Assembly (NCBI GenBank): GCA_943842625.1
Contig: CALTCK010000013.1
Span: 62,001 to 126,000, forward strand
DNA length: 64,000 nt
Source: an uncultured Flavobacteriaceae bacterium
GTDB lineage: Bacteria > Bacteroidota > Bacteroidia > Flavobacteriales > Flavobacteriaceae
Direction of reading: 5' to 3'
How positions within the stretch are numbered: position 1 is the first letter of the stretch; every line of letters starts with the position of its first letter. The notes under the pieces were generated by a model that saw only the letters and a program-made list of their open reading frames with translations, was not told where the DNA came from and made no database searches. Positions 1 through 64,000 of this stretch are shown here, piece by piece. A program made the translations under genes and the position numbers.

Positions 1-2
1 TT

Positions 3-509
3 AATGTGGTGGTATTATTAGACAATAAACTATCCGAAATCGAGCGAATAAATTTTAATACTATTTATGAATTTATCAATACTAGCCAAGTATCAATTGC
101 TGCAAATACTAGTTTATGGGCTTTTAATTTGGATTCACAACAATTAGAACTGTATAATTATAGGAACCAGAATAAAACAACAGTGTCACAGCCTTTTAAT
201 GGGGAAGTCATACAACAAGTTAGTAACATAAATTATTGTTTTTTAATGACTAAAAAATATATTCGAGCCTATAATATTTATGGTAGCCTAATAATAGAAA
301 TACCTAGTGAAGGTTATCAAAAAATCTCACAGCTGAATGAAAATTTAATTGTAAAAAAAGATAATACCCTATATTATATCAATATAGAGACTCAAGAAAC
401 TTCAAAAATAAAATCTCCTGAAATAAGTATAAAAGACTTGCAGCTTACGCAAGAATTCCTTTATATTTATGACGGAAATAAGGTTAGTAAATTCAAATTA
501 ACTTTTTAA
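3..509 (+). CDS. hypothetical protein, 5'-truncated by the window edge
   Basis: The reading frame is open to the left edge and ends at 509, so the true start probably lies outside the window; the GTG at position 6 is only the first possible start inside it. The visible 168 residues are rich in short beta-strand-like stretches with alternating hydrophobic residues and repeated phrases such as LYNYRNQN, YIRAYNIYG and LYYINIET, which would suit a beta-propeller fold (inference). No catalytic motif is seen. It lies 13 bases upstream of the deoxynucleoside kinase gene in the same direction and is probably co-transcribed with it. I do not recognise a function. Confidence 0.7.
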   Translation, partial: NVVVLLDNKLSEIERINFNTIYEFINTSQVSIAANTSLWAFNLDSQQLELYNYRNQNKTTVSQPFNGEVIQQVSNINYCFLMTKKYIRAYNIYGSLIIEIPSEGYQKISQLNENLIVKKDNTLYYINIETQETSKIKSPEISIKDLQLTQEFLYIYDGNKVSKFKLTF

Positions 510-522
510 AATTTAATACTTT

Positions 523-1137
523 ATGCATGTTGCCATAGCAGGAAATATAGGATCCGGTAAAACGACACTAACTGGTTTATTAGCTAAACATTACAAATGG
601 AAAGCACAATACGAAGATGTTGAAGACAACCCCTATCTAGATGACTTTTATAGTAAAATGGAACGATGGTCTTTTAATCTTCAAGTGTATTTTTTAAATT
701 CTCGTTTTCGCCAAATTCTAGATATTCGAAGAGATAAAAAAACCATTATACAAGATCGTACCATTTATGAAGATGCGTTCATTTTTGCACCTAACCTTCA
801 CGCAATGGGCTTAATGACCAATCGTGATTATGAAAATTATCGGTCGTTATTTGATTTAATGGAAAGCGTGACGGAGTCTCCTGACTTGTTAATTTATCTC
901 CGTAGTTCTATCCCTAATCTTGTAGGGCAAATACACAAGCGAGGTAGAGAATACGAAAATTCAATTAGCATCGATTATCTAAGTAGATTAAATGAGCGTT
1001 ATGAAGCCTGGATCGATAAATATGATAAAGGAAACGTAATTATTTTAGATGTTGATGAGATTGACTTTGTTGACAATCCAGAGGATTTGGGTGAAATCAT
1101 CAATAAAATTGATGCGGAAATCAACGGATTATTTTAG
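523..1137 (+). CDS. deoxynucleoside kinase (deoxyadenosine/deoxyguanosine kinase family)
   Basis: Phosphorylates deoxynucleosides in the cytoplasmic salvage pathway for dNTPs. The P-loop GNIGSGKTT is at residues 7-15, and the family's substrate-site segment is seen as QDRTIYED around residues 83-90, followed by a basic lid region (HKRGREYE). The length of 204 residues is normal for the family. The ATG start is clear and the P-loop follows directly. The gene ends at a strong hairpin shared with the convergent pyrophosphatase gene. Exact base preference (dA, dG or broad) cannot be read from the sequence. Confidence 0.9.
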   Translation: MHVAIAGNIGSGKTTLTGLLAKHYKWKAQYEDVEDNPYLDDFYSKMERWSFNLQVYFLNSRFRQILDIRRDKKTIIQDRTIYEDAFIFAPNLHAMGLMTNRDYENYRSLFDLMESVTESPDLLIYLRSSIPNLVGQIHKRGREYENSISIDYLSRLNERYEAWIDKYDKGNVIILDVDEIDFVDNPEDLGEIINKIDAEINGLF

Positions 1138-1156
1138 ATGAAAAATATTTATAAAT

Positions 1157-1187
1157 AAAAAAACCTGCTAATAGCAGGTTTTTTTAT
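1157..1187. terminator. bidirectional rho-independent terminator
   Basis: The stem AAACCTGCT / AGCAGGTTT has a 3-base loop, with an A-run on the left and a T-run on the right, so it can serve both the kinase gene (+) and the pyrophosphatase gene (-) that converge here. Confidence 0.85.
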
Positions 1188-1207
1188 TTATCGCTAAATG
1201 AATAAGT

Positions 1208-3637
1208 TTAATTCTTTTCAATTTTTATATCAACATCTTTCAAAGCTTTTATTTGAGTTTTTACTTCTGCTTCTGTTCCTTCAAAAACTTGCTCTGTAGT
1301 AGTTTCTTTACCATTTTCAGTCATTGTTGTTTTTACAACAGCTTTAGTTATGCCATCATCATTAGCATCCATTCTTACCATAATTTCTTTTTCAATAACT
1401 TCATTTGATATACTCTGCGCCTCAATAGTATTAGTATTTATTTCATGACCTTCTTCATAAGAATGACCTCCTAATATGGGAGCAATTACCAATCCAATTA
1501 AACAAGTAAGTTTAATTAAAATATTCATGGAGGGCCCAGAGGTATCTTTAAATGGATCCCCTACTGTATCTCCGGTAATTGCAGCCTCGTGAGCATCAGA
1601 ACCTTTGTGAGTCATTTCACCATTAATCATAACACCTGCTTCAAAAGATTTTTTAGCATTGTCCCAGGCGCCACCGGCGTTGTTTTGAAAAATTGCCCAA
1701 AGAACACCACTTACAGTAACTCCAGCCATATACCCACCTAACATTTCGGCAATAATCATATTATCCATTCCAAAAATCATAGGTCCGAATGTGATAACTA
1801 ATGGGAATCCAATGGTTAACAAACCTGGTAACATCATTTCTTTTAAAGAAGCTTTTGTTGAAATCGCAACACATTTATCGTACTCTGGTTTTCCGGTACC
1901 TTCCATAATACCTGGAATCTCTTTAAACTGGCGTCTTACTTCATAAACCATTTCCATAGCCGCTTTACCTACAGCATTCATTGCTAATGCAGAAAATACT
2001 ACAGGAACCATTCCTCCAACAAATAACATCGCTAAAACAGGAGCTTTAAAAATGTTAATTCCATCAATTCCTGTAAAAGTCACATAAGCAGCAAAAAGTG
2101 CTAATGATGTTAATGCAGCTGATGCAATTGCAAATCCCTTTCCTGTGGCAGCAGTTGTATTACCCACTGAATCTAATATATCTGTTCGCTCCCTAACGAT
2201 TGGATCTTGTTCACTCATTTCGGCAATACCTCCTGCATTATCCGCGATGGGCCCAAAAGCATCAATAGCCAATTGCATAGCAGTCGTTGCCATCATAGCT
2301 GAAGCTGCCATTGCAACACCATAAAAACCTGCCAAAGCGTAAGAAGACCATATTGCTGCAGCAAATAAAATTACTGTTGGAAATGTAGAAATCATACCTG
2401 TTGCCAGACCTGCAATAATATTGGTACCGGCTCCTGTTGCTGATTTTTGAACTATATTTAAAATTGGTTTTTTACCTAGACCTGTATAATACTCTGTTAC
2501 TGAAGATATAACACCACCTACAAATAAACCAACTAAAGTTGCGTAAAACACACGCATTGCGGTAATACTTATTAATCCTTCACCGAAAAAATGCATTTTC
2601 ATAGTTTCTGGCAGCATATAGTTTACTAGAACATAACAAGAAATTGCAACTAAAGCGATTGAGAACCAGTTTCCCTTATTTAAAGCCCCCATAACTTGAG
2701 ACTCTTTAGCATCATTGGATTTAATTTTTACTAACATGGTACCTAACATTGAGATGATAATACCGGCACCAGCAATTGCCATTGGCAATAAAATTGGCCC
2801 TATTCCTCCGAAGGCATCATCGATAAAACCACCCATATCCTTTATGATGTAGTTTCCTAAAACCATTGCAGCTAAAACTGTTGCAACATAAGAACCAAAT
2901 AAATCGGCTCCCATTCCTGCAACATCTCCTACATTATCACCTACATTATCAGCAATGGTTGCTGGATTTCGTGGGTCATCCTCAGGGATTCCTGCTTCAA
3001 CTTTTCCAACTAAATCAGCTCCAACATCAGCTGCTTTGGTGTAAATACCTCCTCCAACACGAGCGAATAATGCGATTGATTCAGCTCCTAGAGAGAACCC
3101 TGCTAAAGTTTCCAATACAATAGTCATTTTTTCCACTGAAAAAGCACCACTAGTTCCACCCATAAAAAAGTTATAGAAGAATATAAAAAACATAGTTAAA
3201 CCTAAAACGGCTAAACCAGCTACACCGAGTCCCATCACAGTTCCACCTCCAAAAGATACTTTCAAGGCGTTTGGCAGACTTGTTATTGCTGCCTGTGTGG
3301 TTCTTACGTTTGTTTTTGTTGCTATTTTCATTCCAATATTTCCTGCAAAAGCAGAAAATATTGCTCCCAGAATAAAGGCTATTACGATTAGCCAATGTGT
3401 GGAAGGTACTATAGTAGAAACAATAAAAAGTAAAACACTCACTACAGCAACAAAAATAGCTAATAATCTATATTCAGCATTTAAGAAAGCTAAGGCTCCC
3501 TCATAAATATGATCTGAAATTTCTTTCATTTTACCATCACCTGCATCTTGCTTCATCACCCAAGATTTTTTCGTTAACATATATGCTAACCCTATTAGTG
3601 CCGCTACTATTGGCATATAAATCATCATTGATTCCAT
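1208..3637 (-). CDS. hppA: membrane-bound ion-translocating pyrophosphatase
   Basis: Hydrolyses cytoplasmic pyrophosphate and pumps H+ and/or Na+ across the inner membrane. The protein has about 16 hydrophobic segments. The pyrophosphate-binding stretch around residues 210-245 contains [18 protein letters not shown] and NVGDNVGD, and a second acidic motif (DNAGGIAEM) lies near residue 460. The segment [10 protein letters not shown] carries Ala where K+-independent enzymes have Lys, which points to the K+-dependent subclass (family knowledge). At 809 residues it is longer than usual: after the last membrane helix there is a charged tail of roughly 75 residues. A promoter -7 box lies just upstream. 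It ends at the terminator shared with the kinase gene. Confidence 0.95.
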
Positions 3638-3665
3638 TTTGTATTGTTTTTATTATTAAGCGGTG

Positions 3666-3673
3666 CAAAAGTA
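3666..3673 (-). promoter_or_regulatory. promoter -7 box for hppA
   Basis: TACTTTTG on the minus strand matches the Bacteroidota consensus TAnnTTTG and lies 29 bases before the hppA ATG. I see no good TTG -33 element at the normal distance, so this is partial support only. Confidence 0.5.
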
Positions 3674-3848
3674 ATAAAAACAAACAGAATAAAAAACCTT
3701 GACATAACTAATTTCATAAGGTAAATTAATGTTTTTGAGGTGGTTCTGTAAAGTTAAATATTTATAAACTTTTAGTTGATCTTTTTAACTTATTGAATCT
3801 CCTTTGTTCTTTAATTTTAATTGAACTTAAAAAAACTTTCATTAGTAT

Positions 3849-6335
3849 CTAAAAAGAAAAACTCAGACTTCCAGTGACACCAATTTTTCTTATTCCTGGA
3901 TTGTCTAAATAATTACCTCTAAAATTAAATTCAATAGCTAAAATTTTAAAAATATTACCAACACCCGCACTCCATTCCCAGTAAATATCTTCTGGAGATT
4001 GGTAAATTATTGGCAAATTATCAATTCCTACATTTATCGAGTTATTGGATTGGGATAATTGGCCCCATACAGCTCTAAAACCAACCAATTCTCTTAAATT
4101 TAGTTCTCTTAACCAAGGAACCCTCCCAAAAAGTCTTCCTCCAAAATTATGTTTTAGATGAAAAGACGCATACGTATCACTTACAAACTCATAATAATCT
4201 AATTGCGTAAATGTGTTATAAATGCTCCATAAGGTTTGATTTCCTGGAATAGGACTTAATAAGCCTAAAGGTACCGTTCCGATTATTTTACCCAATTCAA
4301 TAGTTGTATAAAGTCTTCCTAAACCACCAACATTCCAGGGCTGTGTATACAAGGCTTGTATTCGGTGATAATCAAAGTCACTTTGTAAAACATCTTCAAG
4401 TCCAAAGGTGTATCCTAGAAAAAAGGAAGGGAAATCACCGCCATTAATAACTCTTCGTTCCACACCATATCCTGATGTTTTTCGTCCTGGTGTGAAATTG
4501 ATCCCTAGTTCTAGTTCTGACTGTTTGATACTGTTTTTGACATTCCCATTTTCGTCATAATAACTTAAACTAAAGGTTTCTGAAGCAGATTTTAGTGTCC
4601 TGTGAGAACCTAAAACTCGGAACACAAAGTTTTTTGCAGGTTCCATCTGATACCCTAGAGTTGTTAATTCTATACTAGTTAATCGATCGTTGGCTCCTAC
4701 CGTAATTAACCCTGAGGAGGCTCTATTTCTTCCAAGTACATCTTTACTATTTGTTAGACTCGCTCCTGTTTGTTCAATATCTTTTCGATATCCACCAAAT
4801 AATATCTTTCTATTTTTTTTACTAACTAATACTTTGCCCGATAAACCATATTTAAATTTTTGATCTTTAAATCCATAGGCACCAAACCCTTCTATTCTCC
4901 AGGGATCATTTTGTCCAAAATAGGTTCTACCCCCTAGCCTAAGCCGAAGTCCTTCTACCTCATTATATCCAAATATTGAAAAAACTGGTCCTGCATCAAA
5001 ACCTTTAAATTCATAATAACCACTTGCTATTAAAGCTCCTATTGTATATAAATTTTTGAAACGAGGAACAGTTATTAAAGTATCTAACATTTTATAGACT
5101 CCTTTCTCATCTTTACTTAAAGCTTCCATTCTTCTTTCTTCCCAAAATTGATCAGATCGATTGTAAACTTCGTATTTGTATGGATCTATATTCTCTTTAT
5201 AAAAAGATTCTTCTTTTGGTATATCAAATTCATAATTATCATATAATGTAGTCCTTTTTCCATACATTCCATTGGCGCTCTCTTTTTTCCTAAAACTAAA
5301 ATCACTTAGCATGTAATCTTTTGTAATTAAAAAAGTAGAATCGTTTAAAACATCGTATTCTTGCTCAATGTAAATTTCACGGATCCAATTTAAGTTGGCG
5401 CTTTTAGAAGCTTGAAGATTAATTTCTTTCACTGCCCAAGTACTATCATTTACCCAAAAATCACCTTTAAAGGTTAATTCATTTTTTCTTCTGGGATAAT
5501 ATATAATATTATAGCACCATTTATCACCTAAATAAGCACTATCCAGCAAAACATAATTGTAAACATTGATACCAGTTTTAGATAAAGGGCTGGTAAAAGC
5601 AACATTAAAAAACTTTAAGTGATTATCATAAATATCAAAGTCTGCGTAAAGATCTTTAATCAATTCAATAAAAGTTTGATTGTTTTCGAATCCAGAATTT
5701 TTATTACCTTCTAATACCTCTGTTTCTTTATTAATAATATTATCTCCATAGACTTTCGAAAAAGCTTCGTTAATAAAAAGAGGCAAGTAAGTATTCCCAG
5801 TTATTCTTGATGTATCCACTTGATCAAAAATAAATTCCATTCCTCTAAATGTCCTGCTATTAATTAAGCCGCTATCAATAGTATTTAAATCAAACTCAAG
5901 TTTTTCATATTTGTCATAGGTATATTGTTTGAATTTTCTCACTCCATTCGCTCTTCTATTTTCCCATATTTTTCTGAGAATATCTATTGCAGGATTGTTT
6001 TTTTTAGATTGTTTTCCGCTAAAAATGACTACCTCTTCAAGAGAAGCTGATTCCTCCTCTAATACAACATCCATTTTAAAGTTATTTTTTTCTGTTAACT
6101 CAATCTCTAAAGTTTTATAACCTACAAATGAAAAAACTACAAAAGAATGAGTTTCGAAGGTTTCCAAATAGAATCTTCCATTTTCATTTGTAATTGTTCC
6201 ATCATTTGAATCCTTAAAAAAAACATTAGCGTAGGCAATGGGATCACCAAATTCATCCTTAATCTGACCACTAACCTTACTTTGTGAGTGTGCAAAAAAG
6301 GAAGAAATAAATAGAAGAAAATAAAAATATTTCAT
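3849..6335 (-). CDS. DUF5686 and carboxypeptidase-regulatory-like domain outer-membrane protein
   Basis: A signal peptide (MKYFYFLLFISSFFAHSQ) is followed by a CarboxypepD_reg-like beta-sandwich at about residues 20-105 (VSGQIKDEFGDPIAYANV) and then the long DUF5686 region, which ends in a predicted outer-membrane beta-barrel whose last residues (GSLSFSF) alternate like a barrel strand. No function is established for this family, which is widespread in Bacteroidota. I chose the ATG at 6333-6335 over the TTG three bases upstream, because the ATG directly precedes the signal peptide. The gene follows pdhB by 42 bases and may be read through from it. Length 828 residues. Confidence 0.88.
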   Translation of the reverse strand: MKYFYFLLFISSFFAHSQSKVSGQIKDEFGDPIAYANVFFKDSNDGTITNENGRFYLETFETHSFVVFSFVGYKTLEIELTEKNNFKMDVVLEEESASLEEVVIFSGKQSKKNNPAIDILRKIWENRRANGVRKFKQYTYDKYEKLEFDLNTIDSGLINSRTFRGMEFIFDQVDTSRITGNTYLPLFINEAFSKVYGDNIINKETEVLEGNKNSGFENNQTFIELIKDLYADFDIYDNHLKFFNVAFTSPLSKTGINVYNYVLLDSAYLGDKWCYNIIYYPRRKNELTFKGDFWVNDSTWAVKEINLQASKSANLNWIREIYIEQEYDVLNDSTFLITKDYMLSDFSFRKKESANGMYGKRTTLYDNYEFDIPKEESFYKENIDPYKYEVYNRSDQFWEERRMEALSKDEKGVYKMLDTLITVPRFKNLYTIGALIASGYYEFKGFDAGPVFSIFGYNEVEGLRLRLGGRTYFGQNDPWRIEGFGAYGFKDQKFKYGLSGKVLVSKKNRKILFGGYRKDIEQTGASLTNSKDVLGRNRASSGLITVGANDRLTSIELTTLGYQMEPAKNFVFRVLGSHRTLKSASETFSLSYYDENGNVKNSIKQSELELGINFTPGRKTSGYGVERRVINGGDFPSFFLGYTFGLEDVLQSDFDYHRIQALYTQPWNVGGLGRLYTTIELGKIIGTVPLGLLSPIPGNQTLWSIYNTFTQLDYYEFVSDTYASFHLKHNFGGRLFGRVPWLRELNLRELVGFRAVWGQLSQSNNSINVGIDNLPIIYQSPEDIYWEWSAGVGNIFKILAIEFNFRGNYLDNPGIRKIGVTGSLSFSF

Positions 6336-6377
6336 CAAAAGTAATTTGATGTTAAATGAATATGAAATAAAAAAACC

Positions 6378-7355
6378 TTACCTATATAACACTTTTTTTA
6401 CCGCCTTTATTACATCGTTACTATTGGGTAGCCATTCCTCTAATAAAACTGGCGAAAAAGGAGCTGGTGTGTCTGCTGTATTTAATTTAATGATTGGAGC
6501 ATCCAGGTAATCGAAAGCTTGTTCTTGAACTTGGTAAGTAATCTCGGCAGAAATATTTCCATAAGGCCAAGCTTCTTCTAAAATAACAAGTCGATTTGTC
6601 TTTTTAACAGAATCAATGATTGCCTTGTCGTCAAGAGGTCGAACTGTTCGTAAATCAATTATTTCGCATTCAATTCCTTCCTCAGATAAAATAGCTGCAG
6701 CTTTGTACGCCTCTTTTATAATCTTGCCAAAGGAAACAATTGTAACGTCTGTTCCTTCACGTTTTATATCGGCAACTCCCAAAGGTATTAAATATTCTCC
6801 CTCTGGGACTTCTGCCTTATCTCCATACATTTGTTCACTTTCCATAAATATCACGGGGTCATTATCACGTATAGCACTTTTTAAAAGCCCTTTTGCATCT
6901 TTTGGGTTACTGGGGACAACTACTTTCAGACCAGGACAGTTTGCATACCAACTTTCAAAGGCTTGAGAGTGGGTTGCTGCCAATTGACCAGCAGATGCTG
7001 TAGGCCCTCTAAAAACAATAGGAATATTGAATTGTCCTCCACTCATTTGACGCATTTTTGCTGCATTATTAATGATTTGATCAATTCCAACAAGAGAAAA
7101 GTTAAAAGTCATGAACTCTACTATGGGTCTGTTACCATTCATGGCAGAACCAATAGCAATTCCTGAAAAGCCAAGTTCTGAAATTGGTGTATCAATAACC
7201 CTTAATTCACCAAATTCATCCAACATTCCTTTACTGGCTTTATACGCACCGTTATATTCGGCAACCTCCTCACCCATTAAATATATACTATCATCACGAC
7301 GCATTTCTTCACTCATCGCCTCACAGATTGCTTCTCTAAACTGAATTGTTTTCAT
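6378..7355 (-). CDS. pdhB: pyruvate dehydrogenase E1 component, beta subunit
   Basis: The beta half of the thiamine-diphosphate-dependent E1 of the 2-oxoacid dehydrogenase complex, converting pyruvate for acetyl-CoA formation. The 325-residue protein starts MKTIQFREAICEAMSEEM and shows the typical phrases LMGEEVAEYNGAYKASKG (around residues 26-43), RGPTASAGQLAATHSQAFE and the C-terminal transketolase-like domain with DLRTVRPLD. The alpha subunit gene is not next to it, as is usual in Flavobacteriia where E1 beta is a separate unit. Divergent from the etfBA operon, with promoters for both in the shared 237-base gap. Confidence 0.93.
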   Translation of the reverse strand: MKTIQFREAICEAMSEEMRRDDSIYLMGEEVAEYNGAYKASKGMLDEFGELRVIDTPISELGFSGIAIGSAMNGNRPIVEFMTFNFSLVGIDQIINNAAKMRQMSGGQFNIPIVFRGPTASAGQLAATHSQAFESWYANCPGLKVVVPSNPKDAKGLLKSAIRDNDPVIFMESEQMYGDKAEVPEGEYLIPLGVADIKREGTDVTIVSFGKIIKEAYKAAAILSEEGIECEIIDLRTVRPLDDKAIIDSVKKTNRLVILEEAWPYGNISAEITYQVQEQAFDYLDAPIIKLNTADTPAPFSPVLLEEWLPNSNDVIKAVKKVLYR

Positions 7356-7441
7356 ATTAAATCATCTAATTTATTTACAAATTTTAGTCTATTAGATTTG
7401 TAAAATTTTATTTAAAAAATATATCTTCATTAAACTAAATG

Positions 7442-7449
7442 CAAAAATA
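7442..7449 (-). promoter_or_regulatory. promoter -7 box for pdhB
   Basis: TATTTTTG on the minus strand fits TAnnTTTG and lies 87 bases before the pdhB start. No clear -33 element is visible. Confidence 0.4.
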
Positions 7450-7536
7450 CTATTATTTATATGTGGCTCACTAATTTTTCTAAAGATTTAACGATTTTTT
7501 ATTATGCGTGCATAGTAAAATTGAGAAAAATATACC

Positions 7537-7544
7537 TACCTTTG
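7537..7544 (+). promoter_or_regulatory. promoter -7 box for etfBA
   Basis: TACCTTTG fits TAnnTTTG and lies 48 bases before the etfB ATG. A TTG at 7521-7523 is closer than the usual spacing, so the -33 element is weak. Confidence 0.5.
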
Positions 7545-7592
7545 TAGCTCGAAACACAGATACATTTTTAGATAAACTAAGATAAATAAAAT

Positions 7593-8333
7593 ATGAAAAT
7601 TTTAGTGTGCATTAGTCACGTTCCAGACACTACATCAAAAATTAATTTCACTGACGAAAACTCAAGGTTTGACACCCAAGGTGTGCAATTTGTTATCAAT
7701 CCCAATGACGAATTTGGACTGACAAGAGCGATGTGGTTTAAAGACAAACAAGGTGCAACAGTTCACGTTGTAAATGTCGGTGGACCAGAAACAGAACCTA
7801 CGTTAAGAAAAGCTTTAGCAATTGGAGCTGACGAAGCAATTAGAGTCAATACGTTTGCTAAAGACGGTTTCTTTGTTGCAAAACAATTAGCACATGTAGT
7901 TAAAGATGGCAACTACGATTTAGTGTTAGGAGGACGAGAGTCCATCGATTATAATGGAGGAATGGTTCCTGGAATGATTTCTAAACTTACAGGATTTAAT
8001 TTTATAAATACTTGTATAAGTCTAGAGGTGGAGGGATCAAATGCTATCGCTGCTCGTGAAATTGATGGAGGAAAAGAAATTATTAGTACAACACTTCCAC
8101 TAATTGTAGGTGGTCAAAAAGGGATTGTTCAAGAGGCAGATCTACGCATCCCAAATATGAGAGGCATCATGCAAGCGCGATCAAAACCATTGAAGGTAAT
8201 CGAACCTGTTGATTCAAATTCTGAAATTAATATGGATAGTTTCACCAAACCAGACGCAAAAGGATCGGTAAAGTTAGTCGATAATGTTAATGATTTAGTC
8301 GAACTCTTGCATAACGAAGCTAAAGTTATTTAA
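7593..8333 (+). CDS. etfB: electron transfer flavoprotein, beta subunit
   Basis: Forms the ETF heterodimer with EtfA; it takes electrons from acyl-CoA dehydrogenases and related flavoproteins and passes them to the quinone pool. The protein starts MKILVCISHVPDTTSKINF and contains the family signature around residues 115-180 (LVLGGRESIDYNGGMVPG, VGGQKGIVQEADLRIPNMRG). The length of 246 residues is normal. The etfA gene follows after 57 bases on the same strand, so the two are an operon driven from the promoter at about 7540. Confidence 0.95.
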   Translation: MKILVCISHVPDTTSKINFTDENSRFDTQGVQFVINPNDEFGLTRAMWFKDKQGATVHVVNVGGPETEPTLRKALAIGADEAIRVNTFAKDGFFVAKQLAHVVKDGNYDLVLGGRESIDYNGGMVPGMISKLTGFNFINTCISLEVEGSNAIAAREIDGGKEIISTTLPLIVGGQKGIVQEADLRIPNMRGIMQARSKPLKVIEPVDSNSEINMDSFTKPDAKGSVKLVDNVNDLVELLHNEAKVI

Positions 8334-8390
8334 AAAAATAGAATGCAGTTTTAAATTCAAAAACTGTTCACCAATAAAAATTTATAAAAT

Positions 8391-9359
8391 ATGTCAGTAT
8401 TAGTATATACAGAATCTGAAGAAGGAAAATTTAAAAAGATCGCTTTTGAGGCCGTATCCTACGCAAAAGGAATAGCAAACATATTAGGAACTTCGGTAAC
8501 AGCAGTTTCAATTAACGGAAATCAAACAGACCAATTAGGTAAATATGGTGCTTCAAAAGTGTTAAGCGTTTCCAGCGACAAACTAAAAAACTTTAATGCT
8601 TCAGCATATGCCGATGTAATAGCACAAGCTGTAGAACAAGAAGCTGCAAATATCGTAGTTATTTCTTCTAGTGCTAATTGCAAATATTTAGCTCCCTTAC
8701 TTGCCATAAATATGGAAGCTGGTTATGTGCCAAATGTAATAGAATTACCATCTAGCGTAGCTCCTTTTAAAATTAAATCGAATGTGTTCTCAAATAAAGC
8801 ATTTGCTAATTCTGAAATAACTACTGAAAAAAAATTAATTGGATTGGCAAAAAATGCATTTGGTATCGTTGAAAATGAAACTTCATCTATTGAAGAAAAT
8901 TTTTCTCCAGTGATTTCAGAAGATGACCTTCATACAAAGGTCACCTCAATGGAAAAGTCAAATGATAAAATTACCATTGCAGACGCCGATATTGTCGTTT
9001 CTGGTGGACGTGGTTTAAAAGGTCCCGAAAATTGGGGAATGATAGAAGAATTAGCGGAAACTTTAGGTGCAGCAACAGCCTGTTCAAAACCAGTCAGTGA
9101 TCTAGGATGGAGACCTCATAGTGAACATGTTGGGCAAACCGGCAAGCCTGTTTCATCCAATTTATATATTGCCATTGGAATTTCTGGAGCAATACAACAC
9201 TTAGCAGGTGTAAATTCTTCCAAAGTGAAAGTTGTCATAAATAGTGACTCTGAAGCTCCCTTTTTTAAAGCGGCTGATTATGGCATTGTTGGTGATGCTT
9301 TTGAGTATGTTCCTCAACTGATAGAAAAATTAAAAGAGTTTAAAAGTAATAACGCATAA
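8391..9359 (+). CDS. etfA: electron transfer flavoprotein, alpha subunit
   Basis: FAD-binding partner of EtfB. The C-terminal half carries the FAD site: SGGRGLKGPENWG near residue 205, then DLGWRPHSEHVGQTGKPV and the closing segment YIAIGISGAIQHLAG, followed by VINSDSEAPFFKAADYGIVGD. The length of 322 residues is typical. Its stop is followed by a very strong terminator, so the operon ends here. Confidence 0.95.
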   Translation: MSVLVYTESEEGKFKKIAFEAVSYAKGIANILGTSVTAVSINGNQTDQLGKYGASKVLSVSSDKLKNFNASAYADVIAQAVEQEAANIVVISSSANCKYLAPLLAINMEAGYVPNVIELPSSVAPFKIKSNVFSNKAFANSEITTEKKLIGLAKNAFGIVENETSSIEENFSPVISEDDLHTKVTSMEKSNDKITIADADIVVSGGRGLKGPENWGMIEELAETLGAATACSKPVSDLGWRPHSEHVGQTGKPVSSNLYIAIGISGAIQHLAGVNSSKVKVVINSDSEAPFFKAADYGIVGDAFEYVPQLIEKLKEFKSNNA

Positions 9360-9389
9360 TTTTTTATTAATTTGTGCCTGAATAAAGGG

Positions 9390-9436
9390 ACTGTTTAATT
9401 TTAGGGAAGTCCATAAAATTAAACAGTTTTTTTTTG
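9390..9436 (+). terminator. rho-independent terminator after etfA
   Basis: A perfect 14-bp stem (9390-9403 with 9414-9427, ACTGTTTAATTTTA and its complement) encloses a 10-base loop and is followed by a run of nine or more T. Confidence 0.95.
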
Positions 9437-9447
9437 ATCATTATTTA

Positions 9448-10068
9448 ATGAGTTTAGTAAGACTTAATATAAAAGGAATATCATATAGTCAAACACAAAA
9501 TGGTGCTTATGCGTTGATTTTGAGCGAGGAGAATGGAGATCGAAAATTACCAATAGTAATAGGTGCTTTTGAGGCTCAATCTATTGCAATAGCACTTGAA
9601 AAAGAAATTATGCCACCAAGACCTCTTACCCATGATCTTTTTAAAACTTTTGCAACAAGATATGAGATTGTTGTTAAACAAGTCATCATACACAAATTAT
9701 TAGATGGAGTATTTTATTCGAGTATTATTTGTGAGCGAGAAAAAATTGAAGAAATAATTGACGCAAGAACAAGTGATGCTATCGCACTAGCTCTGCGATT
9801 TAATGCTCCTATTTTTACCTACAAAAATATTTTAGATAAGGCAGGAATTCATACAGAAACCGGTACCAAGAAAACTACTACCTCAAAAAAAACAGAAATA
9901 GTCAGCGAACAAATCTTAATTAGAGAAGAACTTAAAGAAGATATATCCGAAAACGATTTCAGTAAACACTCTTTAAAAACACTAAAGAAATTATTGACAG
10001 AAGCAGTTAATAACGAAGAATATGAAAGAGCAGTCAATATTAGAGACGAAATTTCAAAAAGAAAATAA
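9448..10068 (+). CDS. bifunctional nuclease family protein (DUF151) with C-terminal UVR motif
   Basis: Residues 1-130 form the bifunctional nuclease (BFN/DUF151) domain, with LPIVIGAFEAQSIAIALE and DARTSDAIALALRF as the recognisable conserved parts; plant and bacterial members have been described as dual DNase/RNase enzymes. A charged linker follows and the last 35 residues (LKKLLTEAVNNEEYERAVNI) match the UvrB/UvrC interaction motif. This two-part layout is common in Bacteroidota. The start lies 21 bases after the T-run of the etfA terminator, so it has its own promoter or depends on read-through. The transporter gene follows after only 6 bases. Confidence 0.88.
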   Translation: MSLVRLNIKGISYSQTQNGAYALILSEENGDRKLPIVIGAFEAQSIAIALEKEIMPPRPLTHDLFKTFATRYEIVVKQVIIHKLLDGVFYSSIICEREKIEEIIDARTSDAIALALRFNAPIFTYKNILDKAGIHTETGTKKTTTSKKTEIVSEQILIREELKEDISENDFSKHSLKTLKKLLTEAVNNEEYERAVNIRDEISKRK

Positions 10069-10074
10069 TATCCT

Positions 10075-11799
10075 ATGCAAAAGAATTTATTAGTTCTAGT
10101 ATTATTATTAGTTCCTTTTTTATCATTTGGACAAGATTTGGAAAAAAAATGGCAATTTTCAAGTATTGAAAATTCAAAAGGAATAGCAATCACGAAAATA
10201 AATAAAGAGACTGATTATCTTAACATATCAGAAAGTTCTTTTTCCTATTATATCGAGTCTAAGAACAACTTAAAAGCAGAAGGAGATCTAATATTTCAGA
10301 ATAAACTACTGGTGTTTTATTATACATCACCTAACGATACCATTAGAAGATATAAAGTTACAGAACATACTGACTCTACTTTAGTTTTTAAAGAAAAAGA
10401 GGTTTATTATAAATTTTACTCGAATAATAATACAACAGAGGAAGTGTCAATGATAATAACTAAAAACAATAAACCTTCGGGTATTGTTCCAAGTCAAGGA
10501 ATTACTTTTACAAGTGTTTGGAAAGGAGTCTTAGGGATGTTTTCCTTGTTATTCATTTCTTTTTTATTTAGCAGCAACAGGAAAGCAATTAATTGGAAAA
10601 CTGTAGGAATTGGGCTAGCCTTTCAATTAATTATAGCAATCGGTGTCTTAAAAGTAGATTTTGTTCAAAATGCTTTTGAAGGGGTTGGAAAAATATTTGT
10701 AAGTATATTGGATTTTACAAAAGCTGGTAGTAAATTTTTATTTGAAGGCTTAGTAGTAGATATGGATACATTTGGATTTATTTTTGCCTTCCAAGTTTTA
10801 CCAACTATTATATTTTTCTCAGCATTAACATCGGTACTGTTTTATTTAGGAATTATTCAAAAGCTCGTAAAAGCATTTGGCTGGATGTTATCTAGGTTAT
10901 TAAAAATATCTGGTGCTGAAAGTTTAAGTGTCGCAGGAAACGTATTTCTTGGTCAGACCGAAGCACCTCTTTTAATAAAAGCTTATTTAGAAAAAATGAA
11001 TAAATCTGAAATGCTTTTAGTGATGATTGGAGGTATGGCTACCGTAGCTGGTGCTGTTTTAGCTGCCTATATTGGTTTTTTAGGTGGCGACGACCCTGCC
11101 CTTAGATTGTTATTTGCTAAACATTTACTAGCAGCTTCTGTGATGGCAGCTCCAGGAGCTATCGTTATATCAAAAATATTGTACCCTCAAACGGAAAAAA
11201 TCAATACTACTGTAGACGTATCCGTTGAAAAAATAGGTACTAATGTGCTAGATGCAATTGCAAATGGGACTACAGAAGGCTTACGTTTAGCCGTAAATGT
11301 TGGAGCTATGTTGTTGGTATTTGTTGCATTTATAGCGATGTTTAACGGAATTTTAGGTTGGTTAGGAGATTGGACCTCCTTAAATGACTGGGTTTCTGTA
11401 AATTCTTCCTACTCTGAACTTTCATTGGAAGCGATTTTAGGAACTATTTTTGCACCGCTCATGTGGTTAATTGGAGTTGCAAAAGAAGATATGATGATGA
11501 TGGGACAACTATTAGGAATTAAATTAGTAGCGAGCGAATTCGTGGGTTATATTCAATTAGCTGATTTAAAAAATACTGCAAATGCTACTCATTTAACTTA
11601 TCAAAAATCAATCATAATGGCCACCTATATGCTCTGTGGATTTGCTAATTTTGCATCCATTGGAATTCAAATTGGTGGAATTGGATCATTAGCTCCAGGG
11701 CAGCGGAAAACTTTATCTAAATTTGGAATGAAAGCGCTAATTGGAGGTAGTATTGCATCATTAATTTCTGCAACCATTGCAGGTATGATTATTGGATAA
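10075..11799 (+). CDS. concentrative nucleoside transporter (CNT/NupC family) with secreted N-terminal domain
   Basis: Inner-membrane nucleoside symporter. The C-terminal 430 residues carry the CNT family's motifs: FLGQTEAPLLIKAYL around residues 289-303, GGMATVAGAVLAAYIG, and near the end GFANFASIGIQIGGIGSLAP. In front of this is a signal peptide (residues 1-20, ending in LSFGQ) and about 130 residues of beta-rich sequence (KKWQFSSIENSKGIAITKI) resembling lipocalin-like domains that accompany CNT transporters in flavobacteria. This N-terminal part would be placed in the periplasm. It sits next to thyA and folA, in keeping with thymidine/nucleotide supply (inference). Confidence 0.9.
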   Translation: MQKNLLVLVLLLVPFLSFGQDLEKKWQFSSIENSKGIAITKINKETDYLNISESSFSYYIESKNNLKAEGDLIFQNKLLVFYYTSPNDTIRRYKVTEHTDSTLVFKEKEVYYKFYSNNNTTEEVSMIITKNNKPSGIVPSQGITFTSVWKGVLGMFSLLFISFLFSSNRKAINWKTVGIGLAFQLIIAIGVLKVDFVQNAFEGVGKIFVSILDFTKAGSKFLFEGLVVDMDTFGFIFAFQVLPTIIFFSALTSVLFYLGIIQKLVKAFGWMLSRLLKISGAESLSVAGNVFLGQTEAPLLIKAYLEKMNKSEMLLVMIGGMATVAGAVLAAYIGFLGGDDPALRLLFAKHLLAASVMAAPGAIVISKILYPQTEKINTTVDVSVEKIGTNVLDAIANGTTEGLRLAVNVGAMLLVFVAFIAMFNGILGWLGDWTSLNDWVSVNSSYSELSLEAILGTIFAPLMWLIGVAKEDMMMMGQLLGIKLVASEFVGYIQLADLKNTANATHLTYQKSIIMATYMLCGFANFASIGIQIGGIGSLAPGQRKTLSKFGMKALIGGSIASLISATIAGMIIG

Positions 11800-11933
11800 G
11801 ACTCTTTTACTAAATTATTCTAGTTAATAACTTTTTATAATAATAAATACTAATAGAAATAATAAATCATGGCTTTATTTATTTTTATCGACAGAGTTGT
11901 TTGATTAATATTTATTTTTTAGAAAAATTATCT

Positions 11934-12758
11934 ATGGTACAATATCACGAGCTTATTAAGCATGTCCTCGAAAATGGAACTGTAAAAAAAGATCGAACAG
12001 GAACTGGAACAAAGAGTGTTTTCGGTTATCAAATGCGGTTTGATTTAAGTAAAGGGTTTCCAATGGTTACCACTAAAAAACTTCATTTAAAATCTATTGT
12101 TCATGAATTGTTGTGGTTTTTAAAAGGAGATACCAATATAAAATATCTTCAAGAAAACGGTGTTCGAATATGGAATGAGTGGGCCGATGAAAATGGAGAT
12201 TTAGGACCCGTTTATGGCTATCAATGGCGTAATTGGAACGGAGATGAAATTGATCAAATCAGTGAAATTATCGAAACACTTAAAAATAATCCAGACAGTA
12301 GAAGGATGCTAGTTTCTGCTTGGAATCCAAGTGTTTTACCTGATACTAGTAAATCGTTTTCAGAAAATGTTGCTAATGGGAAAGCTGCATTACCTCCTTG
12401 TCATGCATTTTTTCAGTTTTATGTAGCCGATGGTAAATTATCATGTCAGCTTTATCAACGAAGTGCTGATATTTTTCTAGGAGTTCCTTTCAATATAGCT
12501 TCATATGCCCTATTTACTATGATGATGGCGCAAGCATGTGAATTAGAAGCAGGAGACTTTATTCATACTTTTGGAGATGCACATATCTATAGTAATCATC
12601 AAGAGCAAATAGAACTTCAGCTATCTCGAGAACCAAAGCCATTACCCAAAATGATTTTAAATCCAAAAATTAAAAATATTTTTGATTTTACTTTTGACGA
12701 TTTTACTTTGGAAGGTTATGAGCACCACCCTCATATCAAAGGAGCAGTAGCCATATAA
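11934..12758 (+). CDS. thyA: thymidylate synthase
   Basis: Converts dUMP to dTMP using methylene-tetrahydrofolate. The 274-residue protein starts [15 protein letters not shown] and has the expected motifs: [40 protein letters not shown], the nucleophile Cys in [13 protein letters not shown], and the dUMP-binding [22 protein letters not shown] 33 bases upstream is also in frame, but the ATG at 11934 matches where the family starts. folA follows on the same strand after 70 bases; it regenerates the tetrahydrofolate that this reaction oxidises. Confidence 0.96.
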
Positions 12759-12828
12759 AAGTGAAAAGTGAAACCCTAATACTCAAACATTTAAACCAGA
12801 ATAAAATAGTGTTCCGAATAAACAATTT

Positions 12829-13311
12829 ATGATAACCTTAATAGCTGCCGCTGGAATTAATAATGAACTAGGTAAGGATAACGACTTAGTTTGGCATTTA
12901 CCAATTGATTTTAAGCGATTTAAAAAACTAACTACTAACCATCATATAATCATGGGAAGAAAGACATTTGAATCCTTTCCAAAACCACTCCCAAACAGAA
13001 TTCACATCATAATAACTCGTAATGCATCCTATCAAGCAGAAGGGGTTATTGTAGTTCACTCTTTGAAAGAGGCTTTAAATCTTGTTAATAATGATGATCA
13101 ACCTTTTATAATTGGGGGCGGAGAAATTTATAAAATTGGAATGGACGTTGCTGATAAAATCGAATTAACTAGAGTTCATAGTTCTTTTGATGCAGATACT
13201 TTTTTTCCTGAAATTCCTGAGAATGAGTGGAAGTTAGTAAAAGAGGAACATCACCTAAAAGATGATAAGCATCAATTTGATTTTTCATTTCAAACCTTCG
13301 TTAGAAATTAA
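12829..13311 (+). CDS. folA: dihydrofolate reductase
   Basis: NADPH-dependent reduction of dihydrofolate to tetrahydrofolate. The 160-residue length is normal. Visible motifs are the N-terminal ITLIAAAGINNELGKDNDLVWHLPIDFKRF region with the Asp/Glu-equivalent substrate pocket, the NADPH-binding IIMGRKTFESF and the IIGGGEIYK stretch near residue 95. It pairs with thyA just upstream, the classic functional couple. Confidence 0.95.
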   Translation: MITLIAAAGINNELGKDNDLVWHLPIDFKRFKKLTTNHHIIMGRKTFESFPKPLPNRIHIIITRNASYQAEGVIVVHSLKEALNLVNNDDQPFIIGGGEIYKIGMDVADKIELTRVHSSFDADTFFPEIPENEWKLVKEEHHLKDDKHQFDFSFQTFVRN

Positions 13312-13341
13312 TTCAATTAAATTTATGTTCAATTAAAAAGT

Positions 13342-13349
13342 TATTTTTG
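13342..13349 (+). promoter_or_regulatory. promoter -7 box for fabD
   Basis: TATTTTTG followed by CACGC fits the Bacteroidota -7 consensus and lies 41 bases before the fabD ATG. No good -33 TTG is seen. Confidence 0.5.
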
Positions 13350-13390
13350 CACGCTCACAGATACCAATAATAGAAGAAAAACTCACAATT

Positions 13391-14272
13391 ATGAACGCAT
13401 ATATTTTTCCTGGACAAGGAGCGCAATTTACAGGAATGGGATTGGATCTTTTTGAGAATTCTTCAAATGCTAAAAAATTATTTGAAGAAGCTAATGAATT
13501 ATTAGGCTTTGACATCACGAAAATCATGTTTGAAGGGACTCCAGAAGAATTAAAAGAAACTAAGGTGACTCAACCGGCAATTTTTTTGCATTCAACTATA
13601 TTAGCAACAGTACTAGACAAATCTTTTCAACCTGATATGGTAGCGGGACATTCTTTGGGAGAAATTTCTGCTTTAGTTGCTAATAAAACATTGGCTTTTA
13701 AAGATGGATTACTTTTAGTTTCTAAAAGAGCACGAGCGATGCAAAAAGCTTGTGAACTTAAGCCCTCAACAATGGCTGCTGTATTAAGTTTAGACGATGC
13801 TGTTGTAGAAAAAATATGTACTAATACTCCTGGAATTGTAGTCGCTGCAAACTATAACTGTCCTGGTCAATTAGTGATATCTGGTGAAGTGAGTGCCATT
13901 AATCAGGCTTGTGAAGAGATGAAGGAAGCTGGTGCTAGAAGAGCTTTAGTTTTACCTGTTGGAGGTGCTTTTCACAGCCCTTTAATGGAACCGGCTAGAG
14001 AGGAATTAGCCATGGCTATTGAAAATACAAAATTCTCGATTCCTGAATGTCCTATTTATCAAAATGTAAGTGCTATCGCTACCAAAGATCCAGCTATTAT
14101 TAAGAAAAACTTAGTATCGCAATTAACGGCTCCCGTTAAATGGACACAGAGCATGCAACAAATGATTAATGATGGAGCTACAAATTTTGTTGAAGTTGGT
14201 CCAGGCAATGTATTACAAGGCTTAATGAGAAAAATTGACAAAAATGTAGCAACAGAAAAAGCTGCTATTTAA
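13391..14272 (+). CDS. fabD: malonyl-CoA:ACP transacylase
   Basis: Loads malonyl groups onto acyl carrier protein for fatty acid synthesis. The N-terminal FPGQGAQFTGMG motif holds the oxyanion Gln, GHSLGE near residue 84 holds the nucleophile Ser, and GAFHSPLM near residue 195 holds the catalytic His. The length of 293 residues is normal. The gene overlaps the end of the convergent galE by 8 bases. Other fab genes are not adjacent. Confidence 0.95.
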   Translation: MNAYIFPGQGAQFTGMGLDLFENSSNAKKLFEEANELLGFDITKIMFEGTPEELKETKVTQPAIFLHSTILATVLDKSFQPDMVAGHSLGEISALVANKTLAFKDGLLLVSKRARAMQKACELKPSTMAAVLSLDDAVVEKICTNTPGIVVAANYNCPGQLVISGEVSAINQACEEMKEAGARRALVLPVGGAFHSPLMEPAREELAMAIENTKFSIPECPIYQNVSAIATKDPAIIKKNLVSQLTAPVKWTQSMQQMINDGATNFVEVGPGNVLQGLMRKIDKNVATEKAAI

Positions 14273-15288
14273 TTTTTCTTACTTTTTTTTCCCAATCCCA
14301 AGAAGATAATAAGGATTCTTCCATGCTTTTTTCAGCTTTCCAACCTAATACATCATTTGCTTTTTTTGTATCAGCATAAACAGAAATAACATCCCCTTCG
14401 CGCCTGTCAACAATTTTATAGTTTAATTTTTGTTGAGTAACTTTTTCAAAAGCATTTACTACTTCTAAAACGGAACTTCCTCTACCAGTTCCAATATTGA
14501 ATGTTTCAAATTGATTGTCATGACTATTTTTTAAAAGTCGTTGTAATGCAATTACATGTGCTTTTGCTAAATCGACCACATGGATATAGTCTCGAATACA
14601 ACTTCCATCCTCAGTTGGATAATCATCTCCAAAGATGGATAATTGATCTCTTAATCCAGCAGCTGTCTGTGTTATAAATGGAACTAAATTTTGCGGAACT
14701 CCCAGAGGCAATTCTCCTATTTTAGATGAATCATGCGCTCCAATTGGATTAAAATACCTAAGTGCAATCGATTTTAAATTGGATACTCTTACAAGAATCA
14801 TTCAAGATTTCTTCACTTATCTGTTTGGTATTTCCATAGGGTGAAGTCGCTTTTTTGATAGGAGCACTCTCATCTATTGGTAGTTTATCTGGTTCTCCAT
14901 AAACCGTACACGAAGAACTGAAAATAAAGTTTTCAATAGTATAGTTATTACACGCTTGCAATAAGTAAATTAATGTAGATAGATTGTTTTCGTAATACAA
15001 TAATGGATTTTCAACACTCTCTCCTACCGCTTTACTCGCAGCAAAATGAATAATTCCTGAAATATCTTGATGCTTTTCAAAAAATTGAATGACTTCGCTT
15101 TTTTGACGCAAATCAATTTTTTCAAATAGAGGGGTTTTTCCTGTAATTTCAATAATTCCATCCAAGACTTCCATAGAAGAATTTGACAAATTATCAATAA
15201 TCACTACTTCAAACCCCGCATTTTGAAGTTCAACAACAGTATGAGAACCTATGTAACCCAAGCCACCTGTCACTAAAACTTTTTGCAT
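14265..15288 (-). pseudogene. galE: UDP-glucose 4-epimerase, interrupted by a +1 frameshift
   Basis: Interconverts UDP-glucose and UDP-galactose. The first part (15288 down to about 14788) starts with the NAD-binding GGLGYIGSH and includes SSSCTVYG with the active-site Ser/Tyr region and SPYGNTK with its Tyr-x3-Lys. The second part, in another frame, continues SNLKSIALRYFNPIGAH to the end. Removing one base at about 14787 joins them as NDSCK-VSNLKSIALRYF, in line with the family, and gives 340 residues, the normal size. The rest of the coding sequence looks intact, so either a recent mutation or a sequence error is possible. It follows the DegT-type aminotransferase gene directly. Confidence 0.85.
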
Positions 15289-15289
15289 A

Positions 15290-16450
15290 TTAATTGTTTT
15301 TTATAAAATCAATCACGGTTTTCGTAATATACTCAATTTGTTCGTTATCTAATTCGGTATGCATTGGTAAAGAAATCACTTCTTTTACTAATTGATTCGT
15401 TACTTTGAAATCCTCCTCATTGTAACGCTTGTCTGCATATGCTTTTTGGAGATGTAATGGAATAGGATAATAAACTCCACAGGGGATTCCTTTTTGATTT
15501 AAATGGGCTACCAGCGAATCTCGATCGACATTGATGACTTTTAAGGTATATTGATGAAAAACATGACAGTCACAATTCTTCATATCGCAGAAACAGTGTT
15601 CACAACCATAACTAGGAGTTATAATATTTGCTATTCCAGAAAAAGCTTTGTTGTATTTAATAGCTGCTTCGAGTCGTGCCTGATTATAAGCATCTAATTT
15701 TGGGAGTTTTGCTCGCAAAACTGCCGCTTGAATTGAATCCAATCGGGAGTTTACACCAACTACATCGTGATGATACCTTTGATACATTCCGTGATTCACT
15801 ATTCCTCTAATCGTATGAGCCAAATCGTCATCATTTGTAAATATTGCTCCACCATCACCATAACAACCAAGGTTTTTAGAGGGAAAAAAAGAAGTTGAAG
15901 CTACATGCCCAATAGTCCCAGTTTTCTTTTTAGTTCCATCTTTAGACGTGTAAACACCACCTATTCCTTGAGCATTATCCTCAATTACAAATAAATTGTG
16001 AGTATTTGCAATATCCATAATCTCATCCATGTTTGCAGCTAAACCAAATAAATGAACCGGTACAATTGCCTTAGTTTTTGAAGTAATTGCTCTTTTAATT
16101 GCATTCGTATCAATATTAAAGCTTACTGGATCTACATCTACTAACACAGGGGTTAACCCCAATAAAGCAATAACTTCTACCGTTGCAGCAAAAGTGAAAT
16201 CTGCTGTAATCACTTCATCTCCTGGCTTTAGGCCTAATCCCATCATAGCTATTTGTAATGCATCGGTGCCATTTGCACAAGGAATAACATTTTTAACCCC
16301 TAAATAGTCTTCCAATTCTTTCTGGAATCCGTGAACTTCAGGGCCGTTTATAAACGCTGCAGATTCGATTACATTCAAAATAGAACTATCAACTTGTTCT
16401 TTTATTCCACTATACTGACCTTTGAGGTCAACCATTTGTATCTTTTTCAT
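15290..16450 (-). CDS. DegT/DnrJ/EryC1/StrS-family PLP aminotransferase (nucleotide-sugar)
   Basis: Probable sugar aminotransferase of the kind that makes amino sugars for surface polysaccharide. Residues 10-60 show the family pattern NGPEVHGFQKELEDYLG; EVITADFTFAATVEVIALLG forms the cofactor pocket, IEDNAQGIGG carries the PLP-contacting Asp/Gln, and FFPSKNLGCYGDGGAIFTND carries the Schiff-base Lys. An unusual Cys-rich stretch CEHCFCDMKNCDCHVFHQY lies near residues 280-300. It runs into galE with one base between them, pointing to nucleotide-sugar metabolism; the actual sugar cannot be told. Confidence 0.9.
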   Translation of the reverse strand: MKKIQMVDLKGQYSGIKEQVDSSILNVIESAAFINGPEVHGFQKELEDYLGVKNVIPCANGTDALQIAMMGLGLKPGDEVITADFTFAATVEVIALLGLTPVLVDVDPVSFNIDTNAIKRAITSKTKAIVPVHLFGLAANMDEIMDIANTHNLFVIEDNAQGIGGVYTSKDGTKKKTGTIGHVASTSFFPSKNLGCYGDGGAIFTNDDDLAHTIRGIVNHGMYQRYHHDVVGVNSRLDSIQAAVLRAKLPKLDAYNQARLEAAIKYNKAFSGIANIITPSYGCEHCFCDMKNCDCHVFHQYTLKVINVDRDSLVAHLNQKGIPCGVYYPIPLHLQKAYADKRYNEEDFKVTNQLVKEVISLPMHTELDNEQIEYITKTVIDFIKNN

Positions 16451-16508
16451 TTTTTCTAGTAAGTCAGATAATTATTTAAAAATGCAAAGCTTTCTAAAAT
16501 ATTTAGAG

Positions 16509-16539
16509 CAAAATTACAAAATTTGAAATCGGCATACAA
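16509..16539 (-). promoter_or_regulatory. promoter for the DegT aminotransferase-galE operon
   Basis: On the minus strand TTG (16537-16539), 20 bases, then TAATTTTG (16509-16516) fits the Bacteroidota promoter consensus and lies 58 bases before the ATG. Confidence 0.6.
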
Positions 16540-16584
16540 TCTAATTCCTTAAAGAAACGTATTTTAGCTGTACAGTAATTATCG

Positions 16585-17832
16585 ATGCATTTATTATATA
16601 ATTTTTCTACATTTTTAGCAAGCAAGTTAATTTTGCTGTCTCCTCTTTTTAGTCCTAAGATGAGTTTATTTGTGAAAGGAAGAAAATCTGTAGTAAATAC
16701 ATTAAAAAGTACCCTTAAAAAAGGTGATAAGACGATATGGTTTCACTGTGCCTCTTTGGGAGAATACGAGCAAGGAGTTCCTATTATAAAAAAAACAAAA
16801 GAAGAATTTCCTGATCATAAAATCATTGTCAGCTTTTTTTCTCCATCAGGTTTTGAAGTCAAAAAAAATGATAAACTTGCAGACTGCACAGTTTACCTTC
16901 CTTTAGATACTCCAAAAAATGCAAAAAACTTTATTAATTTGTTACAGCCATCAGTGGCTATTTTCATTAAATATGAATTTTGGCCTAACTATCTCTTTGA
17001 ATTAAAAAAGAAAAGTATACCCACAATTTTGGTTTCAGGTTTGTTTCGAAAAGACCAAGTTTTTTTTAAATTTTATGGAGGTTTTATGAGAAGAACTTTA
17101 AATAGTTTTAGTCACTTTTTTGTACAAGACCAACTTTCTAAAAGTTTATTAGAGCAATTAAAAATTTCGCAAGTTTCCGTTAGTGGTGATACTCGATTTG
17201 ATCGAGTTAGCGATCAATTATCTATGAATAACAAATTGGATTTTATAGCCTTATTTAAACAAGATCTTTTTTGTTTAGTTTGTGGAAGCACTTGGCCTAA
17301 AGATGAATCTATTTTAATTAATTATATTAATAATTTTTCAAATAACACAAAGTTTATAATCGCTCCTCACGAGGTAAATAATTTAAGAATTGAAAGCTTA
17401 AAGAAAAAACTGAAAGTAAAAACGGTATTGTATTCTGAGAGAGAAAAATATAATATTTCAGAGTGTCAAGTTCTTATTATCGACACTGTAGGACTATTAA
17501 CTAAGTTATACAGCTATGCTGAAGTAGCTTATATTGGTGGCGGGATAGGAATGGGAGCTAAGGGATTGCATAATATCCTAGAAGCTGCAACCTTCGGAGT
17601 TCCAATTATAATAGGTAAAAATTACACCAATTTTCCAGAGGCAAAAAAATTAAAAGAATTAAATGGGCTGTTTTCAGTCGCCACCCCACAAGAGTTTACC
17701 GATGTTTTTAATCAATTAAAAACAAATACGCCCTTTTGTAAAAAAACAGGATTGATCTCAAAAAATTTTATTTTTAACAACAGAGGTGCTACAGATATAA
17801 TTTTAAATTACCTACGACAATTACAAATTTAA
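16585..17832 (+). CDS. waaA: 3-deoxy-D-manno-octulosonic acid (Kdo) transferase
   Basis: Adds Kdo to the lipid A precursor at the inner membrane, an essential step in lipopolysaccharide synthesis. The 415-residue GT30-type protein has a short hydrophobic N-terminus, then WFHCASLGEYEQGVPII with the conserved Glu and the N-terminal glycosyltransferase domain, and in the C-terminal domain LVCGSTWPKDE, APHEVN and the donor-site AYIGGGIGMGAKGLHNILEAA followed by a Pro-rich turn (GVPIIIG). It is divergent from the sugar aminotransferase gene and convergent with the repressor gene, 5 bases apart. Confidence 0.93.
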   Translation: MHLLYNFSTFLASKLILLSPLFSPKMSLFVKGRKSVVNTLKSTLKKGDKTIWFHCASLGEYEQGVPIIKKTKEEFPDHKIIVSFFSPSGFEVKKNDKLADCTVYLPLDTPKNAKNFINLLQPSVAIFIKYEFWPNYLFELKKKSIPTILVSGLFRKDQVFFKFYGGFMRRTLNSFSHFFVQDQLSKSLLEQLKISQVSVSGDTRFDRVSDQLSMNNKLDFIALFKQDLFCLVCGSTWPKDESILINYINNFSNNTKFIIAPHEVNNLRIESLKKKLKVKTVLYSEREKYNISECQVLIIDTVGLLTKLYSYAEVAYIGGGIGMGAKGLHNILEAATFGVPIIIGKNYTNFPEAKKLKELNGLFSVATPQEFTDVFNQLKTNTPFCKKTGLISKNFIFNNRGATDIILNYLRQLQI

Positions 17833-17837
17833 AAAAC

Positions 17838-18602
17838 TTATTGCAGGCGATTAATTTGTCCTTTTAAATCATCCATAGACTGCTGTAGTTGTTTAAGTAA
17901 AGTACTTTCTGAGGGTTCATCAATACCAAAGGTTAACTTACTGTTGACTTGCCATAACTCCTGAATGTCATTGATATTAACCTCAATTGGCAAGTACTCC
18001 TGGTTTAATGATAGTAGTCTAATTTTTGCAGAATGATTTATTTTTTCAAGTTTTTTTACTAAAACAGAATCATGAAGTACTACAATATAAATTTTATTAT
18101 CTGAAGCCTCAGCGACATTTGAAACAGACCTTCCCAAAACCCAATCATTTGGGCGAATATTAGGCAACATACTATCACCCTCTACCTGAAAACCTCTGTA
18201 GGTAGCATTTCTGAATTGTGGTAGGGGAAAATTAAAAACGGGTAAGGTTTGATACCAATCAACATCCTGTATATTATGTGGATAACCTGCAGCTGCCTTT
18301 TGGTTTACCAATAGGATAGCATCTGTATTATCTTCTTTGACACTAATGACCTTTGGACTTACGTCTTTTCCGTCAATAATAATGTATTGCTGAAAACTTT
18401 CCCCAAATAACCAAAGCGGATTGATTTGAAAATTTTTTAATAAACTCATGACAACTTTCCCTGGAATTTTTGTTTTACCACGTTCAATATCAACGGTGCT
18501 ATGACCTAATTCTAAAAATTCAGCAAACGCTTGTTGCGTATAATTCTGTTCTTCTCGAACTTTTTTAAATCGTTTTGCAGCAATAGTTATCTCCTTATCC
18601 AT
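17838..18602 (-). CDS. XRE-S24 (LexA/CI-like) transcriptional repressor
   Basis: N-terminal helix-turn-helix of the XRE type (TQQAFAEFLELGHSTVDIE, residues 22-40) and C-terminal S24 peptidase-like domain. In the latter Ala-Gly at 105-106 is a likely self-cleavage site, Ser144 (EGDSMLPNIRPNDWVLG) is the nucleophile and Lys183/184 (VLVKKLEK) the general base, so self-cleavage upon DNA damage is plausible (inference from family). A coiled-coil-like tail ends the 254-residue protein. I start at the ATG at 18600-18602; the upstream TTG lies in the -7 promoter box. Two operator-like palindromes lie directly upstream, suggesting autoregulation. Confidence 0.88.
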   Translation of the reverse strand: MDKEITIAAKRFKKVREEQNYTQQAFAEFLELGHSTVDIERGKTKIPGKVVMSLLKNFQINPLWLFGESFQQYIIIDGKDVSPKVISVKEDNTDAILLVNQKAAAGYPHNIQDVDWYQTLPVFNFPLPQFRNATYRGFQVEGDSMLPNIRPNDWVLGRSVSNVAEASDNKIYIVVLHDSVLVKKLEKINHSAKIRLLSLNQEYLPIEVNINDIQELWQVNSKLTFGIDEPSESTLLKQLQQSMDDLKGQINRLQ

Positions 18603-18605
18603 ATT

Positions 18606-18636
18606 CAAATATATATAAATTGTGGAATATTTCCAA
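18606..18636 (-). promoter_or_regulatory. promoter of the XRE-S24 repressor gene
   Basis: On the minus strand TTG (18634-18636), 20 bases, then TATATTTG (18606-18613). The -7 box ends 3 bases before the ATG, so the transcript would be leaderless or nearly so. Confidence 0.65.
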
Positions 18637-18657
18637 TATAATTATGGATATATTCCA
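18623..18657. promoter_or_regulatory. tandem operator-like palindromes
   Basis: Two 13-bp inverted repeats, TGGAATATTTCCA at 18623-18635 (perfect) and TGGATATATTCCA at 18645-18657 (one mismatch), have centres 22 bp apart, about two helical turns. The first lies exactly between the -33 and -7 elements of the repressor gene. They are the likely binding sites of the XRE-S24 protein. Confidence 0.7.
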
Positions 18658-18664
18658 ATTTTAA

Positions 18665-18748
18665 ATGATTTTAAAAGATAAACTAACCAAATCTTCAAAT
18701 TCAACTAATGAAAAAATTATAGATCAATTGGAACATCTAATGAATTAA
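18665..18748 (+). CDS. possible 27-residue peptide divergent from the repressor
   Basis: An ATG 8 bases after the second operator palindrome opens a frame of 27 codons (MILKDKLTKSSNSTNEKIID and onwards to LEHLMN, then TAA). The composition is plausible for a short helical peptide, but I recognise no relative and no clear promoter. LexA-like repressors usually regulate a divergent gene, and this is the only frame in that position, so it could also be the stump of a lost target gene. Confidence 0.3.
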   Translation: MILKDKLTKSSNSTNEKIIDQLEHLMN

Positions 18749-18775
18749 ATTATAATTTATTTTCTTTAAAAATAC

Positions 18776-18805
18776 TTTGATGTTACTTTAAAAGTTTTAA
18801 ATTTG
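18776..18805 (+). promoter_or_regulatory. promoter of the tRNA-Gly/tRNA-Leu pair
   Basis: TTTG (18776-18779), 18 bases, TAAATTTG (18798-18805): a full match to the Bacteroidota consensus, 35 bases before the first tRNA. Confidence 0.8.
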
Positions 18806-18840
18806 CAACCGCTTTGACAGCAAAGCTAGCTCATTTATTT

Positions 18841-18913
18841 GCGAAAATAGCTCAGTTGGTAGAGCGCCACCTTGCCAAGGTGGAGGTCGCGGGTTCGAAT
18901 CCCGTTTTTCGCT
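18841..18913 (+). tRNA. tRNA-Gly (GCC)
   Basis: A 73-base cloverleaf: acceptor GCGAAAA pairs with TTTTCGC, D-arm AGCTCAGTTGGTAGAGC, anticodon stem CCACC/GGTGG with loop TTGCCAA (anticodon GCC) and T-arm GGGTTCGAATCCC. No CCA is encoded. tRNA-Leu follows 29 bases later from the same promoter. Confidence 0.96.
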
Positions 18914-18942
18914 CGATTCGAATTTTCGATAAAAAACCACAA

Positions 18943-19028
18943 GCTGAAGTGGTGGAATTGGTAGACACGCTGGACTTAAAATCCAGTGGACAGTAATGTC
19001 CGTACGGGTTCAAGTCCCGTCTTCAGTA
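18943..19028 (+). tRNA. tRNA-Leu (UAA)
   Basis: An 86-base tRNA with a long variable arm. The acceptor GCTGAAG pairs with CTTCAGT (G-U closing pair), the anticodon stem is CTGGA/TCCAG with loop CTTAAAA (anticodon TAA) and the T-arm is CGGGTTCAAGTCCCG. It marks the left side of the accessory island. Confidence 0.96.
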
Positions 19029-19030
19029 CA

Positions 19031-19063
19031 AAACCCGTAATAAGCTTATTACGGGTTTTTTTT
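19031..19063 (+). terminator. terminator after the tRNA pair
   Basis: The perfect palindrome AAACCCGTAATAAG and its complement (19031-19058) is followed by a T-run. Confidence 0.9.
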
Positions 19064-19206
19064 GATTTCAATAAGTTTCTAAAAAGTTATTTAATAATTT
19101 AATTGTATGTTCAGAAAATAGCTTAAAAGACGCTTAATAAAAATTTCGTGTTTATTTTATTTATTTCGTATTACGCATTTTTTAGTTTAAAATTTGTAAG
19201 CATTTG

Positions 19207-20700
19207 TTATTTTAATCGTTGATTTGTGGTCTTTATTAACTTTTCTAAGATTCTAACCATAGCGTATGTATCTAACCTACAATAGTCTTTAAGATCATCT
19301 CTAACATTTGACTCATCTCCTATAAAAGTATTGTTTGCCATGGATAAAAATATTGAGGATGCCATCTCTCCTTCTTTAATATTGAGATTGTCATATCTTA
19401 GATCTGAAACCAAAGCAGGCAACACATTTTTAATTGAATAGCTACCTTTCATTTCAGGTGTATAATACCATTTTTTTTGAAACGGAATCATCAAGTCTTT
19501 TAATCTTAAAACTATGGATTGAAGCGGAGTTTTATATTCTGGGAATTGTTCAATTAATTCATTTAATCTGCTTCTTTCAAAGCTTATATTATAAACTATT
19601 ATATCTCCACTATTGTCACAATTTTTTATGAGTTGATCAATAAATTGAATTCTTGGATCTTTACTTGGGTCTGCAAGAAATTCTTTATGAACAAGCTGCG
19701 AATTAATATCTTGTTTTGAGTGAATTGAATACTGAAATAAAACTTGTTGATAAGGTTTTGTGCCTTGGTATTTTGGAACAGCAGGGTTTATTGTTTCAAA
19801 ATCAAGAAAAAACAATGGATAATTAAGGTTTTCAATAAACCTACTAATCTCATCATTGTTTATATACGATTCATTATTAACTTCGGCATTTACTTGTAAA
19901 ACCTGATTAGCGCTTAACTCTGTAATGGAAAGGTCTATTTGATCTAGAGTAAGTATTCCCTGATTATATAAATAAAATTTTTTATCCTTTTTGAGCATAG
20001 AAATATCAAACACAGAATAATCTGGAATGTGTTTCCAACAAGTCTCTTTAAAATCGCATTGATAAGGATTTATACAATGCTTACCAATATCAATATTTGG
20101 CGTGGAATCTAATTTAATTACATTTTTAAGTCGTGAAACTTCTTTAGGTATTCTAGGGAGATAGTCTAACACTTTATCTTTAACTGACTTGATTGTAAAT
20201 AGCTGACTAATATCCAATTCACCATCTAATACGTAATTATTATTTATGTGTACTATGGAGATATCTACTAAATCTATTCCTGAATTAACTATTGTATAAT
20301 ATTGAATAGCTGCATCTTTAACATAAGTATCTGAAACAGATGTTGAACTCTTAACTTCATAAGCTTTCCAACCCTTATCATCTCTTACCAGAATATCTAA
20401 TGCGGCTAGCACTTGATTATAAGTAAATGTAGCTTCATATATAATTGATTCTCCTTTGTCTAAAAACTCCTTAGTTTTAATTACAGATTCCATCATTTTT
20501 AAATGACTAGATGGGGAAGAATCAATCCCTCCAGGAAATAACTCTTGAGCTAATAATCCAACCTGGTTACCTTGATCAAAAATAGCCTGTAAAGATGGGC
20601 TAATAGGGTCCTTTAATTTGTAATGTTTTTTGTACAAATACAAAGATTTTTCGCATTGAAGTCCTCTTATAAAAGTCGATTTAGAAAGCTTATATTTCAT
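19207..20700 (-). CDS. DUF2779 protein: Cas4-like Fe-S nuclease fused to a DnaQ-like exonuclease
   Basis: The N-terminal 225 residues look like the RecB/Cas4 nuclease fold: Asp102 and Glu115-x-Lys117 (AALDILVRDDKGWKAYEVKS) form the PD-(D/E)XK site, and Cys16 with the cluster Cys209, Cys215, Cys221 (HCINPYQCDFKETCW) has the spacing of a 4Fe-4S staple as in Cas4 and AddB. The C-terminal part is RNase H-like: Asp300 and Glu302 (FFLDFETINP), then YNISFERSRL near 370-379 and Asp472/Asp477 (KDYCRLDTYAM). This is the TM0106/DUF2779 layout; the biological role is unknown. First gene of the island beside tRNA-Leu. It presumably processes nucleic acid (inference). Confidence 0.8.
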   Translation of the reverse strand: MKYKLSKSTFIRGLQCEKSLYLYKKHYKLKDPISPSLQAIFDQGNQVGLLAQELFPGGIDSSPSSHLKMMESVIKTKEFLDKGESIIYEATFTYNQVLAALDILVRDDKGWKAYEVKSSTSVSDTYVKDAAIQYYTIVNSGIDLVDISIVHINNNYVLDGELDISQLFTIKSVKDKVLDYLPRIPKEVSRLKNVIKLDSTPNIDIGKHCINPYQCDFKETCWKHIPDYSVFDISMLKKDKKFYLYNQGILTLDQIDLSITELSANQVLQVNAEVNNESYINNDEISRFIENLNYPLFFLDFETINPAVPKYQGTKPYQQVLFQYSIHSKQDINSQLVHKEFLADPSKDPRIQFIDQLIKNCDNSGDIIVYNISFERSRLNELIEQFPEYKTPLQSIVLRLKDLMIPFQKKWYYTPEMKGSYSIKNVLPALVSDLRYDNLNIKEGEMASSIFLSMANNTFIGDESNVRDDLKDYCRLDTYAMVRILEKLIKTTNQRLK

Positions 20701-20761
20701 TTAAAACTATATTTTTTAACACTATTTTTATCAATAATACTATTGAAAATTGTCACATTTA

Positions 20762-21343
20762 TTAAATTTTTATTAGCTCAAAATTGATTATATATCTTAA
20801 ATGAGCTGTCCCTTTAGGCGTTAACATAAATAAAATTTCTTCAGTTTTTTTTATTACTTTTTGTGAGGTGTCAACACTAGGTTCAAGAAATTCTTGTTCA
20901 ACAAGCCACAGTATTACATTTTGTTTAAGCGTAAGTGATTTTTTTTTATCAAACTGATTAGCCTTGCTTAATACATTTTCATCAATAATTTCTAAAATAC
21001 AACCAACGCCTTTTTTTGTTAAATAAAATCGGAATCCATTATCATCATCATCATTTAAAATAAATTTTTTTTCTTTAAGTCTCGCTAATATATTATTTTC
21101 TACTATTCTGTCTTGTATGCCTTGGAATTCATTTTTAGTGAAAATTTTATTATGACTGGGTAAAAAATAGCAGTTTTCAAGATATTTGCTCATTATGCGT
21201 TCGGTTAAAAAGAACACAGAAAAATCAGGGCATGATATGTTGTTTATTTCGTACCATTTGTTTTCAAAAAGGTCTGTCACTATGTTTGATGCTGCTTCCA
21301 TAACAATGTTTGGGTAGCTTACTGTTGGGTTATCTATTTTCAT
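20762..21343 (-). CDS. hypothetical protein with two winged-helix-like LTxKG motifs
   Basis: 193 residues, not recognised. Two segments, FRFYLTKKGVGCIL at about residue 104 and FMLTPKGTAHLRYI at about 172, have the LTxKG turn typical of the wing in winged-helix DNA-binding domains, which suggests two tandem winged helices (inference). An acidic run DDDDDNG precedes the first. Its start overlaps the end of the preceding 90-codon gene by 14 bases, so the two are translated together. The DUF2779 gene follows after 61 bases. Confidence 0.55.
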   Translation of the reverse strand: MKIDNPTVSYPNIVMEAASNIVTDLFENKWYEINNISCPDFSVFFLTERIMSKYLENCYFLPSHNKIFTKNEFQGIQDRIVENNILARLKEKKFILNDDDDNGFRFYLTKKGVGCILEIIDENVLSKANQFDKKKSLTLKQNVILWLVEQEFLEPSVDTSQKVIKKTEEILFMLTPKGTAHLRYIINFELIKI

Positions 21344-21602
21344 ATTTAAATTGTTTTAAAATTCTATTATCTTTTTTTATTAGTATTAATATTCTATTTA
21401 ATTCTTGTTGGGTGAGCTCTGTTTTACTCTCCAAAATATTTCCTAATGAAGATTTTAAGCGCAAAGCCCTATATATGTACTCTAAACAAAAACCTATGTC
21501 TAATATTTTAAATTTTTCTATAAAACCATTTGTTTTGAGTTCGTAAACATAATTAAATGCTTTTTCGGATAAAACGTTTGGGGGGGTGTTGAGTTTTCTC
21601 AT
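21330..21602 (-). CDS. hypothetical small protein of the island operon
   Basis: 90 residues, mostly helical in appearance, basic at the C-terminus (LILIKKDNRILKQFKYENR). Nothing recognisable. Overlaps the downstream 193-codon gene by 14 bases, which supports it being a real translated gene in the same transcript. ATG start at 21602. Confidence 0.5.
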   Translation of the reverse strand: MRKLNTPPNVLSEKAFNYVYELKTNGFIEKFKILDIGFCLEYIYRALRLKSSLGNILESKTELTQQELNRILILIKKDNRILKQFKYENR

Positions 21603-21706
21603 TTTTTATTTTTTGATTATTTGTTAAAAATCTATCTAACCAACCGATGATGTATGAAAACAAACAAGAGGCACTTAAACTTTTAGTTGATTAGACAGAT
21701 TATTAA

Positions 21707-21949
21707 TTAAGTTTTTTTAATTTTAATTGTTATTCTGTTAGAATTTCTAACAAACTGATTGAATGCGAGATTACAATCCTCATGAACCACGCCTGAAATC
21801 AAAAACGCTATTTGTTTGGGGCTCAGATGAGAAAATATATTTAGTGCTAACTCTCTCCCTCCATTAAATCTATCCATTTGTTGGGATGTTACTTTCAACT
21901 CCGATGTATTAAACAATCCAGATACTATTGATTTCTTTGTGTCTCTCAT
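21707..21949 (-). CDS. hypothetical small protein
   Basis: 80 residues, no recognisable domain. The middle part (ELALNIFSHLSPKQIAFLIS) looks amphipathic-helical, and the C-terminus is strongly basic (RNSNRITIKIKKT). It lies 104 bases upstream of the 90-codon gene on the same strand and may start the operon that ends in the DUF2779 gene. Confidence 0.45.
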   Translation of the reverse strand: MRDTKKSIVSGLFNTSELKVTSQQMDRFNGGRELALNIFSHLSPKQIAFLISGVVHEDCNLAFNQFVRNSNRITIKIKKT

Positions 21950-22306
21950 ATTAATTGTTTTTCATAATTAGTATTTTATTAATTTAAACTTCCAAACTAC
22001 TTCACTTCACGTAGTGCTTTAATTAATTTTTCTCTTCCAGTGTATGTTGGCTCCGGATAATATTATCTATGTGGAGTCCATATTCGCTAACTTTAATTGT
22101 ACCCTATATACATATGATGATATAACTACTAAGTTTACCAATTAGATTCGGGTGACGCCGTCGGTTTTAAAGTCCTTTTTGCCCAATGATAATAATAAGG
22201 AGTTAGAACCAACGCCTATATATAGGTTATGCTCTCTGCGTTCCTCTATCGTTGTTTTTCGTGAGAACTAATCTTTACAAGCCTCCCTTTACAACCTCTA
22301 CCATAC
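21950..22306. other. gap without a credible complete gene; possible coding relic
   Basis: No frame with a normal start exceeds a few codons here. On the minus strand there are protein-like fragments without starts: one reads LYIGVGSNSLLLSLGKKDF to a stop near 22146, another KVSEYGLHIDNIIRS, and a third PEPTYTGREKLIKALREVK ending at about 22004. The last two lie in different frames of overlapping DNA. This would fit a decayed gene. An imperfect hairpin (GGACTCC with GGAGCC around the palindrome GATAATATTATC) sits near 22050-22080. A structured RNA cannot be excluded. Confidence 0.3.
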
Positions 22307-22609
22307 TTAACATTTCATTGATGTATAATTAACTTCCAATAATTGATCTAACATGTAAGACATTGTTTCTACCCCGATTACATTTAAATCAAATTCAACA
22401 TCGTCTTCAATTGTATTCCTTCCCCTTAACACACCGTCTTTAGTTATACCAACCACTATCCACTCCTCGGACCCCCTATGTGACTCCACAACTACTTTGA
22501 ACATTCGGTCGAATTTAACCTCCACACCTTTTAATTCATTCTTGATGTAAGTGGTTGTTTTCTTCATTAGATTTTCTTTGTAATGTTTTGTTAATGTAAC
22601 ATATGACAT
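22307..22609 (-). CDS. hypothetical protein of the island
   Basis: 100 residues from the first ATG, or 86 from the second at 22567 (MKKTTTYIKNELKGVEVKF); the choice is open. Predicted strands (FKVVVESHRGSEEWIVVGI) followed by an acidic region and a C-terminal helix. No family recognised. It follows the 159-codon gene by 37 bases in the same direction, so they probably share a transcript. Confidence 0.45.
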   Translation of the reverse strand: MSYVTLTKHYKENLMKKTTTYIKNELKGVEVKFDRMFKVVVESHRGSEEWIVVGITKDGVLRGRNTIEDDVEFDLNVIGVETMSYMLDQLLEVNYTSMKC

Positions 22610-22646
22610 AATATTCAGTTTTTAATTAATATTTTTTACCGTAGAA

Positions 22647-23126
22647 CTATATGTTGTTCATTAGTTTGGTAAGTTCGTTGCAGTTTACTGCAATTTGTTT
22701 GTCCATAGCAACTTCTATGGACCTCTTGGCCGATTCCATGAATTGGATATCTTTCTCGAGTGAGTTTAAGTCATCTCCATCTTCATTCATTCTTCCAACG
22801 ATGACTCTAACATCTTTAGCACTTGTTCCTTTTCTAAAGAACGGTGATCTTGCGTATATGTAATCCCCTCGTACTATAGACAATTTAATCTCTTTAATAC
22901 TTTCCTTAGCTCTTAGTTGAAGAATTGTTTCCTCAAGTAAGGATACAGTTTCGAACTGCGTCTTCCACTTAGTGACAATGTTTTTATAGGTTCCCGTCAT
23001 CTTGGACAGCACAGGTGTCATTTTAATTGGCCCATCATTCAAGAATCTCTCAAATTCACTAAGTTGGTTGTTGGCACCAACGATCTTCGTAAAGACCCCA
23101 TTAACATGTTTTAAATTTCTATTCAT
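22647..23126 (-). CDS. hypothetical protein of the island
   Basis: 159 residues, not recognised. It is mainly helical in appearance with many charged residues, with a possible coiled coil around residues 65-90 (LEETILQLRAKESIKEIKL) and another near 120-140 (LEKDIQFMESAKRSIEVAM). Codon choice looks a little less AT-biased than in the core genes nearby, consistent with recent arrival (impression only, not computed). Confidence 0.45.
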   Translation of the reverse strand: MNRNLKHVNGVFTKIVGANNQLSEFERFLNDGPIKMTPVLSKMTGTYKNIVTKWKTQFETVSLLEETILQLRAKESIKEIKLSIVRGDYIYARSPFFRKGTSAKDVRVIVGRMNEDGDDLNSLEKDIQFMESAKRSIEVAMDKQIAVNCNELTKLMNNI

Positions 23127-23207
23127 TTTTCTATTGTTTTATTATTATTCCAATGGGTTTCTTTTTCACTTTTTGTTTTATGTAATTGTATTTTATTTTT
23201 TTTCATG

Positions 23208-23741
23208 TTAAATCTGTTTTATTTGTAATTTTTTAACAATCTCTTCTTTTAAAATGAGTTTGTAATGATTGAAGCTTGTTTTATCCACAAGCTCATATTT
23301 TGAATTAACTTCAACTTGTTTTTTGTGTTGGTTTCTTGTCATGTCAATCCCTCCCCAAAGAAACAAGTTTTTATAAATCCAATTTTTATGATTATTTATA
23401 GTAAGTGAACCTTCTTTTATAGATTCCCAAACGGTATTTCCTATTAAGGCGACTCCAATAATATGATCTCTTGTGGAGCTTTTACTATTCGGCTCCAATC
23501 TTTCGTTAGTTGAAATTTTACAATTAATAGCGTTGTAGTTTCCAGCCAGTTTTTCAATGTAAAGGGTTTTTAAATCGTTTTTAATTAAATAATCCTGAGT
23601 CAAAATCATAACAGGAATTGAGGAAAAAAGATTTCTCTTAACCTCAGAGTTTTTATCCCACCACTCGTCTCTTACAACTTCATTGAAATATTTGACGTAG
23701 TCAATATTTTTTAAACCTTTTAATTCTTTTTGTTTTTTCAT
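23208..23741 (-). CDS. hypothetical protein of the island, possible HNH-like core
   Basis: 177 residues, not recognised with confidence. A stretch near residues 95-150 reads RDHIIGVALIG, then INNHKNWIYKNLFLW and MTRNQHKKQ. The DHI element followed by Asn and a later His/Lys-rich end recalls the order in HNH (beta-beta-alpha-metal) nucleases, but the spacing is not standard, so this is only a suggestion. Begins with ATG; 81 bases separate it from the next gene. Confidence 0.45.
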   Translation of the reverse strand: MKKQKELKGLKNIDYVKYFNEVVRDEWWDKNSEVKRNLFSSIPVMILTQDYLIKNDLKTLYIEKLAGNYNAINCKISTNERLEPNSKSSTRDHIIGVALIGNTVWESIKEGSLTINNHKNWIYKNLFLWGGIDMTRNQHKKQVEVNSKYELVDKTSFNHYKLILKEEIVKKLQIKQI

Positions 23742-23768
23742 TTTATAATTTTTTTAAAATTTTTAGAC

Positions 23769-23870
23769 TTAGGCGCGATGCAAATTCCCTGGCTTCAACT
23801 TCCCACTATTATGCAAATCAAGCACAATATCTATTGCTGTTTCCTTAACTATTTTTGGTAAGTGTTTCAT
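23769..23870 (-). CDS. possible 33-residue peptide
   Basis: ATG at 23868-23870 opens a frame MKHLPKIVKETAIDIVLDLH continuing to a stop at 23769. It has good amphipathic-helix character, fills most of the gap between two island genes and runs in the same direction. No homolog is known to me. Confidence 0.3.
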   Translation of the reverse strand: MKHLPKIVKETAIDIVLDLHNSGKLKPGNLHRA

Positions 23871-23885
23871 AAATTTTGCGCGTGA

Positions 23886-24419
23886 TTATATACTATTACA
23901 CTTTTCGGTTTTAAATATTAAAGATTTATTGTAATTAATTACCTCATTTAACTGAGCGGAATTTAAATATGGGATAACAGGGCCCCATTTACCTCCGTTA
24001 TCCATCGCAACATCAGTTAAAATATTACTTGGAACCACAACACCCTGATACGTGTAGTTTGAGCTAAGTTCAGCAAATGTGAAATCTAAACAACCCTGCT
24101 TTTTTTTGTAATTCCAAGCATGATAATATTTATCCTTCAAATCTAAGCTCCTTGCAATACCTTCAACATATAAAAATCCTTCATAAATTTTTTCTGAAGA
24201 ATTGCCATAGCATTGACCTAATTTATAAGAACGTCTATCTACATTACAACTTTCAATAAAATTTGATTGGACTTTATTTAAAACGGTAGCAGCAGCATAT
24301 GAGCACATTAATATATCAACCCATTCTGATATCTTACCTCCGTCATAAGTAATTAATTTACGTATCAGTTTTCTTCTTTCTTTTAATGATAAATCATTAA
24401 TACTTGTTATGTTTTCCAT
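23886..24419 (-). CDS. hypothetical protein with a possible Cys-His-Asp catalytic triad
   Basis: 177 residues. The ordered elements Cys70 (LGQCYGNS), YVEGIA at about 85-89, His100 (YYHAWNYK), Asp112 (LDFTFAE) and YQGVVVP near 124-130 resemble an uncharacterised family seen in phages and bacteria whose pattern (QCY.NA, Y.EG, HAW, D.T, Y.G) suggests a transglutaminase/papain-like cysteine hydrolase (inference from pattern memory). Function unknown. A palindromic site nearly identical to that before the adjacent 243-codon gene lies 31-51 bases upstream. Confidence 0.55.
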   Translation of the reverse strand: MENITSINDLSLKERRKLIRKLITYDGGKISEWVDILMCSYAAATVLNKVQSNFIESCNVDRRSYKLGQCYGNSSEKIYEGFLYVEGIARSLDLKDKYYHAWNYKKKQGCLDFTFAELSSNYTYQGVVVPSNILTDVAMDNGGKWGPVIPYLNSAQLNEVINYNKSLIFKTEKCNSI

Positions 24420-24449
24420 AAAATTAATATTGTTTAATAGTTAATATTC

Positions 24450-24470
24450 AGTCATATTATTTGACTTTTA
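24450..24470. promoter_or_regulatory. shared palindromic site, copy 2
   Basis: AGTCA-N7-TGACTTTTA. It differs at one position of 21 from the copy at 25269-25289, which is in reverse orientation, and lies just upstream of the 177-codon gene starting at 24419. Probable operator of a common regulator. Confidence 0.6.
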
Positions 24471-24490
24471 AAAATTTAGAGCAAAAAAAA

Positions 24491-25222
24491 TTAATTCACA
24501 TAAATGTCTTTATATTTAAACCACATTTCCAAGCTCATGAACTGATTATAAAATTCATCTTTGTTTCTATTACTAAGTTTAAATTCTACCGCCTCTTGCA
24601 CTCCATCTTTTTCAATCACTAAATCAGTTATAAAACCATTTAATAATTTCAGGTAAATAGTTACATCATAACCTCTATTCTTAAAAAATCTTTCAAAATG
24701 ATACTCTATAGAAGCATCTGAGATTCCAACATTTTTATTAAAAATTCTCTTTTTTTGGTTTTGATCGTTTATCCAATATCCTTTTAATAGTCTGTAACTT
24801 TTGTTTGTGGTTTTATTAAAACCATCAGTAACATTAAATTTTGGATTTAAAATACATAGCATTCTTTTTAATCTAATCTCCCATTGATTTAACTCATAAA
24901 TCATTTCTTGAAGCGTTGTATTAATTTTTCCATCATTACAATATTTTGGGTTGTAATGGGTATAAAACGAATTACAGCGACTAATTAATTTGTCTCTCTC
25001 TTTTTTTATCCTATTATGCTCTAATTCAAACTTTACACAACCTTCATTTTCAATAAATTGTTTAGCATCTCTTACAGAAAGGCTTGATATATCATTTAAT
25101 TTCACAGATTTAACAAATGTGAATTTTGGAATATCCCACTCCTTGAGTTGATTTATCAAATCCATAAATGAATCATTAAAATGAAGCAAATCAGGATTAT
25201 TAGGATTAAAAGGCAATGACAT
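24491..25222 (-). CDS. hypothetical protein with C-terminal PD-(D/E)XK-like nuclease motif
   Basis: 243 residues. Residues 1-160 are helical and not recognised. The C-terminal part has the order of a PD-(D/E)XK nuclease: a helix with Glu (IEYHFERFF, 172-180), a strand with GFITDLVIEKDG (Asp200), then AVEFKLS (Glu213, Lys215). This spacing and the surrounding hydrophobic strands fit the fold well, though no family is recognised. It is the first gene of the island from the right, with a full promoter and a palindromic site. It may be a restriction-like or defence nuclease (inference). Confidence 0.6.
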   Translation of the reverse strand: MSLPFNPNNPDLLHFNDSFMDLINQLKEWDIPKFTFVKSVKLNDISSLSVRDAKQFIENEGCVKFELEHNRIKKERDKLISRCNSFYTHYNPKYCNDGKINTTLQEMIYELNQWEIRLKRMLCILNPKFNVTDGFNKTTNKSYRLLKGYWINDQNQKKRIFNKNVGISDASIEYHFERFFKNRGYDVTIYLKLLNGFITDLVIEKDGVQEAVEFKLSNRNKDEFYNQFMSLEMWFKYKDIYVN

Positions 25223-25248
25223 TTAATAAATTTAATTTTTTCTTGGTA

Positions 25249-25279
25249 CAAATATATAAATTATTTTATAAAAGTCAAA
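25249..25279 (-). promoter_or_regulatory. promoter of the PD-(D/E)XK-like gene
   Basis: On the minus strand TTTG (25276-25279), 19 bases, TATATTTG (25249-25256), 26 bases before the ATG. The -33 element lies within the palindromic site, so a bound regulator would block RNA polymerase. Confidence 0.75.
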
Positions 25280-25292
25280 TATTATGACTTTT
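25269..25292. promoter_or_regulatory. shared palindromic site, copy 1
   Basis: AAAAGTCA-N7-TGACTTTT, perfect 8-bp arms at 25270-25277 and 25285-25292, overlapping the -33 element of the promoter at 25249-25279. See copy 2 at 24450-24470. Confidence 0.65.
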
Positions 25293-25448
25293 ATTTTTTA
25301 TCAAACAAAAGTTACTGTAATGTAAAAATCTGATGAACGTTCAAACTTTCCTTCATTTTTAGTAATTTAGTGGATATCATTCATTTAAACCTAAAGGAAT
25401 GATTCATCAAGTTAGGAGCGCTTTTCTCTAGATGTATATCTCAGGTAC

Positions 25449-26798
25449 ATGCCCAATGCATTTGTATTTGCTATATTACTCACCTTAATAACCGGGTTCG
25501 GATCCTATATTTGGTTAGAAGCTAGTCTCTTTGAAATCATCAAATCTTGGTACCACGGATTTTTCGATTTAATTAGCTTTGCCATGCAGATTGTTTTAAT
25601 AATAATCACTGGATTTAGTATTGCGTTATCACCCGCTGTAAAAAAGGGAATTGATGCACTTTCAAAACACATTAAGACTCCCACTCAAGTTTATTTTTTG
25701 GTAGTTTTTATCGGAATGATTCTTTCTCTTATAAGCTTTGGTTGGCTCGTAATTACTAGTGTATTAGCAAGAGAATTGGCTTTACGAGTAAAAGGAATCA
25801 ATTATCCTTTTTTAATTGCCTGCGTCTATTTTTCCTTCAACAGTTGGGTTTTAGGACTTTCTAGTTCTATTCCCTTACTTTTAAATTCTGAAAATAATTT
25901 TTTAATTGAAAACGATGTACTTAGCGATATTATCCCAACCTCCTACACCTTACAATCTTCATTAAATATTGCAATGATTTTTTTATTAGTTATTGTGGCA
26001 CCTTGTGTTATGTTTTTATTGCGTCCAAAATCTTCAGAAAATAAAGAATTGAAAGACTTACTTGTTTCGAGTGAAAGTTATAATAAACAGACTATTAAAG
26101 AAGAAGCTGCTAGTTTAAATTTACCATATAGAACACTTTCAGATTCTTTAAACAATAGTGTTCTTCTCCAAATGATTGTAGTTTTAATGGGGCTGTCCTA
26201 TATAATTTTTCATTTTAGCACGAAAGGACTGGACCTTAATTTCAATATTATGATTTTCATTTTCCTAATAATAGGAATGTTGCTTCATAAAACACCCGCT
26301 AGATATGTAATTTCTATGAAAAGATCAAGTAGTAATATATCAGGGATCTTATTTCAATATCCATTTTATGCAGGAATCATGGGAATTATGATTTATACAG
26401 GCTTAGGAGATCGATTAGGGGAAGTGATGGCATCGATAGCAACGCTGGATACCTATCCGTTTTTTGCTTATTTAATAGGCGGAATTGTCAACTTTGCCAT
26501 CCCTTCTGCAGGAGGAGAATTTGCGGTTATAGGACCCAGTTTAATAAATGCTATCACAGAGATTGGGGTAGGATTACCTCAAGAAAAAATTACTGCAATG
26601 ATAGCTCGAGCATCCTTATCTACAGCCTACGGAGAGAGCTTAAGCAATATGTTGCAACCTTTCTATCTATTAATTGTGATGCCTATTATGGGTAAAGGTG
26701 TAAAACTTCAAGCTAGAGATATTATGGGTTATTTAGTCATCCCTTTTTTAATCTTTTTTATCATACAATCGTTACTGATTGTATATTGGCCCTTATAA
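25449..26798 (+). CDS. short-chain fatty acid transporter (AtoE family)
   Basis: Inner-membrane permease of the AtoE/TIGR00366 family, with about 11 hydrophobic segments; related E. coli AtoE is linked to short-chain fatty acid uptake. The phrase MPNAFVFAILLT aligns with the family's LPDPLIFAMLLT, GFSIALSP with its TGHALASS region, and NFAIPSAGGEFAVIGPSLI with the conserved later motif. The usual N-terminus is about 15 residues longer: upstream in the same frame ERFSLDVYLRY precedes this ATG but is closed by a stop, and an ATG at 25399 lies in a different frame. One missing base near 25416 would restore a longer start. The right-hand neighbour of the island. Confidence 0.85.
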   Translation: MPNAFVFAILLTLITGFGSYIWLEASLFEIIKSWYHGFFDLISFAMQIVLIIITGFSIALSPAVKKGIDALSKHIKTPTQVYFLVVFIGMILSLISFGWLVITSVLARELALRVKGINYPFLIACVYFSFNSWVLGLSSSIPLLLNSENNFLIENDVLSDIIPTSYTLQSSLNIAMIFLLVIVAPCVMFLLRPKSSENKELKDLLVSSESYNKQTIKEEAASLNLPYRTLSDSLNNSVLLQMIVVLMGLSYIIFHFSTKGLDLNFNIMIFIFLIIGMLLHKTPARYVISMKRSSSNISGILFQYPFYAGIMGIMIYTGLGDRLGEVMASIATLDTYPFFAYLIGGIVNFAIPSAGGEFAVIGPSLINAITEIGVGLPQEKITAMIARASLSTAYGESLSNMLQPFYLLIVMPIMGKGVKLQARDIMGYLVIPFLIFFIIQSLLIVYWPL

Positions 26799-26818
26799 GT
26801 TATAAAGCTTTTTAGCTG

Positions 26819-27649
26819 TTAAAGCATACTAAAATTATTCATTTCTTGTTCATCTAAATGCCTCCAGCGCCCTCTAGACAAATCTTTTTTAGTAAGCGGT
26901 CCTATTGTAACACAGTCTACTTTCACTACATTGTATTTTAAATGGTCAAAAATAGTTCTAATCACACTATTTCCGATGTGTTTGATTTTTAAACCCACCT
27001 CTTTTTTAGGTGCATTATTCACCCAACTTACCTCTTCTACTTCAATAGTTTTACCATTGATTTTAAGTCCCTCTTTTATACTTTGGAGATCTTCTGCTTT
27101 TAAATTTTTATCCAATTCAATATGAAACAAACGAGAAATGCCATGACGTGTAAATTTTTGCATGAACTCGTCATCATTGGTAAACAGCAATAAGCCAGTT
27201 GCATTTCTGCCTAATCGACCAATGGGATGCAAAGGGATGTTTGATGCATTGGCAACTAAATCCATCACGGTATTTCCTTTATTTTCACTCGTTGTGGTTG
27301 CAAAACCTTTGGGTTTGTTTAACAATACATATCTTTTAGGTTCTGGACTAATTCTTCTACCATCAAACTTCACTTCGTCATTAGGTTTTACTTTAAAACC
27401 CATTTTGTTGATAATAGAACCGTTAACAGAAACACTTCCTACTTGAATATACATATCAGCTTCTCTTCTTGAACAAATCCCTGAATTCGCAATGTATTTA
27501 TTTAACCGAATTCCGTCTGTAGTGTTGGAAGATTTATTTGATGAGTTTAGTTTTGAAATAGATTTACGACCTGTTTTATTGAAAGGCTTTGAACTTTTAC
27601 TTTTATCAAATAATTTCCCTTTTCGCTTATTTCCTTGTTGTTTTGCCAT
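26819..27649 (-). CDS. RluB/RsuA-family pseudouridine synthase
   Basis: Would isomerise a uridine in 23S rRNA. A Lys/Ser-rich tail (residues 1-48) leads to an S4 RNA-binding domain (RLNKYIANSGICSRREADMYI, 49-110) and the synthase domain with VLLNKPKGFATTTSE. In the main motif the sequence is PIGRLGRNATGLLLFTND: where described enzymes have the catalytic Asp (GRLD) this has Gly. Either this clade uses another residue, or the enzyme is inactive, or the codon GGC is a base change from GAC. The rest (FHIELDKNL, RGRWRHL) is conserved. Convergent with the fatty acid transporter gene. Confidence 0.85.
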   Translation of the reverse strand: MAKQQGNKRKGKLFDKSKSSKPFNKTGRKSISKLNSSNKSSNTTDGIRLNKYIANSGICSRREADMYIQVGSVSVNGSIINKMGFKVKPNDEVKFDGRRISPEPKRYVLLNKPKGFATTTSENKGNTVMDLVANASNIPLHPIGRLGRNATGLLLFTNDDEFMQKFTRHGISRLFHIELDKNLKAEDLQSIKEGLKINGKTIEVEEVSWVNNAPKKEVGLKIKHIGNSVIRTIFDHLKYNVVKVDCVTIGPLTKKDLSRGRWRHLDEQEMNNFSML

Positions 27650-27760
27650 ATCAATTTATCGTCTACCTAAGCAGTTGTTTTTTTAATTTTTGCAAAGATA
27701 GGGAATGTCCTCGGGTTTAATGCATCAAAAAAAGAAATCCCAGGACCAAACAAAAAGTAA

Positions 27761-28717
27761 TTAGTCTCTAAAATCTGTCGTGGATTGTCGTTCCCTATTA
27801 ACTATTAATTTAGTAACATCAGGGCGAGAATAATGACCTGCTGGATCAAAATTTTGACGTTCCTCAAGTACGCTATTAAAATCTAAGGTATGGTATATAT
27901 TCCCCTCTTTTAAAAGAACCGGGGCTATTAACCATTCGCCATCTGGTCCTGCAATACAGCTACCGCCATTTGCTAAAATGTCGGGGGAATTTGCCAATAT
28001 TTCTTTAAAATAATGAGTGTCTCTAGGAAAGTCTTCCTTTCTCATTAACGAAGAAACTGAAATTACAAAACTTCTTGACTCCTTGGCGATAAAACGAGTA
28101 ATGTCTTTGGTATTATGATCACTTCCTGGCCAAACTGCTATATGTAAATCTTCCCCTTGAGCGTAAAGGGCAGCTCTAGGAAGGGGCATCCAATTTTCCC
28201 AACAATTTAAGCCACCAACAGTAAATTTTTTTAGTGGATGTACTTTTAAACCATGACCATCTCCGGGAGACCAAGTGAGTCTTTCGTCATAGGTAGGTTG
28301 TAATTTACGATGCACCGATTGAATCGTACCAAGCGAATTAATATAGACTAACGAGGCATAAAGACTATGCCCTCCTCTATCTTTAGGGCATTCGATAATG
28401 CCTAAATAAATTGCAATCTGATGTTTTTTAGCTAAAGCGCATAGTTCGTTTAAATCGCCATTTTCTATAGTGACGGAGTTTTTTATATAGTGTGCATGCA
28501 GCTCTTTATTCATTTTTGTATTCCAAGCAGCTCCATTAGTTAGGGCCAACCAATAGGGATATCCAGGCAGCAGTCCTTCTCCAAAAACAATAAGCTCTGC
28601 ACGATTTTTGGCAGCCTCAGAAATACTATTTTTTATTTTTTGAAGTGTCGCTTCTTTTTTAAACCAAACAGGACTTATTTGAGCTAAAGCAACTTTTAAT
28701 AAATGATTATTTTTCAT
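27761..28717 (-). CDS. nitrilase-family carbon-nitrogen hydrolase
   Basis: Hydrolyses a nitrile or amide C-N bond. The catalytic triad is visible: Glu47 (VFGEGLLPGYPYW), Lys138 (HRKLQPTYDE) and Cys172 (GGLNCWENWMPL). The GYPYW and CWENWMPL forms are those of true nitrilases (aliphatic/aryl) rather than of ureidopropionase-like amidases (family knowledge). 318 residues, complete. Last gene but one of a minus-strand run that begins with the isoprenoid genes. Confidence 0.88.
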   Translation of the reverse strand: MKNNHLLKVALAQISPVWFKKEATLQKIKNSISEAAKNRAELIVFGEGLLPGYPYWLALTNGAAWNTKMNKELHAHYIKNSVTIENGDLNELCALAKKHQIAIYLGIIECPKDRGGHSLYASLVYINSLGTIQSVHRKLQPTYDERLTWSPGDGHGLKVHPLKKFTVGGLNCWENWMPLPRAALYAQGEDLHIAVWPGSDHNTKDITRFIAKESRSFVISVSSLMRKEDFPRDTHYFKEILANSPDILANGGSCIAGPDGEWLIAPVLLKEGNIYHTLDFNSVLEERQNFDPAGHYSRPDVTKLIVNRERQSTTDFRD

Positions 28718-28737
28718 CCATTAAAAATACTAAAAAA

Positions 28738-29635
28738 TTAAAATGAAATCCTATTTACGTTCATTAAAAAAATACAAAATACTCCAATAACTACGATAAA
28801 TTTCAGAATATTATGTAATAATAAATAATGTAATTTTTTGTTTGATTTCCATAATAAAATAACAAATATCAGAAGCGCTATTATACTCCCTAAAAAAAAA
28901 TAATCCATAGCGCCAATATCAAATTTAACTATGAGCAAATAAGTAGGAAGCAGACGCTAGAAGACTTAAAAAAGTTAGTATTTTTTTTGAAACCAAACTT
29001 CCGTAGATAACAGGTATTGTTTGGTAGTTTTGCAAAAGATCTCCTTTTAAATTTTCTAAATCTTTAACCAATTCTCGCATCGATATGATAATAAATAAAA
29101 AAGTAGCATGAACGAAAATAACTAAATCAAAATTTTTGTAGTAAATAAAAACAGCAAAAAGAGGAATTACAGCTAAAGTAGCTGCAACAAAATTTCCTAT
29201 AAATAGATATTTTTTGAGTTTATGAGAGTAGAACCAAATTCCAAAGATAAATAAGAAGAAAAATAGTGTTGCCTTATAGGAAACAAAAAGAGCTGAAAGT
29301 AACGACAAAAAATTCAATATAAAATAAAAATTAAGTTTTGTACGTTGACCTACTAACCTGTCTAACATTGATTTATTAGGACGATTAATTAAATCCTTTT
29401 CGCTATCGTAAAAATTATTGATGATATAACCCGATGCAATTGCGGTTGCAGAGGCTAACACAATCATAAAAAGGTTTACATCAAATAAAATCTCTTTAAT
29501 TGGTAGTTCTGGAGCTAAAATATAAACTGAGGTAAGATATTGTGCAATTATAATGATTAATATATTGTAACCTCTCACAACTGAAAACAAGCTAAATAAC
29601 TTAAAGAAAAAGTATTTTTGCTTTCTATTAAACAT
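28738..29635 (-). pseudogene. UbiA-family prenyltransferase, frameshifted near the C-terminus
   Basis: Membrane prenyltransferase. Residues 1-230 include the metal-binding NNFYDSEKDLINRP and a second Asp-rich element (RELVKDLENLKGD), then several membrane helices. The frame breaks after SASYL; one extra T in the run at 28937-28939 separates it from the continuing frame LLIVKFDIGAMDYFF, which ends at 28738. The corrected protein would be 298 residues. In flavobacteria this gene type is often named as geranylgeranylglycerol-phosphate transferase-like and is found with the mevalonate genes, as here. Substrate unknown. Confidence 0.8.
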
Positions 29636-29647
29636 AAAAAAAGAAAA

Positions 29648-30589
29648 TTAGAAACTATAGACTACTTCTAACTTGTAATCTTTGAGTGCATTTTTGGCTT
29701 GATCTACATCTTCCGTAAAACCCAACATATAGCCACCTCCACCAGATCCACACAGTTTGAGGTAATAGGCATTGGTTTCTATTCCTTTTTTCCACAAGGT
29801 GTGAAACTCATTAGGAATCATTGGTTTAAAGTTGTCTAAAACTACCTTAGATAACTTTTTTACATTACTAAATAAAGAATTGATATTTCCCTGTAAAAAG
29901 TCTGAAACACAAGCATCGGTATGTTTTACAAATTGATTTTTTACCATTTTACGAAATCCTTCTTCCTTCATCTTTTCCATAAATAGTTGAACCATCGGTG
30001 CTGTTTCACCAGTTTTACCACTATCCAATAAAAAAATTGCCCCTTTTCCATCTCTAAGTTGTGATGGAATTCCTGCTGGTTCAATGTGATCTTTTGAGTT
30101 AATTAATATCGGTAGACTCAAATAACTATTTAATGGATCTAATCCAGAGGATTTTCCATGAAAAAAAGACTCCATCATTGAGAAAATAGATTTTAATTTT
30201 AACAACTTATCTCTTGTTAAATTCTCTAAAACCGTTATTTTATTCGGAGGCATATTTATCGTAAATAGCCGCTACAAGTGCACCGCTACTACCAACCCCA
30301 TATCCTTGCGGGATACTAGAGTCAAAATACAACCCTTCTTTCAATATCCTTTTTTAACTTTTCAATATCAAAAGAAACCAACTTGAGCATGGTCTGTTTG
30401 TGAATTTTCTAAATAATTAGAAAAACGCTCTAAATTTTGATTTGATTCTTGGTGAGCTTTGGTATGAGATTCATCAATTTTTAGAGCACCGTTATAAAAA
30501 TTATAAGGAATCGATAATCCCCTTGAATCTTTAATAATTCCATACTCTCCAAAGAGTAATATTTTTGAATAAAATAACGGTCCGTACAT
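29648..30589 (-). pseudogene. mevalonate kinase-like GHMP kinase, three +1 frameshifts
   Basis: GHMP-family kinase of the mevalonate pathway. It begins MYGPLFYSKILLFGEYGII, with the GEYG element, and the ATP-binding glycine loop is found in a middle frame as PQGYGVGSSGALVAAIY, with the C-terminal GHMP motif LCGSGGGGYMLGF near the end. Extra single bases at about 30376-30379, 30336 and 30245 place these in three frames. Removing one base at each gives one continuous 312-residue protein, normal for the family. All three lie within 135 bases. Confidence 0.8.
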
Positions 30590-30613
30590 TGAATTTTTTT
30601 TGGTTGGTTAAAG

Positions 30614-31701
30614 TTACATTTTTTTTGCTCCAATTCCAACTTGGTCGCAAATATACTGCCCATTTTGACAATAAGCAACTAACTCATTTTTAATAAACTC
30701 CAAAATAAGATCTTTTTCATTTTCAGGATATAACAGATGTAAATTAGCACCGGCATCTAAAGTAAAACATACATTGGAATTTAGTTTCCTTCTATATTCC
30801 CAGATTTTATTAATAATTTCTAAGCGTATTTGGTTTTATTAAAATAAAATAAGGTATGGAAGTCATCATCATGGCATGAAGCGTTAAGGCTTCACTTTCA
30901 ACTATTTCAATAAATTTTGAGAGGTTACCATTTTTCAAGACTGGTAACAATCGAGTTATATTTTCATTAGCTTGTTCAAATCTCTTCGTGGCAAATGGAT
31001 GCTGATGCATCAAATTGTGTCCAACTGAACTACTTACTTGCTTTTCACCTTTATCAACTAACAAGATCGTGTCCTGATAGTTCTTAAAATTTTCATGTAC
31101 TTCACCTTCGTACTTAACGCCAAACAAATTGGAGCTGTTTGTCAATTTTTGAGTGATCTCCCCACACGACTATATTCCCCTCCAAGCTCCTACAGGCGGA
31201 TCCCGAACCTAACCTAGCTATAAAGGAGCTCTTTTGAATCCAATATTCATCTGGGTTTTCTTCATTGCTTATTTTTTTTTCGAAGTCTATTAGACAGCAG
31301 GCTAGCGCACTCATTCCACTAGCTGAAGATGCAATACCACTACTATGAGGAAAGGTATTAGTAGTCGCTATTTCAAAATTAAAGTCTTTTAAAAACGGCA
31401 AATAAGGTTCCACTCTTTTAAAAAAGAGTTCGACTTTAGGTTTAAAATCAGGTGCAGATTTACCATCAAGAAAAATTTCAAAATCAATGCTTTTTGAGGC
31501 TTCTTTTTTTAATTGATATTTTAATACTGTTTTAGTCTTACAATTACTTAATGTGAAGCTTAAAGAACTATTTGCTGGTAATTGCTCCCCATATTTCCCC
31601 CAATATTTTACAAGCGCGATGTTACTTGGAGACTCCCAGGTTACATTACCGTTGGATGGTAAATCGCTATAATCTTTTGGTAAAAAATCAGATTCAATCA
31701 T
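30614..31701 (-). pseudogene. mvaD: diphosphomevalonate decarboxylase, two +1 frameshifts
   Basis: Converts mevalonate diphosphate to isopentenyl diphosphate. Visible are SPSNIALVKYWGKYGE near residue 24 (active-site Lys/Tyr), TFPHSSGIASSASGMSALA with the phosphate-binding loop, and FIARLGSGSACRS. One extra A at 31138-31140 shifts to the frame starting NSSNLFGVKYEGEVHENF, and one extra base at 30821 to a third frame with YRRKLNSNVCFTLDAGANLH, which ends at the stop at 30614. The corrected protein has 361 residues. In organisms relying on mevalonate this gene is essential, so inactivation would be surprising. Confidence 0.82.
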
Positions 31702-31765
31702 AAACTATGTAATATGAGATCAAAGATAAATGTTTTCTTAGTTCTTAAAAGCCAAATCTTAAATT

Positions 31766-32995
31766 TTAGTCTATGGTTGCTATTGCTTTTGCTGCTATAA
31801 ATCCACCTGTCCATGCATTCTGGAAATTAAAGCCTCCTGTAATAGCATCAATATTAAGAACTTCTCCAGCAAAAAATAATCCTTTATGAATCTTACTTTC
31901 GTATCTCTTAAAATTTATTTCTTTTAAATTAATACCTCCGGCAGTTACAAATTCTTCCTTAAAAGTACTTTTCCCTTGAACATGAAAAATTGTTTGCGTT
32001 AGTTGAGAAGCTAACTCTTTTAATTGATGGTGGTTAGTCTCTGCCCATTTTTGATTTTCATAAATTTTTGATGCTAGTAATAAATTCTGCCATAGTCTTT
32101 TTGGCAATTCTAATTGAGTGTTGGTATGTAAAGATTTTTTAGTATGCTTATTTTTTAATTCTTTTAATCGTTCAAAAACAGAAGCTTCAGTTTCACTTTT
32201 TAACCAATTTACTTTTATTTTAAATTGATAGTTTACATCAAATAAATCAACTGCACCCCAGGCAGATAATTTTAAAATAGCAGGACCACTAAGCCCCCAG
32301 TGGGTTATTAATAAAGGTCCTTCAGAGTTTAACTTCGTAGTATCCTCTTTTGACAATACGCTTACCGCTGCCATAGTAGAAACTCCCGGTAAATCTTTAA
32401 TACGACTATCATTGATATTAAAGGTGAATAGTGAGGGAACTGGAGGTATAATAGAATGACCTAAAACCTTTAAAAGGTTCCATATTTTAGGATTACTTCC
32501 AGTTGCAACCAGGACTTTTCTAGAAATAAATGTTTTATTTTCAGTTGAAATCAACCAATTGTTTTTTTCATTTTTAATCCCCTTAACTGGATGTTGTTTT
32601 AAAACTTCAATTTGTAGTCTTTCTGCCTCCTTTATAAAGCAATTGATAATGGTTTGAGAAGAATTACTTTCAGGAAAAATTCTTCCATCTTCTTCAATTT
32701 TTAAGGAGATCCCTTTTTTTTCAAACCACTCCATCGTATCGCCTGTCATAAAGGTGTGAAAAGGGCCTAACAATTCTTTTTCGCCTCTCGGATAATTTAG
32801 ACTGAGTTGATTTGGAATAAATTCTGCATGAGTTACATTACAACGACCACCGCCAGAAATTCGAACCTTAGTTAATACCTCGCTACCTCGTTCAAGAACT
32901 GTAATTTTTAATTCAGGGTTGTTTTCAGCAATATTAATTGCTGAAAAAAAGCCTGCAGCTCCTCCACCGATTATAATTACGTCTGACTTATAGAT
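31766..32995 (-). CDS. BaiN/HI0933-type FAD-dependent oxidoreductase, no canonical start codon
   Basis: Flavoprotein of the NAD(P)/FAD-dependent family named from BaiN/HI0933. The open frame includes the N-terminal dinucleotide-binding motif SDVIIIGGGAAGFFSA and the family's RISGGGRCNVTH, then TFNINDSRIKDLPGVS and the closing FAGEVLNIDAITGGFNFQNA. These N-terminal parts lie upstream of the first TTG at 32771-32773, and no ATG, GTG or TTG occurs in frame back to a stop near 33080. ATC at 32993-32995 (IYKSDVIII) is at the family's start position, giving 409 residues. It may be an ATG altered by one base or a rare start. Confidence 0.78.
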   Translation of the reverse strand: MYKSDVIIIGGGAAGFFSAINIAENNPELKITVLERGSEVLTKVRISGGGRCNVTHAEFIPNQLSLNYPRGEKELLGPFHTFMTGDTMEWFEKKGISLKIEEDGRIFPESNSSQTIINCFIKEAERLQIEVLKQHPVKGIKNEKNNWLISTENKTFISRKVLVATGSNPKIWNLLKVLGHSIIPPVPSLFTFNINDSRIKDLPGVSTMAAVSVLSKEDTTKLNSEGPLLITHWGLSGPAILKLSAWGAVDLFDVNYQFKIKVNWLKSETEASVFERLKELKNKHTKKSLHTNTQLELPKRLWQNLLLASKIYENQKWAETNHHQLKELASQLTQTIFHVQGKSTFKEEFVTAGGINLKEINFKRYESKIHKGLFFAGEVLNIDAITGGFNFQNAWTGGFIAAKAIATID

Positions 32996-33147
32996 TAGAT
33001 AATGTTTTTGATTCTCAAATTGTTTTAATTTAATCTGTAAAAATAAGTTTTTATAATTTATAAAGTGATGTTCAACTTAAGGGAGTTAAACTTAGTTAAA
33101 GCTCTGTTATTTATATCTAAAATCATAAATTTATCTAATAAAATTGT

Positions 33148-33155
33148 TAGCTTTG
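33148..33155 (+). promoter_or_regulatory. promoter -7 box for hpf
   Basis: TAGCTTTG fits TAnnTTTG and lies 26 bases before the hpf ATG; the -33 element is unclear. Confidence 0.45.
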
Positions 33156-33181
33156 AGTAACTAATCCATAATTAATATACG

Positions 33182-33481
33182 ATGACAGTAAATATTCAAT
33201 ACGTTAAAATGCTTTCTAGCGATACCATGACCGAATATGTAAAAAAGAAATTAGTTAAACTAGAGACTAATTTTGATTGGGTGATCAATGCCAATGTTTT
33301 TTTTAAATCGGAAAATGATCCTAAAGGTGAAGGACATATTTGTGAAATCGAATTGAGCTTGCCAGGCCCAAAAATATTTGCTTCCTCAAATGAAACAAAT
33401 TTTGAGCTAGCTGCAAAAAATTCAATAAAAGACCTTGCTAAGCAACTAGAAAAAAGAAAAGCATCCTTTAATAAACATTAA
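33182..33481 (+). CDS. hpf: ribosome hibernation promoting factor / RaiA family
   Basis: A small (99-residue) short-type HPF/YfiA protein that binds the 30S subunit and silences ribosomes in stationary phase. It has the beta-alpha-beta-beta-beta-alpha pattern: MTVNIQYVKML, a helix SDTMTEYVKKKLVKLETNF, strands ANVFFKSE and HICEIELSLPG, and a terminal basic helix NSIKDLAKQLEKRKASFNKH. A single gene with its own promoter and a strong terminator. Confidence 0.88.
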   Translation: MTVNIQYVKMLSSDTMTEYVKKKLVKLETNFDWVINANVFFKSENDPKGEGHICEIELSLPGPKIFASSNETNFELAAKNSIKDLAKQLEKRKASFNKH

Positions 33482-33506
33482 ATAAATTATTAAAATAAGT
33501 AATTTT

Positions 33507-33543
33507 AAAAAAATCCATTCACTTTTAATGAATGGATTTTTTT
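33507..33543. terminator. bidirectional terminator between hpf and deoC
   Basis: A 15-bp perfect stem (AAAAAAATCCATTCA and its complement, 33507-33521 with 33529-33543) with a 7-base loop; A-run on one side, T-run on the other. Confidence 0.92.
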
Positions 33544-33567
33544 ATTCCTTTGACATTACAATTTATG

Positions 33568-34209
33568 TTAGGTTACTATTTTTATTCCTGAAGAAGTGCC
33601 AATTCTACTAACTCCAATCGAAATATAATTTAAAGCGGTTTCTTTATTGCTTATTCCACCTGAGGCTTTAATTTTTAATTGTTTTTTTACCACCTCTTTC
33701 ATTAATAAAATATCTTTTGTAGTTGCACCATTTGAGCCAAAACCTGTGGATGTTTTAACAAAATCAGCTCCTGCATTCATCGCTAATTTACAAGCTACTT
33801 TTTTTTCTTCGTCGGTTAGATAACAGGTTTCAATAATTACTTTTAAAACCCTATTTCCTACTTCATTTTTAACAGCTAGTATTTCGTTTTCAACGTATTT
33901 AAAATCTTTTGATTTTAACATCCCTATATTAATGACCATATCAATTTCATCTGCACCATCATTAATACAAGTTTTTGTTTCTAAGACTTTAATTGATGTA
34001 GCCGATGCACCTATAGGAAATCCTACAACCGCTACAATTTTTATGTTCGAATTAGCGAGTTCTCTTTTGGCCAGTCCAACAAAAGACCCATTGATGCAAA
34101 CAGCAAAAAAATTATAGCTTTTTGCCTCCTTGCATAATTGAATAATATTTTGTGATGTTGCAGAAGGTTTAAGCAAGGTATGATCAATATAATTTTCAAG
34201 TGGTATCAT
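33568..34209 (-). CDS. deoC: deoxyribose-phosphate aldolase
   Basis: Cleaves 2-deoxyribose 5-phosphate to acetaldehyde and glyceraldehyde 3-phosphate in deoxynucleoside catabolism. Motifs: IDHTLLKPSA at the N-terminus, DEIDMVINIGMLKS, the lysine region VLKVIIETCYLTDEE and the Schiff-base Lys in DFVKTSTGFGSNGAT, followed by IKASGGISN. 213 residues, complete. A -7 box TAAATTTG (34229-34236, minus) lies 19 bases before the start. Confidence 0.94.
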   Translation of the reverse strand: MIPLENYIDHTLLKPSATSQNIIQLCKEAKSYNFFAVCINGSFVGLAKRELANSNIKIVAVVGFPIGASATSIKVLETKTCINDGADEIDMVINIGMLKSKDFKYVENEILAVKNEVGNRVLKVIIETCYLTDEEKKVACKLAMNAGADFVKTSTGFGSNGATTKDILLMKEVVKKQLKIKASGGISNKETALNYISIGVSRIGTSSGIKIVT

Positions 34210-34302
34210 CTGCTTTCTATTTTAAACACAAATTTAAAAAAGGTTTTCCGAGAATAAGCCAATCCGAACACTTATTATACGAGGTTAAAATGAAGAAAAC
34301 AC

Positions 34303-34340
34303 AAAAAAAAAGCTTCTCGATTTATTGAGAAGCTTTTTTT
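34303..34340 (-). terminator. terminator after tRNA-Leu (UAG)
   Basis: The stem AGCTTCTC/GAGAAGCT, extended by A/T runs on both sides, has an 8-base loop and directly follows the tRNA on the minus strand. Confidence 0.85.
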
Positions 34341-34424
34341 GGTGCGGGCGGGGAGACTCGAACTCCCACGCCGTGAAGCACTAGATCCTAAGTCTAGCAT
34401 GTCTACCAATTCCATCACGCCCGC
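34340..34424 (-). tRNA. tRNA-Leu (UAG)
   Basis: On the minus strand acceptor GCGGGCG pairs with CGCCCGC, anticodon stem CTAGA/TCTAG has loop CTTAGGA (anticodon TAG), there is a long variable arm and T-arm GGGAGTTCGAGTCTCC. CCA appears encoded at the 3' end (34340-34342), unlike the two tRNAs near 18.9 kb. Confidence 0.94.
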
Positions 34425-34434
34425 AAAGGGATTG

Positions 34435-34464
34435 CAAATATAAACAAGATTTATAATTTACAAA
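34435..34464 (-). promoter_or_regulatory. promoter of tRNA-Leu (UAG)
   Basis: Minus strand TTTG (34461-34464), 18 bases, TATATTTG (34435-34442), 10 bases before the tRNA: a full consensus match. Confidence 0.8.
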
Positions 34465-34525
34465 GAAACTCGCTTATAAAAATACAGCTTTTTATTACCT
34501 TAGCGGTCCTTCAAAAATCGATTAA

Positions 34526-35914
34526 ATGAAAAGTGCAAAATCCTATATTTTAGAAAACAAACAACGTTTTATTGACGAGTTAATTGACTTACTTAAAATA
34601 CCCTCGATTAGTGCGGATTCTAAGTATAAAGCAGCTGTTATTCGTACTGCTGACCTTGTAAAAAACAGTCTTAAAAAAGCAGGATGTGATCAAGTTGAAA
34701 TTTGTGAAACTCCCGGCTACCCTATTGTTTATGGTGAAAAAATAATCGACGCTAATTTACCAACTGTATTGGTATATGGCCATTATGATGTGCAACCGCC
34801 AGACCCAATTAATCTTTGGGACAGTCCTCCTTTTGAGCCTGTTATTAAAACAACCGATTTACACCCTGAAGGAGCTATTTTTGCAAGAGGATCTTGCGAT
34901 GATAAAGGCCAAATGTATATGCACATTAAAGCATTAGAATACATGACCTCTTCCGGGCAATTACCCTGTAATGTAAAATTTATGATTGAAGGGGAAGAAG
35001 AAATTGGAAGTGAAAGTTTAGGATGGTTTGTTGAAAGAAACCAAAAAAAACTTGAAAATGATATTATCTTAATTAGTGACACCGGAATGATTGCCCCTGA
35101 TGTCCCATCTATTACCACAGGTTTAAGAGGATTGAGTTATGTTGAGGTAGAAGTTACAGGGCCTAATAGAGATTTACATAGTGGTTTGTATGGTGGTGCA
35201 GTTGCCAACCCCATCAATATTCTAATCCAAATGATCGCCTCCTTACACGATGAAAATAATCATATAACCATTCCTGGTTTTTATGATCAAGTGGACGAAT
35301 TAACTGTTGAAGAGCGCGCTAAAATGGGAGAGGCGCCATTTAGCTTGGAAGCTTATAAAAAAGCGCTTGACATTGATGATGTTCATGGAGAAAAAGGATA
35401 TACCACCAACGAACGTAATTCAATAAGACCTACGCTAGATGTGAATGGTATATGGGGCGGTTATATTGGTGAGGGTGCAAAAACCGTAATAGCCAGCAAG
35501 GCATATGCTAAAATATCGATGCGATTGGTCCCAAATCAAAATTGGGAAACTATTACCGAATTATTTAAAAATCATTTTGAACGTATAGCGCCAAAGTCAG
35601 TTTCTGTAAAAGTAACCCCTCACCACGGTGGCCAAGCCTATGTAACACCAATCGATTGTTTGGGGTATAAAGCCGCAGAAAAAGCTTATGAGGCAACTTT
35701 TGGAAAAACTCCAATCCCACAACGAAGCGGTGGATCTATTCCTATTGTTGCTTTGTTTGAAAAAGAGTTGAAAAGTAAAACCATTTTAATGGGCTTTGGA
35801 TTGGATAGTGATGCCATACACTCCCCAAATGAACATTTTGGAATTTGGAATTACTTAAAGGGAATCGAAACCATCCCTCAATTTTATCATTATTTTACAG
35901 AAATGAGTACATAA
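34526..35914 (+). CDS. M20-family dipeptidase
   Basis: Zinc-dependent exopeptidase that cleaves dipeptides. Metal ligands are visible as VYGHYDVQPPD (His, Asp) near residue 90, GSCDDKGQ (bridging Asp), EGEEEIGSES (Glu pair) around 155, DTGM near 188, and a His near the C-terminus (DSDAIHSPNEHF). The length of 462 residues fits the M20 dipeptidase group. No signal peptide, so cytoplasmic. It is the first of three genes read in one direction ahead of the hydroxylysine-like fusion gene (57-base gap) and could release single amino acids from imported peptides. Confidence 0.9.
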   Translation: MKSAKSYILENKQRFIDELIDLLKIPSISADSKYKAAVIRTADLVKNSLKKAGCDQVEICETPGYPIVYGEKIIDANLPTVLVYGHYDVQPPDPINLWDSPPFEPVIKTTDLHPEGAIFARGSCDDKGQMYMHIKALEYMTSSGQLPCNVKFMIEGEEEIGSESLGWFVERNQKKLENDIILISDTGMIAPDVPSITTGLRGLSYVEVEVTGPNRDLHSGLYGGAVANPINILIQMIASLHDENNHITIPGFYDQVDELTVEERAKMGEAPFSLEAYKKALDIDDVHGEKGYTTNERNSIRPTLDVNGIWGGYIGEGAKTVIASKAYAKISMRLVPNQNWETITELFKNHFERIAPKSVSVKVTPHHGGQAYVTPIDCLGYKAAEKAYEATFGKTPIPQRSGGSIPIVALFEKELKSKTILMGFGLDSDAIHSPNEHFGIWNYLKGIETIPQFYHYFTEMST

Positions 35915-35971
35915 GTAAAAAACTATACGTTACTCGTATTATCTTATATTAGGTCTAATCACATCCAACAA

Positions 35972-38900
35972 ATGGATTATAATCGTATTAAAATAAGTCT
36001 AGATCAAGCCGAAAAAATTCTTTTAAAAGTATATGGAATTAAAGGCACGGTAAGTCCTTTGCCAGGGTATGTCGATTTTAATTTTAAGATAAAAACAAAA
36101 AAAGAAGAACGATTTGTCTTAAAAATATCTCGACCCAATGAAAATAGAAAGTATCTAGATTATCAACAGAAATTATTACAGTATATCCATCAATCTGATG
36201 AAAAAATTATGGCTCCCAGGGTCCTATTTGATCAAAATGATGAGACGATTTCTGAGATTATTGACGACTACGGAAACAAACGCTATGTAAGAATGCTTAC
36301 CTGGGTTTCAGGTAGGGTTTGGAGTGCTGTAAATCCACAATTAGCAAATTTTCGCCAGAGCCTGGGAGAACAATGTGGTATCTTAACTAAAATACTTGAA
36401 AATTTTGACCATCCCGAGGCGCATTACTATTTTGAATGGGATATTGCTCAAGGTCTCTGGACAAAAAAACACCTACACTTATTTGACGAGCAAAAAAAAG
36501 AAGTAATTAGCTACTTTCAAGACTTATTTGAAGCCTCTCAAGCTTCCTATAAAAAACTTCGCAAAAGTGTGGTCCATAATGACCCCAATGATAACAATAT
36601 GATTGTTTCATTGGATTTACGTAATCCAAAGGCAATCGCTGCAATCGATTATGGAGACGCCATGTATACTCAAACCATTAACGATTTAGCGATTCTTTGC
36701 GCCTATGGTGCTTTTGGACACGAAAATCCTTTAAGTGCATTGTTAGATTTGGTAAAAGGGTATCATTCTAAATTTAAATTAGAAGAAAAAGAATTAGTGC
36801 ATTTATACCATGCCATTGCGATGCGTTTAATTATTATTGTAACCAGGGCAGCAATGAGTAAAATTGAAGAGCCCGATAATCCCTATTTATGGATCAGTGA
36901 AAAACCGGCCTGGAAAGTATTGAACAAATGGTTTTTAATCTCCGCTGATTTTGCCTATTACAGTTTCCGTGATGCCTGTGGTTTTAGTGCACACCCAGAT
37001 GAAAATACTTTTAAAAAATGGGCCGCCTCAAAATCTTTTAAACTTTCAGCGTTGTTTCCAACGATCAATAAAGGTGTGGTGCATCCCCTAGACCTGAGTG
37101 TTTCTAGTAAATGGATGGGTCACGAAAAAGAGTTTAACAACTTAGACTACTTTCAATATAAAATTGATCAAGTACAAAAAAATGAACCGGATAAACTAAT
37201 TGCGGGGGGCTACCTAGAACCTAGATCTATTTACACCACGAACACCTATGACCGTATGGGGAATAATGGTACAGAACGTAGAAGTATTCATCTAGGAATT
37301 GATTATTGGCTCCCAGAAGAAACAGCAGTGCACGCCATTTTGGATGGAGAGGTTGTCCTTGCCGTAAATGACGCTGGGAATAAAGAATACGGTGGCTTAG
37401 TTATTTTAAAACATCAAATAGACGGATGGCTATTTTATACACTTTATGGTCATTTAAGTGTTGCTAGTGCCACTAAAAATAAGAGAGGCCATCAACTTAA
37501 AAAAGGAGATAAAATTGGTGTGTTAGGGAATACTACTGAAAACGGAAATTGGGCACCTCATCTTCATTTTCAAGTTGTATTATCATTGTTAGATTACGAA
37601 TTAGATTTTCCCGGGGTTGCCTATTTTTCTGAAATAACTGTTTGGAAAAGTATTTGTCCAAATCCTAATGTATTATTTAGATCTGATTCCCTAAGTCTAA
37701 AACAATATGCAGACCCAGAAGCACTTAAAAATTACCGCCAGCAACATTTAGGAAAAAGCCTACATCTTCATTATAAAACTCCCATTGAAATGGTTCGGGG
37801 TTCTGGAGTGTTTTTGGTAGATTCGGTTGGAAGAAAATATTTAGATACGGTAAACAATGTGGCCCATGTAGGTCATGAAAATTATGAGGTAGTAAAAGTA
37901 GGACAAGAACAAATGGCGCTGATCAATACCAACACCCGTTATTTGCACGAAAATATTAATAACCTTGCTAAAGAGCTACTGGAAACATTACCGCCAGAAC
38001 TAAATGTGTTTCATTTTGTAAACTCTGGGAGTGAAGCAAATGAATTGGCGGTTAGGATGGCAAAAACTATAACCGGTGAAAAAGACATGATTGTAAGCGA
38101 AGCAGGCTACCACGGGAACACCAATACCTGTGTTGCTATTAGCTCCTATAAATTTGACGGAAAAGGAGGCCAAGGTGCACCAGAATATACGCACGTTTTT
38201 CCCTTACCCGATAAATTTAGAGGAAAATACAGAGGAAATGATACCACGGAAGAGTATGTGGAAGAAGTGCAGAAACAACTAAAAAATATAACTCGTAAAA
38301 GCCGAAATGTTGCCGGCTTTATAATAGAACCCATTATTAGCTGTGGTGGGCAAATTGTATTGCCTGAGGGGTTTTTAAAAAAATCATACCAGGCTGTAAG
38401 AAATTCCGGAGGGCTTTGTATTTCTGACGAAATCCAAACAGGTTGTGGGCGTATGGGAAAAACATTTTGGGGCTTTCAATTACATGATGTTATTCCTGAC
38501 ATCGTGACTATCGGTAAACCACTTGGAAATGGGCATCCAGTTGCTGCGGTAGTCTGCACACAACAGGTAGCAAAGCAATTTGCTAATGGCATGGAGTACT
38601 TCAATACTTTTGGAGGAAATCCTGTTTCCTGCGCTATAGGAGCCGAGGTTATTAGAACCGTAAAAAGAGAGCAACTTCAAAAAAATGCTTTGGAAATTGG
38701 CGCCTACTTAAAAAAAGAATTATTAGCCTTGGCAACACAATTCCCTATTATTGGGGATGTTAGAGGTGAAGGGCTTTTTCTTGGCATCGAACTGGTGGAT
38801 AAAAATCTAAACCCGCTTGCCAATCATGCCGATTATATAGCCAACCGAATGAAAGATCATGGTATTTTGATGAGTACCGATGGTCCCGATCACAATGTAT

Positions 38901-39001
38901 TAAAAATAAAACCTCCCATGGTTTTCTCGCTTCAAAATGCAAAAGAATTATTGGGCTACTTAAAAAAAATATTGGAGGAAGATTTTATGAAAAATTTTTA
39001 A
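35972..39001 (+). CDS. three-domain fusion: APH-type kinase, M23 peptidase, class III aminotransferase-fold lyase
   Basis: 1009 residues. Residues 1-335: aminoglycoside-phosphotransferase-like kinase with His202-x-Asp204-x4-Asn209 ([10 protein letters not shown]) and Asp226 (IDYGD). Residues 410-560: M23/LytM domain with complete metal site His440-x3-Asp444 (HLGIDY) and His530-x-His532, plus His494. Residues 590-1009: class III PLP enzyme with Asp819 ([12 protein letters not shown]) and Lys849 ([11 protein letters not shown]). Hydroxylysine kinase (an APH relative) and 5-phosphohydroxylysine phospho-lyase (class III) are consecutive enzymes, as are ethanolamine kinase and its phospho-lyase; the hydroxyproline operon close by favours hydroxylysine (inference). 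The role of the M23 part is unclear. Confidence 0.85.
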
Positions 39002-39014
39002 ATACTAAAGAACA

Positions 39015-39455
39015 ATGAAAAAAGAAAATTATATTTATTTATTATTAGGTTTATTAGTATGCCTAAGTTGCCAAACACCCACTTCAACAAAACAAGACAA
39101 AGAAGCTATTCTAAAAGTGATGAACGCTCAAGAAAAAGCTTGGTCTAATAACGATTTAGAAGGTTTTATGCAGGGCTACTGGCAAAGTGATTCGTTAACA
39201 TTTTACGGAAGAAATGGGATTACTAAAGGCTGGCAACAAACCTTAACTAATTATAAAAAAGGCTACCCAACCAAAGAGGCCACTGGAACCCTAAATTTTA
39301 AGGTGGAAGCTATTTCAAAAATAAGTAGCGACAGCTACTCCGTTATGGGAGCCTATCATTTAAAAAGAGAAGTTGGCGATGCCAACGGGGTGTTTTTAAT
39401 TATTTTTAAAAAGATTGCGGGGGAATGGAAAATTATTGCAGATATGTCTTGTTGA
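39015..39455 (+). CDS. DUF4440/SnoaL-like lipoprotein
   Basis: Lipoprotein signal with lipobox LVCLSC (Cys19), so probably membrane anchored, followed by an NTF2-like (DUF4440) fold: helix KEAILKVMNAQEKAWSNNDLEGFMQGYW, then TFYGRNGITKGWQQTL and strands ending GEWKIIADMSC. No catalytic residues can be assigned. It follows the fusion gene by 13 bases and is convergent with the hydroxyproline operon (6-base gap). Confidence 0.82.
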   Translation: MKKENYIYLLLGLLVCLSCQTPTSTKQDKEAILKVMNAQEKAWSNNDLEGFMQGYWQSDSLTFYGRNGITKGWQQTLTNYKKGYPTKEATGTLNFKVEAISKISSDSYSVMGAYHLKREVGDANGVFLIIFKKIAGEWKIIADMSC

Positions 39456-39461
39456 TCTGCT

Positions 39462-40709
39462 TTAAAACTTCCTTTCGGGATGAAACGGCTTGATATCTAG
39501 AGACAACTTTTTATCGGAGATTATTTCGGAAACCAATTTTCCTGTTGGGGGTCCCAAACTCCAACCCATCATTGCATGCCCCGAAGCAATAATTAAATTT
39601 TTATATTTATGAGTTCTGCCAATATAGGGCAATCCGTCTGGAGAGCAGGGTCGCAAGCCAAAATCAGCGGTTGCTTCTTCCTCTTTAGTTAGAGACAATC
39701 CTTGGTAATAATTTGATACGGACTTACTGATGGCTTTTACTCTTTTAGGGTTAATGGTATCATTTATTCCTGCAAGTTCCATAGTGCCTGCAAAACGTGT
39801 AAAACCATTCATTGGCGTAACGGCAACTTTAGCTTCAACTAATAGTGCAGGAATCGTTATTCCAGTTTCTCTTTCTGTATTTATTCGATACCCTTTTCCT
39901 GCCTGTATAGGAATTTTAACTCCTAATTTACGAGTTAGCAAAGGACTCCACGAGCCAGCAGCAATTAGCACTTCGTCTGCTTTTAGTTTTCTTTTAGTGG
40001 TCATCACTTCTTTTATAGCATCTTTAGAAATGACTAAATCTTGAACTTTTTCATGGGTATAGAAGGTAACTCCCTTTTCCTTTAAATAAGATACCATTTC
40101 TGCCATAAATTCTTTAGGAGTCATGTGGGCATCGGAATCAAAATAAACGGCTCCCTTACAATCTATAGCTGCATCAGGTTCCATTTTTTTGACCTCTTCA
40201 GCAGTTATATGATTAACATTCAAGCCTTCTTTAATTGCTCTCTGCCCTACCTCCCATTCTTCTTCTCCTGCTTTATCAGTCTTATATAACATCAGGAGTC
40301 CTTTTCGCTCGTAATGAAAATTAAAATCTCCTGATTGCTTAATTTCTTCATAAAGCGTTCTCCCTAAAATATTGATCTCTTTAATAATAGGAATTGCTTT
40401 TTCTACCTTCGAAGCAGTTGCCGATTTTTTAAACGCCCAGGCCCATTTTAAAAAATCTTTATCCAAACGAGGTTTCACATAAAAAGGACTAGCAGTATCA
40501 AACATCCATTTGAGCCCTTTAGTAATCATACCGGGAGCTGATAACGGAATGATATGGCTAGGGGTAATGTATCCTGCATTGACAAAGGAGGCTCCTTTGG
40601 TCATACCCGATTGATCAATGATGGTAACAGCACATCCTTCTTTCTGGAGGTAATATGCAGAACATAACCCAATGATTCCTCCCCCAATAATTACAACCTC
40701 TTTACTCAT
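39462..40709 (-). CDS. FAD-dependent D-amino acid (D-hydroxyproline) dehydrogenase
   Basis: DadA/HypO-type flavoprotein: FAD-binding IIGGGIIGLCSAYYL at residues 7-21, substrate/FAD segment AGYITPSHIIPLSAPG, and C-terminal GLRPCSPDGLPYIGRTHKYKN and ASGHAMMGWSLGPPTGK. By position in the operon it should oxidise cis-4-hydroxy-D-proline to pyrroline-4-hydroxy-2-carboxylate (inference from context; related DadA enzymes act on other D-amino acids). 415 residues, five bases after the epimerase gene. Confidence 0.85.
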   Translation of the reverse strand: MSKEVVIIGGGIIGLCSAYYLQKEGCAVTIIDQSGMTKGASFVNAGYITPSHIIPLSAPGMITKGLKWMFDTASPFYVKPRLDKDFLKWAWAFKKSATASKVEKAIPIIKEINILGRTLYEEIKQSGDFNFHYERKGLLMLYKTDKAGEEEWEVGQRAIKEGLNVNHITAEEVKKMEPDAAIDCKGAVYFDSDAHMTPKEFMAEMVSYLKEKGVTFYTHEKVQDLVISKDAIKEVMTTKRKLKADEVLIAAGSWSPLLTRKLGVKIPIQAGKGYRINTERETGITIPALLVEAKVAVTPMNGFTRFAGTMELAGINDTINPKRVKAISKSVSNYYQGLSLTKEEEATADFGLRPCSPDGLPYIGRTHKYKNLIIASGHAMMGWSLGPPTGKLVSEIISDKKLSLDIKPFHPERKF

Positions 40710-40714
40710 TATAT

Positions 40715-41725
40715 TTAAATTACCTGGAAACCGTGTGCGTATGGATCATCTTGATCATCAATAATAATGGTATTGTATCCATATACTTTTGCCCATCCTT
40801 GAATACTAGGAATAATTGCTGTTTTCCCATCCAATATTGTTTCTTCTTCAATTCTTCCTACAAAAGTGGAACCTATAAAACTTTCATGAACAAATTCATC
40901 CCCCAGTCTTAATTTTCCTTTTGCATATAATTGTGCCATCCTTGCCGATGTTCCCGTACCACATGGGCTTCTATCAATAGCTTTATCTCCATAAAACACC
41001 GCATTTCTTCCAGACGATTTTGGATCTATTGGATCGCCGGTCCATAATAGATGACTAACATCTCTAATGGTATCATTTTCTGGATGGATAAACCTATTTG
41101 GGTATTTGTCATTGATTCGTTTTCTTATAATTTGAGAATATTGAATTAATTTACCCGCCGTAAAATCTTGTACTCCACTAAAGTTGGTCTGTGGGTCTAT
41201 TATAGCATAATAGTTTCCTCCATAAGAAACATCAAAACTAATGTCACCTAATTCTGGACAATCAATCGTTAAATTTTCAGCAGCTAAATACGATTTTACA
41301 TTTTTTAGTTTAACCCATTCTACCTTATTATTAGTCTCTTTATATTCTATTTCTACTAAACCTGCAGGTGTTTCCATTTTGATGAATCCTGGTTTTTTGG
41401 GTATCACTAAACCTTCTTCAACCGCAATAGTAATCGCTCCAATAGTTCCATGCCCACACATGGGCAAACAACCCGAAGTTTCTATAAATAATATTCCAAA
41501 GTCGTTTTCGGGATTTTGAGGTTTAAAAAAGAAACTACCGCTCATCATATCGTGGCCTCTAGGTTCAAACATTAACCCTTTTCGGATCCAGTCGAATTCT
41601 TTAATAAAGTGTTGTCTTTTTTCACTCATGGAATTCCCTAAAAGATCTGGGCGACCCGAAGTAACTACTCTTACTGGGTTTCCGCAAGTATGCGCATCAA
41701 TACATTTAAAAATGGCTCTACTCAT
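40715..41725 (-). CDS. 4-hydroxyproline 2-epimerase (proline racemase family)
   Basis: Both catalytic Cys are present: Cys90 (PMCGHGTIG) and Cys255 (DRSPCGTGTSARM). That pair distinguishes epimerases/racemases from the dehydratases that have Ser or Thr at the first site. Next to Cys90 the His/Gly pattern is that of 4-hydroxyproline epimerases, and the neighbours confirm it. Turns trans-4-hydroxy-L-proline into cis-4-hydroxy-D-proline in the cytoplasm. 336 residues; the start overlaps the end of the DUF885 gene by 8 bases. Confidence 0.9.
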   Translation of the reverse strand: MSRAIFKCIDAHTCGNPVRVVTSGRPDLLGNSMSEKRQHFIKEFDWIRKGLMFEPRGHDMMSGSFFFKPQNPENDFGILFIETSGCLPMCGHGTIGAITIAVEEGLVIPKKPGFIKMETPAGLVEIEYKETNNKVEWVKLKNVKSYLAAENLTIDCPELGDISFDVSYGGNYYAIIDPQTNFSGVQDFTAGKLIQYSQIIRKRINDKYPNRFIHPENDTIRDVSHLLWTGDPIDPKSSGRNAVFYGDKAIDRSPCGTGTSARMAQLYAKGKLRLGDEFVHESFIGSTFVGRIEEETILDGKTAIIPSIQGWAKVYGYNTIIIDDQDDPYAHGFQVI

Positions 41726-43454
41726 TCTTATTTTTTGTGATGTAATTATTGATTCTTTTTTCGAGTATTGACAAGGTAACAGTTCCCTGTTCTAGAACAA
41801 CTTCATGGAATTCTCTAATGTCAAAATTTGCTCCTAATTCTTTTTCTGCTTTTGTTCTAAGCTCTCTTATTTTAAGCTCTCCAATTTTATAAGATAAGGC
41901 TTGACCGGGCCAAGAAATGTAGCGATCGGTTTCGGTATTAATTTCATGAATAGAAAGCGCCGTGTTTTTTGACATGTATTCAATCACTTGATCACGGGTC
42001 CAGCCTTTAGCATGGATTCCAGTGTCCACTACCAGTCTGCAAGCTCTCCACATTTCATATGTTAGTTTTCCGAATTGTTCGTAAGCAGTGGTGTACATTC
42101 CCATTTCTTCAGCTAAAAACTCACAATACAATCCCCAACCTTCCCCGTATGCAGACAAATAAGTATTCTTTCTAAATTGTGGGATGCTGTCCCCTAACTC
42201 AAGGTTTAAGGAGCCTTGTAAATGATGTCCTGGTACTGCTTCATGAACCGTAAGAGACGGTAAAACATATAAAGGTCTACTTGGTAAATCATAGGTGTTT
42301 ACCCAATAATACCCGGGATCTGTACTATTTTTACTGGTACCTACATAGCGTCCCGTGGTATACTTAGGAGCAATCGCAGCTGGTACGGCCGCTACTCCAT
42401 ACGGTTTTCTTGGTAAGGTCTTAAAAAATCTTGGTAATTGTTCGTCGGCTCTTTTTGCCATATCTCTAGCAATCATTAACAATTGCTCAGGACTGGTTGC
42501 GTAAAACTGAGGATCGGTTCTTAAAAAGTCAAGGAATTCTGAAAAACTACCTTGAAATTCTAATTCCAAAATAATTTTTTCCATCTCGTTTTTTATTCTA
42601 GCAACTTCATCTAAACCAATTTGATGAATTGCATCTGCAGAGTACTGAGTACTCGTTGTATAATAATTGATTCTGTTTTGATAATATTCTTTTCCATTTG
42701 GTGTTTCTGAAATTCCAATAGCGCTTCTTGTTTTAGGATAATACTCCTCTTCAAAAAAAGTTTTTACCACCTTAAATTGCGGAATTACATGTTTCGTTAT
42801 CGCTACTTCGGCAGCTGTTAAAATGGAATCTTTTTGAGATAAGCTTAGAGCTCTCGGTAAGTCATTAAAAGGAGTATAAAAATAACTTTCTTTAAAATCA
42901 CTAACGATATGATCATTATAACTTGATTCGTAGCCATTAAAAATAACTCGTGGTTGAGAGACTCCTTTTTCTAATCCTTCACGCAATAAAGGAAGAAATT
43001 GGTTAACCCGATCTGGAATTGCATTTAGTTGATCTAAATATCTTTTAACTTGATTATAATTTTGAAAAGGTCGAACGATAAAGGGAAAGCTAGTATGAAA
43101 ACCGGAATCTGAAAGTAATGGATTTAAAAATCGTTCAAAATCATAATAATCAATGGTATCTTGTAATTTAAATTTTAATAATTCTAAGGAGATAGATTCT
43201 GTTTCTGATAGGTTTTTAGGATTGATTTTGTTTAATTGTTTTAATTGTTTTTTAGCATAATTTGCTTCCTTTTTAAATTGCTCTTTAGAGAATAATCCCA
43301 AGGGATACTTTTTCCAATCATAGGTATTTCGTTCTTCAATTTCAGTAATCACTTTATTTAATAATTCCGAGTCTGGATTTTCAAAATTTATTGAAAAACT
43401 CATAAAGACAAGTCCTAATAAAAAAGCAAGATTTCGAAAAAACTTCATAAACAT
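41718..43454 (-). CDS. DUF885 family putative metallopeptidase, secreted
   Basis: A signal peptide (residues about 1-22, FFRNLAFLLGLVFMSFS) precedes a 555-residue DUF885 domain. The putative zinc motif is HEAVPGHHLQG near residue 405, and LSAYGEGWGLYCEFLAEEMG follows as in this gluzincin-like family. DUF885 proteins are inferred to be peptidases; substrates are not established. In this operon it could free hydroxyproline from peptides (inference). The start touches the stop of the aldehyde dehydrogenase gene. A second in-frame ATG two codons later is equally possible. Confidence 0.85.
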   Translation of the reverse strand: MFMKFFRNLAFLLGLVFMSFSINFENPDSELLNKVITEIEERNTYDWKKYPLGLFSKEQFKKEANYAKKQLKQLNKINPKNLSETESISLELLKFKLQDTIDYYDFERFLNPLLSDSGFHTSFPFIVRPFQNYNQVKRYLDQLNAIPDRVNQFLPLLREGLEKGVSQPRVIFNGYESSYNDHIVSDFKESYFYTPFNDLPRALSLSQKDSILTAAEVAITKHVIPQFKVVKTFFEEEYYPKTRSAIGISETPNGKEYYQNRINYYTTSTQYSADAIHQIGLDEVARIKNEMEKIILELEFQGSFSEFLDFLRTDPQFYATSPEQLLMIARDMAKRADEQLPRFFKTLPRKPYGVAAVPAAIAPKYTTGRYVGTSKNSTDPGYYWVNTYDLPSRPLYVLPSLTVHEAVPGHHLQGSLNLELGDSIPQFRKNTYLSAYGEGWGLYCEFLAEEMGMYTTAYEQFGKLTYEMWRACRLVVDTGIHAKGWTRDQVIEYMSKNTALSIHEINTETDRYISWPGQALSYKIGELKIRELRTKAEKELGANFDIREFHEVVLEQGTVTLSILEKRINNYITKNKNE

Positions 43455-45039
43455 TTAAATTTTATTGGACGTATTTAAACCATTCACAAATCTGGTAATT
43501 CCTAATGGATTGTTATTTTTTAATTCAGCTGGCAGCAGTTCATTTGGCCAACTTTGGAAACTAAAAGGACGGACCCATCTTTTAACTGAATGCAATCCTA
43601 CAGCCGTAAAACGACTGTCTGTTGACGAAGGGTATGGACCACCATGTAACATCGATGGACAAACCTCAACACCTGTTGGAACCCCATTAAAGATAATTCT
43701 ACCCACTCTATTTTGTAAGGCATCTATAACCGAACTGTATTTTTCGAGCTCCTCTTTTTCTCCCAATACTGTTCCCGTTAATTGACCCTCTAAATGATTA
43801 ATAATACTTTCTAATTCTTCAGAATTTTTACATTCGACCACCATTGAAAAGGGGCCAAAGACTTCTTGATGTAAGGTGGTATTTTCTAAAAAAGTTTCGC
43901 CTTCTACTGTTACTATGGTTTGCCTTGCGTGATTTACTGCTACACTATCATTAAAATCAGCCTTTACTGTCAAACCATCTTGTTGTAAAGCAGTTTGCTT
44001 GTTTCTTTCATAGTTGCCAATAATTGTTGGGTGCAACATACAAGAAGGTTCTAATTTTACTATTTCTGTAGAAAGTACCTTTATAAAATTAGATAAATTA
44101 GCTCCTTTAATTCCAAGAATTAATCCAGGATTGGTACAAAACTGACCGGTCCCTAAAGTAATAGAACCTGCATAGGTTTTAGCCAGGGCTTCCCCATTAT
44201 TTTGAAGAGCTTGCGGCAATAATACCACTGGATTAATACTCCCCATTTCAGCAAACACTGGTATAGGCTCCTCTCTTTGTCCAGCAATATCATACAACGC
44301 TCTTCCTCCTTGAATACTTCCTGTAAAACCGACTGCTTTAATATCTGGATGCGTCACCAATTCGATCCCTACTTCAATACCTGAACTGTTTAAATTAGAA
44401 AACACGCCGTTTGGCATATTTGTTTTTTGAGCAGCTCTGATAATCGCTTCTGCTACCATTTCTCCAGTTCCGGCATGCATTGGGTGCGATTTACAAATTA
44501 CAGGACAACCTGCCGCTAAAGCAGATGCCGTATCACCTCCAGCTGTTGAATAAGCAAATGGAAAATTACTGGCTCCAAATACAACTACAGGCCCTAAAGG
44601 AACCATCATTTTTCGAATATCTTGTTTTGGAATGGGTTTTCTATCTAAATCGGCAGTATCGATGGTCGCTTCTACCCAAGAACCCTCTTCTAGCATAGCA
44701 GCAAAACTTGTTAATTGCCCCATTGTTCTCCCTCTTTCTCCTTTAGCTCTTCCTTCTGGAAGACCCGTTTCAGATTGATACATGGTAATTAAATCGTCTC
44801 CCATGGCTAAAATTTCATCTGCGATGGCTCTTAAAAAAGTTGCTTTTTCAAGACCTGATTTTTTACTAAAGGTCTTAAATGCCTCGGAAGCTAATTGTGC
44901 TGCTTGATTAATTTCTTCAGAAGTTGCTTCTGTGAAAACTTGATTGGTTTTCAATATTTAACTTAGGATTAAACGTTTTATAGGTTTTAGCACCTGTTGC
45001 TGATCGTTGATTCCCAATATGATTTTCACCTGTAATCAT
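43455..45039 (-). pseudogene. 2-oxoglutarate semialdehyde dehydrogenase with N-terminal +1 frameshift
   Basis: NAD(P)+-dependent aldehyde dehydrogenase that would complete hydroxyproline breakdown to 2-oxoglutarate. Motifs: GPVVVFGASNFPFAYSTAGG, AVGFTGSIQGGRAL, catalytic Glu in AEMGSINPVV and Cys in GTGQFCTNPGL. The true N-terminus begins at ATG 45037-45039 (MITGENHIGNQRSATGAKTY, then FNPKLNIENQ) in another frame. One extra A near 44940 separates it from VFTEATSEEINQ. Corrected length 527 residues, as in this family. Translation from the TTG at 44954 would give 499 residues lacking the first helix. It follows the DapA-family gene by 10 bases. Confidence 0.82.
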
Positions 45040-45049
45040 TTTATTATTT

Positions 45050-45973
45050 TTAATTATTTGTTAGGTTTTTATAAGCTGGTAATTGAGGTCTGTTTTTTAA
45101 ACCCTCTTCAATCACTTTCAACACCTGTGCTCTTTCAGAACCAACCAAAGGCAAACGAGGGGCTCTAACCTGTTCAGATCCTATACCCGTTGCTACTTCT
45201 GCTAATTTAATGTTTTGTACTAATTTAGAGTTAATATCTAATTCTAATAAGGGTAAAAACCACCTATAAATCGCTAAAGCCTCTTGAGTTTTTCCCGCTT
45301 TTTGAAGCTCATAAATAGCAACAGTTTCGCTCGGAAAGGCACAAACCAGTCCTGCAATCCAGCCATCGGCTCCCATCAATAAACTTTCCAAGGCTAAAGT
45401 GTCCACTCCGGTCATTATTTTTAATCGGTTTCCAAACCTATTTTTAATCCTAGTTACATTTGAGATATCTCTTGTGGATTCTTTTACCGCCTGAATGGTC
45501 TCACATTTTAATAATTCCTCAAACATATCTAAACTCACCTCAGTCTTGTAATCTACTGGATTGTTATAAACCATGATGGGAAGGGCACTATTCAAGGCCA
45601 CCGCCTTAAAATATTCTACCACCTCTCTATTTCCAGCGCTATATCGCATGGGAGGAAGCATCATTAAACCACTTGCTCCGTCTTCTTCGGCCTTATTGGC
45701 TGCCATAATTGCACCCTTTGTCGTTTGCTCTGCAATGTTCATCATAACCGGAACTTTTCCTGCAACAAATTTCACCGTTTCTCTTGTTAATATTCTTTTT
45801 TCGGAGTCGTCTAAAGTACTCGCTTCCCCCAAGGTGCCTCCCAGAACAATACCGTGAACTCCTGCGTCTAATTGGCTGTTTATATTTTTTAAAAATAACT
45901 CTAAATCTAAAGTATCTTCCTTAGTAAATTTAGTAGTAACTGCTGGCATTACGCCTTCCCATTTAAATTTCAT
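45050..45973 (-). CDS. DapA-family lyase, probable pyrroline-4-hydroxy-2-carboxylate deaminase
   Basis: A dihydrodipicolinate synthase-family TIM barrel: GGTLGEASTLDDSE (carboxylate-binding loop, residues 45-58), Tyr136 (VYNNPVDY) and Schiff-base Lys164 (QAVKEST). Family members open or deaminate keto acids; with the epimerase, dehydrogenase and semialdehyde dehydrogenase beside it, the role should be the deaminase that yields 2-oxoglutarate semialdehyde (inference from context). 307 residues. Confidence 0.87.
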   Translation of the reverse strand: MKFKWEGVMPAVTTKFTKEDTLDLELFLKNINSQLDAGVHGIVLGGTLGEASTLDDSEKRILTRETVKFVAGKVPVMMNIAEQTTKGAIMAANKAEEDGASGLMMLPPMRYSAGNREVVEYFKAVALNSALPIMVYNNPVDYKTEVSLDMFEELLKCETIQAVKESTRDISNVTRIKNRFGNRLKIMTGVDTLALESLLMGADGWIAGLVCAFPSETVAIYELQKAGKTQEALAIYRWFLPLLELDINSKLVQNIKLAEVATGIGSEQVRAPRLPLVGSERAQVLKVIEEGLKNRPQLPAYKNLTNN

Positions 45974-46052
45974 CGCTTATTCTTTTTTTTGATTCTTTTA
46001 ATATCAGAATCAATCACTTTTTTTCTGTTTTATAGTTAAACTGTATCCATTT

Positions 46053-46799
46053 TCATAAAAAACGGTATAAAATTGGCTTACTTGGACTGGCATCATTTTC
46101 AAAAGGAGCAATTTGCAAGTTCAATAAATAGCATCCATCTGGTATTGAATCGGGAGCATAAATTAATTCGGTAATGGTAGCGTCTAATCGTTCTTGAACT
46201 GAATAATTCCAAAAAGCCTTGTGAGCTAATAATTTTCCTTCATCATGCTCTCTATCTACCGATGGCTGATCTATTAATAAATGTTTAATTCCTCTTTCTC
46301 TAATATAAACTGCTGTTTCTTCTAGAAGATAAGGCCAATTGGTATTCGAATATTTTTTAGTTTTTTTGAGATCATTATTTGGGCTTGTTCTAATAACCAA
46401 AGCCTCTGGATAGTCATTTTTTAATAAATTACTTAGTAACTCTTTAGTAATCACCTGATCTTCCCCTCTTTTTTCTGGTTTAACCGTAATTAGTTTTGTC
46501 AAAAAGAAAAAAGTTTTTAGCGTTTTATTGATGGAATAAAACTGTGAGGTTATATGTCCAATACATTCTGTATGGGTTCCATGAGCGTGCGGATTAAATT
46601 GAATATTATTAAAATTCACGGCAGCTCCCTCCGAAACTTTACCAATCCAATCTCCGTCTTTAACAGGACTTATTGAGGGTTTATCTAGATACCAAGCAAT
46701 TGGATTTTCTTTAGAACCACGCAACGGTATTGAAATATCTATCGGTTTGGATAAATCAATTTTTTTTAGATCATTATCAATTTTTATCTCTACTATCAT
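46053..46799 (-). CDS. cyclase/kynurenine formamidase-like metal-dependent hydrolase
   Basis: Cyclase-family (KynB-like) hydrolase of 248 residues. The usual metal motif HxGTHxD appears here as HAHGTHTECIGH, with Glu in place of Asp; later parts read VIRTSPNN and LLIDQPSVDREHDEGKLLAH, as in this family. The substrate is unknown. It heads the hydroxyproline operon, 18 bases after hemW and 79 bases before the DapA-like gene, so it may act on a related lactam or amide (inference). Confidence 0.8.
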   Translation of the reverse strand: MIVEIKIDNDLKKIDLSKPIDISIPLRGSKENPIAWYLDKPSISPVKDGDWIGKVSEGAAVNFNNIQFNPHAHGTHTECIGHITSQFYSINKTLKTFFFLTKLITVKPEKRGEDQVITKELLSNLLKNDYPEALVIRTSPNNDLKKTKKYSNTNWPYLLEETAVYIRERGIKHLLIDQPSVDREHDEGKLLAHKAFWNYSVQERLDATITELIYAPDSIPDGCYLLNLQIAPFENDASPSKPILYRFL

Positions 46800-46817
46800 C
46801 GCTTAAATGTAATCATT

Positions 46818-47945
46818 TTATTCGACCATAAACAAGTTGCTAGCAATTCCATCACTTAAAAACTTTCCTTTTTCTGTTATTAGCAAGGTGTCTTTTTGAT
46901 TGATTTTTAAAAGTCCTTCCTCCAATGGTTTTTCAGCTTGTTTTAGTAGGTAGGTCGCAAAAGCTTTCCCAAATTCTAAATTAATTTTAGAAATAGAAAC
47001 ACCCCACATGGTTCTTAGCCCTGTCATTAAATATTCGTTGTACCGATCAGTAATGGTTAAAACTTCTCTTTCAATAGGGAGCTTATTTTCTTGAATAGCA
47101 TGAATGTATTTTATATTGTTATTTATATTCCAGCTTCTTTTTTTTCCATCGAATGAGTGTGCAGAGGGACCCACTCCTAAATAGTTCTTACCTTGCCAGT
47201 AGGCCATGTTATTTTGAGAATAAAATCCTTCTTTCCCAAAATTAGAAAACTCATAATTAACAAATCCGTGTTTCTTCATTTTCGCCAATAAAATTAAATA
47301 ATGACGATGAGAATCTTTTTCACTAACTGGTGAAACTTTACCTATATCTATCTGTTTTTTTAATGCTGTTTTAGGCTCTACAGTTAATGCATAACTTGAT
47401 AGGTGTGGAACACCAAATGAAATAGCTTTTTCTAAATTTTCAACCCACCGTTGATCGCTTAAACCAGGAATTCCATAAATTAAGTCAATACTTATATTTT
47501 CAAAATATTGTGTGGCCAGTTCAAGACAAGTAGTGGCTTCTTTATGGTTATGAGCCCTATTCATTAATATTAAATCTGTATTGAAAAAAGATTGTATTCC
47601 TATACTTAAACGATTGATTTTTGATCGAGATAGTTGAATGATTTTTTCTTCAGAAAGATCATCTGGATTTGCTTCTAGTGTAATTTCAATGTTATCTTCT
47701 ACTTTAAAATTATGATAAACCTCATTAATAATTAAATTAATTTCTTCGGTTTTTAATATCGATGGAGTACCTCCACCAAAGTAAATAGTTTTAATGTCAC
47801 CTGAAATTTCATTTTTACGAAGTTGAATTTCTTTACAAATGGAGGATATTAATTCGTTTTTTCTTTTTAGACTGGTTGAAAAATGAAAATCGCAATAATA
47901 ACATGCTTGTTTACAAAAAGGAATATGAATATAAATTCCAGCCAT
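46818..47945 (-). CDS. hemW: radical SAM heme chaperone
   Basis: Residues 4-20 contain the radical-SAM cluster motif Cys11-x3-Cys15-x2-Cys18 (CKQACYYCDF), then IYFGGGTPS, EANPDDL and LSIGIQSF, as in HemW (formerly annotated as an anaerobic coproporphyrinogen oxidase). The extra HNHKEAT and GVGPSAHSFDGKKR elements and HemN C-terminal domain are present. HemW inserts heme into respiratory proteins (family knowledge). 375 residues, 7 bases after ruvC. Confidence 0.92.
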   Translation of the reverse strand: MAGIYIHIPFCKQACYYCDFHFSTSLKRKNELISSICKEIQLRKNEISGDIKTIYFGGGTPSILKTEEINLIINEVYHNFKVEDNIEITLEANPDDLSEEKIIQLSRSKINRLSIGIQSFFNTDLILMNRAHNHKEATTCLELATQYFENISIDLIYGIPGLSDQRWVENLEKAISFGVPHLSSYALTVEPKTALKKQIDIGKVSPVSEKDSHRHYLILLAKMKKHGFVNYEFSNFGKEGFYSQNNMAYWQGKNYLGVGPSAHSFDGKKRSWNINNNIKYIHAIQENKLPIEREVLTITDRYNEYLMTGLRTMWGVSISKINLEFGKAFATYLLKQAEKPLEEGLLKINQKDTLLITEKGKFLSDGIASNLFMVE

Positions 47946-47952
47946 TTATAGT

Positions 47953-48507
47953 CTATTTTTTTATGCGTCCTTCGTTTTGTTTCACAAAAGCTGACCAACC
48001 TGTATAACTTTTACCAATTTGCACTCTTCCTGAATTATAAAAATGACAAACTGCAGCCGCTAATCCATCAGTACTGTCTAAATTTTTTGGAAGTTCTTTT
48101 AAATTTAGAAGGCTCTGTAGCATTTTTGCCACTTGTTCTTTGCTAGCATTTCCATTGCCTGTGATGGCCATTTTTATTTTTTTTGGAGAATATTCGGTAA
48201 TTGGTATCTCTCTAGAAAGTCCTGCTGCCATGGCAACGCCTTGTGCTCTTCCTAATTTTAACATCGATTGAACATTTTTACCAAAAAAAGGAGCTTCAAT
48301 TGCGATGTGATCGGGCTTATAAGTATCAATTAGTTCGACGGTTCGTTCAAAAATCAATTTTAACTTAAGATAATGATCATCGTACTTTTTAAGTTGAAGT
48401 TCGTTTAATTGTAGAAAATGCATTTTCTTTTTAACTACTTTAATGAGTCCAAAACCCATAATGGTGGTACCGGGATCTATCCCGAGGATTATTTTATCTG
48501 AATTCAT
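47953..48507 (-). CDS. ruvC: Holliday junction resolvase
   Basis: Endonuclease that resolves Holliday junctions. The acidic site is seen as Asp11 (ILGIDPGTTIMGFG), Glu near residue 70 (HIAIEAPFFGKN), and the C-terminal DSTDGLAAAVCH with its Asp. 184 residues, normal. Upstream of hemW. Confidence 0.94.
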   Translation of the reverse strand: MNSDKIILGIDPGTTIMGFGLIKVVKKKMHFLQLNELQLKKYDDHYLKLKLIFERTVELIDTYKPDHIAIEAPFFGKNVQSMLKLGRAQGVAMAAGLSREIPITEYSPKKIKMAITGNGNASKEQVAKMLQSLLNLKELPKNLDSTDGLAAAVCHFYNSGRVQIGKSYTGWSAFVKQNEGRIKK

Positions 48508-48578
48508 TTAAAATTTTAGCATTAAGGATTTACTAATTTAGTATTTTATGTTTGTACTGAATAGCAATTCTTTTAATT

Positions 48579-49070
48579 TTAGTTTGCTATTGTTCTTATC
48601 TCCAGCGGTAACTGAAAAGATGTTTTAACCGGGATTCCTCTTTTATAGGCTGGAGCAATTGGTTGAATAGAATCCATTACTTTTTTAATATTTTTTTCCA
48701 ACAAGGGAATTTGAGCGCTTATCAAACTATCAACAATCATAGAAGTAATCATTAATTTTCCTTTTTCATCGACTATAAAATCGATCGTTACCGTTTCGTT
48801 TAAATCAGTAGTTACAATAGTTTCTTTAGAGTTAATAGACTGGTAAATATAGGAGGACAAGGTAGATTCAAAACAAGATTTTTGTTGTTCTTTATTTGAA
48901 ACAAGTTCACAATTTTTAAAAATAGGATATTGATCTACATCCCTCCAATTAATAGATTTAATTTCCTCTTTAACAAATGTTTCAGAGGAAATCTTTTTAG
49001 TTTCAAAGTATTCACAAGAATAAAAAAACAATGATAAAATAAGTAGACCAATAACACTTTTTATTTTCAT
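48579..49070 (-). CDS. lipoprotein with TonB-C-terminal-like region
   Basis: Lipobox (FFYSC, Cys19) and a 145-residue mature part. The sequence VDQYPIFKNC and the later VTIDFIVDEKGKLMITSMIVDS followed by a basic PAYKRGIPVKTSFQLPLE resembles the C-terminal fold of TonB-like proteins common in flavobacteria. No partner is evident. It is 2 bases away from the thioredoxin-like gene and probably in the same transcript. Confidence 0.7.
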   Translation of the reverse strand: MKIKSVIGLLILSLFFYSCEYFETKKISSETFVKEEIKSINWRDVDQYPIFKNCELVSNKEQQKSCFESTLSSYIYQSINSKETIVTTDLNETVTIDFIVDEKGKLMITSMIVDSLISAQIPLLEKNIKKVMDSIQPIAPAYKRGIPVKTSFQLPLEIRTIAN

Positions 49071-49072
49071 TT

Positions 49073-49591
49073 TTATTTTTCTCCTTTTGTTTCGTTAATG
49101 TATGCTTCCCACTTCATATCCTTATATTTATTACTCCCCAAATAGCTTACTATTGGAAGCATTTCAGAGGAGCTCCTGTAACCAGGCATAACAAGCAAAA
49201 TTCTTAAATCTTCATCTAAATATACAAAGGTTGGATAACTTAGTTTTCCTTTTAAAAGCGCAGCAGGGAGTTCGTTATAACCTCTTCTTCCTTTATTAAC
49301 AAAACTAAATTCCTTTCCTTTGAAGGTCATTATATTTTTATCCTCACCATCCATTTTTACACAATAAAACTTCTTATTTAAGTAGTCGATCATCTCTTTA
49401 TCTTGAAAAGTAGTTTTGTCCATTTTCTTACAATAGCCGCACCACTTGGTGTACACATCAATCAATATTTTTTTAGGTTGTTTTTTTACAGCAAGTTCTG
49501 CTTCCTCTATGGTCATCCAATTAATTTCTTGTCCTAACAAGTAAGAACTATTTATTAAAGTCAAAAAAAGGAGTAGTGCTAAATTTTTCAT
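49073..49591 (-). CDS. thioredoxin-family exported protein
   Basis: Signal peptide (LALLLFLTLINSSYLLG) and thioredoxin fold with active site WCGYCKK (near residue 50) and the cis-Pro region LSYPTFVYLDE. This is the DsbD-gamma/DUF255-like group of periplasmic thioredoxins, likely acting as a disulfide reductant (inference). Promoter: minus-strand TTG (49659-49661), 21 bases, TAAATTTG (49630-49637). 172 residues. Confidence 0.83.
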   Translation of the reverse strand: MKNLALLLFLTLINSSYLLGQEINWMTIEEAELAVKKQPKKILIDVYTKWCGYCKKMDKTTFQDKEMIDYLNKKFYCVKMDGEDKNIMTFKGKEFSFVNKGRRGYNELPAALLKGKLSYPTFVYLDEDLRILLVMPGYRSSSEMLPIVSYLGSNKYKDMKWEAYINETKGEK

Positions 49592-49629
49592 ATTATAAAA
49601 ATAATAAATCCCTGTAAATTAAAACATAA

Positions 49630-49661
49630 CAAATTTAATTATTAAGCGATTGTTGTAACAA
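49630..49661 (-). promoter_or_regulatory. promoter of the thioredoxin-like/lipoprotein genes
   Basis: Minus strand TTG (49659-49661), 21 bases, TAAATTTG (49630-49637), about 38 bases before the ATG at 49591. Confidence 0.6.
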
Positions 49662-49688
49662 CTACAGTTAATATGCGACCAAATAGAT

Positions 49689-50195
49689 ATGAATATAGAT
49701 TTAATATTGGTAAGTTTAGGGTTTATTCTTTGTATTGTAGGTTTAGTAGGTAGTGTTTTACCAGTTCTTCCTGGTCCTCCACTAGGTTGGTTAGGACTAT
49801 TATGTTTAGAATTAACAGAAGTTATACCAACTAATTATTGGTTTTTAGGAATCACCTTCGCGATCGCTAGCGGTATTTTTTTATTGGATTATATGATGCC
49901 AGCCATTAGTACCAAAAAGTTTGGTGGCAGTAAAGCTGGTGCTGTAGGTGCTTTGTTGGGGTTATTTATTGGATTAATTTCTCCAATACCTTTTGGTTTT
50001 TTAATAGGCCCATTTTTTGGTGCTTTTATTGGAGAAATCGTTTTTAACAAAACAAAAGGCCCACAAGCATTAAAATCAGCATTGGGGTCCTTTTTAGGCT
50101 TTTTAGCATCTACTGTAATGAAACTAACAATTTCACTAGTGTTCTTGGGGATTTTTATTTGGGAGGTTCTTGCAAATTGGAGTCGTTTTTTTTAG
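49689..50195 (+). CDS. DUF456 family membrane protein
   Basis: A 168-residue protein with four or five hydrophobic segments and the Gly/Pro-rich phrases SVLPVLPGPPLGWLGL and FGGSKAGAVGALLGLFIG typical of DUF456. Function unknown for the family. Single gene, divergent from the thioredoxin-like gene and convergent with a T9SS protein gene (4-base gap). Confidence 0.88.
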   Translation: MNIDLILVSLGFILCIVGLVGSVLPVLPGPPLGWLGLLCLELTEVIPTNYWFLGITFAIASGIFLLDYMMPAISTKKFGGSKAGAVGALLGLFIGLISPIPFGFLIGPFFGAFIGEIVFNKTKGPQALKSALGSFLGFLASTVMKLTISLVFLGIFIWEVLANWSRFF

Positions 50196-50199
50196 CCCC

Positions 50200-51426
50200 C
50201 TAGTACTTTACAAACTTCGCTGTTCTGCGATTATTATCAGAATTTAAGACTACCATATAATTCCCGTTTGATAAATGGGATACATCTATTTTTAATGTAT
50301 TATTTGAAGTTACTTTTTGTTTATTAATTAGTTTTCCGTCCAAAGAATAAATTAAATAACTTGAAAAAACAAGGTCTGAATTTACAATTAATTCTTTTAT
50401 TGAACTTCTATAAAATATAGTTAGACTTGGATTCTCAACAGTGTTTGTGTTAAGTATAAGAGCACTTGCCTTTAGCATCGTTCCTTGAGAACCACAAATT
50501 AAAGCATCGCCATTATTAAAAAATTCAATGGCGTAAAAGGTCGCTGTTGGCGGACCATTATGAATCATTTCCCAAGTAGTTCCGTTATCAGATGAGAGAT
50601 AAACATCTTCATCAGTTCCTGCCGCATAAATATGATCTCCAACATAATTTAATCCATAAAAATTATGGTAACCTGTACTAAAGCTATCCCAAGTTAAACC
50701 ACTATCATGAGTCGTTAATAAGGTGCCATCTTCTGTAGAAACAATGCCATTATTTAAATCTTTAAAATATACTTCAAAATTGTAAAATCCTTGAATACCC
50801 GTATTAATAACGGACCAGTTTTCACCTCCATCCTCGGATTTACTAATCACTTGATCTTTTCCAACGGTGAACAAGGTATTCTCATCAGCATAAGCAGAAG
50901 CAAATTCTGCCATATTGGTAGTATTCGTTAAAAGATTCCATGTGATTCCTCCATCGTTTGTTATATAGGAATCTAAACCATTACTTAAATTTAATCCCAT
51001 CGCAAAGCCATTATTTTCATCATAAAAATTTAACCCGCTGTAATAATAAATATCGGTTCCAGCAGCAATATCTACCCAAGTAGCTCCACCATCTTCAGTC
51101 ATCATAAAAGTATTACCCCAACCAACAACAAATCCTTTAAGTGGGCTTACAAACTCAATTCTTGTAAACGAATGCACTGTACCTGATAAAGGATAAATGG
51201 TTTCCCAAGTTTCTCCTCCATCTACAGTTTTAATAATTATCCCCTCCGAATCAACTGTATATTGTGAGCCCGCAGCATATGCAATTTGATCTTGCCCTGG
51301 AGGTATGGAAAGATCTAGTAGTATAAAATCAGTTCCTGAATCTTTATATTCCCAAACTTGAGCATTTAAAATAAAAGGAACTATTAGAAGTAAAAACAAA
51401 AAGCTTTTTTTAGATTGTTTCTTCAT
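50200..51426 (-). CDS. T9SS-secreted protein with Ycf48/BNR-like beta-propeller repeats
   Basis: The signal peptide (KKSFLFLLLIVPFILNAQ) is followed by repeated phrases of the type TVDGGETWE, TEDGGATW, TNDGGITWN, SEDGGENWS, THDSGLTWDS and SSDNGTTWE, as in Ycf48/BNR propellers; about six or seven blades. The last 75 residues form a type A T9SS C-terminal sorting domain (LINKQKVTSNNTLKIDVSHL, then NGNYMVVLNSD). Secreted through the type IX system; ligand unknown. 408 residues. Confidence 0.88.
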   Translation of the reverse strand: MKKQSKKSFLFLLLIVPFILNAQVWEYKDSGTDFILLDLSIPPGQDQIAYAAGSQYTVDSEGIIIKTVDGGETWETIYPLSGTVHSFTRIEFVSPLKGFVVGWGNTFMMTEDGGATWVDIAAGTDIYYYSGLNFYDENNGFAMGLNLSNGLDSYITNDGGITWNLLTNTTNMAEFASAYADENTLFTVGKDQVISKSEDGGENWSVINTGIQGFYNFEVYFKDLNNGIVSTEDGTLLTTHDSGLTWDSFSTGYHNFYGLNYVGDHIYAAGTDEDVYLSSDNGTTWEMIHNGPPTATFYAIEFFNNGDALICGSQGTMLKASALILNTNTVENPSLTIFYRSSIKELIVNSDLVFSSYLIYSLDGKLINKQKVTSNNTLKIDVSHLSNGNYMVVLNSDNNRRTAKFVKY

Positions 51427-51463
51427 TCATTAAAATTTTATCATTTTTTTTTATTAACTATTG

Positions 51464-53137
51464 TTAATTTTTAATGATTTTTTTTATGCTATTTTTAGAT
51501 GCTGTTTTAAGATTTAAAAAATAGGTTCCTTTATTCAAATTAGATACATCAATCGAACTATCAAAAGAATCTACTTTTAATTCATATAAAGTTTGTCCTA
51601 ATATGTTTTTTAAACTAATACTTTTAATAAGTTCTTCTGAGGCAATATATAACAAGTCATCAACAGGGTTAGGATATAACACGAAGGTATTATTTGTTGC
51701 AGACGAATTGCTCAATAAACAATTTAACTCAATGGTATAATCACCAGATTCTTGCCCTGCTCCCTCAACCATAATGTAATAAGTAGAGGTTCCATCCGAT
51801 TCAAAATCCAATCTAGAATAAATACCACAATCGTCGTTATTGGATACTATTTCGTTAGTAAGTGAACAATCTGAAAAAACTCTTAAAAAAGTATCAAAAT
51901 TAGTGGTCCCATTACAAAGAGTCAACTCTATGAGACCCTCCCCTGCAGATCCTGTATAAGTATAAAAAACATCTGGCGCAACAGACCCTCCAGAATCAGT
52001 AGCATTTGTAGTGCTGCCTGAAATTGAAACTCCACAGTTTAAACTAATGGCATTATCACAATTATTATTAGACGGAGCAACCGGCAACTTAAGCACAAAA
52101 CCTGTTCCACTATTGGTTAAACCAACTACGGTGGAAGCGTCGTCAGATATTGCTAAAGGTAAAGCTAAAATGGTTCCTTGAACATCAATCCCTAATGATG
52201 TAGCGTAATCGGTAAGATCCAACAAGCCATCTTCCTCGGTATAATAAAAACCTCTACCTAAAGTTGCTGGTGCTGGCCAAGGTCTGTAGTAGCCTACAAC
52301 GACTTCCCCATTTGATGAAAGTCCTGTAGTTGCGCCTCTCCATTCATTTATAGGAGCAGGACCAATATCCAAAATACCCGTAGCTTCACTCCAAATATAA
52401 GCTTGGTAATCGTTTGCGTAATTGCCTCCTCCTCCCATCCAAATTCCGTCATCAGATATAACCCCTACCTCGCTTGCTGGCTCACCATTATTATGAAAAA
52501 TCAGGGTTTGATTGTCATCGATCCAAAAGGCACCTTGTCGAAATCCTGTTGAAGAATCTTGCCATCCAGCAATAATACTTCCGTCATGATTTACTGCATT
52601 GGCTCGAGAGCTACTTCCAGAAACCGAACTCCCCAAATCTTCGACACCGTTTAGATTGGTCCATTTAATTGCGTGAGCACTTCCAGGATCTATCCAACCT
52701 AAGCCAACGATAGTTTGTCCATCCGAAGAAATACCCCACGACGAACTTGAAGAATTTCCAGACGATGATCCCAAAGATCCATGTGAAGTCCATATTTGTG
52801 TAGCGACATCATAAGAACTTAATTCGCCCAAAGCAGTATCCGGATTAATTCTAGTACCTGCTATTTTTGTTCCTGCATTATTGACGGCAGTTGTTCCTCC
52901 GTATTGATTTGGAGCTACGCCTCCAATTAAAGTTAAACCATCAGAAATTGTCCACATAAAATGTTCTTGAGCATTATCTCCTACTACGACGGTTCCATTC
53001 TCATTTAAATCTTGTGCAGTATAATTATTCCCTAGTAAGTATAATTGAGCGTTACTATTAAAACAGATAACTAATACTAGTATTAAAAAACTTAAAATTG
53101 ACTTGTTTATAAATAATTTTTGAGTTTTATATTTCAT
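51464..53137 (-). CDS. T9SS-secreted protein with HAF-like repeats
   Basis: Start taken at ATG 53135-53137 (MKYKTQKLFINKSILSFLIL), which opens the signal peptide; a further in-frame ATG 30 bases upstream (53167) would add ten polar residues. Residues 30-350 hold repeats of the kind GTTAVNNAGTKIAG, SSWGISSDGQTIVGLGW and ANAVNHDGSIIAGW, as in extracellular HAF-repeat proteins. A PPC-like beta-sandwich follows (residues about 360-470, with Cys pairs). The C-terminus is a T9SS type A sorting domain (FVLYPNPVDDLLYI). Probably a cell-surface or secreted structural protein. Confidence 0.85.
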   Translation of the reverse strand: MKYKTQKLFINKSILSFLILVLVICFNSNAQLYLLGNNYTAQDLNENGTVVVGDNAQEHFMWTISDGLTLIGGVAPNQYGGTTAVNNAGTKIAGTRINPDTALGELSSYDVATQIWTSHGSLGSSSGNSSSSSWGISSDGQTIVGLGWIDPGSAHAIKWTNLNGVEDLGSSVSGSSSRANAVNHDGSIIAGWQDSSTGFRQGAFWIDDNQTLIFHNNGEPASEVGVISDDGIWMGGGGNYANDYQAYIWSEATGILDIGPAPINEWRGATTGLSSNGEVVVGYYRPWPAPATLGRGFYYTEEDGLLDLTDYATSLGIDVQGTILALPLAISDDASTVVGLTNSGTGFVLKLPVAPSNNNCDNAISLNCGVSISGSTTNATDSGGSVAPDVFYTYTGSAGEGLIELTLCNGTTNFDTFLRVFSDCSLTNEIVSNNDDCGIYSRLDFESDGTSTYYIMVEGAGQESGDYTIELNCLLSNSSATNNTFVLYPNPVDDLLYIASEELIKSISLKNILGQTLYELKVDSFDSSIDVSNLNKGTYFLNLKTASKNSIKKIIKN

Positions 53138-53333
53138 GATGGTGGAGTTATTATTATTTTGAATCATGTTAAATATAATGAAATCTAATGACTATTTTTA
53201 TTTATAAAATTCAATTAAAATATTACTTAGGTATTTGTTTACTTAATAGTAAATAAATTACAATTTTATTTTTGAATTATTAATTTATTGATTAGCTTTA
53301 GTTTTTGTACATTGACCACCTGTAAAACTTACA

Positions 53334-53765
53334 ATGAAAAAACAATTATTATTACTATTATTGCTATTACTTTTTACCTTTTCAAATTCTTTCAGCCAAG
53401 CAAGAAAAGAACTAAATTTTGGTATTTTTGGCGTAAATTATGAAATCCCAGTACACAAAGATATTTCGATAGCACCGGGAGTTTCAACTAATCTTGACCT
53501 TGATTGGATTACATTATATATAAGGGGAAATTATTATTTGGATAATCTTTTCGAAATAACTGATGAGTCTTGGGACGTTTACGGTGGGTTAGGTCTCGGT
53601 TATGCGATGTACAATGGCGATTTTGACAAAGACAATGATTTAGATCTGGGATTACACATAGGAGGAAGATGATTTTGGAATGAAAAATGGGGAGTATATT
53701 TTGAATTAGGAGGTGGAAACACAAAAGGTGCAAGCGGAGGTCTAGGTCTCACAGTTAAACTATAA
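53334..53765 (+). pseudogene. outer-membrane beta-barrel protein with in-frame TGA
   Basis: The signal peptide (KKQLLLLLLLLLFTFSNSFSQ) and an alternating beta-strand pattern (ELNFGIFGVNYEIPV, WDVYGGLGLGYAMYNG) indicate a small outer-membrane barrel. The frame stops at TGA 53670-53672 (codon 113), but the same frame goes on with FWNEKWGVYFELGGG, closing in GLGLTVKL and TAA at 53765. This is typical barrel sequence including the terminal strand needed for insertion. TGG, giving GRWFWNEK, would restore it. So a one-base nonsense change or sequence error is likely. 143 residues if read through. Confidence 0.72.
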
Positions 53766-53788
53766 ATAATCAATTTAAAAATAAAAAC

Positions 53789-53971
53789 ATGTTCAAACAT
53801 TTTAATATAATAGACATATTACTGTTAATATCTGCTCTTTCAAGCTTAATATTTTCAGAAATATTATTTTTTTCTGGGGAAAAAGAAAACGCCATATTTA
53901 TTGGATTATGGGTTCCGTCTATTCTAGCTTTTGGTATTTATTTACGACTCATTAAAAACTCAAAAAAATGA
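53789..53971 (+). CDS. small membrane protein (60 aa)
   Basis: Two hydrophobic helices (IIDILLLISALSSLIFSEIL and AIFIGLWVPSILAFGIYL) with a short charged loop GEKEN between and a basic tail LIKNSKK. No family recognised. It follows the barrel gene by 23 bases and overlaps the next small gene by the four bases ATGA, so both are translated together. Confidence 0.6.
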   Translation: MFKHFNIIDILLLISALSSLIFSEILFFSGEKENAIFIGLWVPSILAFGIYLRLIKNSKK

Positions 53972-54063
53972 ATGATTTTATACCATACTTTGCAGGAATA
54001 ATTACTTTACTTTTTGGAATCGCATTCTATTTAGCTTTACAAGAGTTTAAAAAACTTAAATAA
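53968..54063 (+). CDS. 31-residue single-helix membrane peptide
   Basis: Starts at the ATG of an ATGA overlap with the preceding stop and encodes MNDFIPYFAGIITLLFGIAF and a basic end FKKLK. It has a single hydrophobic helix of about 20 residues. The stop-start overlap and the conserved layout argue for a real small protein, though no family is recognised. Confidence 0.5.
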   Translation: MNDFIPYFAGIITLLFGIAFYLALQEFKKLK

Positions 54064-54080
54064 GTGATAATAATCTGTTT

Positions 54081-54263
54081 ATGATTGAATATCATTTCGA
54101 CTGTCCACACTGTTGGGAGCAACAATTAAAATTGATTGATAGTTCCATAAACAATCAAATTTTTATTGAAGATTGTGAGGTTTGTTGTAACCCTTTAGAA
54201 TTTGGAATAGTAGTAGAAAATAATGAATTACTGTCATGTTCTGTACAATCTATTGAACAGTAA
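54081..54263 (+). CDS. CPXCG-motif cysteine-rich protein
   Basis: 60-residue protein with Cys-x2-Cys (DCPHCWEQQ) and a second cysteine pair (IEDCEVCCNPLEF), which together form a zinc-ribbon-like site as in the small CPXCG family common in marine bacteria. Function not known. In the same direction as the two small membrane protein genes, 17 bases after the second. Confidence 0.75.
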   Translation: MIEYHFDCPHCWEQQLKLIDSSINNQIFIEDCEVCCNPLEFGIVVENNELLSCSVQSIEQ

Positions 54264-54461
54264 TGATAATAGCAGATATTATTGAAATGTCAATTATATT
54301 TTTAATTGCAATTAAAGATACAATATATCGATTAAAAACGTTGATTTGACTAAATATTATTTGCTTTTGTCGAAAGAATCGATCAATCTATTTCTAATAA
54401 TTTTAAATTTGTATTGGTTAGTTATTAATTCCATTTTAAATTTATTTAGATGGATTTTTAC

Positions 54462-54494
54462 AAAGTACCATCTTAACAGATGGTGCTTTTTTTC
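54462..54494 (+). terminator. rho-independent terminator
   Basis: Stem AAGTACCATCT with AGATGGTGCTT (one G-T pair) and a 4-base loop, followed by a T-run. It would end the transcript of the small protein genes upstream. Confidence 0.75.
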
Positions 54495-54706
54495 TTTACA
54501 AAGGTATCCCAGCCAATTATTACATTTAAGGAAATTAGTGTAAACAAATACTATTAGACTTCAATAAAATGTCTCTTAACATAAGTAAAAAGCCCCTTAT
54601 CTAATTATTAATATAACCAGATTTAATAAAATTAAATTTGATTGATTAAAGATTTTTTTTTCAAAAAATACTCTTTTTTTAAATACAATTCAATTATATC
54701 CCCACT

Positions 54707-54738
54707 AACACCATCTTAAATCTAAGATGGTGTTTTTT
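54707..54738 (+). terminator. rho-independent terminator, second copy
   Basis: Stem AACACCATCTTA with TAAGATGGTGTT, 4-base loop AATC, T-run. The core is like that of the hairpin 240 bases upstream. Confidence 0.75.
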
Positions 54739-54754
54739 ATAGAACTACTAAAAA

Positions 54755-54786
54755 CAAAAAAAGCCTTTCCTATTTGGAAAAGCTTC
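54755..54786 (-). terminator. terminator of tRNA-Asp
   Basis: On the minus strand the stem AAGCTTTTCC with GGAAAGGCTT (one mismatch) is followed by TTTTTTGTTTTT. It lies 60 bases beyond the tRNA 3' end. Confidence 0.7.
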
Positions 54787-54846
54787 TCATCGGTTTACTA
54801 CATAAACCTAGTCCTAATTAAAGGACTCAACACAACATTTTATTTG

Positions 54847-54920
54847 CGGTCTGGACGAGACTCGAACTCGCGACCCCCTGCGTGACAGGCAGGTATTCTA
54901 ACCAACTGAACTACCAGACC
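54847..54920 (-). tRNA. tRNA-Asp (GUC)
   Basis: On the minus strand acceptor GGTCTGG pairs with CCAGACC, anticodon stem CCTGC/GCAGG with loop CTGTCAC (anticodon GTC) and T-arm GCGAGTTCGAGTCTCGT. 74 bases without CCA. Confidence 0.96.
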
Positions 54921-54955
54921 GTGCTTACAATATCACTATTGCTTGTTAGCGAGGG

Positions 54956-54986
54956 CAAATATACACCTCCTATTGATTATTGCAAA
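54956..54986 (-). promoter_or_regulatory. promoter of tRNA-Asp
   Basis: Minus strand TTTG (54983-54986), 19 bases, TATATTTG (54956-54963). Full consensus match, 35 bases before the tRNA. Confidence 0.8.
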
Positions 54987-55021
54987 CTATTTTTAAAAAA
55001 TAATTTAGTTTAATTGTTTTG

Positions 55022-55951
55022 TTACTTAAACTTTTGACGTTCTACGAAATAGCTTGTTAAAATGGCACTAAAGTCTTCATTAATATTTACTGGAACGTAT
55101 TTAATTCGATACTGCCCACATTTAATTTTTAATTCGTTAAAATATTTTTGTACTGCTGTTTTATAGTCTTGCCTTACATTATCAGCATATAGGTTTAAAT
55201 GTTCTCCAGTTTCTAAATCAACAAAACGTTTGGGCCGATTGTTAAAATCAAATTCTATTTCTTTTTCTTTATCATAGGTGTGAAATAATATTACCTCATG
55301 TTTGTTATATTTTAAATGTTGAAGTGCTTCAAAAAGTTTTTCTTCCTCTTGGTTACTTTGAAACATATCCGTGAATAAAAAAACCATGGAACGTCTTTTT
55401 ATTTTTTCAGCAATTTCATGAAGGTAGGTGTATGTTTTAGTGATAATTTGAACTCTTTTATCTACTAAAACTTCATTTAATTTTGCCAATAACATTTGGT
55501 GGTGACGTTCACTTCCTTTTTCATCACTGTAATAATCATAATCATTACTATAAATACTTAATCCAACAGCATCCCGTTGCCTTTTTAATAAATTCATTAT
55601 AGCTGCTGCTGCTAATGCTGAAAAGCTAATTTTATTTAATTGATTAATATTAAAATTTTTGAATGATGGATAATGCATCGAGCTGCTATTGTCGATAATT
55701 AAATGACATCGTAAGTTGGTTTCTTCTTCATATCGTTTTGTGTATAACCTATCTGTTTTTGCATATAATTTCCAATCGATGTGCTTGGTACTTTCTCCCT
55801 GATTGTAGAGACGATGTTCTGCAAATTCTGCCGAAAATCCATGGAAGGGACTTTTATGCAATCCAGAAATAAAACCTTCAACAACTTGGTGAGCTAAAAG
55901 CTCTAAATTTTTGAATCCTTTAATTTCGTTTATTTCTTTTCGTATATCCAT
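55022..55951 (-). CDS. DUF58 domain protein
   Basis: 309-residue protein of the DUF58 group, commonly part of MoxR/BatA-type clusters. GESTKHIDWKLYAKTDRLY is the family signature at about residues 53-71, and the vWA-like part begins LIIDNSSSMHYPS with a DxSxS metal-site motif. The role in cell envelope or stress is not established. No MoxR gene is visible next to it in this window. It follows the trxA terminator. Confidence 0.87.
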   Translation of the reverse strand: MDIRKEINEIKGFKNLELLAHQVVEGFISGLHKSPFHGFSAEFAEHRLYNQGESTKHIDWKLYAKTDRLYTKRYEEETNLRCHLIIDNSSSMHYPSFKNFNINQLNKISFSALAAAAIMNLLKRQRDAVGLSIYSNDYDYYSDEKGSERHHQMLLAKLNEVLVDKRVQIITKTYTYLHEIAEKIKRRSMVFLFTDMFQSNQEEEKLFEALQHLKYNKHEVILFHTYDKEKEIEFDFNNRPKRFVDLETGEHLNLYADNVRQDYKTAVQKYFNELKIKCGQYRIKYVPVNINEDFSAILTSYFVERQKFK

Positions 55952-55963
55952 TAACCCTAAAAT

Positions 55964-56000
55964 AAAAAAGGTTTGCTAATTAGCAAACCTTTTTTATTGT
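55964..56000 (-). terminator. terminator after trxA
   Basis: The perfect palindrome AAAAAAGGTTTGCTAA and its complement (55964-55995) separates trxA from the DUF58 gene. Confidence 0.9.
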
Positions 56001-56012
56001 GTTTTGTTATTA

Positions 56013-56330
56013 TTAAAGTAAGGAGTTTATAGCCTCCTCATAGGTAGCCTTTGGAGCAACTCCAACTTGTCTACCAACTACTTCACCATTTTGAAAAACC
56101 AGCACCGTCGGAATGTTACGAACACCGTATTTTGCGGCAAATTCTTGGTTTGCATCAACATCTACTTTTCCAACAACTGCTTTCCCTTCATAATCATTAC
56201 TTATTTCTTCAATAATTGGTCCTACCATTCTGCAAGGCCCACACCAAGCAGCCCAAAAATCTACTAGTACAGGTTTTTCACTTTTTAAAACCACTTCTTC
56301 AAAACTTTGGTCTGTTATTTCTAATGCCAT
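56013..56330 (-). CDS. trxA: thioredoxin
   Basis: General cytoplasmic disulfide reductase of 105 residues. WCGPC is at about 30-34 (FWAAWCGPCRM), with the cis-Pro in RNIPTVLVF and DVDANQEFAAKYGV between. I start at ATG 56328-56330 (MALEITDQ). An upstream in-frame start would add 20 hydrophobic residues, but the promoter -7 box lies inside that extension, which rules it out. Confidence 0.95.
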   Translation of the reverse strand: MALEITDQSFEEVVLKSEKPVLVDFWAAWCGPCRMVGPIIEEISNDYEGKAVVGKVDVDANQEFAAKYGVRNIPTVLVFQNGEVVGRQVGVAPKATYEEAINSLL

Positions 56331-56352
56331 AATATTTTTTTTAATTATTATA

Positions 56353-56360
56353 CAAATGTA
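56353..56360 (-). promoter_or_regulatory. promoter -7 box for trxA
   Basis: TACATTTG on the minus strand fits TAnnTTTG, 22 bases before the trxA ATG chosen. It decides the start site. The -33 element is unclear. Confidence 0.6.
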
Positions 56361-56415
56361 GTTAATAATTAGACTTAAACATACATTCAAATCATTAGAA
56401 TATATGATGCATATA

Positions 56416-59400
56416 TCAATTGAGTTTATAGCTAATTTGTTCTTTTTCTAACCTTTTTAGTAAATCGTTTGAAATGTCAATCTTAAACTTTTTGGAGCGC
56501 ATTGTTATTTTTATTTTTTCAGAGGCTTCATAAATAATCAATTCTAAATGTTTATCTCCCTTAAAATCTTTAATAATTTGTTTTAGATTAATGATATGAT
56601 CATTGCTTACTTCTTCAATCGGTAGTTGTATAGTCAATCTTTTTGCATGACTATCCATAACTTCTTGTAACATTTGCATACTATTAAATTGCAATCTTGG
56701 ATCTCCTTTTTTTTGAGTTTCTTTATTAACCCATCCTTCCCTAACTAGAGCTCGGATAAAAATAAATGAATTAGGCACTAAAAAATGTCTAAATTTTAGA
56801 TACTGCTCTCCGAATATCCTAAATTCATAACTTTCTTTATAGTCTTCAACAGTAAACAAAGCCCAACCTTTACCCATTTTTGTCTCTCGATGTTGAACGT
56901 CTCCAACCATACCGCCAAAGCACATCTCTCTATTGATAAAGTTTTCTAAGTAGTTAAAATCGGAGGCTGTACAGTTACAAAATCGATTAATTTCTGTTTT
57001 AAAATCATCCAAAGGATGACCAGATATATATATTCCTACGACTTCTTTTTCTTGTTTTAATTTCTTTAAAGTTCCCCATTTTTCACATGGTGGAACTTCT
57101 GGCTCTGGTATTTGTACTTCACTACTCCCTCCAAACATATCTAGTTGATCACTATTTTTGGATTCCTGAAATTTGGCAGCAAAACGCAATACCTTTTCAA
57201 TAAATAAAACCCCCTTATCATCAGGGTGTAAATACTGAGCACGATGCGAGTCGAATCCGTCAAATCCTCCAGCTAGTGCTAATCCTTCAAAAGCTTTTTT
57301 GTTCGCTGCTCTTAAATCAATACGCTTAGCTAAATCAAATACCGATTTGTATTTACCCTTAGCTCTAGTTTCAACAATAGTAGTAACTGCGTTCCCACCA
57401 ACTCCTTTAATAGCACCCATCCCAAAGCGAATAGCCCCTTGATTATTTACGGTAAACTTATAATAAGACTCGTTAACATCGGGTCCTAAAACCTCTAAGC
57501 CCATCCTTCGACATTCTTCCATAAAGAAACTCACTTGTTTAATGTCGTTCATATTATTAGATAATACTGCAGCCATATACTCGGCTGGATAATGTGCCTT
57601 TAAGTAAGCAGTCTGATAAGCAATCCATGCGTAACAAGTAGAATGAGACTTATTAAAAGCATAGCTTGCAAAAGCTTCCCAATCTTTCCATATTTTTTCT
57701 AGCTTTTCTTCGTCATGACCATTTTCTTTTGCTTGAGTTATAAACTTAGGTTTCATTTTATCTAAAACAGCAATAAGTTTTTTCCCCATTGCTTTACGCA
57801 ATACATCTGCCTCTCCTTTTGTAAAATTTGCAAGCTTTTGAGAAAGCAGCATTACTTGTTCTTGATAAACCGTGATACCATATGTTTCTTTCAAATATTC
57901 TTCCATGGCAGGTAGATCATATAAGATATTTTCATCTCCATTTTTACGATTTACAAAACTTGGAATATATTCTATAGGGCCTGGCCTGTAAAGAGCATTC
58001 ATTGCAATTAAATCGTCAAAAACAGTGGGTTTTAAATCCTTTAAATACTTTTGCATTCCTGCAGATTCGTATTGAAATATTCCGACTGTTTCACCTTTTT
58101 GAAATAATTCAAAAGTTAACTCATCATCTAGCGGAAAAGAATCAGGATCAAGTTCTACTTGATGTTTTAACTTTACTAGTTTAACGGTGTCTTTAATTAG
58201 AGTTAGTGTTTTTAAACCTAAAAAATCCATTTTTAGTAGACCTGCACTTTCCACTACAGAGTTGTCAAATTGAGTGACGAACATGTCAGAGTCCTTTGCT
58301 GTTGCAACTGGAACAAAATTTGTAATGTCATCTGGTGTAATAATAACTCCACAAGCATGGGTCCCAACATTACGAACTGAACCTTCTAATATCCTAGCCT
58401 GATTTACAGTTTGAGCCTCTAAATCATTTCCCTCAGCCAATACTAACAATTCGTTTACTTTGGGCACCTCATCGTTTCTAAAATTATTTCTAATTTCAGA
58501 ATCGGTATATCCAAATATCTTTTTCAATTTGGTCATATTCGGAATTAACTTAGAAATTCGATCTGCAGAATTTAAAGGTAAGTCCAATACCCTAGCCGTG
58601 TCCCTAATCGAGGATTTAGCAGCCATAGTACCATAGGTTATAATTTGTGCTACTTGATTAGTTCCGTACTTCTCGATAACGTAATCCAAAACTCGACCTC
58701 GACCTTCATCATCAAAATCAATATCAATATCTGGCATACTAATCCGTTCCGGATTCAAAAAACGCTCAAAAAGTAAATTATACTTTATGGGGTCAATATT
58801 GGTAATCCATAAACAATATGCTACAACAGATCCTGCGGCAGAACCCCTCCCTGGGCCAACAGACACATCCATTTTTCTTGCCTCCGCTATAAAATCTTGA
58901 ACAATTAAAAAATATCCAGGATACCCCGTGTTTGCAATTACTTCTAATTCAAAGTCAAGTCGCTCTGTTAGTTCGTCTGATAGTTCACTATATCGTTTTT
59001 TTGCGCCCTCATATGTCAAGGCTCTTAAAAATGCATTTTCTCCTCTTTTACCTCCATCGACATCATCTTCTTGGTTCTGAAACTCTTTAGGAATATCAAA
59101 TTTTGGTAGAAGAACGTCTCTTTTTAGACTAAAGGGAGTTACTTTTTCAATAATCTCTGAAATATTTTTAATTGCCTGAGGAAGATCCTTGAATAAAGTC
59201 TTCATTTCGGATTGCGATTTAAAATAATATTCCTGATTTGGTAATCCATAACGATAGCCACGACCTCTCCCAATCGGAGTCGCTTGTTTTTCACCATCTT
59301 TTACACATAGCAAAATATCGTGAGCATTTGCATCTTTTTTATTTATGTAATAAGTATTGTTTGTGGCTACCAATTTTACTTGATGTTTTTTAGCCATCGG

Positions 59401-60771
59401 TATTAACACCGAATTTACTCTTTTTTCATCCTCTTGGTGATGTCTTGACACCTCTATATAAAAATCTTCTCCAAAAGTTTCTTTCCACCAAATTAAAGAG
59501 TCTTCCGCTTGTTTCTCACCAATATTTAAAATCTTACTTGGCACTTCCCCATAAAGACTTCCAGAGAGAACCATAATATCTTCTTTGTATTTCTCAATAA
59601 TTTTTTTGTCAATCCTAGGAACATAATAAAAACCATCTGTAAAAGCAATAGATGACATTTTTGCTAGATTATGATAGCCCTTTTTATTTTTTGCCAATAA
59701 GACAATTTGATAGCCATTATCTTTATGATTTTTATTTAAATGATCTTCGCAAACAAAAAATTCACAGCCTACAATGGCTTTTATCTTTTTTGATGAATCC
59801 TCTTCACTTAGAGTTTTATTGTAATTATTAACTTGCATTACAAAATGAAAAGCACCCATCATATTTCCGGAATCGGTCAGTGCTACCGCAGGCATGTTGT
59901 TATCTGCTGTTGCCTTTATTAAATTTTGAGTACTGGAAGTAGATTGTAGTATTGAAAACTGAGAATGATTGTGTAAATGAGCAAACGAAACTTTTTCTAA
60001 TCCCGCAATATTTTTATCTATCGTATCTGAAGACACCTCCTCCTCCTCATTTGAAATAGATGCAATTTCTTTTCTTATTCTATCGGAAGCTTTTTTTAAA
60101 TTAATATGCTTTAAGCCTATTAGCTTAATGGGTTCTGGGTTGAATTTATTAAATATTTCAAAATAATCTGGCTCAACTTGCAATTCGTCCGCAGAATAAA
60201 TTTTTCTTCTAATTAACTCTAAAAAACAACGGGTAGTCGCCTCTACATCGGCAGTAGCATTGTGCGCTTCACTAAATGGATGATTAAAAAGAAAGGTATG
60301 CAGCTCTGAAAGAGTAGGAAGTTTAAATTTTCCTCCTCTGCCCCCGGGTAGCTGACATAATTGGGCTGTTATTTCGGTACAAGTGTCTAATACCTGGTAA
60401 TTAGGTAAAGGATTTTCTATTCCTAGCCGAATAAACTCAGCGCCCATAATATTATTATCAAATCCTAAATTCTGCCCAACAATAAATTTAGTTTTTGATA
60501 GTGCTTTTTGAAATCTTTCAATTACATCCTTTAGAGGAACACCGTCTTTTGATGCTAATTCTGTAGATATTCCATGAATTTTCTCAGCATCATAAGGAAC
60601 ATTAAATCCTTCTGGTCGTATTAAGTAATCTTCATGTTCAATTAAAACTCCATTATTATCATGCAGCTGCCAAGCTATTTGAATGCATCTAGGCCAATTT
60701 TCCGTATCGGATAGTGGAGCATTCCATCGTTTTGGTAGCCCAGTAGTTTCGGTATCAAATATTAAAAACAT
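56416..60771 (-). CDS. dnaE: DNA polymerase III alpha subunit with N-terminal DnaQ-like exonuclease
   Basis: Replicative polymerase. Residues 1-190 are a DnaQ-type proofreading exonuclease: Asp6/Glu8 (FDTETTGLP), GQNLGFDNNI and HNATADVEATTRCFLE. PHP domain from about 255 (FAHLHNHSQFS), polymerase core with the three Asp in MPDIDIDFDDEGRGRVLDY near residue 680, fingers including GPGRGSAAGSVVAY, then the HhH region and an OB fold towards the C-terminus (1451 residues). The fused exonuclease arrangement is found in Bacteroidota; it places proofreading in the same chain. Start ATG at 60771; a single-gene transcript between trxA and the DUF6252 gene. Confidence 0.95.
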   Translation of the reverse strand: MFLIFDTETTGLPKRWNAPLSDTENWPRCIQIAWQLHDNNGVLIEHEDYLIRPEGFNVPYDAEKIHGISTELASKDGVPLKDVIERFQKALSKTKFIVGQNLGFDNNIMGAEFIRLGIENPLPNYQVLDTCTEITAQLCQLPGGRGGKFKLPTLSELHTFLFNHPFSEAHNATADVEATTRCFLELIRRKIYSADELQVEPDYFEIFNKFNPEPIKLIGLKHINLKKASDRIRKEIASISNEEEEVSSDTIDKNIAGLEKVSFAHLHNHSQFSILQSTSSTQNLIKATADNNMPAVALTDSGNMMGAFHFVMQVNNYNKTLSEEDSSKKIKAIVGCEFFVCEDHLNKNHKDNGYQIVLLAKNKKGYHNLAKMSSIAFTDGFYYVPRIDKKIIEKYKEDIMVLSGSLYGEVPSKILNIGEKQAEDSLIWWKETFGEDFYIEVSRHHQEDEKRVNSVLIPMAKKHQVKLVATNNTYYINKKDANAHDILLCVKDGEKQATPIGRGRGYRYGLPNQEYYFKSQSEMKTLFKDLPQAIKNISEIIEKVTPFSLKRDVLLPKFDIPKEFQNQEDDVDGGKRGENAFLRALTYEGAKKRYSELSDELTERLDFELEVIANTGYPGYFLIVQDFIAEARKMDVSVGPGRGSAAGSVVAYCLWITNIDPIKYNLLFERFLNPERISMPDIDIDFDDEGRGRVLDYVIEKYGTNQVAQIITYGTMAAKSSIRDTARVLDLPLNSADRISKLIPNMTKLKKIFGYTDSEIRNNFRNDEVPKVNELLVLAEGNDLEAQTVNQARILEGSVRNVGTHACGVIITPDDITNFVPVATAKDSDMFVTQFDNSVVESAGLLKMDFLGLKTLTLIKDTVKLVKLKHQVELDPDSFPLDDELTFELFQKGETVGIFQYESAGMQKYLKDLKPTVFDDLIAMNALYRPGPIEYIPSFVNRKNGDENILYDLPAMEEYLKETYGITVYQEQVMLLSQKLANFTKGEADVLRKAMGKKLIAVLDKMKPKFITQAKENGHDEEKLEKIWKDWEAFASYAFNKSHSTCYAWIAYQTAYLKAHYPAEYMAAVLSNNMNDIKQVSFFMEECRRMGLEVLGPDVNESYYKFTVNNQGAIRFGMGAIKGVGGNAVTTIVETRAKGKYKSVFDLAKRIDLRAANKKAFEGLALAGGFDGFDSHRAQYLHPDDKGVLFIEKVLRFAAKFQESKNSDQLDMFGGSSEVQIPEPEVPPCEKWGTLKKLKQEKEVVGIYISGHPLDDFKTEINRFCNCTASDFNYLENFINREMCFGGMVGDVQHRETKMGKGWALFTVEDYKESYEFRIFGEQYLKFRHFLVPNSFIFIRALVREGWVNKETQKKGDPRLQFNSMQMLQEVMDSHAKRLTIQLPIEEVSNDHIINLKQIIKDFKGDKHLELIIYEASEKIKITMRSKKFKIDISNDLLKRLEKEQISYKLN

Positions 60772-60906
60772 AAAAAGTAAGAAGGTTAATTTGTGTTTTA
60801 CTATCTCAAAAATCTAGAGCCTTAAAAGTATAAAAATCACCTTTTAAATAAGTTAAATTTTATTAAGAGTTGTTAACTTTTTGGCAGGAGAGCAATAGAC
60901 CCAGTA

Positions 60907-61710
60907 TTATTGGTAGCTCACATCAAATTGTCCAGCGTTAACCGTGTTGGTAGGAGTTTGAAACTGAAAAGTCCCTGTTATTATTTTTGCCGAAGTGTCA
61001 AAAGTTAAAATATTGATTTCTCCATTAATGGCATCCTCTGTATCAACTCCATCCGAAACCCTAGCTGAAAAACCTTCAAGAGGCAACTCATAAACTCCTA
61101 TTAATGTGTCAATAGGGATTACTAAAATTATTTCATCTAAATTAATAACACCTCTAATCACAATATCAGTTCCATTATCAATTGCAAAAGTGTCTAAAGG
61201 GACAAATACCCCTCCATTAAGTTCTGCTGAGAAATTTCCTGCATTACTGCCATTTCCAATTTCATTTTCGTAAACTACCTTATAGAAAACGCCTCTTTTC
61301 ACCTCTAAAGTATCTTGACTTATGGAAATTGCTTTAAAATTAAATTCGCCTGTTATGGTTTGATCCTCTAAAGAAACTTCATTGACTTTCATTCTTCCCT
61401 CACCTCCGGGTATTGTTGTTGAATAAATTGTTCCATTCGCGTCCTGATAGATAGCAAAGTTTTCAGAATCTTCGCCAAAATCAATATTGGAGCCTTCAAC
61501 CAAATTAGATCCTCTTAAGGTTATGATCTCGTCACTACTTTTTCCTTGAAGAACAAAAAAATCCTCATTTTCAAAATAGTTTGCCTCCGCTAAATCAGCT
61601 TTAAAAAAAACATCTTCAACACTGGCTTGAAAAGCAGGAGAATTTGTCTCTAATTTTTGACAACTACTAATAATCAAGAATACAAAAAAAAGAGTGATGA
61701 GGTTTTTCAT
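60907..61710 (-). CDS. DUF6252 family lipoprotein
   Basis: Lipobox (LIISSC, Cys17) and two repeats of about 110 residues. The repeat pairs are AFQASVEDVFFKADLAEANY with QTITGEFNFKA, and NFSAELNGGVFVPLDTFAI with KIITGTFQFQT, each ending in the short tITGtF-like strand found in DUF6252 proteins of flavobacteria. Function unknown; surface or periplasmic lipoprotein. 267 residues. Divergent from rpsP. A -7 box TACATTTG (61738-61745, minus) lies 27 bases upstream. Confidence 0.75.
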   Translation of the reverse strand: MKNLITLFFVFLIISSCQKLETNSPAFQASVEDVFFKADLAEANYFENEDFFVLQGKSSDEIITLRGSNLVEGSNIDFGEDSENFAIYQDANGTIYSTTIPGGEGRMKVNEVSLEDQTITGEFNFKAISISQDTLEVKRGVFYKVVYENEIGNGSNAGNFSAELNGGVFVPLDTFAIDNGTDIVIRGVINLDEIILVIPIDTLIGVYELPLEGFSARVSDGVDTEDAINGEINILTFDTSAKIITGTFQFQTPTNTVNAGQFDVSYQ

Positions 61711-61787
61711 AGCGAAATCAGGTACTTTGGGTTTTCACAAATGTAAAGAAAAAGTTCAAACTATCTAATTTCATTATAAAAAAAGAT

Positions 61788-61795
61788 TATCTTTG
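61788..61795 (+). promoter_or_regulatory. promoter -7 box for rpsP
   Basis: TATCTTTG followed by CAAAC, the common housekeeping form in Bacteroidota, lies 48 bases before the rpsP ATG chosen. It makes the upstream ATG at 61808 an unlikely start, since transcription would begin only a few bases before it. Confidence 0.65.
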
Positions 61796-61843
61796 CAAAC
61801 TTAAATTATGAACCGAGGTCGAGAACCTCAAAAATTAATAAAT

Positions 61844-62419
61844 ATGCCCGTAAAGATTAGATTACAAAGACACGGAAAAAAAGGAAAACCTTTTTATTGG
61901 ATTGTAGCTGCTGATAGCCGCTCAAAGAGAGATGGAAAATACTTAGAAAAACTAGGAACCTATAATCCAAATGTTAACCCTGCAGAAATCATTTTAGATA
62001 TTGATGGTGCTGTTCAATGGTTAGATAATGGAGCACAACCAACTGATACAGCAAGAGCTATTTTATCATACAAAGGTGTGATGTTAAAAAAACATCTTGC
62101 CGGAGGTGTTAAAAAAGGAGCTTTCACTGCTGAACAAGCTGAAGAAAAATTTAATGCTTGGTTAGAAGGAAAAAATAAAGAAGTTGAAGCTAAGCGCTCA
62201 AAATTAAATGATGCGGAAGCAAAAGTAAAGGCAGATGCCTTAGCTGCAGAGAAAGCAGTCAACGAGCAACGTATTGCTGATGCTACTCCTGTTGAGGAAG
62301 CAGAAGAAGAAGAAGTAGAAGCGTCATCAACTGATCAAGCAGATGAAACAACTGAAGAGGTAGTTGAGGCTTCAGCGACTGAAGAAACGGTAGAAGAAAC
62401 CGCAAAAGAAGAAGAATAA
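61844..62419 (+). CDS. rpsP: 30S ribosomal protein S16 with C-terminal extension
   Basis: The S16 core (residues 1-80) starts MPVKIRLQRHGKKGKPFYWI, with LGTYNPN and LDIDGAVQWLDNGAQPTDT. I start at 61844 instead of 61808, because this is the universal S16 start. After the core a Lys/Ala-rich helix (EEKFNAWLEGKNKEVEAKRS) and a very acidic tail (VEEAEEEEVEASSTDQADE) extend the protein to 191 residues. Such tails are usual in Bacteroidota S16. First gene of rpsP-rimM-trmN6. Confidence 0.95.
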   Translation: MPVKIRLQRHGKKGKPFYWIVAADSRSKRDGKYLEKLGTYNPNVNPAEIILDIDGAVQWLDNGAQPTDTARAILSYKGVMLKKHLAGGVKKGAFTAEQAEEKFNAWLEGKNKEVEAKRSKLNDAEAKVKADALAAEKAVNEQRIADATPVEEAEEEEVEASSTDQADETTEEVVEASATEETVEETAKEEE

Positions 62420-62429
62420 TTTTTTATCA

Positions 62430-62954
62430 ATGCAAAAGGAGGACTGTTTCTACTTAGGCAAAATTGTTAAAAAATATAGTTTTAAAGGGGAGTTACTAGT
62501 AAAACTAGACACAGACAACCCTAGTATTTACACCAAAATGGAATCAGTTTTTATTGATAAAAATAAAAGCTTGATTCCATTTTTTATTGAACGCTCCTCA
62601 TTACATAAATCAACACTTTTACGAGTAAAATTTGAAGATATCGATAGCGAAGAAGACGCTGACAAATTATTAAAAAGTGAACTTTATTTACCCCTTGAAT
62701 TTTTACCTCAACTAACAGGTAATAAATTTTATTACCACGAGATATTTGGTTTCGAGGCTGAAGATTTATCTTTCGGACTTGTTGGAATTGTTAAAGGAGT
62801 TAATGACACCACTAATCAGGCTATACTTGAAATTGACAGAAACGGTTCAGAAATCTTAATTCCATTAATCGACGATTTTATAAAAAGTGTAGACCGAGAG
62901 CAAAAAAAAATAATTCTTAAGGTGCCAGAGGGATTAATTGATATTTACCTCTAA
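62430..62954 (+). CDS. rimM: 16S rRNA processing factor
   Basis: Needed for 30S maturation, binding S19. The N-terminal beta-barrel has CFYLGKIVKKYSFKGELLVKLDTDNP and the C-terminal PRC-barrel contains KFYYHEIFGFEAED and ILEIDRNGSEILIPLIDDFI near the end. 174 residues; 10 bases after rpsP and 19 before trmN6, the classic operon position. Confidence 0.94.
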   Translation: MQKEDCFYLGKIVKKYSFKGELLVKLDTDNPSIYTKMESVFIDKNKSLIPFFIERSSLHKSTLLRVKFEDIDSEEDADKLLKSELYLPLEFLPQLTGNKFYYHEIFGFEAEDLSFGLVGIVKGVNDTTNQAILEIDRNGSEILIPLIDDFIKSVDREQKKIILKVPEGLIDIYL

Positions 62955-62973
62955 TATTTTATTTTTCTTTAAA

Positions 62974-63681
62974 ATGAAATTTACATTTAAACAATTTACA
63001 GTAAAACAAGAGCGCTCTGCTATGAAAGTTGGTACCGACGGCGTGCTTTTAGGAGCTTGGACTTCCTTAGACAACCAACCACTGTCTATTTTAGATATTG
63101 GTGCAGGAACTGGAATTATATCTTTACTATTAGCACAGCGTAGTTTGTCAGAAACTATCGATGCTGTCGAATTAGAAGAAAATGCCTACGAAGAATGTGT
63201 AGATAATTTTGAAGCTTCTAATTGGGGAGATCGATTGTTTTGTTATCACACGTCCGCACAACAATATGCAGTAGAGATAGATGACAAGTATGATTTAATT
63301 GTTTCTAATCCTCCTTTTTATACTGACCATTTTAAATCTAAAAATAAAGCAAGAAATAAAGCTCGATTTACAGATAGTCTGTCTTTTAAAGATCTAACTA
63401 AAGCTGTTTCTAAATTACTTTCTTCCCATGGAATTTTTACATTAATCATTCCTTTTAAAGAAGAAACTAATTTCATATCAATCGCATCAGAGCATCATCT
63501 GTTCCCAAATAAAATCTGCCGAGTAAAAGGAAATATTAATTCAGAAATTAAAAGAAGTTTAATTGAATTTTCATTAATCAATTCTAAAGTAAGTGTCGAA
63601 GAATTAATCATTGAAAATTCCAGACATCATTATACAGAGAAGTATAAAAATTTAGTAAAAGATTTTTACTTGAAATTATAA
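62974..63681 (+). CDS. trmN6: tRNA1(Val) adenine-37 N6-methyltransferase
   Basis: SAM-dependent methyltransferase: SAM site LDIGAGTGIISLLLAQR near residue 43 and the N6-adenine motif SNPPFYTDHFKSK near 110, as in YfiC/TrmN6. I take ATG 62974 (MKFTFKQFTVKQERSAMK) as start; the upstream in-frame ATG at 62938 lies inside rimM and adds a non-family segment. 235 residues. The stop overlaps the convergent amidinotransferase gene by 6 bases. Confidence 0.9.
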   Translation: MKFTFKQFTVKQERSAMKVGTDGVLLGAWTSLDNQPLSILDIGAGTGIISLLLAQRSLSETIDAVELEENAYEECVDNFEASNWGDRLFCYHTSAQQYAVEIDDKYDLIVSNPPFYTDHFKSKNKARNKARFTDSLSFKDLTKAVSKLLSSHGIFTLIIPFKEETNFISIASEHHLFPNKICRVKGNINSEIKRSLIEFSLINSKVSVEELIIENSRHHYTEKYKNLVKDFYLKL

Positions 63682-64000
63682 TTCTCTGAGCATTGGTCTT
63701 GTTAAGCAAGTGGGGCCTCCTCCTCCAAAAACACTAATATTTTCTCCTTTATAAATACTTACTTTACAGCCTGCTTTGATTAAGGCTTTTTGAGTCTTGG
63801 GGTTCCCATCTACCATCAAACATTCCTTAGGGGCAATTGCCAAAACATTGCACCCCATTGATTCAAACTCTTCGCCAGGTACTTCGATTAATTGAATCTT
63901 TCTTTTTATGAGTTCATTCCTAAATTTTATGGGCATTAATGGTGAATATACCACTGCCAAGTTTCTAGCTACTGGACTTAAAATTGACATTAAATGGAAC
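63676..64000 (-). CDS. amidinotransferase/arginine-deiminase-like hydrolase, 5' part outside the window
   Basis: The C-terminal 108 residues of a pentein-fold guanidine-modifying enzyme. FHL just at the window edge is the His motif, then VVYSPLMPIKF, GCNVLAIAPKECLMVDGNP and the nucleophile Cys in GGGGPTCLTRPML. The pattern matches dimethylarginine dimethylaminohydrolase/CtlX-like proteins. The frame is open to the edge of the window, so the ATG at 63988-63990 is internal. The substrate cannot be decided. Confidence 0.83.
   Translation of the reverse strand, partial: FHLMSILSPVARNLAVVYSPLMPIKFRNELIKRKIQLIEVPGEEFESMGCNVLAIAPKECLMVDGNPKTQKALIKAGCKVSIYKGENISVFGGGGPTCLTRPMLREL

What the first reader, a model, noticed from the sequence alone, without database searches (positions are those of the whole stretch)
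35972..39001. Kinase-M23 peptidase-class III aminotransferase fusion: candidate one-protein hydroxylysine (or ethanolamine) pathway
The outer domains match successive steps, an APH-type kinase and a class III phospho-lyase, as in hydroxylysine kinase plus 5-phosphohydroxylysine phospho-lyase. All catalytic residues I can identify are present. The M23 metallopeptidase domain between them has an intact zinc site but no obvious reason to be in a cytoplasmic metabolic enzyme: there is no signal peptide. It could have become a structural linker, a sensor or an esterase/amidase on the substrate.
Basis: partly seen in the sequence, partly recalled or inferred. Interest (0 to 1): 0.72.

Follow-up and report, generated by a model that had tools for sequence, protein, structure and literature searches.

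The report
Three-domain enzyme for collagen hydroxylysine breakdown
A flavobacterium carries one long protein that joins a kinase, a zinc peptidase and a phospho-lyase, and its gene neighbours here and in related bacteria suggest that it breaks down hydroxylysine, a modified amino acid of animal collagen.

Summary
In detail: window 35972-39001 (+) encodes 1009 aa with APH kinase, M23 peptidase and class III PLP domains, key residues present. The architecture is catalogued (NCBIfam PRK06148, "hypothetical protein") and occurs in several phyla. The C-terminal domain is of phospho-lyase type, closest to human ETNPPL. Gene context favours hydroxylysine over ethanolamine: of 117 related loci, 46 have a hydroxyproline-type gene or a GH63-like/GH2 glycosidase within 10 kb; in the fullest, one tight row holds hydroxyproline-type enzymes, alpha-glucosidase, beta-galactosidase, fusion and symporter, as glucosyl-galactosyl-hydroxylysine would need. 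The glycosidase pair recurs beside M23-less forms and a Sinorhizobium fusion. Matched control: 14 of 40 fusion loci against 0 of 40. Against: the own genome shows no such glycosidase and no close aminoadipate-semialdehyde dehydrogenase; four of five Alphaproteobacterial contexts read are uninformative. M23 keeps all five residues in 51 of 52 aligned proteins but is absent or decayed elsewhere: probably an accessory cytoplasmic peptidase (inferred). No activity is shown.

The parts
35972..37006 (+). N-terminal APH-type kinase domain (about aa 1-345), proposed hydroxylysine kinase; HNDPNDNN and IDYGD motifs, K51
37187..37696 (+). M23 peptidase domain (about aa 406-575) with H440, D444, H494, H530, H532
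37712..38998 (+). C-terminal class III PLP domain (about aa 581-1009), phospho-lyase type, PLP lysine K849
34526..35914 (+). M20 dipeptidase just upstream (NF006053, over its cut-off)
39015..39455 (+). DUF4440 protein with lipobox-like N-terminus, recurrent neighbour (19 loci including the window)
39462..40709 (-). FAD amino-acid dehydrogenase (DadA-like), proposed D-hydroxyproline dehydrogenase
   Evidence: (below cut-off)
40715..41725 (-). 4-hydroxyproline epimerase (NF010578, 568 bits, cut-off 376)
41718..43454 (-). DUF885 protein with an N-terminal signal-like stretch
43455..44954 (-). Aldehyde dehydrogenase, proposed alpha-ketoglutaric semialdehyde dehydrogenase
   Evidence: best model far below its cut-off
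45050..45973 (-). [quoted passage not shown]
   Evidence: below cut-off

Best explanation
The protein is a cytoplasmic hydroxylysine-degrading enzyme in a collagen catabolism locus. The APH domain phosphorylates the 5-hydroxyl of hydroxylysine; the PLP domain binds the neighbouring 6-amine and eliminates ammonia and phosphate, giving 2-aminoadipate semialdehyde, which joins lysine degradation. In relatives, exported alpha-glucosidase (GH63-like) and beta-galactosidase (GH2 or GH42) would first strip Glc-alpha1,2-Gal-beta from hydroxylysine, and a symporter or ABC importer takes the product up. The M23 domain probably cuts short hydroxylysine peptides (or an acyl group on the side-chain amine) in the cytoplasm so that both amines are free. 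Shown here: domains, intact residues, phospho-lyase kinship, gene context. Inferred: substrate, order of steps, location, role of M23.
For: C-terminal domain: human ETNPPL 417 bits, A1RDF1 299, next 177; fold 6tor TM 0.93 at 47% identity, 5g4i TM 0.92. The window neighbours hold a 4-hydroxyproline epimerase over its cut-off and candidates for the rest of that route. Of 117 loci, within 10 kb: PF05544 family ('HypE') 29, GH63-like 20, GH2 20; HypE, OCD, GH63 or GH2 in 46; both kinds in 8. Tight rows: OCD-HypE-GH63-fusion-GH2-SSF (L048, overlaps or gaps up to 14 bp), OCD-HypE-GALM-GH63-GH2-fusion-GH2-SSF (L090, overlaps or gaps up to 10 bp); HypE-DAO-fusion with a DHDPS gene one ORF upstream (L081, L061). 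M23-less two-domain proteins L075, L077, L078 have GH63 and GH42. Sinorhizobium fusion: amino-acid ABC genes upstream; sugar ABC, MGH1-like GH and GH42 downstream. Klebsiella plasmid: ArgT-like Lys/Arg/Orn binding protein (284 bits, cut-off 256) with separate kinase and AT genes. Matched control 14/40 against 0/40. Collagen hydroxylysine bears Glc-alpha1,2-Gal (PMC8626586, passages). In L078 the row begins with an aldehyde dehydrogenase over the cut-off for L-piperidine-6-carboxylate (= aminoadipate semialdehyde) dehydrogenase (826 bits, cut-off 730), the enzyme for the predicted product; solved human relatives so named score 536 bits.
Against: The own genome (MAG, 83.8% complete) gave no GH63-like or GH2 hit and no close aminoadipate semialdehyde dehydrogenase (best 29% identity). 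Such a dehydrogenase is near the fusion in only 2 of 135 loci searched (L078, L165; 0 of 40 controls), no more than a single-copy gene might give by chance. 26 of 40 loci in the matched set lack the glycosidase/hydroxyproline neighbours. Four of five Alphaproteobacterial fusions read show neither kind, so substrates may differ by lineage. GH63 with GH2 occurs without the fusion in 3 of 4 such loci read, so the pair may serve Glc-Gal in general. The closest solved relative acts on phosphoethanolamine; human PHYKPL and HYKK sequences were not compared.
Confidence: 0.72

Rival explanations
1. Ethanolamine (or another amino alcohol) is the substrate: kinase to phosphoethanolamine, phospho-lyase to acetaldehyde, ammonia and phosphate.
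For: Best solved relative is human ethanolamine-phosphate phospho-lyase; some Alphaproteobacterial fusions lie by a BCCT transporter and aldehyde dehydrogenase or by a glutamine-synthetase-family gene.
Against: Among the recurrent neighbour families scanned with Pfam or NCBIfam none is a known ethanolamine gene; smaller clusters were not scanned. Glycosidases, hydroxyproline-type enzymes and M24 peptidases recur instead.
Confidence: 0.15
2. The C-terminal domain is an ordinary omega-aminotransferase and the kinase acts on something unrelated.
For: Same fold superfamily; Pfam only says Aminotran_3.
Against: Bit-score gap 417/299 against 177; tree places it with ETNPPL and A1RDF1 apart from three own class III enzymes (99*, but long branches); kinase and AT also occur as adjacent separate genes (L074, L181).
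Confidence: 0.04
3. The M23 domain is not a working peptidase but a zinc-bound structural linker or sensor between the two enzymes.
For: Two-domain proteins (753-785 aa) lack it, three of them in the same glycosidase context; 963-967 aa paralogues keep a decayed M23-like domain (hhalign 95.2%; residues lost); L123 keeps the three zinc ligands but lost both other histidines.
Against: All five residues kept in 36 of 36 distinct triples and 51 of 52 rows of A3 down to 42% identity to the window, including the two histidines that in M23 enzymes do not bind zinc (recalled).
Confidence: 0.35

Closest known systems
NCBIfam NF004799 / PRK06148 ('hypothetical protein', subfamily)
   Same: Aligned over 7-1004 to 10-1011 of 1015; same three domains in the same order
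   Different: 1079.5 bits, below the curated cut-off of 1128; the family carries no function
Hydroxylysine kinase (HYKK/AGPHD1) plus 5-phosphohydroxylysine phospho-lyase (PHYKPL/AGXT2L2) of mammals
   Same: Same two chemical steps proposed; APH and class III folds (HYKK fold recalled)
   Different: Separate proteins in mammals (recalled; the 2012 paper is not held; that AGXT2L1/2 are such lyases is in PMC9283133, passage); here fused with M23; sequences not compared
Human ethanolamine-phosphate phospho-lyase (ETNPPL, 6tor) and phospholyase A1RDF1 (5g4i)
   Same: Closest solved relatives of the C-terminal domain, 47% and 37% identity in the fold search
   Different: Chains of 402-499 aa without kinase or peptidase
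Collagen-utilisation cluster of Colwellia (PMC7883544, passages read)
   Same: Hydroxyproline epimerase, D-hydroxyproline dehydrogenase, deaminase and semialdehyde dehydrogenase together
   Different: No hydroxylysine or glycosylated-hydroxylysine step in the passages read
PGGHG (GH65) acting on glucosyl-galactosyl-hydroxylysine (PMC8626586, passages read)
   Same: Removes glucose from Glc-alpha1,2-Gal-Hyl, the step proposed for the neighbouring glucosidase
   Different: Different glycosidase family; here GH63-like, nearest solved YgjK (below the NCBIfam cut-off)

Membership tests
PRK06148 (NF004799) | APH, M23, Aminotran_3 in this order over the full length | tested here: met
PRK06148 (NF004799) | Score over curated cut-off 1128 | tested here: not met
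   1079.5 bits for the window; 18 of 296 phylum-sample genomes and 1 of 39 relatives pass
Phosphoamine phospho-lyase (ETNPPL/PHYKPL/A1RDF1 group) | Closer to ETNPPL and A1RDF1 than to other class III enzymes; PLP lysine kept | tested here: met
   PHYKPL not compared
Phosphoamine phospho-lyase (ETNPPL/PHYKPL/A1RDF1 group) | Release of ammonia and phosphate from a phosphorylated amino alcohol | not testable with these tools
   needs an assay
Hydroxylysine kinase (HYKK) | APH family with HxDxxxxN and second Asp motifs | tested here: met
Hydroxylysine kinase (HYKK) | Orthology to human HYKK | not tested
   no HYKK sequence on hand; no significant solved relative of the kinase domain by sequence
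M23 peptidase | HxxxD, further His, HxH site | tested here: met
M23 peptidase | Exported protein acting on cell wall (recalled as usual for the family) | tested here: not met
   no signal peptide seen by eye
Ordinary omega-aminotransferase | Groups with GabT/ArgD-type enzymes | tested here: not met

The most novel reading that the evidence does not exclude
A complete bacterial route for the glycosylated hydroxylysine of collagen, not found in print in my searches: alpha-glucosidase, beta-galactosidase, and one polypeptide in which a cytoplasmic M23 peptidase frees hydroxylysine from peptides and hands it to a fused kinase and phospho-lyase; an M23 enzyme turned from wall lysis to amino acid metabolism.
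Probability: 0.33. Interest if true: 0.8.

Novelty: new variant of a known kind. Interest (0 to 1): 0.64.

Why it matters
Hydroxylysine and its Glc-Gal disaccharide are marks of animal collagen. In the rows listed by searches I saw no paper that gives bacterial genes for using them (open-licence papers only; up to 20 rows each). The context offers a function for a catalogued family without one, fits its co-occurrence with hydroxyproline genes, and yields marker genes for collagen use by bacteria. A conserved M23 site inside a seemingly cytoplasmic metabolic enzyme would be a new use of that peptidase family.

Tried and rejected
Ordinary transaminase reading: rejected. Assembly or frameshift artefact: rejected, near-full-length homologues in many genomes. 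M9 collagenase: 0 of 39 genomes, but the 14 control genomes also gave nothing, so this says nothing. Aminoadipate semialdehyde dehydrogenase in the own genome: best NF050084 hit 240 bits against a cut-off of 730, 29% identity to the L078 enzyme; from the neighbouring ORF it looks like a tryptophan-pathway enzyme (my reading); unresolved. Two own-genome genes have the PF16653 domain of saccharopine dehydrogenases, which also occurs in other enzymes (recalled), so it proves little. Kinase domain against solved structures by sequence: no useful match. Telling ETNPPL from PHYKPL by residues: not done, no PHYKPL sequence. Literature: 10 searches; no bacterial hydroxylysine pathway in the rows listed. 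Papers PMC8626586, PMC8537180, PMC7883544, PMC9283133, PMC7263609 were seen as passages only; Veiga-da-Cunha 2012 not held, recalled. That an E. coli YgjK variant makes Glc-alpha1,2-Gal is recalled and comes from no call.

Limits of counts: the 117 loci are those of 120 (L047-L166) in which an anchor was recognised (L065, L071, L086 dropped); 116 are distinct by C-terminus, many from one bacterial family, and some have short flanks (79 of 117 have 6 kb on both sides). 'HypE' means the PF05544 family: the window's is a 4-hydroxyproline epimerase over its cut-off, the upstream type tested (L117) is nearer trans-3-hydroxyproline dehydratase, below cut-off. The Fisher test used 260 genomes without a fusion hit; the right total is 259. 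In one search the anchor of L071 was mis-chosen (a 400-aa ORF), G133 has only an AT-type hit, some loci of both sets are short (control L231 5.9 kb), and I picked one control locus per genome. The tree is a quick one with many weak inner branches, so the 12 changes each for GH and HypE context are rough.

Full report
What is there. The window lies in a genome assembly of 1.94 Mb in 17 contigs, 83.8% complete; the nearest named relatives are Flavobacteriaceae. The ORF 35972-39001 encodes 1009 aa with APH, M23 and class III aminotransferase domains, no signal peptide by eye, and the key residues. AlphaFold2 on 52 aligned sequences gives mean pLDDT 91.4 and pTM 0.91. The architecture is catalogued as NCBIfam PRK06148, a "hypothetical protein".

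How common. NF004799 hits at E up to 1e-100 occur in 9 of 38 other relatives and 36 of 295 other genomes of the phylum sample, 26 of them with a nearly full-length match. A scan of named genomes kept the best 80 of at least 592 loci: mainly Flavobacteriaceae and other Bacteroidota, also Phycisphaerales, Gammaproteobacteria, Acidobacteriota, Latescibacterota, Fischerbacteria and Desulfohalobiaceae. Of 387 plasmid records with a match, 79 have at least 80% coverage; the 40 best rows are nearly all Sinorhizobium.

Architectures. Besides the triple (36 distinct of 61 ORFs) there are APH-AT proteins of 753-785 aa without M23, 963-967 aa paralogues, a two-gene pair (L074) and unlinked genes (G067). 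The middle of the 967-aa type is a decayed M23: profile match 95.2%, E 2.9e-8, zinc residues gone. So kinase and lyase are the constant pair and M23 is optional.

The phospho-lyase. Human ETNPPL 417 bits, A1RDF1 299, dialkylglycine decarboxylase 177. The fold search ranks the same two first. In a quick tree of 108 rows the window sits with the fusions, ETNPPL just outside (support 86), A1RDF1 and the Klebsiella AT next, three own class III enzymes apart (99*, long branches).

Gene context. In the window, on the opposite strand, lie a DadA-like dehydrogenase, 4-hydroxyproline epimerase (over cut-off), DUF885, an aldehyde dehydrogenase and a DHDPS-like protein: a plausible trans-4-hydroxyproline route, as in the collagen cluster of Colwellia (PMC7883544, passages). 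Across 117 loci within 10 kb: HypE (PF05544) 29, DAO 23, OCD 12, GH63-like 20, GH2 20; HypE, OCD, GH63 or GH2 in 46; both kinds in 8; a GH63 or GH2 gene within 200 bp on the same strand in 21. In the window's own genus L048 reads OCD-HypE-GH63-fusion-GH2-SSF-DUF4440-S37 with overlaps or gaps of up to about 30 bp; L090 and L101 are fuller still. The OCD type is a pyrroline-2-carboxylate reductase over its cut-off (L108). The GH63-like enzyme is YgjK-like, below the NCBIfam cut-off. Collagen hydroxylysine bears Glc-alpha1,2-Gal (PMC8626586, passages), so alpha-glucosidase plus beta-galactosidase beside a kinase and phospho-lyase is what that residue would need.

Repeats in other lineages. (a) M23-less proteins L075, L077, L078: GH63 and a GH42 beta-galactosidase instead of GH2; SusC/SusD-type genes upstream in L075 and L077; in L078 the row starts instead with an aldehyde dehydrogenase over the cut-off for L-piperidine-6-carboxylate dehydrogenase (826 bits, cut-off 730), whose solved human relatives are alpha-aminoadipic semialdehyde dehydrogenase, the enzyme for the product predicted here. 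(b) Sinorhizobium pSymB, 37% identical: amino-acid ABC genes upstream; sugar ABC genes, MGH1-like GH and GH42 downstream, both GH without an evident signal peptide. (c) L061 and L081: HypE, DAO and fusion in a row on one strand, overlapping or up to about 40 bp apart, a DHDPS gene one ORF further up. (d) Klebsiella plasmid: separate kinase and AT genes behind ABC genes with an ArgT-like binding protein over its cut-off. GH and HypE context each need about 12 changes on the tree (17 and 21 of 95 rows).

Controls. In the phylum sample PF05544 genes occur in 28 of 36 genomes with a fusion-family hit and 45 of 259 without (Fisher p 6e-13, run with 260). Of 8 genomes with a close GH63 homologue (E below 1e-140), 4 have a fusion-family hit and in all 4 it lies beside the GH63 or one gene away. 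In 40 genomes, 14 of 40 fusion loci have a GH63, GH2, GH42, HypE or OCD homologue within 10 kb, against 0 of 40 loci of another class III aminotransferase (p 3e-5); M24 peptidase 10 of 40 against 0 of 40 (p 0.001). Relatedness of the genomes is not corrected for.

Against. The own genome has no GH63 or GH2 hit (no positive control for GH2) and no close aminoadipate semialdehyde dehydrogenase. That dehydrogenase is near the fusion in 2 of 135 loci searched (L078, and L165 on the other strand) and in 0 of 40 controls, which chance could give. 26 of 40 fusion loci lack the glycosidase/hydroxyproline neighbours. Four of five Alphaproteobacterial contexts read show none. GH63 with GH2 also occurs without the fusion in 3 of 4 such loci read; in two of these a homoserine-kinase-like APH and a LysA-like decarboxylase sit between them, which may be another way to use a lysine-like aglycone, or not.

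M23. All five residues are kept in 36 of 36 distinct triples and 51 of 52 rows of a second, overlapping set; the exception L123 keeps only the zinc ligands. Solved relatives are mostly named wall-lytic enzymes. Such keeping at 42-71% identity argues for catalysis; absence in M23-less forms argues that the pathway can run without it. I favour a cytoplasmic peptidase acting on short hydroxylysine peptides, with about 0.4 probability; no test was possible.

Verdict. Hydroxylysine kinase/phospho-lyase in collagen catabolism, 0.72; ethanolamine or another amino alcohol 0.15. A proposed function for a known, unnamed family.

Noticed in passing
L186:2394-9850, L187:2469-9863: Genomes without a strong fusion-family hit have SusC/SusD-like genes, GH2, a homoserine-kinase-like APH, a LysA-like decarboxylase (over cut-off in L187) and GH63 in a row: possibly another way to use the aglycone.
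   Followed up: partly
L181:3940-10356: Klebsiella plasmid with ArgT-like basic amino acid ABC genes, GntR, APH and AT as separate genes.
   Followed up: partly
L078:1463-3016: Aminoadipate-semialdehyde-type dehydrogenase at the head of the GH63-GH42-kinase/lyase row, 70 bp before GH63.
   Followed up: partly
L068, L069, L070: 963-967 aa paralogues with a decayed M23 domain, in genomes that also hold an intact triple.
   Followed up: partly
L123:2311-5310: Cellulophaga omnivescoria fusion lost two of five M23 histidine/aspartate site residues (both non-zinc histidines) but keeps GH63 and GH2 neighbours.
   Followed up: no
L062, L063, L064, L048, L101: M24 aminopeptidase-P-like gene recurs near the fusion, also where no glycosidase is near.
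   Followed up: partly
L107, L111-L114, L122, L127, L128, L131, L136: In these ten flavobacterial-type loci the fusion is followed by an OmpA gene and an opposite rpe gene instead of the collagen-type neighbours.
   Followed up: no
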